From Chloroflexota bacterium (GTDB lineage Bacteria > Chloroflexota > Dormibacteria > Dormibacterales > Dormibacteraceae), in the NCBI GenBank assembly GCA_005883575.1, contig VBFH01000071.1:1-34704 (forward strand): a DNA stretch of 34,704 bases, in the 5' to 3' direction. Positions within the stretch are counted from its first letter, which is position 1, and each line of letters starts with the position of its first letter. The position numbers and the translations under genes were made by a program. The notes below the pieces were generated by a model that saw only the letters and a list, made by a program, of their open reading frames with translations, was not told where the DNA came from and did no database searches. This document shows positions 1 through 34,704 of the stretch, in pieces.

Positions 1-263
1 ATCCCCGCCCAACGTGTGGCGAAGCCGAGGATCAGCAGCACCGCGGCGACGGTCTCTCCCGCCGCTTGCGCGAGCGCGAATGGGAACCAGTAGGGCACGA
101 CCACGGAAACGAGAAACTCGTGCAGGCCGGGAATCGGGTTTGCGCGCGCGGTGCTCTCGATCAGTCCCTTCATCCAACCCACGCCCTGCCATTTCTGGCT
201 CGCGAAGTAAAGCCAGAAGAGACCGGCGACGAACCTGACGACGCTGGACCACGCCTCGTTCAC
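1..263 (-). CDS. DoxX-like membrane protein (N-terminal part, cut by window edge)
   Basis: About 87 N-terminal residues are visible; the gene continues beyond base 1. They show a hydrophobic segment, then a short region with W-Q-G-x-G-W and a P-I-P-G-L loop, then a second membrane segment beginning near A-L-A-Q-A-A-G-E. This arrangement resembles DoxX/DoxD-type (TQO small subunit-like) membrane proteins. The GTG start at 263 lies 13 nt after the radical SAM stop codon. A TACGAT box sits 6 nt before the GTG, so the gene could have its own leaderless promoter as well as being read from the upstream cluster. The family call rests on a fragment, and the role (redox or lipid-related membrane protein) is not established. 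Confidence 0.6.
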   Translation of the reverse strand, partial: MNEAWSSVVRFVAGLFWLYFASQKWQGVGWMKGLIESTARANPIPGLHEFLVSVVVPYWFPFALAQAAGETVAAVLLILGFATRWAG

Positions 264-269
264 GGCCGG

Positions 270-275
270 ATCGTA
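270..275 (-). promoter_or_regulatory. Candidate -10 box (TACGAT) for the DoxX-like gene
   Basis: TACGAT ends 6 nt before the GTG at 263. It matches the TANNNT pattern and spacing of leaderless promoters. No -35 element is obvious. Confidence 0.35.
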
Positions 276-276
276 C

Positions 277-1608
277 TTACTTCATGACCCGCAGCATCGG
301 ATCCGTCGCCAGCTGGAAGGCTCGCGCCGCGGGACGCATGTGCATGCGGTTCAGGCGGTGCTGGATCGCGCCCTTGAGGATCGCTGCCCGCAGCTTGTGC
401 TCCGAGAAATCCGTATTGAAGAGCAGCCGGTTGTGCCGCACCTTGTGCCATTCACCGTGCAGCCGGCGCTCGCGAACGCGTTCGTAGAAGCCGGTGCCCG
501 GCAGTGGATACGCGATGGTGTAGCTGACGTAGTCCAGAGGCAGGCTGCTCGAGAAGTTGATGCTGCGGATCAAGGAGTCAGTCGTCTCGCCGATGTAGCC
601 GACCATGAAGAACCCGGCGGCCTTGATTCCCGCGGCGACGCACGCCTCGACGGCGGCGCGCGCCTGGTCCGGCGTGATGCCCTTCTTCATCTCCTTGAGC
701 ACGCGCTCATCGCCGGACTCGATGCCGAAGAAGATTCGCTTGCAGCCCGCGCGATGCATCTGCTCGAAGAGAGCCTGGTCGACATGGGTGACCCGGCTCA
801 AGCACTCCCATGTGAGCGGAAGACCCGCCTCTTCGATCGCCTTCGTGAGCTCGAAGGTCCGTTTGTAGTTGAGCGTGAAGAGGTCATCGGACATCCAGAT
901 GTGGTCGTAGCCGAGCTCGGCGATCTCGCGCATCTCCGCCACCACCGATTCGATCGGGCGAGCGCTGAACAGGTCGCCGAAAACCGATTTGTGGCAGAAG
1001 TCGCATCGGAACGGACAACCGCGTGTGGACATCAGCGGGGTCGTCGCGTCTTTCCAGTGCCTGCGCCAGTAATCGATGTACTCCGAGTTCGGTATGTCAC
1101 CGCGATACGGAAGCGGAAGGTGCGTCATGTCCTTGCTGCGAAGCCGCGCGGTGCTGCGAATCACCTCGCCGTCGCGCTTGAACACGACTCCCGGGATCTC
1201 CTCGAAGCGCCTGTCGCCGAGGTGCTCCATGATCGAGACGATCGTCTCCTCACCCTCGCCGACGGCCACGAGGTCGAACTGGTCGACGAAGGTCTCAGGC
1301 TCGCCCGAGGGGTATGGGCCGCCGACGACGACAAGCGCCTTGCCGCGCACCTGTTCGGCGAGAGACAGGGCTTCGTCCTGCATCGTGATCATGCAGTAGA
1401 TGCCGATCACCGAAGGCCGCAGGCGATCGATCTCCGCCAGGACCTCACGCTGCTCGAGAAACGTGTGATCGATATGACGCACCGAGTAACCCGCGTCGCG
1501 AAGCGAGGCGCTCAGGTACATGAGCCCTAGCGAAGGCATGATCCAGTGGCGCCCCTGCTTCGGTGCTCGCTGCGGGTAGACCAGCACTACGTCGACTTCC
1601 TGGCTCAT
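277..1608 (-). CDS. B12-binding-domain radical SAM enzyme
   Basis: 443 residues. The N-terminal ~130 residues resemble the Rossmann-like B12-binding domain of this class: P-S-L-G-L-M-Y-L-S-A near 25-34, V-V-G-G-P-Y-P near 94-100, V-G-E-G-E at 116-120. The radical SAM core carries C-x3-C-x2-C at C198, C202 and C205 for the 4Fe-4S cluster that binds S-adenosylmethionine. The BchE/methyltransferase-like class modifies lipids, cofactors or natural products; the substrate here is unknown. The ATG at 1608 is supported by AGGAGG 5 nt upstream and overlaps the glycosyltransferase stop as ATGA, so the two are translationally coupled. The open frame extends upstream of 1608, but that part is the shadow of the upstream gene. 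Context suggests modification of a glycan or polyprenyl/lipid carrier, which is inference. Confidence 0.88.
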   Translation of the reverse strand: MSQEVDVVLVYPQRAPKQGRHWIMPSLGLMYLSASLRDAGYSVRHIDHTFLEQREVLAEIDRLRPSVIGIYCMITMQDEALSLAEQVRGKALVVVGGPYPSGEPETFVDQFDLVAVGEGEETIVSIMEHLGDRRFEEIPGVVFKRDGEVIRSTARLRSKDMTHLPLPYRGDIPNSEYIDYWRRHWKDATTPLMSTRGCPFRCDFCHKSVFGDLFSARPIESVVAEMREIAELGYDHIWMSDDLFTLNYKRTFELTKAIEEAGLPLTWECLSRVTHVDQALFEQMHRAGCKRIFFGIESGDERVLKEMKKGITPDQARAAVEACVAAGIKAAGFFMVGYIGETTDSLIRSINFSSSLPLDYVSYTIAYPLPGTGFYERVRERRLHGEWHKVRHNRLLFNTDFSEHKLRAAILKGAIQHRLNRMHMRPAARAFQLATDPMLRVMK

Positions 1609-4600
1609 CGGGCCTCCTGCACGTTGATGTGATAGGACGCGCCGGCAAATGAGGCGGGGAACAAGTAGTCGAGGCCCGCCCAGTCGAAGTCGGGAGGGAC
1701 CAGCTCCCTGCCGCCATAGAGCGCCGCGCCTCGAATCGCAGGCACCGACCACTCGACGCCGAGCGAAGCTGACCGCAGCCGTGCCCAGCTTCCCCTCACC
1801 GGAATCCAGCCGGGGAATGCGGCGCCGACCAGCGCCGGCTGGCCCTCGGCGGCGAAGTCGTTGAACGCAGCCGATTGCTCGTTGAGGATGCCGACCTCCT
1901 GGGAACCGGGCGCGATCCACAGCGGCTTGACCGCGATCGCCACTCCGGTTGCGTCGACCGAGTAGGTGACCTCGATCTGGCCGCGCGAGGGGACCGGCAC
2001 GAACGCATACCGATGCGCGGCGTCGCCACCCATCTCATCGAGCTCGAAGGTGCGCTTCCAGACAGTGCTCGTGGGCGTGGACAGGTCCGTGTCGGTCACA
2101 GAGCGCGCGTAAACCCAACCGTCCTGGTAGCGGACGATCGGCACGCCGAAGCCCATACCTTCGCCGGCGACGCCCTCGCCGCCGACGCGCAGCGTCACGC
2201 CCTTGCCGAGGATCGCGGTCTTGCCTTGCGCAGGCATCGGCGCTAGCTGCGCAGTGACTCCGGTGAAGATCGGCCGCGCGAAGCAGACGGCACCCAGCCC
2301 GTAGGCGTATACGGATTTGCCGCCGCTAACCTGGTAGCGGCTCTTGGCGCCGAGGGATGCGAAGGGCGGCGTGGCGTAGCCACTGGCCAGGCTCGGAAAT
2401 ACAGCCGTCGCGCGGTAGTAGCTGATGTTTTCGACCACGAGGGTGGTGACGCCGTGCGCCCGCAGCCACGCCAGCGCTTGCTCTTGGTCGGCGGGGAGAA
2501 GCCTCGAGCCGGTGATCTCTGACGGGGACTTGTGGCTGTAGTAGGCGGCGACGGGCGAGTCGGTGAGCAGAGTGCCTGAGCTGCACGATGCTGCGACCCC
2601 GGCCGCCATCAATCCAGAGTTCTCGGCAGCGAAGGCGGAGAAGACGGGAACGAACGCCACGGCCAGCATCGCCGCGGCGGCCACCGAGGCCACCCTGACC
2701 GCGACGGCATACCTGTCGAGCGCAGCCGCCGCCAGAAGCGCGACCGCGGGCAGAGCTGGATAGAGGTAGCGATGGCTGCCGCTGTAGGCACCGATCGCGA
2801 CCAGACCGAAAACCGCCACCAGATAGACCCCGGAGGGGACGTAGACGAACCGCCAGAGAGCAGTCGTGTGGCGGCGGAGCGCCAACACCACGCCGATGCC
2901 GCCGAACACGAGCAGAGGCAATGCGGCGAGGCCGTAGGTCGTGGCCAGCTCCGCAACCCGTGCGATCCCATCCGCCGGCAGGCTCCCGCGAGCCGAGGCG
3001 GACACGACTTCCTGCGCGCCTCTGGACACCGAATGGCTCGCGGGAGCGAAACCGAGCTGGAGGAACACGAGCACCGCGAGGGCGGGGATGGCCCACGCGA
3101 CGGCTCGCGCTCGGGAGCGGGCCCCCGAGCGCGACCTCGCAGTCTCGATGAGCGCAAACGCGGCCGCCGCCGCGACCCAGATCCAGGCCTTGGTCGAGCT
3201 GAGGCAGGCAAGTGCCGCGAGCAGGGCGGCAAGCCTCATCCGCCCGTGCACGGCCGCCAGTGCGGCACCCGTCAGCAGCGCGGTCAGCAGCGGTTCGACG
3301 ACCGCGGTCCCGGATGTGAACAGGAACACCGGGTTGAGGACGAGCAGCGCGACCGCGATCCGTGCCTGGCGCGGGTTGGGAGCGAGCGCGTAGACGCACG
3401 CGGCGGTGGCCACGCCCAGCATGGCGCTTAACGCTTTGAGCATGTCCAGCTGCCAGAGTCCGAAGATCCGCAGCACGGCCGCCGCCAGGACCTGGTACCC
3501 GGGCAGCCACGTGTCCTCCATGCTGAAGATCGGATCGCTCAGGTGGCCGGTCGCCGCCAGGTTGGCCGCGATCAACCAGTGGCCATAGCCGTCCTCGAAA
3601 GGCTCGGCCATCCGCGCGGCGAGGAGCAGGAGGATGGCCGTGAGCCCGATCAGCGCCGCGAATGGCACCGCCACGCGCACCCTTGCCAGCGCGGCGAGAC
3701 CGAGCCTTCTGAGAGTCATGACCTGGACGTAGTCGAGAAGGCTCAAGGCGGCCACGACAAGAAAGCCAACCGAGAAAAGCCCGGAGTAGACGGCCAGCAG
3801 GAGCTGGCCCATGCCGATCGCCAGGGGTAGGATCGCCGCAGCGCCCAGCCCCAGGGCGGCTTCGAGCAAGGCGCGAGGGTCACCGACGCGCACGTATGCC
3901 TGGTCGCGCCACTCCTGTCCCCGCCGAACGATGTGATGCTTTGGTGTACGGATGAACTTTCCGCCCGGTCGCATCGCCGCAAAAAGGGCGTAGATGACGT
4001 TGAGCGACATCCCCGCTCCGATCACCTGGCAGAAGAGAGAAGGAAGGCCAGTCCACCAGCGGCGGCCGCGCCGGATCTGGGCGACGATGAAACCCAGCCA
4101 CGGCGAGGCGGCGACGCAAACTCCGAGAAGCAGCGCGTCGCCCAGCTGCCAAGGGATGTTGTGGCGGCCGACGGCGATGAGCAGCGTCGGGTAGCAGACG
4201 AGCTGGACGAGCATCAGCGGCCCCACTCCGTACGCGAGGAGGTGGATCGTGGCCTGGACCTTCACCGCCACCGTGTTCCGGCTTCGCCAGACCGGTCCCA
4301 GGAGCCTGAACGCGCACTGGAAGCTGCCGGTCGCCCATCGCGACTGCTGGGTGCGATAGGCGTCGATGGACACGGGCAGCTCCTCGGGGACGACCAGGTC
4401 TTCCAGGAAGACCGCCTTCCAGCCTCTCAGCTGCGCGCGATAGCTCAGGTCGAGGTCCTCCGTCAGGGTGTTCGCGGTCCAGCCGCCGGAATCGTCGATC
4501 GCTGCCCGGCGCCACACTCCCGCCGACCCGGTGAAGTTGACGAAGTAACCTCGCGAAGAGCGCACGGCCTGCTCGACCAGGAAGTGAAAGTCGATGAACA

Positions 4601-5162
4601 ACGCCTGGAGGCGCGTGAACCATGAGTAGCCTTCGTCCAGATGTCCCCAACGTGCCTGCACAAAGGCGACCTCGGGAACGTCAAATGCGTCGACGCTGCG
4701 GCGGAGAAAATCCTCGGGAGGCACGAAGTCGGCGTCAAAGATCGCGATGAGCTCTGCGCCCGTCTTTTCGAGCCCGTGCGCGAGGGCGCCGGCCTTGAAC
4801 CCGGCGCGCGAGCCGCGACGCACATGCGCGACGTCTAGCCCCATGCGCCGCCAGTGAGCCACCCTCGCAGCAAGGATCAGGACGGTCTCGTCGTCCGAAT
4901 CGTCGAGCACCTGGACCTCGAAACGGTCGCGCGGCCAGTCGATGCGGCATACGGCGTCGAGTACGCGCTCCGCGACGTAGCGCTCGTTGTAGATGGGCAG
5001 CTGGACGCAAACCCTCGGAATGTTTCCCCCTTCATGGGGCGGCGCGGGGGACCGGTGCGGAAGACGGATTGCCCGAGCGGTGAGGTAAAGCAGATTCAGC
5101 CCAAAAGCGAACAGCAAAGCGCTGGTCACCGTGAGCACCGCCACGGTGATGACAGCGATCAA
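1605..5162 (-). CDS. Fused GT2 + GT-C membrane glycosyltransferase
   Basis: One uninterrupted frame of 1185 residues from a TTG at 5162 that overlaps the preceding stop (TTGA). Residues ~1-480 are a processive-type GT2 enzyme like cellulose/mannan synthases: one N-terminal membrane helix, DDSD at 87-90, DAD at 143-145, TED at 234-236, QxxRW at 272-276, then several membrane helices. Residues ~495-940 are a second polytopic module like GT39/GT83 (PMT/ArnT-type) GT-C enzymes, with an acidic F-E-D-G-Y-G-H-W loop around D524 after the first helix. The final ~240 residues are a non-membrane, probably beta-rich extracytoplasmic domain. GT2 enzymes use nucleotide sugars in the cytoplasm; GT-C enzymes use polyprenyl-phosphate sugars outside. 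One chain could therefore make and use a lipid-linked sugar. In-frame starts up to 5264 would overlap the upstream gene by over 100 nt. Confidence 0.85.
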   Translation of the reverse strand: MIAVITVAVLTVTSALLFAFGLNLLYLTARAIRLPHRSPAPPHEGGNIPRVCVQLPIYNERYVAERVLDAVCRIDWPRDRFEVQVLDDSDDETVLILAARVAHWRRMGLDVAHVRRGSRAGFKAGALAHGLEKTGAELIAIFDADFVPPEDFLRRSVDAFDVPEVAFVQARWGHLDEGYSWFTRLQALFIDFHFLVEQAVRSSRGYFVNFTGSAGVWRRAAIDDSGGWTANTLTEDLDLSYRAQLRGWKAVFLEDLVVPEELPVSIDAYRTQQSRWATGSFQCAFRLLGPVWRSRNTVAVKVQATIHLLAYGVGPLMLVQLVCYPTLLIAVGRHNIPWQLGDALLLGVCVAASPWLGFIVAQIRRGRRWWTGLPSLFCQVIGAGMSLNVIYALFAAMRPGGKFIRTPKHHIVRRGQEWRDQAYVRVGDPRALLEAALGLGAAAILPLAIGMGQLLLAVYSGLFSVGFLVVAALSLLDYVQVMTLRRLGLAALARVRVAVPFAALIGLTAILLLLAARMAEPFEDGYGHWLIAANLAATGHLSDPIFSMEDTWLPGYQVLAAAVLRIFGLWQLDMLKALSAMLGVATAACVYALAPNPRQARIAVALLVLNPVFLFTSGTAVVEPLLTALLTGAALAAVHGRMRLAALLAALACLSSTKAWIWVAAAAAFALIETARSRSGARSRARAVAWAIPALAVLVFLQLGFAPASHSVSRGAQEVVSASARGSLPADGIARVAELATTYGLAALPLLVFGGIGVVLALRRHTTALWRFVYVPSGVYLVAVFGLVAIGAYSGSHRYLYPALPAVALLAAAALDRYAVAVRVASVAAAAMLAVAFVPVFSAFAAENSGLMAAGVAASCSSGTLLTDSPVAAYYSHKSPSEITGSRLLPADQEQALAWLRAHGVTTLVVENISYYRATAVFPSLASGYATPPFASLGAKSRYQVSGGKSVYAYGLGAVCFARPIFTGVTAQLAPMPAQGKTAILGKGVTLRVGGEGVAGEGMGFGVPIVRYQDGWVYARSVTDTDLSTPTSTVWKRTFELDEMGGDAAHRYAFVPVPSRGQIEVTYSVDATGVAIAVKPLWIAPGSQEVGILNEQSAAFNDFAAEGQPALVGAAFPGWIPVRGSWARLRSASLGVEWSVPAIRGAALYGGRELVPPDFDWAGLDYLFPASFAGASYHINVQEAR

Positions 5163-6076
5163 CTGTTGTCGAACAGGGTGTAGGGACGCATCGTCTTGCG
5201 GACGTAGGCGACCCGCGCGAGAGCGTCCGGCCGGTGACGGCGCGTCCACTGCATGTAGCGCCACGCCGCCTCGCCGAGGTATCGAGCCGGTGCCTCGAGC
5301 AGCGCCGGATAGAACCTGGAGCTCAGGCGGCGCGGACAGTCGATGAGCAGCGGGGCCGGCCGGTCCGCAAGCTGCGGAAAGTGTTCCAACAGCCCTGGAT
5401 TCTCACCGACGATCTCATTCAGGGCATCGAGGCCGAACACGGGCTCGGCCACAAAGAGCTCGAACGCCATGTCCTCGTCCTGCCTCTCCAGCGGCCGGCA
5501 CTGCGAACGCTCGAGGACGAGGTTGACTGTCATCAGGCGAGGCGCGATGGGCCGGCGCGTGAGGTCGTCGACGGGCTTGGCCCGATGCCGCAAGGCGTGG
5601 AGGAGGCCGAGAAAGTTCACGACGACGTAGGCCAGATGCCGGTGACCGTCCTCGACGATCAGGTTGAGGTCCACGTCGTCGGACGAACGAAAGCCGCCGC
5701 TCGCGAGCGAGCCCGCGATGGAGACGCCGGTGATGAAGGGAGCGAGCGTGACCAGCCTGCGGACGAAGTTCACCGCCATGTCCACGTACTCCGCGGATGC
5801 CTCGGCGTGGCCATCGGCACGTCCGCGGATCGCGCCCGCCTGGGGCAGGGCGACCCGTTGGATGACCAGACCTTCGGCCAGCGCCAGATCCGAATCCGCT
5901 GCGATCGCCCAACGGACTTCGGCCTCAGCGACCGGCCCGCCGAGGCATATCTCGGCGAGGCGAGCCGGCGTCAGGGCGTAGCCGCGCCGGCGGAGCAGGG
6001 CGACCGTTCTCCGCACGCGCTCGGAAATGGCGCCCCTCCGATCAAGCGACGGCGCGCGTAGATAGCCGACAGCCAT
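5159..6076 (-). CDS. Nucleotidyltransferase-fold protein
   Basis: 305 residues. The core A-G-S-L-A-S-G-G-F at 121-129 followed by D134-V-D136-L matches the pol-beta nucleotidyltransferase signature (G-S, then D-x-D, metal-binding). The N-terminal ~100 residues look helical with a possible winged-helix part; the C-terminal part is helical and Arg-rich. Members of the superfamily transfer nucleotides to sugars, antibiotics, proteins or RNA; the substrate here cannot be read. It is the first gene of the minus-strand cluster, and its TGA overlaps the TTG start of the fused glycosyltransferase. The ATG at 6076 has only a weak ribosome-binding site. It could supply an activated sugar or regulate the cluster; both are inference. 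Confidence 0.7.
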   Translation of the reverse strand: MAVGYLRAPSLDRRGAISERVRRTVALLRRRGYALTPARLAEICLGGPVAEAEVRWAIAADSDLALAEGLVIQRVALPQAGAIRGRADGHAEASAEYVDMAVNFVRRLVTLAPFITGVSIAGSLASGGFRSSDDVDLNLIVEDGHRHLAYVVVNFLGLLHALRHRAKPVDDLTRRPIAPRLMTVNLVLERSQCRPLERQDEDMAFELFVAEPVFGLDALNEIVGENPGLLEHFPQLADRPAPLLIDCPRRLSSRFYPALLEAPARYLGEAAWRYMQWTRRHRPDALARVAYVRKTMRPYTLFDNS

Positions 6077-6147
6077 CTGCTTCGATACGGCCTAGGGTTA
6101 CGTGGCATCATCGAGGCTGGCGCCAGAGGATTCACGGGAGGACGCAG

Positions 6148-7800
<1,653 letters not shown>

Positions 7801-7828
7801 GACAGTCAGAGAAGAGGTCGATGGGGCG

Positions 7829-8560
7829 GTGCTGACCGTCACCATCGACCGTCCGACGGTGCGAAACGCGGTCGACTCGGAGACCGCCGCGGCCCTGGCC
7901 GGAAGCTTCCGCCGCTTCGAGAATGACGATGTCCTGTCGGTGGCGGTGCTTACAGGCGCGCAGGGAATCTTCTGCGCCGGCTTCGACCTGAAAGCGCTTG
8001 CGTCAGGCGGTGGAAATCGTCTGAGTGAGACCGGCGACGGACCGATGGGCCCGACGCGCATGGTCCTGAACAAGCCGGTGATCGCGGCGATCGAGGGTTA
8101 CGCGGTGGCCGGAGGGCTCGAGCTGGCGCTGTGGTGCGACATCCGCGTCGCCGCTCGCGACGCGACGCTCGGCGTCTTCAACCGCCGCTTTGGCGTCCCC
8201 CTGATCGACCTCGGCACGGTTCGCCTGCCGCGGATGATCGGACAAGGTCGCGCGCTGGACCTGATCCTGACCGGGAGGCAGGTGAATGCCGAAGAGGCGC
8301 TGCGCATCGGCTTGGTGGAACGGCTCGTCGAGCCGGGCAAGGCTCTGGAGGAGGCGACGAAGATCGCACGCCAGATCGCAAGCTTTCCGCACCGAGCCAT
8401 GCGCGGCGACCGTCGAAGCGTGATGAACCAGTGGTCTCTGAGCCTCGCCGAGGCCACCCTCGAGGAATACAAAGCCGGGATGGACGCGATCGCATCGGGT
8501 GAAGCGGTCGAGGGTGCGCAACGTTTCGCGGGCGGCGAGGGTAGGCACGGTAAGGTGTGA
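7829..8560 (+). CDS. Crotonase-fold (enoyl-CoA hydratase/isomerase family) protein
   Basis: 243 residues from GTG 7829. Family marks are F-C-A-G-F-D-L at 48-54 and A-V-A-G-G-L-E-L-A-L at 92-101, which form the CoA-thioester oxyanion hole. Relative to rat enoyl-CoA hydratase, the first catalytic Glu (E144) is kept as E98, but the second (E164) is Leu125 in F-G-V-P-L. It is therefore unlikely to be a standard hydratase and may be an isomerase or another crotonase activity. The frame upstream of 7829 reads T-V-R-E-E-V-D-G-A, a typical family N-terminus, but no ATG, GTG or TTG lies between 7769 and 7829, so the start is uncertain. Its stop overlaps the GTG of the ABC ATPase gene. The link to the exporter is positional only. 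Confidence 0.85.
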   Translation: MLTVTIDRPTVRNAVDSETAAALAGSFRRFENDDVLSVAVLTGAQGIFCAGFDLKALASGGGNRLSETGDGPMGPTRMVLNKPVIAAIEGYAVAGGLELALWCDIRVAARDATLGVFNRRFGVPLIDLGTVRLPRMIGQGRALDLILTGRQVNAEEALRIGLVERLVEPGKALEEATKIARQIASFPHRAMRGDRRSVMNQWSLSLAEATLEEYKAGMDAIASGEAVEGAQRFAGGEGRHGKV

Positions 8561-9549
8561 GCGTGGCGGAGACGGCGATCGAGGCCAAGGGCCTGGTCAA
8601 GAAGTACGGCGACCTGGTGGCGGTGGCGGGGATCGACCTCGAGGTCCATGGCGGCGAGATCTTCGGATTCCTCGGCCCCAACGGCGCAGGCAAGTCGACG
8701 ACCATCTCCATGCTCTGCACATTGCTGACGCCCACCGCCGGCATCGCGCGCGTGGCGGGCATCGACGTCATGCACGATCCCGCCGCCGTCAGGCAGCGGA
8801 TCGGGCTCGTCTTCCAGGACCCGTCGCTCGACGACCAGCTCACCGCCCGCGAGAACCTCGAGTTCCACGCCTTCATCTACAGCGTGCCCGCACCTGACAG
8901 GCGCCGCCGGATCGGCGAGATGCTGGAGATGATGCAGCTGACCGACCGCGCGTCCTCGCAGGTGAAGACTTTCTCCGGCGGAATGAAGCGCCGCCTCGAG
9001 ATCGCGCGCGGAATGCTGCACCAGCCTCAGATCCTGTTCCTCGACGAGCCAACTCTTGGTCTCGATCCGCAGACCAGAAAGAGCATCTGGACTCACCTGA
9101 ACGAGCTGCGCAGCAAGAAAGGCGTCACGATCTTCATGACGACGCACTACATGGACGAGGCCGAGTACTGCAACCGCATCGCAATCATCGACCAGGGCCA
9201 GATCGCCGCCCTGGGCACTCCAGACGAGCTGAAGGCGATGGTCGGCGGCGACGTGGTCACGATCACCTCCGACCAGCCTGAACAAGCGGCGAGTGAGATC
9301 AAGCAGATGCTGGGGGTCACGCCCTCGCGCGACGATGGCACGCTGCGCATGGAGGTGGCGGACGGCAAGGCGTTCGTGCCCCGGCTGGTGCGCGAGCTGA
9401 GCGCGCCCGTGGACACCGTCACCCTGCGGCGCCCGAGCCTCGACGACGTGTTCCTCAAGCTGACCGGGCGGGCGATCCGCGATGAGGAGGTCAGCGCCAG
9501 GGACCGCAACCGCGCGATGGCGAGCCGGTGGATGGGTCGTCGCAGATGA
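8557..9549 (+). CDS. ABC exporter ATP-binding protein (DrrA-like)
   Basis: 330 residues. Walker A G-P-N-G-A-G-K-S-T at 40-48, Q-loop near Q87, signature F-S-G-G-M at 139-143, Walker B I-L-F-L-D-E-P at 159-165, and H-loop in T-T-H-Y-M-D-E. The C-terminal ~90 residues, ending R-P-S-L-D-D-V-F-L, are the extension typical of DrrA/daunorubicin-type exporters. It powers the membrane protein encoded next. The GTG at 8557 overlaps the crotonase stop; a second in-frame GTG at 8563, 7 nt after AAGG, is an alternative start. Substrate unknown: family members export antibiotics, lipids or polysaccharides. Confidence 0.92.
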   Translation: MSVAETAIEAKGLVKKYGDLVAVAGIDLEVHGGEIFGFLGPNGAGKSTTISMLCTLLTPTAGIARVAGIDVMHDPAAVRQRIGLVFQDPSLDDQLTARENLEFHAFIYSVPAPDRRRRIGEMLEMMQLTDRASSQVKTFSGGMKRRLEIARGMLHQPQILFLDEPTLGLDPQTRKSIWTHLNELRSKKGVTIFMTTHYMDEAEYCNRIAIIDQGQIAALGTPDELKAMVGGDVVTITSDQPEQAASEIKQMLGVTPSRDDGTLRMEVADGKAFVPRLVRELSAPVDTVTLRRPSLDDVFLKLTGRAIRDEEVSARDRNRAMASRWMGRRR

Positions 9550-10415
9550 GCGTCGAGACCGCCTCCAAACCGATCGTCTCGGTCCCTGCGGCGCCGGTCG
9601 ACACGCGGAGCGCGAGCCTCCGTGCGGTTTACATCATCTGGTACCGCGACATCCTTCGCTACTGGCGCGACCGCTGGCGGCTTGTCGCGTCGCTCGCCCA
9701 GCCGCTGCTGTTCCTACTCGTTTTCGGATCGGGCTTGAGCTCATCGCTCGGCAGCGCGTTCGGCCGGGGCACGGGCATCTCGTACATCCAGTTCATGTAT
9801 CCCGGGATCATCGGCATGTCGATTCTCTTCTCCGCGATCTTCGGCGCCATGTCGATCGTCTGGGATCGCGAGTTCGGGTTCTTGAAAGAGGTGCTCGTCG
9901 CTCCGATCGACCGCTGGGCGGTGGCGATCGGAAAGGCGCTTGGCGGTACGACGCAGGCGATGATCCAGGGCTTGATCCTTCTGGTGCTGGCGCCGTTCGT
10001 CGGTGTCAAGCTCAACCTGCTCACGGTGATGGAGCTCGTTCCGCTGGCCGCGGTGCTCGCTTTCGGGTTGGCCTCGTTCGGAGTCGCGCTCGCGTCGATG
10101 ATGAAGTCGCTGCAGGGGTTCCAGGTGGTGATGAACTTCCTGATGATGCCGATGTTCTTTCTCTCCGGCGCGCTGTTTCCGCTCACCAACCTGCCGGGCT
10201 GGATGACCTGGCTCACGCGCGCGGACCCCGCGTCCTACGGCATCGACCCCATCAGGCGAGTCGTGCTCGCGAACTCAGGCTTGCCGCACGTCGACAGCCT
10301 CGGCCTGACCATCAACGGACAGGTGCTCCCGATTCCTCTGGAGGCGGCCATCATGCTTGGCTTCGGCGCCATCCTGCTGGGTGTCGCGGTCGTCATGTTT
10401 CAGCGCCGCGATTGA
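9546..10415 (+). CDS. ABC-2 type exporter membrane protein (DrrB-like)
   Basis: 289 residues from the ATG at 9546, which overlaps the ATPase stop as ATGA; an in-frame ATG at 9528 is less likely. About six membrane helices are visible, with the ABC-2 hallmark amphipathic stretch R-E-F-G-F-L-K-E-V-L-V-A-P between helices 2 and 3. It forms the translocation pathway with the preceding ATPase. The last 141 nt (10275-10415) are also antisense coding sequence for the GT87-like gene on the other strand. This end encodes the expected final membrane helix, so it is genuine. Confidence 0.92.
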   Translation: MSVETASKPIVSVPAAPVDTRSASLRAVYIIWYRDILRYWRDRWRLVASLAQPLLFLLVFGSGLSSSLGSAFGRGTGISYIQFMYPGIIGMSILFSAIFGAMSIVWDREFGFLKEVLVAPIDRWAVAIGKALGGTTQAMIQGLILLVLAPFVGVKLNLLTVMELVPLAAVLAFGLASFGVALASMMKSLQGFQVVMNFLMMPMFFLSGALFPLTNLPGWMTWLTRADPASYGIDPIRRVVLANSGLPHVDSLGLTINGQVLPIPLEAAIMLGFGAILLGVAVVMFQRRD

Positions 10416-11501
10416 AAGCAGGGCCAGGAAGCCGAGCTCGGAGGCGATGACCGGCGCCGGTCCCCAGATCGCCACGCCTTCGATCACGACCACGACCGCG
10501 AGGGCGTAGGCCCGGGTCCACATCGGCGTGCCGGCCCGCAGGCAGAACCATCCGGCGAGCCCGAGCATGACCAGGTCGTCGAGGTGCACGTACGGCGTCG
10601 CGAGCATGCTTCCCACCAGCCCGCACGCAAACAGCCACTCGATTCCGCGGTGTCGAAGCCGGTACGCGAGAGCCAGCGCCCACAGCGCGATGATCACCTG
10701 GACGGCTCGCGCGAGGGATGTCGCGCCGAGGAGATAGGCAAGCGTGAACTCTCGATTCACGGGCATCCCCGCCGCGAAGGCAAGACGGGCCTCGTAGGCG
10801 GCCAGGCCTCCGCTTCCCAAGGCGACCGCGGACGCCACGGCGAGAGCCCCAAGCCCGAGCAGGCTTCCCAGGAAGGCGCGGTCCTGACGCGCGGCGAGCA
10901 GGGCGGCCGGGACGAGGAACGCAAGCTGCGGCTTCAAAACAAGCGGCGCCAGAGCGAGGCCTGCCCACAGCGGACGGTTGGCGCGCAGCAGCGCGTACGA
11001 TCCCGCGACCCCGAGCGCGACGAAAAGTCCTGGCTGGCCGAGCTGCAGCGCGTAGATCGCCGGCAGCCAGCCGACGGCGGCCGCGAGATGGATGACGCGC
11101 GCGCGACCCGATCCTGGAGCCGCCAGGTACCAGGTCAATCCGAGCGCGGCCAGCAGCAGCGCACTCCACGTCCAGTAGGCGGCGGGGTACGGAAGCGCTG
11201 TCAACGGCGCCGCCGACCAGGCGACCGGCGGCGGGCTGATGTAGCGGGCGAGCTCGGCGATCGTGATGCGGGAACCAATCGCGTTGAGCTCCGCTTGCTG
11301 AAGGCCCAGGTCGTAGATCGATCCCCATCCGTGCCCTAGACCGATGCGTGCCGCGGCGTAGTAGAAGGTGAAGTCATTGTGGAAGTGATCCGCGGCGTAT
11401 GCCGAAGCCCACTGGTATAGGTCGAAGATGGCAAACAGGCCCGCGGTGACGGCGCCGGCGGCAGTCCCGAGGTTGCGCCATCTTGGGGAAGGGCTCATCA
11501 A
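10275..11501 (-). CDS. GT87-like (DUF2029) polytopic glycosyltransferase
   Basis: About 408 residues with roughly ten membrane helices. The first extracytoplasmic loop has N-D-F-T-F-Y-Y-A-A-A then I-Y-D, the acidic loop pattern of GT-C enzymes of the GT87/DUF2029 (polyprenyl-phosphomannose-dependent mannosyltransferase) type. The hydrophobic part ends near L-S-I-A-A-L-K; the remaining ~47 residues are hydrophilic and lie antisense to the ABC permease, so they look like run-through to the next available stop. The start is TTG 11501, 6 nt after a TAACCT box, or the ATG immediately following at 11498. It is likely to act in glycan or glycolipid assembly at the membrane. The precise donor and acceptor are unknown. 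Confidence 0.85.
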   Translation of the reverse strand: MMSPSPRWRNLGTAAGAVTAGLFAIFDLYQWASAYAADHFHNDFTFYYAAARIGLGHGWGSIYDLGLQQAELNAIGSRITIAELARYISPPPVAWSAAPLTALPYPAAYWTWSALLLAALGLTWYLAAPGSGRARVIHLAAAVGWLPAIYALQLGQPGLFVALGVAGSYALLRANRPLWAGLALAPLVLKPQLAFLVPAALLAARQDRAFLGSLLGLGALAVASAVALGSGGLAAYEARLAFAAGMPVNREFTLAYLLGATSLARAVQVIIALWALALAYRLRHRGIEWLFACGLVGSMLATPYVHLDDLVMLGLAGWFCLRAGTPMWTRAYALAVVVVIEGVAIWGPAPVIASELGFLALLSIAALKHDDRDTQQDGAEAKHDGRLQRNREHLSVDGQAEAVDVRQA

Positions 11502-11507
11502 GCGCGC

Positions 11508-11513
11508 AGGTTA
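11508..11513 (-). promoter_or_regulatory. Candidate -10 box (TAACCT) for the GT87-like gene
   Basis: TAACCT on the minus strand, 6 nt before TTG 11501 and 9 nt before ATG 11498. It shares bases with the opposing box of the GNAT gene within AGGTTACCT. Confidence 0.4.
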
Positions 11514-11517
11514 CCTT
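11512..11517 (+). promoter_or_regulatory. Candidate -10 box (TACCTT) for the GNAT gene
   Basis: TACCTT lies 5 nt before ATG 11523. Only 21 bp separate the divergent starts, so any promoter must lie here or inside the opposite gene. Confidence 0.35.
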
Positions 11518-11522
11518 TTGCG

Positions 11523-12059
11523 ATGGTGACTTCAATCGGTTTTGAGCCCCGGGTCGTCGATCTGAGGGACCGGACGAAAGTCCACCTCCGCCCGATCGCG
11601 CCCCAAGACGAGCCGCTGCTTCACGAGGCGGTCGCGGCGATGTCAGAGAGGACCGTCTACTTCAGGTTCTTCTCCCCGATCAAGCGGATGTCCGACGCGC
11701 TCGCGCACCGGCTCGCGGTCGTGGACTACAACGACAGATTTGCGCTCGTCGCCACCCACAAAGCGGCCTCGAAAGAGCGGATCGTCGGGGTGGCGCGGTA
11801 TGACCGGGCGCGCGCCACCGACGTGGCGGAGGTCGCCGTGGCCGTGATCGATGAGTTCCAGCGCCGCGGGCTGGGCAGCGTGCTGCTGGCGGAGCTGGCG
11901 CGAGTCGCGAGAGACCACGGCATCAAGACCTTCCAGCTGATCGTGCTGCCGGAGAATCGCGAGATGCTCGCCCTGCTGCGCAAGTTGGGCTGGATCCACC
12001 AGGCGAAGGTGGTCGGCGGCGTGTACGAGATCTCGTTCGACATTCCCGAGACCGCATGA
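11523..12059 (+). CDS. GNAT acetyltransferase (Pat-like catalytic domain)
   Basis: 178 residues, a single GNAT domain. Acetyl-CoA pyrophosphate loop Q113-R-R-G-L-G118. The N-terminal block (L-R-P-I at 22-25, then V-Y-F-R-F-F-S-P near 45-52) resembles the catalytic domain of Pat/PatZ-type protein lysine acetyltransferases, but no cAMP-binding or acyl-CoA-synthetase-like domain is attached. Protein acetylation is a reasonable guess, not a demonstrated role. Its stop overlaps the LysE-type exporter start (ATGA), so the two are co-translated. Confidence 0.88.
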   Translation: MVTSIGFEPRVVDLRDRTKVHLRPIAPQDEPLLHEAVAAMSERTVYFRFFSPIKRMSDALAHRLAVVDYNDRFALVATHKAASKERIVGVARYDRARATDVAEVAVAVIDEFQRRGLGSVLLAELARVARDHGIKTFQLIVLPENREMLALLRKLGWIHQAKVVGGVYEISFDIPETA

Positions 12060-12682
12060 TCGACGCCACGCTGCTCGCCTTCGCAGGCGTCTCGCTGCTC
12101 CTCGCAGTGACGCCCGGGCCGGATATGGCTGTGGTGACGAAAAACGCGCTCGCGCATGGGCGCCGCGGCGTGGTGCTGACGACAAGCGGCATCGCGCTGG
12201 CGCTCGTGATCTGGGTGACGGCTACTGCGGTGGGGTTGTCAGCGCTCTTGCGTACCTCGGGCGAGGTCCTTTTCGCCCTCAAGATCATCGGCGCATGCTA
12301 TCTCGCCTACCTGGGCCTGAGGACGCTGATCGAGTCGCTCGCGCAGCCGAGCAACTTTCTGGCCGTTACGCCACCGGCCGCCCCGGCGCAGGCGGTCTTC
12401 AGGCAAGGATTTCTTTCCGCCATCAGCAACCCCAAGCTGGGTGTGTTCTTTGTCACGTTCCTGCCCCAGTTCGTGCTCCCGGGCCAGGCGGTGCTGCCTC
12501 GATTGCTGGAGCTCGGCGTGATCTTCGCGGTGATCGGCTGGTTATGGATGAATCTCTACGGGTTGTTCGTCACCAGGCTTCGCGAAGTCATCACGACGTC
12601 GCGCGTGCGGCAGTGGATGCAGCGCGTGACGGCGGTCGTGCTCCTGGGGTTCGGTGCTCGCCTCGCCCTAGAGCGGGGGTAA
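12056..12682 (+). CDS. LysE/RhtB-family amino-acid exporter
   Basis: 208 residues, six-helix LysE-type translocator with the family motif T-P-G-P-D at 19-23 and the typical S-N-P-K loop in the middle. Such proteins export amino acids such as lysine, homoserine or threonine; the substrate cannot be read. The ATG at 12056 overlaps the GNAT stop by 4 nt. It ends facing the convergent zinc-ribbon gene. Confidence 0.92.
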   Translation: MIDATLLAFAGVSLLLAVTPGPDMAVVTKNALAHGRRGVVLTTSGIALALVIWVTATAVGLSALLRTSGEVLFALKIIGACYLAYLGLRTLIESLAQPSNFLAVTPPAAPAQAVFRQGFLSAISNPKLGVFFVTFLPQFVLPGQAVLPRLLELGVIFAVIGWLWMNLYGLFVTRLREVITTSRVRQWMQRVTAVVLLGFGARLALERG

Positions 12683-12868
12683 GAGATCCGCCGGGAGACT
12701 CGGTCGACGATCCATCGGCCTCGACGCCCGGGCTACGCTGAAGCCTGCGTCGACTCCTGCGCGCGCTTGGTCGCGCATCTACGTGAAGCGCTCCCTCGCG
12801 TGCTCGTCGTCTCCTTGGCTCCGGGCGCCGAAGGCCGCGTCTTGTCGAGCTCGCCTCCCGTCGGATCT
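12683..12868. other. Intergenic region between convergent genes
   Basis: 186 bp between the LysE-type stop and the zinc-ribbon gene stop. I see no credible gene, tRNA or terminator hairpin with a T tract. Short open frames here are shadows continuing from neighbouring genes. Confidence 0.5.
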
Positions 12869-13648
12869 CTAGCCCCAGACGAACTCTGTGCACAGGTAGT
12901 CGACCTCCTGGCCTTCGGCAAGGCCGTTGGGAAAATTCTTGGTGTCGGCCGGGTCGGAGGCAAACACCACCACGGTGACGCTGTGCTGGGTGGCGGCGAT
13001 GATCCCGATCCGGACCCTGGTCGCGGTCTGCGAGGTGCCCACCAGGTTGGCCGAGTAGACGGCGCCGACGCCCTGCACCTCCCCGATGTGCGCGCCCTTC
13101 AAGGGCTTGACCAGCGTCACATCCTGCCACTTCGCCGTCGACAGACCGGCCACGGTCGCCTGCAGCGCCTGGTCGGCAGATGTCGATTTGGACCCTGTGA
13201 CCTGGACGGTCCCCAACCTCGTCCCCAGCGTGATCCCGTTGGCGTCCTTTTGGCGCACCGTCCACCGCGACGAATAGTTGACCTGGAAGTCGTAAGCGGC
13301 GCTTCGGAACGATGCTTCCTCCGGCAGCGGCGAGATGAACTTCGGCGCGCAGTTCACGGTGCAGGGCGGATGGCTGTTGCGCGCGAACTGCGAGACGGCG
13401 ATCCCGCCGACGACAAGCGCCACCGCGATGAGGACCGCGATCAGGACGCCGGCGATCAACACAGGTGCGAGCTTCGCCTGGCCCAGCGTGGGATAGGTGG
13501 CCGGCGGCGCCGGCGAATAGCGGTACACGGGCGGTGGGGCGACGGCCTGAAGCAGCACTGGTGTCCCGCATGTCCCGCAGAAGCTCGCGCCCGGTGGGAG
13601 GCGAGCGCCGCATCGGCCGCAATGGCGCACTGGCGCTGCGACCGCCAT
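12869..13648 (-). CDS. Zinc-ribbon single-pass membrane protein, unknown function
   Basis: 259 residues. N-terminal zinc ribbon with C10-x2-C13 and C24-x2-C27, a Pro/Tyr-rich linker, one membrane helix at ~61-86, then an extracytoplasmic domain of ~170 residues with C-T-V-N-C just after the helix and a Y-x-F-x-V-x-Y-x-S-x-W start. The ectodomain is not recognised with confidence; its pattern recalls small lipoprotein-like beta domains. The ATG at 13648 has GGGAGGGG just upstream and overlaps the stop of the PrsW-like gene by one base (TGATG). It is the last gene of a five-gene overlapping operon. The longer upstream frame is a shadow of the PrsW-like gene. Confidence 0.8.
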   Translation of the reverse strand: MAVAAPVRHCGRCGARLPPGASFCGTCGTPVLLQAVAPPPVYRYSPAPPATYPTLGQAKLAPVLIAGVLIAVLIAVALVVGGIAVSQFARNSHPPCTVNCAPKFISPLPEEASFRSAAYDFQVNYSSRWTVRQKDANGITLGTRLGTVQVTGSKSTSADQALQATVAGLSTAKWQDVTLVKPLKGAHIGEVQGVGAVYSANLVGTSQTATRVRIGIIAATQHSVTVVVFASDPADTKNFPNGLAEGQEVDYLCTEFVWG

Positions 13649-14781
13649 CACACCCCTCCCGCGAGCCGGATCCGATGTTGTTTCGGCGCCGCCGCCCGTG
13701 CCGCCCCGCACGACGGGCAAAACGCCATCGTCGGCACCACCCGATGACACTCCGGGCATGGCGCGTCGAGTCCGATTTCGTGCTCGACTCCCTCGACGAG
13801 CAGTGCGTCGTGGATCACCAGGCGCACATACAAAAGAAGGACGGCGGTCGTTGCGGCGAGGATCACGAAGTCGACGATTAGGTCGTCCACCAGAAACGCC
13901 ATGACCCCCAGCGCGATCTGGACTCCGAATGCAACCACCAGGGCGAACAGGATGCTCGAGTGCCACCTGCGCCCGGCCTGCCGCCGGTCATAGCGGTGCA
14001 GCCAGAGGGCCGCGGTCACCAGCGCGGTGGTACAGGCATTGATCAGGGATACGAACAGTCCGGCGCGCGTCAGGCGCAGGCCCCAGTCGAGGGGCGATCC
14101 CGCCGCGACGAGGGGCCCGGCGAGCAGCGGCCAGAAAGCGGTGAGGGAGCTCGCGAGGGTGAATCCAAGGGCCGACGCGGCGCCGAATGTCAAACCGTCG
14201 AGCGGTTCCCGGAACCTGCCTCGGATGATGTAGAGAAGCAGAGGGCCTCCGAGCATCAGCGCCTGCGCGAGCACAGGTATCGCGACGGCGGCGAGCCCGA
14301 AAGAGGCGTCACGATCGCCGGTCAGGATCAGCTGCGCCAGGGCTCCGCCGGTGACGCTCGTGAAGACGATTCCGAGCACCGCGCCAATCACCATGGTGGC
14401 GCCGACCACCAGCCACGGTTCGTCTTCGTAGATCTCGACCTCGTAGAGGTACAACAGATAAAGGACGGGCAGCACAAACACGGCCGCGGCCGTCGCGGGG
14501 GCGAAGAGATGCAGCGCGGCGAGCATCACGACCACAGCCCCACCTGCGACCAGCGCCACCCGAAACGGTCCGCTCCGGCGGTGGGGTAGGGCTGGAAACA
14601 AGGTCGAGATGATCGACAGATGGGCGACCCGCTCCGCCGGCACCGCAGTGTAGGCGTTCGTCCTCCTCGTGCTGCCGATCGTCAGGTGCGCGCCGCAGTG
14701 GCCGCAGAAGTCGCCCGAGGGCACAGACGAGCCGCAGTGAGGGCACGTGACGAGCGAAGGACCTTCTGCCTGGTCCGTCAT
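13648..14781 (-). CDS. PrsW-like polytopic membrane protein with N- and C-terminal zinc ribbons
   Basis: 377 residues. N-terminal zinc ribbon C13/C16/C26/C29, about nine membrane helices, and a second zinc ribbon at the C-terminus with C342/C345/C355/C358. The membrane core resembles PrsW intramembrane proteases: E-I-Y-E-D-E-P-W at 116-123 and E-P-L-D-G-L-T-F-G-A-A near 192-202. However, the expected E-E-x-x-K segment between them is replaced by Glu-free A-I-P-V-L-A-Q-A-L, and the later catalytic His region reads I-N-A-C-T-T. It may therefore be a non-proteolytic relative. The ATG at 14781 follows AAAGGTGG and overlaps the sedolisin stop (ATGA). Genetic coupling to a protease and a second zinc-ribbon membrane protein suggests a shared envelope complex (inference). 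Confidence 0.75.
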   Translation of the reverse strand: MTDQAEGPSLVTCPHCGSSVPSGDFCGHCGAHLTIGSTRRTNAYTAVPAERVAHLSIISTLFPALPHRRSGPFRVALVAGGAVVVMLAALHLFAPATAAAVFVLPVLYLLYLYEVEIYEDEPWLVVGATMVIGAVLGIVFTSVTGGALAQLILTGDRDASFGLAAVAIPVLAQALMLGGPLLLYIIRGRFREPLDGLTFGAASALGFTLASSLTAFWPLLAGPLVAAGSPLDWGLRLTRAGLFVSLINACTTALVTAALWLHRYDRRQAGRRWHSSILFALVVAFGVQIALGVMAFLVDDLIVDFVILAATTAVLLLYVRLVIHDALLVEGVEHEIGLDAPCPECHRVVPTMAFCPSCGAARAAAPKQHRIRLAGGV

Positions 14782-16382
14782 CCGCCGCCACCTTTGATGT
14801 AGCGGATCCAAGCCGCATCGAGCGCCGCCGCATCCATGCTGCCCCACCCGGTGGTGAAATCCCAGCCTGGCGCAGCCGTATAGCCGAGGTTGTTGCCCAC
14901 CGTCACGTCGTGGAACGGTTTGGGGTCGAGCTTGGACGAGTTCTCGCCGATCCAGTACAGGGCGGGATTGGCAAAACCGACCTGGCGCATCCCCTTCTTG
15001 GTCAGGTCCTGGTTGATCAATGCGGCCGTAGCCGCCCACAGCGGGGTCGCGGCCGACGTCCCTCCGACCTGGCCCTCCTTGCCGCCGAAAACGATATGGA
15101 AACCTGTCAGCGGGTCGGCGTCCGCGGCAACATCGGGCACCTGCCTCAGGCCATGGCCCGCGGCCAGTGATTCGTTCCTCTGATAGTCCGGCTCGGGGTA
15201 GAAGACGCTCGCGCCGCCCCCACTTCCACTCTGGTCGAGGGGACTGCCCCACGCGTATTCCTTGAAGTACACGCCTTGCTCCGACTCGAACACGCTCGTG
15301 CCGCCGACCGCGGTCACCGTCGGCAGGGTCGAGGGAAAGCTGGCGGCCGCGTCCTGGTCCTGGCCGCAGGTGAAGGCGCCGTTGTCGCCGCTGGCGACGA
15401 AATGCGAGATGCCTAGCGCGACCGCGCGGTCCTGGATGGACGCGTAGACGTTGCGAACACCGCTTGGAGTGTCGGGCTCGCACGAACCGAGGCTCTCCGA
15501 GATGACCGTGCCGAGATGCTCGCTCACCATCGCGTCGAACGCGCGATCGGTGTGGCCGAAGTCGCCGGCGGACAGGTAGACCACGAGCTTGGCGGCAGGT
15601 GCGATCGCATGAATGATCTCGAGGTCGAGCGCGGTCTCGCCCTGCGGCTTCTCCGGCGTGCCCCAACTCGGGTCGCGCTTGATGGTTAGCACCGGCGCAA
15701 AGGGCGGCAGCCCGAACTTCGAGGCGAAGCTGTCGAGGTCTTTGAGGTTGGGCAGATCATCGATCTCGGGAAGGATGATGGTCTGGCCGGCGCCGTCGAG
15801 GCCGGAGTCGCGAAGCGGCTTGAGGTTGTAGTAGCTCAAAACATCGGTTGGGGTCAGGCCGCCCGGACGCACCGCATAGCCTCGGGCGCGGCGGTAGTTG
15901 TCGAGGCCGCTGACATCGGCGGCAACCGCAGCCACCGCCTCGGGTAGAAGCGGCTGGTCCCGGGTGGCGTAGAAGGAGGTCCCGTCCGGCATCCGGTAGG
16001 CCTCGATCCGCACGCGCAGCAAGGCCGACACCGCTGGCGCTGGACCGTCCGCGGTGATGAGGCTGGAGGGCGGGCGCCAGCCTGCGCGCAGCCCGGAGCC
16101 GATCAGCACGGACACCGCTCGCTGCACGAGCGACTGGTCGGGGCTGCCCGATCGAAGTCCGAAGTCGAGGCTGACAGTCGTCGTCTCGTCCGCCGGGCCC
16201 AGGTCGACGGCGCTCGCGATTGCCTGCGCCAGGGTCGGAGGAGGCCTGGGGACGGAGATCGGGTTTCCGCTCCCCACTTGCTGGGGAGGCTCAGGATGGG
16301 CGCTTACACAGGCCGACAACGCCACGGCGACGCACGCGAACGCCGCCGCAGCCAGCCGGAACTTGTGGAGGGCATTTTTCAC
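14778..16382 (-). CDS. Sedolisin (S53 family) serine-carboxyl protease, lipoprotein form
   Basis: 534 residues from a GTG at 16382 that overlaps the upstream GNAT stop (GTGA). The N-terminus K-N-A-L-H-K-F-R, hydrophobic stretch and lipobox L-S-A-C25 indicate a lipoprotein. A prodomain spans ~35-175. The catalytic domain has E249 and D253 (E-T-A-L-D), oxyanion D333 (S-G-D-N-G) and nucleophile S443 (G-G-T-S-A-A-T-P), with the C-terminal Ca2+ site at D492 (H-D-V-T-x-G) and D508 (G-W-D-F-T-T-G-W-G). All catalytic residues are present. Family members are pro-enzymes that self-activate at low pH. Membrane tethering and close coupling with the two zinc-ribbon membrane proteins suggest envelope proteolysis, not free secretion. 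Confidence 0.92.
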   Translation of the reverse strand: MKNALHKFRLAAAAFACVAVALSACVSAHPEPPQQVGSGNPISVPRPPPTLAQAIASAVDLGPADETTTVSLDFGLRSGSPDQSLVQRAVSVLIGSGLRAGWRPPSSLITADGPAPAVSALLRVRIEAYRMPDGTSFYATRDQPLLPEAVAAVAADVSGLDNYRRARGYAVRPGGLTPTDVLSYYNLKPLRDSGLDGAGQTIILPEIDDLPNLKDLDSFASKFGLPPFAPVLTIKRDPSWGTPEKPQGETALDLEIIHAIAPAAKLVVYLSAGDFGHTDRAFDAMVSEHLGTVISESLGSCEPDTPSGVRNVYASIQDRAVALGISHFVASGDNGAFTCGQDQDAAASFPSTLPTVTAVGGTSVFESEQGVYFKEYAWGSPLDQSGSGGGASVFYPEPDYQRNESLAAGHGLRQVPDVAADADPLTGFHIVFGGKEGQVGGTSAATPLWAATAALINQDLTKKGMRQVGFANPALYWIGENSSKLDPKPFHDVTVGNNLGYTAAPGWDFTTGWGSMDAAALDAAWIRYIKGGGG

Positions 16383-17256
16383 GGGAAGGTAGCTTCCCAG
16401 ACCTCGGCCTCCGCAGCCACCTCGAAACCGATCTTTCGATAGACGTCGTACGCCCGCATCGGGCTCCGGCCGTCCACATAGAGCGAAGCGTGCCGCGCCC
16501 CAGCGCCCCGCAGGCGCCGCAACAAGTCGGCCACCAGCCAGGTCGCAAGTCCTCGCCTGCGGTGCGCAAGCAGCGTCCCGACCGAGCTGACAAGGCCCAC
16601 CGGCTGTGGTCTTGGATCCTCGCCGTAGTCCTCGACCTCGCCGATCGCCATCGCCGCCGGCGAACGACCGGCGGAGGTGACGGCCATGAGGCACAGAGCC
16701 GGCGTCCGATCGCCGACGATCTCTCCTTCGCCGCGTGGCGCAAACCGCCAGTGATCGGCGAAGGTGCGATTGAACATGTGCTCCCAGGATCCTGGCGGCA
16801 TCGTCGTCGCGTCCGCCAACTCATAACCCGGGACCGCTCCGCTCCGCGGCAGGTCGTCGATGCCCCGGTCCATCCGCCACCAGGGCCGCACCAGCTCCAG
16901 GCCCACGTCTCCGAGGCGATGGCCGCGGCCTTTGCCGACAAACACCTGGGCGACGGAACGCCGGCCGCCCGCGAGAGTTGGACGCCCCACCTCGCGAGCT
17001 CGACGAACAGGTCGGGTTCGCCGGCCGCGTAGACGTTGGTCAGGATCCCATCCGGCGAGGAGCGGCTCATCACGAGCACGGAGCCGACGATCCGGCCGTC
17101 GCTTTCGACGACGCGCGACTTCGCCTCCCAATCGAAGCGCCCGAGCATCCGCCGCAGCGATCTCTCGTTGGGCAGCATATCCTGGCGTCCTTCCGCCACC
17201 TCCCTTCGCCATAGCTCCATGAGGCGGGGAATGTCTTCCTGGCTGCCGGGCCTCAT
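16379..17256 (-). pseudogene. Double-GNAT acetyltransferase, interrupted by a frameshift
   Basis: The N-terminal half (from ATG 17256, M-R-P-G-S-Q-E-D-I-P-R-L) is coding-like until about A-A-G-V-P-S near 16955. The C-terminal half (V-A-Q-V-F-V-G-K-G onward) continues in another frame to the stop at 16379. The jump equals one missing base (or two extra) between about 16945 and 16975. Restored length is about 292 residues with two GNAT domains, as in MshD-like proteins. The second domain has an acetyl-CoA loop R-R-R-G-L-A and ends A-Y-D-V-Y-R-K-I-G-F. Both ends keep tight overlaps: ATGA with the CDF stop and GTGA into the sedolisin. No classical slippery heptamer is visible, so a recent mutation or a sequencing error is likelier than programmed frameshifting. 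Confidence 0.75.
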
Positions 17257-18626
17257 GCCGTCACGCGCGTGACGACCTCGTGCGTTTCGGGAATTTCGCG
17301 GCGAATCATCTCCTCGAGCTCGCTCTCGATCCGATGCGCGTGCTCCAGGCTGATCTCACCTGAGACTTCGGCCACGACGTGAGCGTGGATCTGGCCGTGG
17401 CGATCGCTCAGCTCGACGTCCGAGCACCGCTTGACCTCGAGATGCGACTCGACGACGGCGCGGATTCGCGTCGCAAGGTGCGCATTGCGGGCAGTCACAT
17501 CCTCGCCCGGGACGAAGTCGGGATCCATCGGCTCGAGGTGGATGTCGATACGCGTCACATCGGGCAGCTCGGCGCGAATCGACTGCTCGAGAGCGCGACT
17601 CGTCTTCGACGCCTCAGCCAGGGTCTCGTCACCGGGCAGCTTCGCATGCATGGTCAGGTGGAGCGACCCATCGGCCTCTCTTTCGACAGTGACGTTGTGC
17701 AGGTCGCGCACGCCCCCGTTTCGGGCAGCCGCCGCGTGGATGCGCTCGACCAGATCGCCTCGCTGCTCCTGACCCTCGACCGCGACCGCCAGGTCGAGGC
17801 GTGGCAGGACCCCTCGAGCCTTCTCCTTGACGTCCTTGACGAGCGCGCTTGCGGCCTCGACCGACAGCATTCGCCCGGTCGCGATGCTGGAGTCCCCGAT
17901 CAGGTTGGGGCCGGACCGGCGCACTCGGACGGACCGCACCTCTCGCACCCCATCAACGGCCTGGATCGCCTCGCGTAGCTGTTCTTCGGCGCCGGCCGGC
18001 GCGCGGTCGATCAAGATGTCGCCTGAGCGCCACGCCAGGAGTCCCGCTGCTCGGGCGACGATGCCCGCAACGAGCAGCGCAGCGACCGAGTCGGCCCAGC
18101 TGAGCCCCAATCGCACGCCGATCAGTCCGGCGATCACACCCAGCGTGGCGAGCACATCGGAGAGGCGGTTGGTGGCGTCCGCGAGCATGGCTTCGCTCGA
18201 CGCCTGGCGGCCAACGCGCCGCAGTATCGCTCCGCGTGCGCCTTCGATCACGAGTGTCGCGATCAGGAGCGCGAATGCGTAGCCGGCGGGGTTGACAACT
18301 CCGCCTCCGGCACCAAGGCGGCGGATGGCCTCGAAAGCGATCAGCGCCGCCGTGACCAGCAGCAGAACGCCCTCGGCGAACGCGGCCAGGTTCTCGGTCC
18401 GGCCATGACCGTAGGGGTGCTCGGGGTCGGCCGGCTTGCGCGAGGTACGCAGCGCCACGAGCGTGAAACCGCTTGCGGCGAGGTCGAGAAATGAGTGCAC
18501 GGCCTCGCTGAGGATCCCCAGGCTGCCGGTGAGAATCCCGACTACGACCTTGCCCAGGACAAGACAGACACCGATGACCACCGAGCCGAGCGCGACGAGC
18601 TCTGGTCGCTGCTCTAGCCGCTTCAC
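17253..18626 (-). CDS. Cation diffusion facilitator with three C-terminal domains
   Basis: 457 residues versus ~300 for standard CDF proteins. Six membrane helices lie in the first ~205 residues, with H44-x3-D48 in helix 2, D-P-E-H-P-Y-G-H-G at 66-74, and N152-x3-D156 in helix 5, where zinc transporters usually have H-x3-D. The rest looks like three tandem ferredoxin-like cytoplasmic modules (about 210-290, 300-375, 385-457), each with a V-x-x-I-D/H-x-H/V-E-type strand pattern. It exports divalent cations by proton exchange; the Asn substitution makes the metal uncertain. GTG 18626 is preceded by TAAAGT at 6 nt, suggesting leaderless transcription. It is the first gene of the five-gene operon. 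Confidence 0.9.
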   Translation of the reverse strand: MKRLEQRPELVALGSVVIGVCLVLGKVVVGILTGSLGILSEAVHSFLDLAASGFTLVALRTSRKPADPEHPYGHGRTENLAAFAEGVLLLVTAALIAFEAIRRLGAGGGVVNPAGYAFALLIATLVIEGARGAILRRVGRQASSEAMLADATNRLSDVLATLGVIAGLIGVRLGLSWADSVAALLVAGIVARAAGLLAWRSGDILIDRAPAGAEEQLREAIQAVDGVREVRSVRVRRSGPNLIGDSSIATGRMLSVEAASALVKDVKEKARGVLPRLDLAVAVEGQEQRGDLVERIHAAAARNGGVRDLHNVTVEREADGSLHLTMHAKLPGDETLAEASKTSRALEQSIRAELPDVTRIDIHLEPMDPDFVPGEDVTARNAHLATRIRAVVESHLEVKRCSDVELSDRHGQIHAHVVAEVSGEISLEHAHRIESELEEMIRREIPETHEVVTRVTA

Positions 18627-18632
18627 GGCTTC

Positions 18633-18638
18633 ACTTTA
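18633..18638 (-). promoter_or_regulatory. Candidate -10 box (TAAAGT) for the five-gene operon
   Basis: TAAAGT ends 6 nt before GTG 18626. Pattern and spacing fit a leaderless transcript starting at or next to the start codon. Confidence 0.45.
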
Positions 18639-18668
18639 AGCGCAGGTTTAGGAGCTGCTCGGCGCGGG

Positions 18669-18699
18669 AAATTTCAGTTTTGCCGACAGGCAAATTTCA
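18669..18699 (+). promoter_or_regulatory. Candidate operator upstream of hsp20
   Basis: AAATTTCA occurs at 18669-18676 and again at 18692-18699, 23 bp apart (about two helical turns). Between them lies an inverted repeat TTTGCC-GACA-GGCAAA (18679-18694). The element lies just before the AGGAGG ribosome-binding site at 18702-18707. It does not match the CIRCE or HAIR consensus as I know them. It is plausibly the heat-shock control site for hsp20. Confidence 0.4.
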
Positions 18700-18718
18700 T
18701 TAGGAGGTGCGTGGCAAC

Positions 18719-19189
18719 TTGAGCATCACGTGGTGGAGCCCAAGCGCGGATATGCGGAGCGCGGCGCGGGCCATGGACCGTCTGATCGAGCAGTTCTTCG
18801 GGGAGCAGGTGCCCGACAGCACCAATTCCCAGAACCCGCCGACCTACTACCTTCCGGTCGATATCTTCGAAACCGATGAGGCCTACACGCTCGTGGCCTC
18901 GGTGCCCGGATTCAAGGAGGACCAGGTCGAGGTCACGTTCGAGGACGAAATCCTGACCATCAAGGCCAACGCCGAGGGGCACAAGCTCCCTGGTCGCTGG
19001 CTGCGCCAGGAGCGGCCGTATGGGTCGTTCGTCCGTCGGCTGGAAGTTCCGGCACAGGTCGAGACGGCCAAGATCGGCGCCCACTTCGACAACGGCGAGC
19101 TGACGATCACGATTCCAAAGACCGCCAAGCCGAAGCCGGTCAAGATCCAGATCGGAACCGGTAAGAAAGAGCTGGCGGCGAAGGCGTAA
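18719..19189 (+). CDS. Hsp20 / alpha-crystallin-type small heat shock protein
   Basis: 156 residues from TTG 18719; AGGAGG at 18702-18707 is 11 nt upstream. An in-frame GTG at 18707 lies inside that site and is rejected. The N-terminus S-I-T-W-W-S-P-S-A-D-M is typical of the family. The alpha-crystallin domain runs from P-V-D-I-F-E-T to N-G-E-L-T-I-T-I-P-K, including the conserved G-x-L strand. It is an ATP-independent holdase that keeps unfolded proteins soluble. Monocistronic: operator-like repeats upstream, strong terminator downstream. Confidence 0.95.
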   Translation: MSITWWSPSADMRSAARAMDRLIEQFFGEQVPDSTNSQNPPTYYLPVDIFETDEAYTLVASVPGFKEDQVEVTFEDEILTIKANAEGHKLPGRWLRQERPYGSFVRRLEVPAQVETAKIGAHFDNGELTITIPKTAKPKPVKIQIGTGKKELAAKA

Positions 19190-19204
19190 GTCTTCGGCGT
19201 CCCC

Positions 19205-19234
19205 AGAGCGCGCCCCGCGGGGCGCGCTCTTTTT
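19205..19234 (+). terminator. Rho-independent terminator of hsp20
   Basis: A perfect 26-bp palindrome at 19205-19230, made of 13-base arms AGAGCGCGCCCCG and its complement, followed by TTTT. It lies 16 nt after the hsp20 stop and abuts the stop of the convergent K+ channel gene. The opposite side lacks a T tract, so it mainly serves hsp20. Confidence 0.9.
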
Positions 19235-20236
19235 CTATCTCAGCTTCGACGCGGACTCGAAAAGCTGATCCTCGGTCCCCAGTGCGATGACGAGGTCTCC
19301 ATCCTCGAGCTTGGCAGTGGCCGCCGGATTGACGTTGACGGTCCCATCGGCTTTGCGCACCGCCAGCAGCCTTGCCGCGTAAGGCGCCAGCAGACCGGAC
19401 TCCTCCAGCGTCTTGCCGATGGCCTTCGTCCCCGGCGCCACGACCATCTCTTCGACGCCGATCCCCGCCTCACCGTGATGGAGGGTGTCGAGCAGGTCCA
19501 CCATCGCCGGCCGGATCGCGAGCTCCGCAAGGCGGTGGCCGGCCATCACGTAGGGCGAGATGGTGCGTGTCGCGCCTGCGAGCTCGAGGCGGCGGATCGA
19601 ATCTGGCCGGCCGGCGCGGGCGACGATGTAGAGGTTCGGGTTGAGGGCTCGCGCGGCGAGGACGATGTACACCGCACGCTCGTCGGAGTCGACGGCGGAG
19701 ATGAGTCCGCGCGCGCGCTCGATCCCGGCTTGCTTGAGGATCTCTTCCTTGGAGGCGTCGCCTTCGATGTGCAGGCGGCGCTCGCTGCGGACACGCTCCA
19801 GCGCCTCCTCGGTCTGGTCGATGACGACGTACGCGACCTTGTGGTCCTCGAACTCGGCCACGATCTGGGTGCCGATGCGCCCGTAGCCGCAGATGATGAA
19901 GTGGTCGCGCAGCTGATTCAGCTCTCGTTGCAACTGTCGCTCTCTCCGGTACCTGCCGAACGTATTGTCGGCCAGCGTCTCAGCGAAAACACCGAACCCG
20001 TACAGCATCGTGGCCACGCCGACGACGATCAGGCCAGAGGTGAAGAGCCGCCCGGCGTGGCCTTGCGGATGGACCTCTGTGTAGCCGACCGTGCTGATCG
20101 TGATGATCACCATGTAGAAGGAGTCGAGCAGGGTCCAGCCGTTGATGAGCATGTAGCCCGTGACCCCGACGGCGATGACGATGGCGAGCAGGGTCACGGC
20201 CAGACGGAATCGGAGGAGCGGGTGCTCCATACGCAC
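19235..20236 (-). CDS. Two-helix potassium channel with RCK (TrkA-N/TrkA-C) domain
   Basis: 333 residues. Two membrane helices flank a pore loop with filter T49-V-G-Y52, followed by a cytoplasmic RCK domain with nucleotide loop G117-Y-G-R-I-G122 and acidic strand end V-V-I-D, then a TrkA-C module to the end. This is the MthK/Kch-like layout: a K+ channel gated by a ligand (NAD(H), nucleotide or Ca2+ in relatives). Starts are GTG 20236, with TAGCGT 8 nt upstream, or ATG 20230. It follows fumC by 11-17 nt on the same strand, so it may also be co-transcribed from the fumC promoter. Confidence 0.93.
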   Translation of the reverse strand: MRMEHPLLRFRLAVTLLAIVIAVGVTGYMLINGWTLLDSFYMVIITISTVGYTEVHPQGHAGRLFTSGLIVVGVATMLYGFGVFAETLADNTFGRYRRERQLQRELNQLRDHFIICGYGRIGTQIVAEFEDHKVAYVVIDQTEEALERVRSERRLHIEGDASKEEILKQAGIERARGLISAVDSDERAVYIVLAARALNPNLYIVARAGRPDSIRRLELAGATRTISPYVMAGHRLAELAIRPAMVDLLDTLHHGEAGIGVEEMVVAPGTKAIGKTLEESGLLAPYAARLLAVRKADGTVNVNPAATAKLEDGDLVIALGTEDQLFESASKLR

Positions 20237-20244
20237 GGAACGAG

Positions 20245-20250
20245 ACGCTA
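20245..20250 (-). promoter_or_regulatory. Candidate -10 box (TAGCGT) for the K+ channel gene
   Basis: TAGCGT, overlapping the fumC stop codon, ends 8 nt before GTG 20236. Weak by itself; listed because it fits the recurring TANNNT-start pattern. Confidence 0.25.
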
Positions 20251-21660
20251 ACCGCCTCCGCCCGGTCCTTCAAGACCCGGTTTCGTCATCTTGCCAAGGT
20301 CCAGCGTCTTGTTCAGCTGCTTCTCGCTCACCCCTCGGGCGCGCGCCAGCTGGCGGATCGACTTGCCCGTGCGAATCGACTCCTTGGCCAGCTTCGCTGC
20401 CTCGTCATAACCGATGACCGGGTTGAGCGCGGTCGCCAACATCGGGCTCCGCTCGACCAGCTCAGGTCCTCGGTCGGTCGCCTGCAGGCCTTCGACGCAG
20501 CGTTCGGCGAAGTTGCGCGAGGCGGCTGACAGCAGAGTGATGGATTCCAGGGTCGCGACTCCGGCCACCGGCATCATCACGTTGAGCTCGAACAAGCTGC
20601 CCGCCTGACCGGAGACCACAACCGTAGCGTCGTTGCCGTACACCCGCGCGATCACCATGAGCAGCGACTCGACGATCACAGGGTTGACCTTGCCGGGCAT
20701 GATGCTCGACCCGGGCTGGGTCTCCGGCAGGCGCAGCTCGCCCAACCCGGCGACCGGCCCGGTGCCCATCAGCCGGATGTCCGAGCCGATCTTCCACAGG
20801 CTGGTGCCGATCGTGCGCAACGCTCCATGCGCGGCGACGACGGCATCAAGGGTGGCCTGGGCGTGGAAGTGGTTGGGCGCCTCCCTGACAGCGACTCGGC
20901 TGGCCTTGGCCAGACGAGCCACCGCCAGCCTCGCGAACTGCGGATGAGAGTTGATGCCGGTGCCGACGGCGGTGCCGCCGAGGGGCAGCCGCGCGAGCTC
21001 CTCGACCGCAGCGCGAGCCCGGCGGATCGATTCCTCGACCTGGCCTGCGTAACCCCGAAACTCCTGGCCGAGGCGGATTGGCGTCGCATCTTGCAGATGC
21101 GTCCGGCCCGTCTTGACCACCGGCCAGAATTCCTTGGTCTTGACCTCGAGCGCGCGCTGTAGCCGCTCAAGGGCGGGGATCAGCTCTTCTTGGAGCGCGA
21201 TGGCCGCGGCGAGCTGGATCGCGGTCGGGATGACGTCGTTCGAGGACTGGCACAGGTTGACATGGTCGTTGGGGTGGACGAGCTTGGACCCGCGCTCGCC
21301 GCCGAGGATCTCGGTCGCGCGGTTGGCGATGACCTCGTTGGCGTTGGTGTTGGTCGACGTACCTGATCCGGTCTGGTAGACGTCAATCGGAAACTGGTCG
21401 TCGAGCTTCCCATCGATCACCTCTTGCGCCGCGGCGGCGATCGCGCGTGCCCTTCGCCGCGGAAGAAGGCCCAGCTCCCGGTTGGTTTGCGCTGCCGCGC
21501 GCTTGACCATGCCCAGCGCGCGGATGAACCGGCGAGGGAGAGGCTGGCCGGAGATCGGAAAGTTGAGGACGGCGCGCTGCGCCGAGGCTCCGTAATACGC
21601 GTCGGCGGGGACCTCCATCTCGCCCATGGAGTCCCGCTCGATCCGCGTTCGTCTAGCCAC
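20248..21660 (-). CDS. fumC: Class II fumarate hydratase
   Basis: 470 residues, normal length. It interconverts fumarate and malate in the citric acid cycle; homotetramer, cytoplasmic, no iron-sulfur cluster. Active-site blocks: T-G-S-G-T-S-T-N at 97-104, H-P-N-D-H-V-N at 129-135, S-S-N-D-V-I-P-T at 139-146, T-H-L-Q with H188, and signature G-S-S-I-M-P-G-K-V-N-P at 317-327. GTG 21660 gives M-A-R-R-T-R-I-E-R-D, the usual start just before the conserved I-E-R-D-S-M-G. TAGAAT lies 7 nt upstream with no Shine-Dalgarno. Aspartase and other superfamily members are similar, but the blocks favour fumarase. Confidence 0.95.
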   Translation of the reverse strand: MARRTRIERDSMGEMEVPADAYYGASAQRAVLNFPISGQPLPRRFIRALGMVKRAAAQTNRELGLLPRRRARAIAAAAQEVIDGKLDDQFPIDVYQTGSGTSTNTNANEVIANRATEILGGERGSKLVHPNDHVNLCQSSNDVIPTAIQLAAAIALQEELIPALERLQRALEVKTKEFWPVVKTGRTHLQDATPIRLGQEFRGYAGQVEESIRRARAAVEELARLPLGGTAVGTGINSHPQFARLAVARLAKASRVAVREAPNHFHAQATLDAVVAAHGALRTIGTSLWKIGSDIRLMGTGPVAGLGELRLPETQPGSSIMPGKVNPVIVESLLMVIARVYGNDATVVVSGQAGSLFELNVMMPVAGVATLESITLLSAASRNFAERCVEGLQATDRGPELVERSPMLATALNPVIGYDEAAKLAKESIRTGKSIRQLARARGVSEKQLNKTLDLGKMTKPGLEGPGGGG

Positions 21661-21667
21661 CGCCGTG

Positions 21668-21673
21668 ATTCTA
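21668..21673 (-). promoter_or_regulatory. Candidate -10 box (TAGAAT) for fumC
   Basis: TAGAAT ends 7 nt before GTG 21660. It overlaps the opposing TAGAGT box of the Ppx/GppA gene through the palindrome CTAG. Confidence 0.45.
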
Positions 21674-21677
21674 GAGT
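21672..21677 (+). promoter_or_regulatory. Candidate -10 box (TAGAGT) for the Ppx/GppA gene
   Basis: TAGAGT ends 9 nt before ATG 21687. Only 26 bp separate the divergent fumC and Ppx/GppA starts. Confidence 0.35.
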
Positions 21678-21686
21678 TCCTTATCG

Positions 21687-22586
21687 ATGCGTCTGGCCGC
21701 GCTCGACATCGGCTCCAACACGGTTCACGTCCTCGTCGCCGACGTCGTCCGGGGCGAGCTCGAAGACGTCGCGCACTATGTCGAGATGCCGGAGCTTGGG
21801 CCGCAGGTCGCGCGAAGCGGGACGATCGGCAGCCGCGCCCGCGTCGCCTTGCGTGCGGTGCGCAAGGTGCTCGCCGCGGCAAAGACGCACGGCTGCGATC
21901 AGCTGATCGCGGGCGCCACCCAGGCCGTCCGCCAGGCAAGCGACGGCCCCGCCTTCGTCCGCCAGGTAAGCGAGGTCCTCGGAGTGCCTGTCCGGATCAT
22001 TCCGTCCCGCCGGGAGGCCGCCTTGAGCTTCCTCGGCGCCGCGAGTCGTCACGCCATCCGCCGGGAGTGGGCTCTCGTCGACCTGGGCGGGGCCTCGACC
22101 GAGGTGGTGATCGCCCGGGGAAAGGAGATGCTGCGGTCGGCGACGCTCTCGATCGGGTCGGGCGTCCTGGCTGACAGATACCTCTCGGATCCGCCCCGGC
22201 TCGAAGAGCGCGCTCGGCTCCGCAAAGCCGCCCTCCGCGAGCTACCTCATGCACCCGACGGCGATGTGGAGCGCCTCGTCGCCACCGGTGGCACCGCCTC
22301 CAACCTGCCCGCCGTCCTGACCCGTCGCAACGCTCCGCAGGTGCTGACGACCGCCGACATCCTTGTCTGTGAGGCCCGGCTGGACGGCCACCGCGCTCGG
22401 CACGTTGCCGCCAACGTGGGCTTGCCCGCCAACCGTGTCAAGGCGATGCGGGGCGGGGTCGAAGCCCTGCTCCTACTGCTGGACTGGTTTGGCCTGGCCC
22501 TCCTGCACGTCAGCCACGAGGGCCTGCGCCACGGGATGCTCCTCGCATATCTGGAACGAGGAGGCGATTGGTGGCGCGATGGGTAA
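21687..22586 (+). CDS. Ppx/GppA-family phosphatase
   Basis: 299 residues, the length of the short N-terminal-domain-only type. Actin-like ATPase fold marks: A-L-D-I-G-S-N-T at 5-12, the Glu110 region S-R-R-E-A-A-L, and the second phosphate loop D-L-G-G-A-S-T at 132-138. Family members hydrolyse polyphosphate or (p)ppGpp precursors. Without the C-terminal HD domain, the substrate (exopolyphosphatase versus pppGpp phosphohydrolase) cannot be decided. It is divergent from fumC; the next gene (CDF transporter) begins 9 nt after its stop. Confidence 0.9.
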   Translation: MRLAALDIGSNTVHVLVADVVRGELEDVAHYVEMPELGPQVARSGTIGSRARVALRAVRKVLAAAKTHGCDQLIAGATQAVRQASDGPAFVRQVSEVLGVPVRIIPSRREAALSFLGAASRHAIRREWALVDLGGASTEVVIARGKEMLRSATLSIGSGVLADRYLSDPPRLEERARLRKAALRELPHAPDGDVERLVATGGTASNLPAVLTRRNAPQVLTTADILVCEARLDGHRARHVAANVGLPANRVKAMRGGVEALLLLLDWFGLALLHVSHEGLRHGMLLAYLERGGDWWRDG

Positions 22587-22589
22587 ATT
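22584..22589 (+). promoter_or_regulatory. Candidate -10 box (TAAATT) for the CzcD-like gene
   Basis: TAAATT begins with the TAA stop of the Ppx/GppA gene and ends 6 nt before GTG 22596. It suggests an independent leaderless start inside the apparent operon. Confidence 0.4.
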
Positions 22590-22595
22590 AGGTTT

Positions 22596-23621
22596 GTGGA
22601 GCAGGTGAGCACGAGCCACGCCCGGGGGAGCAGCGCCAGGCTGCGTCTCGGACTAGGCCTGACCCTGGCCATCCTCCTGATCGAGTTCGCCGGTGGGCTC
22701 CTGTCGCACTCCCTTGCGCTGCTGTCTGACGCCGGCCACGTCCTGACCGACGTTTTCGCTCTGGGCCTGGCCTGGTTTGCGGTCGAACAGTCGAAGAGAC
22801 CCGCTGACAAACGGCGCAGCTACGGCTATCACCGCGTCAGCATCCTTGCCGCCCTCATCAACGCGCTGACTTTGATCGTCATCGTGCTGGCCGTCACCTT
22901 CGAGGCCCTTCGGCGCTTGATGGCTCCAGAGCAGGTGCAGGGCGGGATCGTGATCGCCACCGCGCTGGTCGGGATTGCCATCAACGCCTTTGTCATCCTC
23001 ACCTTGCGTGGTGGCGGGGACAACCTGAACCTTCGCGCGGCGCTGCTGCATGTGACTGGCGACGTCGGGGCTTCGGTGGGCGTCATCGTCGCGGGCGCGG
23101 TCATCCTACTTACAGGCTGGCTGCCCATCGACCCGCTGCTGTCGCTCGCGATCGCTGCCCTGATCGCCTACGGTGCGTGGCAGATCATGCGCGAGACCGT
23201 CAACCTGCTCATGGAAGGCACGCCCGCGGGCATCGACCTCGGTGCGGTCACCAACGAGATACGCAAGACCGACCAGCTAACCGGCATGCACGACCTCCAC
23301 GTGTGGGCGCTCTCGTCCGACCAGACGGCGCTCAGCTGCCACGTCGTCATCGATGATGTCTCGCTTGGTGACGCGGAGCACGTCGTCCGTGACCTCGAAG
23401 GTCGCCTGTGCGAACGGTTCGCGATCGGACATACGACGATCCAGGTCGAGAGCTGCCACCCGTGCGGTGAGATCCACCATGGTGCCGGCGAGCACAATCA
23501 CCCGCACCAGCACGTCGTCTTGACCTCTACCTCGGCGCGACCAGCGCCTCCTCGCGCTGCAGGATCCTCCGCGCGACCGCGATCGCAGACGCGTAAGTCG
23601 AATCCATCCCCCGGTAGCTGA
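22596..23621 (+). CDS. CzcD-like cation diffusion facilitator
   Basis: 341 residues. Six helices with both zinc-binding pairs intact: H48-x3-D52 in helix 2 and H152-x3-D156 in helix 5. Y-G-Y-H-R follows helix 2, and there is a standard cytoplasmic dimer domain (L-H-V-W-A-L-S). A His-rich segment E-I-H-H-G-A-G-E-H-N-H-P-H-Q-H lies near the C-terminus. It exports Zn2+/Co2+/Cd2+ in exchange for protons. The last ~31 residues (from about L-T-S-T-S) are low-complexity Pro/Arg/Ser sequence lying antisense to the convergent gene, so they look like read-through to the next stop. GTG 22596 is used; a GTG at 22605 is also possible. Confidence 0.93.
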   Translation: MEQVSTSHARGSSARLRLGLGLTLAILLIEFAGGLLSHSLALLSDAGHVLTDVFALGLAWFAVEQSKRPADKRRSYGYHRVSILAALINALTLIVIVLAVTFEALRRLMAPEQVQGGIVIATALVGIAINAFVILTLRGGGDNLNLRAALLHVTGDVGASVGVIVAGAVILLTGWLPIDPLLSLAIAALIAYGAWQIMRETVNLLMEGTPAGIDLGAVTNEIRKTDQLTGMHDLHVWALSSDQTALSCHVVIDDVSLGDAEHVVRDLEGRLCERFAIGHTTIQVESCHPCGEIHHGAGEHNHPHQHVVLTSTSARPAPPRAAGSSARPRSQTRKSNPSPGS

Positions 23622-25215
23622 GCCCGCGGGCGCCCAGGGTTCGCGCCTGGGTGTACGGGGTGTCGGATGCGTAATGGACGATGCCGAGGTCGAAGTGGAC
23701 CTGAGCCATGTTGACGCTCTCGCCCACGGGGTAGCGATCGGGCTGGCCGATCTCATAGCAGGCGTCGAGATAAGGTCCGGCCTCCATCTCGACGACCGTG
23801 TAGCGGCCCTGGTAATAGAAGTCGAGGTAATCGCGGTTTTGCAGAAATGTGCCTCGTACCGTCACCGCGCGCTGGTTGTCGAGCGCTGATCCGTAAACCA
23901 GGTTCGGCTGCACGTCGGCCGCGGTGAAGCAGTTGTCGAGCCAGTACGTGTTTCCAGAGTGCTCGTTGTAGACGACGTTCGGGATCATCACGTCGCCGAC
24001 GTCGGCATTCAAGGTTGCGGCCTTGCCCAGCACGTATACGCCCGCTACCCAGCCCGCCTGCTCGGCGACCTGGCGGAGGATGTGGTAGGCGGCTTCGCCT
24101 AACGGGTAGTCGACGTTGACGATGCACGCGTCGGACTCGTGAAGCTTTTGCCGGTCGACGGCTCCGACACGGGGATCGATCGCGTCCGGATCCAGCTTGG
24201 ACAGCATGAAAACCTGTGTGGCGGAGTCGACGCCTGTGCCGCGCGCCGGGATGTGGCGCACTCCGTTTGCCGCCTCGAGCTCGGCGCGCCACTTGCGCAG
24301 GCGCTCCCGATCCGGACTCGCGTCGAAGACCTGCCGCGCCCCGTAGTAGAGCCAGTTCTGGCGCGAGGCCCGACTGTGACCCGCCTCCAGCTTGCGCAGC
24401 TCGGCGTCGAGGTCCCGATCGGTCCGGCCGATCCAGTCGACGATCTCTCGCTCGATCCGTCGCGCAAGTCCGGTCAGGACGTTGACCAGGCTGTGCGCGT
24501 TCGAGGAGACGAAGTAGATCGGCGCATCGCGCGCCCCCAGCTCATCCATCGCGGCCGCGATGGGCAGCCACCACCGGCTCGCGTTGCGCGCGAACCCGAG
24601 GTGACTTCCGCCGATGAGCCTGAGCACGATCCGGCATTCGTCGCGCTTGATCGCTGCGAGGTTTGCGTCGAAGCTGTCGCCCCAGGCGTCGTGGAGCCGG
24701 CGCCAGTCGTCCTGGGTCGCGCCCGCGGCCTGCCGCGCCTCCTCGTCTGAGAGCCCTACCTCCTGCAGCGAGCGGTGCAGCTTGTTCCATTCGATCTGAA
24801 ACGCGACCAGGGTGGGCACGAGGTCGTCGATGTCCGAGGTCGAGGCGATCAGCACCGCGAGCGTGTTCTTGCCGTCGTGGTACCAGCGGCGCCGCCGCGC
24901 GGGGGCTTTGACTGCCTCCCAGCTCATGATGTCGGGGCCGAGCACGGCCCGAAAACCCTGCGGGCTCTGGCCCATGATCACCCGGCGGCAGCGAATGATG
25001 GCGGCCGGCAGACGCCTGACGGTGTAGAGAAGAGCGCCCATATCGGACTGCGGCTGCGCGGCCAGCGGGTGAAGGACCGAGCCCATGCCCAGGTGGGCCT
25101 GAACCAGGGACTCGACCTTGATCTCTCCGGAGCTCTGAAGCATGGTGTTGTAGGTCCGGACGTAGAGCTCGACGGCGTGCTTGCCGCTCCAGCCCGAGGT
25201 CGGCGGCGCTTCCAT
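23527..25215 (-). CDS. Large protein with nucleoside-phosphorylase-like C-terminal domain
   Basis: 562 residues, not firmly recognised; it may belong to a domain-of-unknown-function family (DUF6909-like, from memory). Residues 1-~350 are mostly helical, without signal peptide or membrane segment. Residues ~360-560 carry marks of the nucleoside phosphorylase/hydrolase fold: N-V-D-Y-P-L-G-E at 367-374, V-Y-V-L-G-K-A near 393-399, D-V-G-D-V-M-I-P at 405-412, and V-E-M-E-A-G at 475-480, the place where that fold holds the ribose hydroxyls. It might process a nucleoside or nucleotide-like ligand; this is inference. ATG 25215 is preceded by TATAGT at 6 nt. Its 3' end overlaps the CzcD-like gene by 95 bp on the other strand. 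Divergent from the secreted-protein gene. Confidence 0.75.
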   Translation of the reverse strand: MEAPPTSGWSGKHAVELYVRTYNTMLQSSGEIKVESLVQAHLGMGSVLHPLAAQPQSDMGALLYTVRRLPAAIIRCRRVIMGQSPQGFRAVLGPDIMSWEAVKAPARRRRWYHDGKNTLAVLIASTSDIDDLVPTLVAFQIEWNKLHRSLQEVGLSDEEARQAAGATQDDWRRLHDAWGDSFDANLAAIKRDECRIVLRLIGGSHLGFARNASRWWLPIAAAMDELGARDAPIYFVSSNAHSLVNVLTGLARRIEREIVDWIGRTDRDLDAELRKLEAGHSRASRQNWLYYGARQVFDASPDRERLRKWRAELEAANGVRHIPARGTGVDSATQVFMLSKLDPDAIDPRVGAVDRQKLHESDACIVNVDYPLGEAAYHILRQVAEQAGWVAGVYVLGKAATLNADVGDVMIPNVVYNEHSGNTYWLDNCFTAADVQPNLVYGSALDNQRAVTVRGTFLQNRDYLDFYYQGRYTVVEMEAGPYLDACYEIGQPDRYPVGESVNMAQVHFDLGIVHYASDTPYTQARTLGARGLSYRGMDSTYASAIAVARRILQREEALVAPR

Positions 25216-25221
25216 GTCGCG

Positions 25222-25227
25222 ACTATA
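25222..25227 (-). promoter_or_regulatory. Candidate -10 box (TATAGT) for the phosphorylase-like gene
   Basis: TATAGT ends 6 nt before ATG 25215, and there is no Shine-Dalgarno. The best single match to a leaderless promoter in the window. Confidence 0.5.
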
Positions 25228-25296
25228 GGACTCGGCGGTGAGCCGGCCTTACAAAACCATGAAGACGCCGAAGGCAAGGCGTGTGAGAGTGGTCGC

Positions 25297-26037
25297 ATGA
25301 TCACACGGCTCTGGAATCTGCGTTACCTGCGCGTCGCCGGGCTTGCCGCCGGAGCGGTGGCCGTGGCGGGCGCAGCCGTCGTCGTCACCGCCTCGGCCGC
25401 CGGCATGAGCTTCGGGTTCCGCCCGGCCGGCCAGCTGCAATCCAACGGCGCCTCCCTGACGGCGGTCGATGCGAACGCTCCGTCTTCGGTGTGCGGCAGC
25501 TTCATGAAGCACTTTGCTGTCCGGATCGGCAAGAGCCAGGCCGATATCAACGCCGCCTTTCAGAAGGCGATCGCCGACACCCTCGCGGACGAGGTGAAGA
25601 GCGGACAGATCACGCAGGCGCAAGCGGACACGATCAAGCAGAAGCTCTCCAACCAGACGCCGTGCGCGCTCCCGAGCGCGATCGGCCGGCCCGGCGGCAA
25701 AGACAAAGGCGAGATCGGCGCCTACCTGCAGCAGTACATGAGCGCCGCCGCGTCGGCGTTGGGGATCACCCCGGCCCAGCTCAAGACCGATCTCGCGAAA
25801 GGCCAATCACTGTCGCAGGTCGCCGCGGCGCAAAAGGTGTCCGAGGCGGACTTCCGGACAAAGCTGGTCGCCAACCTCAAGCCCGTGCTGGACAAGGCGG
25901 TGGCGGACAAGAAGCTCACGTCGGCACAGGAGCAGATGCTCATCAGCCGCCTGCAGACCGGGCAGCTGCCGCTCTGGAATACGCCCATCAAGCGCAGGCC
26001 GGCTCCGACCACCACACCGTCGCCGACCACGACCTGA
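25297..26037 (+). CDS. Secreted or membrane-anchored helical protein, unknown function
   Basis: 246 residues from ATG 25297. An N-terminal hydrophobic stretch (~12-35) ending T-A-S-A-A-G looks like a signal peptide or anchor. Two similar helical modules follow: ~60-125, bracketed by C66 and C123, and ~138-222. Each contains A-D-x-x-x-x-G-Q-I-T-Q-A-Q-A-like or A-D-K-K-L-T-S-A-Q-E-like turns. The tail is Pro/Thr-rich. Repeats of this kind occur in uncharacterised exported proteins of Actinomycetota and Chloroflexota. The ribosome-binding site is weak (GAGAG). No enzyme motif seen. Confidence 0.75.
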   Translation: MITRLWNLRYLRVAGLAAGAVAVAGAAVVVTASAAGMSFGFRPAGQLQSNGASLTAVDANAPSSVCGSFMKHFAVRIGKSQADINAAFQKAIADTLADEVKSGQITQAQADTIKQKLSNQTPCALPSAIGRPGGKDKGEIGAYLQQYMSAAASALGITPAQLKTDLAKGQSLSQVAAAQKVSEADFRTKLVANLKPVLDKAVADKKLTSAQEQMLISRLQTGQLPLWNTPIKRRPAPTTTPSPTTT

Positions 26038-26045
26038 AGCGGAGC

Positions 26046-26414
26046 CTAGTTCAGGTCCTCGGTCGGGGGCGTGCCGCCCAGCCGGCGCATCAGCTCCTCG
26101 AGGAGCTGCCGCGTCTCCGGGTCGGACATGAGCTTTTGCTGCATCTGCTCGGCCGAGCGCCGGATCTCCGGATCTGACATCAAGCGCTCGGACATGGCCT
26201 GAAATCGTGAGGTCATGTCCTTCATCGCCGTTTCTTGCGCGACCTGGATCAGGATCGGCTGGCTCGCCGCGGCGGCAACCGCCTCGGCCTGCACGCGCAC
26301 CATCTCGATTCCCTTGCAGCCGAGACACTCGCCCTTGAGCCCGCAGTGGCAGAGCTGCGGGCGGAGCCGGTCGAGCGCCGCGTGAAGCTCGGAAAGATCA
26401 ACAGGTCCTGCCAC
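26046..26414 (-). CDS. Small protein with CxC-x5-CxxC motif, unknown function
   Basis: 122 residues from GTG 26414. C22-x-C24-x5-C30-x2-C33 near the N-terminus could bind zinc or an iron-sulfur cluster. The C-terminal half is helical and contains two near-repeats, L-M-S-D-P-E-I-R-R and L-M-S-D-P-E-T-R-Q, recalling the D-P repeats of STI1 chaperone-binding domains. It starts 10 nt after the acyl-CoA synthetase stop, and TAATCT lies 7 nt before the GTG, so it may have its own promoter. Real rather than shadow, judging from composition and the regular helix pattern. Confidence 0.65.
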   Translation of the reverse strand: MAGPVDLSELHAALDRLRPQLCHCGLKGECLGCKGIEMVRVQAEAVAAAASQPILIQVAQETAMKDMTSRFQAMSERLMSDPEIRRSAEQMQQKLMSDPETRQLLEELMRRLGGTPPTEDLN

Positions 26415-26421
26415 GCTGGTG

Positions 26422-26427
26422 AGATTA
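26422..26427 (-). promoter_or_regulatory. Candidate -10 box (TAATCT) for the small CxC/CxxC protein gene
   Basis: TAATCT overlaps the acyl-CoA synthetase stop codon and ends 7 nt before GTG 26414. Confidence 0.35.
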
Positions 26428-28077
26428 CGAGCCTTCCGATCTTCCTGCGTACATCGCTTCGATCTGGTCGCGGTAGCGCTCGGCGACTGCCTTGCGCTTC
26501 ACATCAAGCTTCAGCGAAAGTTCTCCTGCCTCCTCGGTGAAATCGCGGTCGAGGAGCGTGAAGTACTTGATCGTCTCCCACCGGCCGAGCCGTGAGTTCA
26601 GCTCGTCGACGGTCTTCTGAATCGAGGCTCTGATCGCTGCTTCGTCCAATCCCTGCTTCTTGGCGTCGTCCCAATCCGGCACCACGAGCGCGGTCACGTA
26701 GGGTTTCCCGTCGCCGATGACCAGAGCCCGGAGCAGCAGTGGGTTGCGCATGAGACCCTGCTCCAGAGGCACGGGCGCGACGTACTTGCCGCCCGCGGTC
26801 TTGAAGAGCGATTTCTTCCGATCGGTGATCTTGAGAAACCCGTCGTTGTCGAACTTACCGATGTCGCCCGAGTAGACCCAGCCGTCCTGCAACACCTCCG
26901 CCGTGGCCGCCGGGTTCTTGTGGTAGCCGAGCATGTTCCCGGGTCCTTTGACCAGGATCTCGCCGTCGTCGGCGACCTTGATCTCGACGCCGGGAAAAGG
27001 CTTGCCCACGGTTAGGAACCTGTGCTCGAGGAGCGTGTTCGAGCACACGCCGGATGACGTCTCGGTCATGCCCCAGCCATTGAGGATCGGCACGCCGATC
27101 GCCCAGAAGAACTCCTCTATCTCGCGCGCCAGGGCCGCCCCGCCGCTGATGAAAAAGCGCAACCGCCCGCCGGTCAACCGCTTACGAAGCGGGGCAAGAA
27201 CGAGCCGATCGGCCAGGCGGTGCTCGGCCCGGAGCAACGGGCCAGGTTTTTGAGCATGGAAGCGACGCTTGCCTGCTCCGATCGCCCAATTGAACAGCGA
27301 GCGCCGGGCGGGACTGGTGTCGCGCACACGCGCCATCACGGCCGCATACATCTTTTCGTACATCCGCGGAGCGCTGCACATGACGGTCGGTTGGACTTCG
27401 GCCAGCTCTTGAGGGATGTGATCCACGCCCCGGGAGATCCAGACCTGACCGCCGTAGATGATGGCGAGGAAGATCTCATTGATCCTCCCGAACACATGGG
27501 AGTACGGAAGCCACGACAGCGCCCGGTCCTGGTCGTTGATGGGATGTACCTCGACCGCCGCGCGGCCGATGTCGACGAGGTTACGGTGCGCCAGCTCGAC
27601 GCCCTTCGGGTCGCCCGTCGTCCCCGACGTGTAGACGATCGTGCACAGGTCGTCGGGTCGGATCGCCGACATGCGCCTGCCGATCTCACCATCCTGTGTG
27701 GGTCCGTGACCGACCCATTCCGCGACCTGTGTCGGCATCAGAGCGACGTTTTTGAAGGGTACCTTCGACGCCGTCGCGGGATTGGACGCAATCGCGAACG
27801 TCGCGCCCGAGTTGTCGACGATCTTCTGGACGACCTCCGGTGTCGAGCCGGGGTAGATCGGAACCGTGATCGCTCCAGCTGCCTGGATGCCGAAGTCGCA
27901 CCAAAGCCAGTCCAGGCTGTTCTCTCCGATCAGGATCACGCAGTCCCCTACCTTGACCCCGGCGTCGATCAACCCGGATGCGACCGCGAGGACGTCGCGG
28001 CGCATCGCGTTCCAACTCGTGGCCTGCCAGACGCCGTCCTGCAGATGATGGGCGAGAGCGCGGTCGCCGTATTTCAT
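26425..28077 (-). CDS. Long-chain acyl-CoA synthetase (AMP-forming)
   Basis: 550 residues from ATG 28077. It activates fatty acids with ATP and CoA. Motifs: P-loop Y-T-S-G-T-T-G-D-P-K-G at 149-159, G-M-T-E-T at 336-340, S-G-D at 403-405, D-R-K-K at 419-422 and Lys431 in G-G-K-Y-V. The architecture resembles FadD15/FAA1-like long-chain synthetases. The frame continues upstream of 28077 with coding-like sequence (A-E-R-T-T-L-G-V-L-F-R-Q-A) matching the family N-terminus, yet there is no ATG, GTG or TTG between the greA stop and 28077. Either the start is non-canonical or the annotated start misses ~25 residues. Downstream of greA on the same strand. Confidence 0.9.
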   Translation of the reverse strand: MKYGDRALAHHLQDGVWQATSWNAMRRDVLAVASGLIDAGVKVGDCVILIGENSLDWLWCDFGIQAAGAITVPIYPGSTPEVVQKIVDNSGATFAIASNPATASKVPFKNVALMPTQVAEWVGHGPTQDGEIGRRMSAIRPDDLCTIVYTSGTTGDPKGVELAHRNLVDIGRAAVEVHPINDQDRALSWLPYSHVFGRINEIFLAIIYGGQVWISRGVDHIPQELAEVQPTVMCSAPRMYEKMYAAVMARVRDTSPARRSLFNWAIGAGKRRFHAQKPGPLLRAEHRLADRLVLAPLRKRLTGGRLRFFISGGAALAREIEEFFWAIGVPILNGWGMTETSSGVCSNTLLEHRFLTVGKPFPGVEIKVADDGEILVKGPGNMLGYHKNPAATAEVLQDGWVYSGDIGKFDNDGFLKITDRKKSLFKTAGGKYVAPVPLEQGLMRNPLLLRALVIGDGKPYVTALVVPDWDDAKKQGLDEAAIRASIQKTVDELNSRLGRWETIKYFTLLDRDFTEEAGELSLKLDVKRKAVAERYRDQIEAMYAGRSEGS

Positions 28078-28180
28078 CGCCTGCCGAAAGAGGACGCCGA
28101 GCGTAGTCCGCTCCGCGATCGCCTCGGGATCGATCTCTTGGGCGCCGGCGGTGGTCGGAGTCCTTAACGAGGACGTGGTG

Positions 28181-28645
28181 TTACTTAACCGCCTTGATCG
28201 TCAACGTCAGAGTGCCCGACGGCACCGATACGGTGACCTTGTCGCCCTTTTTGTGGCCCACCAGGGCGCGACCAACGGGCGAGTCGACCGAGATCCGGCC
28301 GGCGGACGGGTCGCTCTCGACCGCGCCTACCAGATGATAGGTTTCGCTTTCACCCTCATGGTCGACGACCTCGATGGTCGAGCCCGGGCCGGCGACGCTG
28401 GAGTGCGTGTCTCTGATGATCTGCGCGCGCCCGATCATCTCGTGCAGCTCGTAGATCCGGCTGTCGAGCATGCCCACCTCTTCCTTGGCCTGCTCGTACT
28501 CCGGGTTGTCCTCGATGTCTCCCGGCTGGAACGCCTCTTTGAGGCGCTCGCCGGCTTCAGCACGGCGAGTCAGGGCGACCTCGAGATCGCGCTTTAGCTT
28601 CTCGAGGCCCTCGGGTGTCAGCAAAACAGGTTCGGTTAGATCCAT
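28181..28645 (-). CDS. greA: Transcription elongation factor GreA
   Basis: 154 residues from ATG 28645, 8 nt after AAGG; a TTG at 28651 would add two residues. The N-terminal coiled coil carries the acidic tip G-D-I-E-D-N-P-E-Y (the usual form is G-D-L-S-E-N-A-E-Y; the second acidic residue is Asp). The FKBP-like C-terminal domain ends S-P-V-G-R-A-L-V-G-H-K-K-G-D. It rescues backtracked RNA polymerase by stimulating transcript cleavage. The AT-rich box TATTAT lies upstream. Confidence 0.96.
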   Translation of the reverse strand: MDLTEPVLLTPEGLEKLKRDLEVALTRRAEAGERLKEAFQPGDIEDNPEYEQAKEEVGMLDSRIYELHEMIGRAQIIRDTHSSVAGPGSTIEVVDHEGESETYHLVGAVESDPSAGRISVDSPVGRALVGHKKGDKVTVSVPSGTLTLTIKAVK

Positions 28646-28662
28646 ACCCAAGCCTTAACTGA

Positions 28663-28668
28663 ATAATA
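28663..28668 (-). promoter_or_regulatory. Candidate -10 box (TATTAT) for greA
   Basis: TATTAT on the minus strand, 17 nt before ATG 28645, leaving a short leader with AAGG. No clear -35 at 16-18 bp. It lies in the 32-bp gap to the divergent small gene. Confidence 0.4.
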
Positions 28669-28677
28669 GCCCGGCGT

Positions 28678-28977
28678 ATGGACCCCTCCGATCTCAGGGC
28701 CGAGCTCGCCGAACGGTTGGCGAATAGTACGCCAATCGACGCCGAGACGTTCAACGCGGCGTGCTTCATGCTCTCGCGCGCGCTCGAGGGCCTCGAGTTC
28801 AGCACGCCGGAAGCGGCGCCACTCGTCAGGCGGCTACTTCGCGTGGCCGGACGAGTCGTGATCGACACCGCCGCGGCGGATTCATCGTCGGACGTGTGGC
28901 CCGACACCAGGGAGATGGCGCTGCAGTGGATCGACGAAGCGCTGAAGGCGCTGGGCTACGAAGCCCGACCCGTCTAG
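28678..28977 (+). CDS. Small hypothetical protein
   Basis: 99 residues, ATG 28678. Helical, acidic, no Cys pair, no signal or membrane segment. It looks coding: amphipathic helices such as E-T-F-N-A-A-C-F-M-L-S-R-A-L-E-G, and a C-terminal W-I-D-E-A-L-K-A-L-G-Y. No family recognised. Divergent from greA with a 32-bp gap; its TAG ends one base before the TadG-like stop on the other strand. Confidence 0.55.
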   Translation: MDPSDLRAELAERLANSTPIDAETFNAACFMLSRALEGLEFSTPEAAPLVRRLLRVAGRVVIDTAAADSSSDVWPDTREMALQWIDEALKALGYEARPV

Positions 28978-28978
28978 C

Positions 28979-31225
28979 TCAGTTAATCAGCCGCGCCGCC
29001 GGCGGCACCGGCGAATAGTTCGGGTTGAAGTCGATTCCGGCGGCCCCGGAACCAGCCACCTTCGCCGTGTAGCAGATCACCTGGCCCGCAAGCGGCGATC
29101 GGTCGCCACCGTTGATCGTCCAGTTGGCGCTCGGCGTGTAGATCGTCCCGATGTACTGCGTGGACGCCCCACCGTTCAGGGTCTCGTCGCATGTGTTGCT
29201 GGCCGGCGCGTAGATGACAATCCAGTTGTACTGGACGCCTGAGTACACATACGTCGCGCCCTGCGAGTTCTGGCTGAAGCACGAACCGTTCGGGAAGTAG
29301 AACTGCACGCCTCCGGGTGTGACCTGCGAGCCGACGCATGGAGCATTGATGTTGCCCGGGTTGGGAGAGAGCTGGCAGTAGTTTTCGTTCGCCACGTCGC
29401 CGGCCGTGTACGGCGGGTACTCGAGCGACATGGGCGCGTTCTCCTGCGACAGCAGGTTGGCCGGTGGAGGGCAGTTGCTGAAGCACTGCGGTTTAGTCTC
29501 GGAGTCAGGCGGGATGCAGTTGATGGTCCTCACCTGGGCGTAGCACGTGACCGAGGGGTTGGCGATCATCGTGTCGTTGATGTCGTAGAGGGACGCACCC
29601 GCCGCCGGAGGCAAGGCCGGGGCCGCGGCGCCCAGCGCCCACGCGGTTCCATTTGGAAACGGTCCGATGGGAGTTCCGTTGACATAGCCGGGGGCGTTGA
29701 AGCGACCCACCCAACCGAAGTTGTCCTGGACTCCATCGCACCCGTTCGGGTTCAAGTACACGTTGTAGTACTGGGCGCCGGGAGCGTTCTTGGTGATGTT
29801 GATGGTGATCCCGATGTTGGACGGGGCGTTCAGGTTGCCCGTCACCACGTTGGGGGTGAGCTGGCACTGCGACGGCGCGCTTTCGCGCTTGCAGCTCGAC
29901 GGGGGATAGCATGGATCCGGGGTGACGCCCGGGTCCAGGAACTGGTCGAAGCGGACCGACGTCAGCTCGACGCCCCATCTGTTATTGCGACCCAAGGAGT
30001 CGGTGATTCCCGAGTGGCACGGGTTCGGCGTCAGCGGTGAAAGCTTGGTGCACGTCGGGCCGAGAAGAATTGTCTGAGGGGCGCCGTTCGCTACCGTGAA
30101 GTGGCCGGCGCAGGTGACCCCGTTCTGGTTCCAGAACTGCGGGTCGGCGACGCCGTTGGGGTTTGAGTACAGGGCTTCATCCGGCGCCCTCAGCTCGTTG
30201 GACAGGAGGCTGCCGTTGGCGTCGGACGTGTAACCGTTGGTCCAGTTGTAGACGCCGGGGTCCAGGAAGGCGCAGCTGGCAGACCCACCGCTCAGGTGGA
30301 AGCTTCCATAGCTGCCGGGATACATCTCGGTCCACGTGCCGCGGTTGTACTGGCTGTAGGCCTGCGCGTTTGCGTAGTAGCTGACCGAGTTTGCGAGGAA
30401 GCCGGGGTCCGGCAGGGTCGGCGCGGGGACGATGCCGGTGCCCTGTATGTCACCCACTGCGCACGTCGGGTTCGGCGCGTAAGGGACGAACCCGGGGCTT
30501 GAGTTGTAGCAGTAATACTGCGCGACGTTGCAGTTCGATCCGGCGCCGCCATAGCAGTTGCCGGCCTCGTGCAGGTTGGAGTCGAGGCACGCGGTGCCGT
30601 TCGTGTACACGTCGCCAAGCACCGTGAGCTGGGCGGAGCCGGTCAGGTTCGTGGCGCAGCTCTGCGTGCTGAGCGTCAGCAGCGCGGGCGTCTGGCGCTG
30701 GTTGCCCACGATCGACGTCGCCGTGGCGCTGATTGGGATCGTCAAACCTCCGCCGAAGACCTGCATGAACGCCAGCGGAAGGTTGTGGGACGTCGTGTAG
30801 GTGAACTGATAGCCGTTGAACTGCGTGTCGGTGGCGACGATGTTGAGCGTGTAACCTTCGCGGTAGGTGTAGGTCCACGTGTTCTCACGGAGCGAATTGT
30901 TTGCTCCGACCATCCTCAGTATCGGGCCGTTGCTCGTCGCCCAGCCGCTGTACAGCCGCAGGTCGCGCTGGTACAGCGCCACCGACTGCTGGACGGAGAG
31001 GGTCAGGTCGGTGTAGTTCTCATACCAGTCGCCGGCCGCCAGGGCGGCGGCGTCAACCGCGGTCTGCTGGTCGCGGCGGTCGACGTAACCGCGGCCGGAG
31101 TCGACGGCGAGGCCGAGCATCCCGAACAGGACAAGGATCAGCAGGGCGATCAGGATGATCGCCTGGCCCTCCTGCAGCTTGCGCTGCGGAGACTTAGTTC
31201 GAGTACTCGGCTCGATAAACCGCAT
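28979..31225 (-). CDS. TadG-like pseudopilin/pilus-assembly protein, large Cys-rich ectodomain
   Basis: 748 residues. The N-terminus E-G-Q-A-I-I-L-I-A-L-L-I-L followed by D-S-G-R-G-Y-V-D-R-R-D-Q-Q-T-A-V-D-A-A-A-L-A-A-G is the Tad/TadG signature (one membrane helix, then the A-V-D-A-A-A-L helix). The remaining ~690 residues are extracellular, rich in Asn, Tyr, Gly and Pro with about 23 cysteines, suggesting a disulfide-stabilised surface domain. I see no von Willebrand A domain, unlike many TadG proteins. ATG 31225 overlaps the preceding TadE-like gene by 32 nt. Last gene of the operon; convergent with the small hypothetical. Confidence 0.85.
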   Translation of the reverse strand: MRFIEPSTRTKSPQRKLQEGQAIILIALLILVLFGMLGLAVDSGRGYVDRRDQQTAVDAAALAAGDWYENYTDLTLSVQQSVALYQRDLRLYSGWATSNGPILRMVGANNSLRENTWTYTYREGYTLNIVATDTQFNGYQFTYTTSHNLPLAFMQVFGGGLTIPISATATSIVGNQRQTPALLTLSTQSCATNLTGSAQLTVLGDVYTNGTACLDSNLHEAGNCYGGAGSNCNVAQYYCYNSSPGFVPYAPNPTCAVGDIQGTGIVPAPTLPDPGFLANSVSYYANAQAYSQYNRGTWTEMYPGSYGSFHLSGGSASCAFLDPGVYNWTNGYTSDANGSLLSNELRAPDEALYSNPNGVADPQFWNQNGVTCAGHFTVANGAPQTILLGPTCTKLSPLTPNPCHSGITDSLGRNNRWGVELTSVRFDQFLDPGVTPDPCYPPSSCKRESAPSQCQLTPNVVTGNLNAPSNIGITINITKNAPGAQYYNVYLNPNGCDGVQDNFGWVGRFNAPGYVNGTPIGPFPNGTAWALGAAAPALPPAAGASLYDINDTMIANPSVTCYAQVRTINCIPPDSETKPQCFSNCPPPANLLSQENAPMSLEYPPYTAGDVANENYCQLSPNPGNINAPCVGSQVTPGGVQFYFPNGSCFSQNSQGATYVYSGVQYNWIVIYAPASNTCDETLNGGASTQYIGTIYTPSANWTINGGDRSPLAGQVICYTAKVAGSGAAGIDFNPNYSPVPPAARLIN

Positions 31226-31796
31226 ATGCAGTGATGACGAAGTTGTTGCCTACGACTTGCTGAATAATTGGGGTGATCGGCTGGAACGTGTACCAGAGGG
31301 TCACCTTGAGCGGTTGGTTTCCATCCGCGGCGACAGCCTCGTTACAGCCAGCGGGCGGCGGATTGTACGGCAGCTGCCCGCGGGGCGCATTGGGTGTTCC
31401 GTTGCCCGCGGCGCTCGGGTCAGTGATGAAAACCCAGCCCGAGTTGGGTGGAGGCTTTTGGGGCGAACCCTGCGCAATGCCTCCGTTCGGGATGGGGCCG
31501 TTGGGGCAAGGGTTTGCCAGCAGCACCGCGACGGCGTGACCCTGAGTGGCCGCCTGGACGTCGGTGTTTTTTGGCCAGTTGTGGGACGCGCCGCTGGGGT
31601 CGATGAAGTACGACGCCCGCACCGCCACCCGCGCGCCTTCGTTGGCCGCCTGCTGCAGCGTGATGTACAGGTACAGGGCACGGCCGAAGTCGATGATCCC
31701 GAAGGTCAGCAGCAGCAGGACCGGCGCAATGATCGCGAACTCGGTCAAACCCTGCGACCGCTCGCTGCGAAAGTAACGCTTCATGCGCTCTCTCAT
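31194..31796 (-). CDS. TadE-like minor pseudopilin (second copy)
   Basis: 200 residues. S-Q-G-L-T-E-F-A-I-I-A-P near 14-25 followed by a membrane helix, I-D-F-G-R-A-L-Y and Q-Q-A-A-N-E-G-A-R are the TadE hallmark: prepilin-type processing near the Gly and a helix that packs into or primes the Flp pilus. The ectodomain is Pro/Asn-rich. ATG 31796 overlaps the first TadE-like stop (ATGA); ATG 31784 is an alternative. The open frame upstream of 31796 is a shadow. Confidence 0.88.
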   Translation of the reverse strand: MRERMKRYFRSERSQGLTEFAIIAPVLLLLTFGIIDFGRALYLYITLQQAANEGARVAVRASYFIDPSGASHNWPKNTDVQAATQGHAVAVLLANPCPNGPIPNGGIAQGSPQKPPPNSGWVFITDPSAAGNGTPNAPRGQLPYNPPPAGCNEAVAADGNQPLKVTLWYTFQPITPIIQQVVGNNFVITAYAVYRAEYSN

Positions 31797-32419
31797 GGCT
31801 TGCCCTGGATGGTGAAGTGCTCGTTGTAGGCAAGGTTCAGCCCCTGGCCGAACAGGCCCTGGATCAACGGGGTGATGAGCTGGAATCGCATCAAGAGAGA
31901 CACGTTGATGTCTCCCAACCACATCGAGTTGTCGGTGGGATGGTTGATGATCGAGCCGCGCGAGTTGCCGTTGGGGTCGGTGTAGCAGATGTAGACGTTC
32001 ACGTTCTGCGAGGTCGCCGGAAAAGCCGAGGCGGGGTACGGCTTGTTGCTGACGCCGTTCCCGTCCGTGGGTGAGAGACATCCCGCCTGCTGCATCAGGT
32101 GGATCTGCGGATCCTTGAACCCGGCGCCATAGAGGGAGTCGCTTACGGCCCTCAGCACATCAGCGTCGTCGAGGAAGTTGTTCTCGCGCGCGGCGGTGTT
32201 GAACCAGGCGCCGTGGCGGGCCCCTTCCCGGGCCGCACCCTGGAGGCTGACGGAGTAGTAAAAGGCCCTGGAAAGGTCGATGAGGCCCATAGCGAGCAGC
32301 AAGAGGACCATGGAGGAGATTGCGAACTCCACCAGCGATTGGCCGCGCTGCCGCTTGCGGTGAACGAGCGTTCTACCTCCAGCCGGCATTTCCAGCGCCA
32401 TAGGATGCAACATCTGCAC
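31793..32419 (-). CDS. TadE-like minor pseudopilin (first copy)
   Basis: 208 residues from GTG 32419; in-frame ATGs at 32413 and further in are alternatives. R-G-Q-S-L-V-E-F-A-I-S-S near 25-36 is the prepilin-like processing region with Glu five after the Gly, then a membrane helix, L-I-D-L-S-R-A-F-Y-Y and A-A-R-E-G-A-R. First gene of tadE-tadE-tadG. The secretion ATPase, platform (TadABC) and major Flp pilin genes are not in this window. No convincing promoter, but palindromes lie just upstream. Confidence 0.88.
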   Translation of the reverse strand: MQMLHPMALEMPAGGRTLVHRKRQRGQSLVEFAISSMVLLLLAMGLIDLSRAFYYSVSLQGAAREGARHGAWFNTAARENNFLDDADVLRAVSDSLYGAGFKDPQIHLMQQAGCLSPTDGNGVSNKPYPASAFPATSQNVNVYICYTDPNGNSRGSIINHPTDNSMWLGDINVSLLMRFQLITPLIQGLFGQGLNLAYNEHFTIQGKP

Positions 32420-32424
32420 GCGTC

Positions 32425-32436
32425 TAACGTGCGTTA
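32425..32436. promoter_or_regulatory. Palindrome upstream of the Tad operon
   Basis: TAACG-TG-CGTTA, a perfect 5-bp inverted repeat 5 bp upstream of the first TadE-like GTG. The position suits a repressor operator. No known regulator is assigned. Confidence 0.3.
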
Positions 32437-32473
32437 AGTCGTTTTCGTTCGCGAAACGGGCGAGTAATTTAGC

Positions 32474-32491
32474 GGGGTCCCCCCGGACCCC
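32474..32491. repeat. GC-rich hairpin (inverted repeat)
   Basis: GGGGTCC-CCCC-GGACCCC: perfect 7-bp stem, 4-nt loop. No T tract on either side, so not a typical intrinsic terminator. Confidence 0.4.
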
Positions 32492-32683
32492 CAGATGAGC
32501 TCACCTACGGCCAGCGCCGCCAAGCCTCGTCAACCGCCTCGATGGTAGGACGTCCGCACCAAAGCGATCGACGCCACGTTCGACGCCGACCGCCGCAGGG
32601 TCGGGGAGCGCGTAGCTCTCGCCTTCAGGTGGCTCTTTCATCGTGCTTGGTGCACTGAACCACCTCAACCCCACACCGGGACC

Positions 32684-32728
32684 GAGGCCGGCCACTTCAA
32701 GTCCGTCAACGACCAGCTCGGACATGCG
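32684..32728 (+). pseudogene. GGDEF-domain-like fragment
   Basis: The plus-strand frame reads E-A-G-H-F-K-S-V-N-D-Q-L-G-H-A-A, closely matching the GGDEF diguanylate cyclase block D-x-D-H-F-K-x-x-N-D-x-x-G-H-x-x-G-D. The frame is open from 32549 to about 32875 but has no start codon, and neither the upstream LTGLxNR block nor the GG(D/E)EF loop is present. It looks like a small remnant, with the first D-x-D already E-A-G. Confidence 0.35.
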
Positions 32729-32773
32729 GCGTCCAGGCGGCGTCGAAACTCGCGCGCCATCGGCACCACCACG

Positions 32774-33958
32774 CTAGGCCGTGCCGTCCAGGATGGGGGC
32801 CTCGAGCTGAACCTGCCTGCGGTCGCGCTTCCCGCAGTCGCGGTCCCCGCGCCGGACCTCGTCGCGGCTTCGTAGCTTCCCCAACAGCCGGACGCGGCGC
32901 TGCTCGAGCTCGGCCGCCTCCTCCGGCATCCGATGCTGCGCCGCCTCGACCACGCTCAATGCGCGGGCGGGGTCGCCGCGCCGCCACTCCAGGAGCCGCG
33001 CCCGAGCGAGGGAGACGCGAATGTCCTCGCGCGCGTTGGTCTCCAGCCAGCCGAGCAGTCGGTCGGCGCCGGCGATCGAACCACGCCGTACCAGCCGGCG
33101 TGTTAGCAGCAGGCCCGCGGTGGCGGCCGCCTCGCCGCGCGCGAAGGCGGTCGCGTTCCGCAAAGCTCTCCATCCGTCGGCGCGCGCGCCCCGCCTCCAG
33201 CGATGGCGGCCGAGCGCCAGCCAGTCGTCGGCGTCCATGTCGATGTCTGCGCCCTGCAGGCGGCGAAGGAGCCGGGAGTGGAGGTGGACGAGGCTGACCA
33301 CGTCGAGGCGGTTGTGCTCGAGCGCCGCTTCGAGGAAATCACGGGAGCCCTCACGGAGGTAGCCGAAGTACGCGTCCGGGACGAGGGCGCTGGGGAGCGG
33401 ATCGTCGCGCTCGTAACCGAGGACCCGCTGCTCGACGTAACGCAGCGTGCAGTTCTCGAGGCGATGCCGATAGAGCGCGCGGACAAGCGTCAGCAGGTCG
33501 ACATGAGGGGCGAGGGAGAACTCGCCCGGCATGCGCGCCATCACCCAGCGGGTGCGCAGGATCGGTAGGTCGAAGGACCCGCCGTTGAAGGTGGCGAGAC
33601 CGCCTGCGGGCTCGACCTCGTCGCGCAGCGCGTGCAGGAACGCGGACTCCATTCCCGGCTCCGGCAGGAAGAGCTGCACGACGCGAAGACCGGCCGGGAT
33701 GGCGGTCGCGACGGCCGCCGCGAAGATGTACGTGCCGGCGCCGCCTGCCAGCCCGGTCGTCTCCGTGTCGACGTAGGCGATGGAGCCCGGGTGCGGATCC
33801 AGCGCGGGCAAAGCGATCACGTCCTGGCGCACTGCGGCCACACCGAATGGAGTTGGCGCCTCTTCGAAGCCACGGGGCAGCTCCCAGCTGCGCGGTGGGC
33901 GGTGGCGCGGCGGCGCGCCTAGACGGGTAAGGCGCTCGCGGAGAGAAGCTTGAGACAA
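32774..33958 (-). CDS. mrfB: MrfB/YprB-like DEDD exonuclease (RNase H-like fold)
   Basis: 394 residues from TTG 33958, with AAGGAG 10 nt upstream; ATGs at 34000 or 34021 would overlap the helicase further. DEDD motifs: D64-T-E66-T, F-N-G-G-S-F-D130 and H215-N-R-L-D219. The helical C-terminal ~170 residues resemble TPR-like repeats. In Bacillus subtilis, MrfA (helicase) and MrfB (exonuclease) repair mitomycin-C damage outside the UvrABC pathway; the adjacent MrfA-like gene supports the same role here. The start overlaps the helicase stop by 40 nt. The extreme C-terminus is Arg/Asp-rich. Confidence 0.85.
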   Translation of the reverse strand: MSQASLRERLTRLGAPPRHRPPRSWELPRGFEEAPTPFGVAAVRQDVIALPALDPHPGSIAYVDTETTGLAGGAGTYIFAAAVATAIPAGLRVVQLFLPEPGMESAFLHALRDEVEPAGGLATFNGGSFDLPILRTRWVMARMPGEFSLAPHVDLLTLVRALYRHRLENCTLRYVEQRVLGYERDDPLPSALVPDAYFGYLREGSRDFLEAALEHNRLDVVSLVHLHSRLLRRLQGADIDMDADDWLALGRHRWRRGARADGWRALRNATAFARGEAAATAGLLLTRRLVRRGSIAGADRLLGWLETNAREDIRVSLARARLLEWRRGDPARALSVVEAAQHRMPEEAAELEQRRVRLLGKLRSRDEVRRGDRDCGKRDRRQVQLEAPILDGTA

Positions 33959-34704
33959 GCCTCTTTCGCTCCTTGAACGAGATGAAGGGGACCGACGCAT
34001 GACGGGCAGCCGGCGGCGCATGGGCAGTCGCGCACCAGCGCCGCCGCGTCTTCGAGCAGCTCACGGTGGAGCTCGTAGAGGCGGGCTGAAAACCCCACGC
34101 CGCCCGGGTAGACCTCGAAAACGGTCACGGTCGGCAGCAAGGTCGTAATGGAACGCACCTCGGCCACGGAGCCGAGGTCGCGCGGATCGCACATCAGTCG
34201 CAGGCTCGCGATGTGCCGCAGCGAATGAGCCATGCCCTGGAGCCCGGCCTCCATTTCCGGGGTCCCCGCGAAATCGCCAGATTTCGTCGGGTGGTCAAGC
34301 GTCTCTTTGCCCAGCGACCGCCAGAGATCTTCGTCGACGGTGATCCAGTAGCCGGTCGTGTGCAGCGTCTGCTCGGGAAGATGGATCGGTCCCGCGCCGA
34401 TGTTCTCGTGCGTCTGGAACCGGATCTTTTTGAACATGCTGGCAAGGGAAGTGATCTTCACCTCACCGTGACTGCGACTGAGTGCCTCGTCCCGCGGTCC
34501 GGCGAATGTATCCAGCACCTGCACCGACACCGACGCCAGCGCGTCGGTGTAGTAGTCGACCTCGACGGGCCGCACGTAAGCCTTCTTCTCTTCCCAGTCG
34601 AGCCGGTCGACGTGGTACTGCGCGCCTTCGTGCAGGTAGACGGCTTCCTCGTGCAGCAGCACTGGCGCCGTGAACTGGTCCATCTCGCCGATGACCTGCG
34701 GCCG
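33919..34704 (-). CDS. mrfA: MrfA/YprA-like DEAD/DEAH helicase, C-terminal part (cut by window edge)
   Basis: About 261 residues are visible, and the frame is open past the window end, so the helicase core lies outside. The C-terminus has the DUF1998/MZB-type four-Cys cluster C-P-C-A-A-G-C-P-S-C preceded by V-Y-P-G-G-V-G-F-S, as in MrfA/YprA and Hrq1-like helicases, where it binds zinc. Together with the downstream DEDD exonuclease this forms an MrfA-MrfB repair pair. The ATG at 34683 is internal. Confidence 0.85.
   Translation of the reverse strand, partial: RPQVIGEMDQFTAPVLLHEEAVYLHEGAQYHVDRLDWEEKKAYVRPVEVDYYTDALASVSVQVLDTFAGPRDEALSRSHGEVKITSLASMFKKIRFQTHENIGAGPIHLPEQTLHTTGYWITVDEDLWRSLGKETLDHPTKSGDFAGTPEMEAGLQGMAHSLRHIASLRLMCDPRDLGSVAEVRSITTLLPTVTVFEVYPGGVGFSARLYELHRELLEDAAALVRDCPCAAGCPSCVGPLHLVQGAKEACLKLLSASALPV

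Follow-up and report, generated by a model that had tools for sequence, protein, structure and literature searches.

The functional unit at this locus consists of three genes, not five. These encode a sedolisin lipoprotein, a PrsW-like membrane protein and a zinc-ribbon membrane protein (ZnR). The three are conserved as a unit, the sedolisin aligns with an intact catalytic triad, and the PrsW-like protein has lost the catalytic motifs of its family. The window referred to throughout is the whole stretch of DNA that was analysed (34,704 nucleotides), which belongs to a 3.6 Mb genome in 127 contigs.

Table 1. Features of the five-gene stretch within the window.
Feature	Position	Strand	Details
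CDF cation efflux transporter	17253-18626	-	457 aa; PF01545 E 1.3e-45; neighbouring but separable module
GNAT acetyltransferase, two-domain	16379-17256	-	frame broken by a 1-nt deletion at about 16958; member of the separate CDF-GNAT pair
Sedolisin (S53) lipoprotein	14778-16382	-	534 aa; match to kumamolisin 1t1e
PrsW-fold pseudoprotease	13648-14781	-	377 aa; PF13367 E 3.5e-6; motif comparison, dN/dS
ZnR protein	12869-13648	-	259 aa; alignment, AlphaFold2 model, Foldseek

On the minus strand the genes lie head to tail in the order CDF, GNAT, sedolisin, PrsW-like and ZnR, and the successive junctions overlap as ATGA, GTGA, ATGA and TGATG. This order and all four overlaps, from which the earlier note started, are present in the window and kept across divergent relatives. 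Junctions in relatives were tallied by eye using candidate start codons. By this count, a start codon lies at -4 or -1 at the CDF-GNAT junction in about 21 of 24 assessable loci, at the GNAT-sedolisin junction in about 23 of 26, at the sedolisin-PrsW junction in about 30 of 32, and at the PrsW-ZnR junction in nearly all. The N-termini of the PrsW-like proteins vary in length, yet the overlaps recur in relatives, which indicates that they are maintained. Overlaps are not rare in this region, as the adjacent GNAT/LysE pair also shares an ATGA (12056-12059). The genus and much of the family keep the order FUM-KCH-CDF-GNAT-SED-PRSW-ZNR, with LysE and a further GNAT after it. Ahead of the CDF gene, the window and one relative (L036) carry a divergent HSP20 gene (18707-19189 in the window) that is unmatched at this place in most other relatives. 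The window also holds a second CDF cation efflux gene on the opposite strand (22596-23621) and a full-length DUF6909 protein (23527-25215, E 5e-202), a member of a family without known function.

The second gene had been described as a double GNAT. In the window it is not a single open frame: its N-terminal and C-terminal parts are in different frames, and alignment with relatives places one absent nucleotide at approximately 16958. In each of the compared relatives the two domains form one intact ORF. The window copy has a dN/dS of 0.17-0.20, compared to 0.25-0.28 among the intact relatives, and its downstream half is not evolving faster. Old decay is thereby ruled out; either the lesion arose recently by mutation or the assembly is in error here.

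The distribution of the five genes separates them into two modules. A search of 42 family genomes found CDF in 39, and nine of the 39 (G020-G023, G025, G027, G032, G034 and G036) have CDF without a trio-type sedolisin or PrsW-like protein; in five genomes lacking the trio (G023, G025, G027, G034 and G036), CDF and GNAT are adjacent. In G046 and G052, in turn, the trio has no such CDF or GNAT with it, and the trio loci of families f17, f38 and f21 show no CDF match alongside. In G029 the trio is on contigs other than those of CDF and GNAT, and in four loci (L034, L043, L046 and L055) the GNAT between CDF and sedolisin is missing or a remnant. The trio sits in front of the CDF-GNAT pair only in the window's family. 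Conservation of the gene set among relatives, the check proposed previously, holds for the order and the overlaps, while the set itself splits into a CDF-GNAT module and the trio.

Trio-type sedolisin and PrsW-like proteins were compared across 81 relatives. Both were found in 31 genomes, the PrsW-like protein alone in none, the sedolisin alone in two and neither in 48. In the two sedolisin-only genomes (G002 and G031) the contigs end inside the sedolisin gene. These counts are inflated by the relatedness of the genomes, most of which are MAGs, and more weight is therefore placed on other families, gene orders, fusions and the sedolisin tree. The PrsW-like protein was found in eight genomes sampled from the phylum outside the class. 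In seven of the eight, a sedolisin adjoins the PrsW-like gene or is one gene off; the L106 contig ends within the third gene. The genomes outside the class encode 2-8 sedolisins each, and in seven the sedolisin beside the PrsW-like gene matches the trio profile better than any other in that genome. The order is SED-PRSW-ZNR in Dormibacteria and f17 and PRSW-ZNR-SED in f38 and f21. In two loci (L062 and L111) the PrsW-like and third proteins are fused as one polypeptide, in which the C-terminal zinc ribbon continues into a transmembrane helix and then the ectodomain; the L062 genome has 9% estimated contamination, which leaves its host in doubt. A tree of 61 sedolisins places the 20 linked sequences in one clade (local support 0.976) and the 41 solo sedolisins of the phylum outside it, some of them from the same genomes as linked ones. 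Where relatives are named, they are MAGs from soil belonging to Candidatus Dormiibacterota / Chloroflexi, and the one pattern-based scan of named genomes that reached outside the phylum returned Dormibacterota/Chloroflexi MAGs for every match. By the earlier note, a trio that never co-occurs elsewhere would have refuted its claim; the trio does co-occur, as a conserved unit across the phylum, and the claim withstood this check. This makes the shared pathway that had been read from the coupled genes likely for the trio, while CDF and GNAT stand apart as a pair of their own. The window's own genome also carries a PrsW-like gene (L002, C4:8150-9244) next to MsrA and directly followed by a zinc-ribbon membrane protein, with no sedolisin. 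The PrsW-ZnR pair thus predates the trio or occurs more widely than the trio does.

The sedolisin aligns with kumamolisin 1t1e (E 6e-73) at Glu249, Asp253 and Ser443, the predicted catalytic residues, and at the oxyanion Asp333. All four are invariant in 13 homologues, so the triad is judged intact from sequence. The window protein has the lipobox LSAC and most relatives also have a lipobox; the N-terminal segment of the L105, L107, L110 and L062 sedolisins is hydrophobic, with no clear lipobox Cys. Approximately 24 prodomain residues that are present in most relatives are missing from the sedolisins of the window, L033 and L035. An NCBIfam match of the sedolisin to mycosin was far below cut-off and was rejected.

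The PrsW-like protein has approximately eight transmembrane helices and one C4 zinc ribbon at each end, both kept in all linked copies; together with the ribbon of the ZnR protein, this gives the three C4 ribbons on two membrane proteins that had been noted in the window. It belongs to PF13367 by score (27.1 bits against a cut-off of 23.5; 29.1 bits in the genome scan). The PrsW family is described with four motifs and eight helices (PMC3482391), and its catalytic motifs comprise EExxK, a His in TMH5 and HxxxD in TMH6 (PMC4602095). The canonical PrsW of the window's genome displays all four, as EELAK, FNFMES, GHATYTA and HFSWD. By motif comparison, EExxK, the motif-2 Glu, the TMH5 His and the TMH6 HxxxD are all absent from the window protein. 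The fourth motif falls in a gapped region of the alignment, and the TMH6 segment of the window protein has no His at all. EExxK and both His are absent in all linked copies examined, most of which read AQxLM at the first motif, and the motif-2 Glu is absent from all except L062. Unlinked paralogues such as L002 retain QEALK, FSVAE and a His (AH). A second PrsW-like gene is found within a few kb of the trio in L058 and L059 (G046 and G052), with motif 1 lost and the motif-2 Glu kept, possibly an intermediate stage of catalytic loss. The dN/dS of the PrsW-like protein against the window is 0.13-0.16, indicating strong purifying selection. Loss of the catalytic motifs under such selection identifies the protein as a pseudoprotease, which sets it apart from conventional processing proteases. 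The predicted model is of moderate confidence (mean pLDDT 74) and has no significant Foldseek match in the PDB (TMEM147, probability 0.84, E 1.2). Among PDB relatives, profiles of the PrsW-like and ZnR proteins returned only weak ribosomal zinc-ribbon matches, and NCBIfam has no model for either protein.

The ZnR protein consists of a zinc ribbon, one transmembrane helix and an ectodomain with a conserved Cys pair (C96 and C100). The AlphaFold2 model of the ectodomain, mostly at pLDDT >75, has a PsbP/Mog1/LpqN-like fold, with Foldseek matches to PsbP, Mog1 and DcrB at E 8.5e-6 to 1e-3. In this model the conserved part of the third protein is the PsbP/LpqN-like ectodomain. The zinc ribbon is confined to some Dormibacteria and was not found in third proteins of the other families. 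In f38 the third protein has a lipobox-like motif and no zinc ribbon. The lipobox puts the conserved domain on the outside of the cell and, with the absence of the ribbon in other families, argues against a zinc-specific role.

We consider it about an even chance (roughly 0.5) that these proteins form a complex in which a membrane-anchored acid protease is kept in place or under control by two partners, one a dead-protease scaffold and the other at the surface. The sedolisin would be active, anchored in the membrane and facing outward. The pseudoprotease, its zinc ribbons probably cytoplasmic, would most likely be the scaffold or assembly platform, and the ZnR protein, anchored with its PsbP/LpqN-like domain outward, most likely an adaptor or inhibitor. 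Together, both partners may retain the acid protease on the cell surface, mature it or keep it in check there, and the overlapping genes would couple synthesis of the three proteins. Tsi3, a member of the PsbP-like fold, binds and neutralises an extracytoplasmic enzyme, and a natural role would thus be to restrain the sedolisin close to the envelope of its own cell. The proposal draws on the conserved trio overlaps, the 31/0/2/48 co-occurrence, the two gene orders, the fusions, monophyly of the linked sedolisins, the intact triad, PrsW motif loss under purifying selection, the PsbP-like fold and the f38 lipobox. From anatomy and neighbourhood we infer the physical complex, its division of labour, its substrate and its pH optimum. 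However, a conserved neighbourhood can reflect shared regulation without contact, and sedolisins elsewhere work alone.

Other readings of the same genes were weighed against this scaffold. The PrsW-like protein and its partner may instead help the sedolisin fold or be exported, or import its peptide products, leaving its activity uncontrolled. A multi-helix membrane protein and an anchored protein always accompany one sedolisin clade, and PrsW domains have been proposed as protein-export conduits (PMC3482391). However, each sedolisin comes with a signal peptide and a prodomain of its own, solo sedolisins do without a partner, and no transporter motif was found; such an aid to secretion is possible but doubtful. 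A proteolytic relay appears less likely still. There, the sedolisin would be a site-1 protease outside the cytoplasm, and its cut in the ZnR ectodomain would re-set the cytoplasmic zinc ribbon as a signal. The topology of the window ZnR protein (cytoplasmic ribbon, transmembrane helix, ectodomain) suits a signalling protein, and the PrsW prototype cleaves an anti-sigma factor (PMC4602095). However, the lipoprotein-like, ribbonless third protein of f38 has no cytoplasmic part for release, and no sigma or anti-sigma gene was identified beside the trio within the window.

Two further readings are very improbable. One retains the PrsW-like protein as an enzyme with different residues, making the trio a proteolytic cascade. 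The protein is strongly conserved and its invariant polar residues include Glu114, Glu192, Asp195 and His324, but the missing motifs in all linked copies, with the second-motif Glu surviving only in L062, speak against it. The other is the metal-linked system for envelope stress or processing that the earlier note drew from all five genes. In most of the window's family, conserved overlaps do join the trio to CDF and GNAT. However, the phylogenetic profile gave separate presence/absence patterns for the trio and CDF rather than joint inheritance: CDF, often with GNAT, lacks the trio in nine family genomes, the trio is found elsewhere without the pair, and the ZnR ribbon is not conserved. The metal hypothesis was set aside on these grounds.

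Within the open literature searched, no such system linking PrsW to a sedolisin, a pseudoprotease or a zinc ribbon turned up, nor did any earlier description of the trio. The trio links a protease from uncultured soil bacteria to partner proteins. The label 'PrsW family intramembrane metalloprotease', when given by profile alone, would mislead for such proteins. A conserved PrsW pseudoprotease of bacteria that goes with a single sedolisin clade would offer a compact three-gene system in which to study how such a protein governs an enzyme at the surface.

The sedolisin shares the catalytic Glu/Asp/Ser, oxyanion Asp, prodomain and C-terminal DVTxGxN-GWDxxTGWG region with kumamolisin (MEROPS S53), but the window's is lipoprotein-anchored, tied to two membrane partners and shortened in its prodomain. 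The ZnR ectodomain has the predicted fold of PsbP/Mog1/LpqN/DcrB-like proteins, several known members of which work outside the cytoplasm, but is only approximately 10% identical and has its own Cys pair (CTxNC / CPxNCPPP) and its own anchor. The PrsW-like protein has the multi-helix domain and the conserved LDGxxFGxxxxLGF and EP segments of the PrsW family (PF13367; B. subtilis PrsW). It differs in its lost catalytic motifs, the zinc ribbons at both ends and its sedolisin partner. Among relatives of intramembrane proteases, catalytically dead ones (iRhoms, APH-1 and TMEM147) are best known from eukaryotes. In nicastrin-APH-1 and nicalin-TMEM147 (BOS complex), the extracytoplasmic partner has a peptidase fold and is held by a membrane protein of the APH-1 fold (PMC7505659), and APH-1 belongs to the wider PrsW/CAAX-like fold superfamily (PMC4602095). 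As in gamma-secretase (APH-1/nicastrin) and TMEM147/nicalin, the trio pairs a non-catalytic membrane protein of PrsW/CAAX-like fold with an extracytoplasmic peptidase-fold protein, but here that partner is an intact, unrelated protease. Since the TMEM147 match is not significant, this comparison is an analogy and a lead rather than evidence of membership. Tentatively, the trio might be a bacterial counterpart of nicastrin-APH-1 and nicalin-TMEM147, with a dead PrsW-fold scaffold, an active acid protease and a PsbP-like subunit, that evolved within Chloroflexota/Dormibacterota from a PrsW-like protein.
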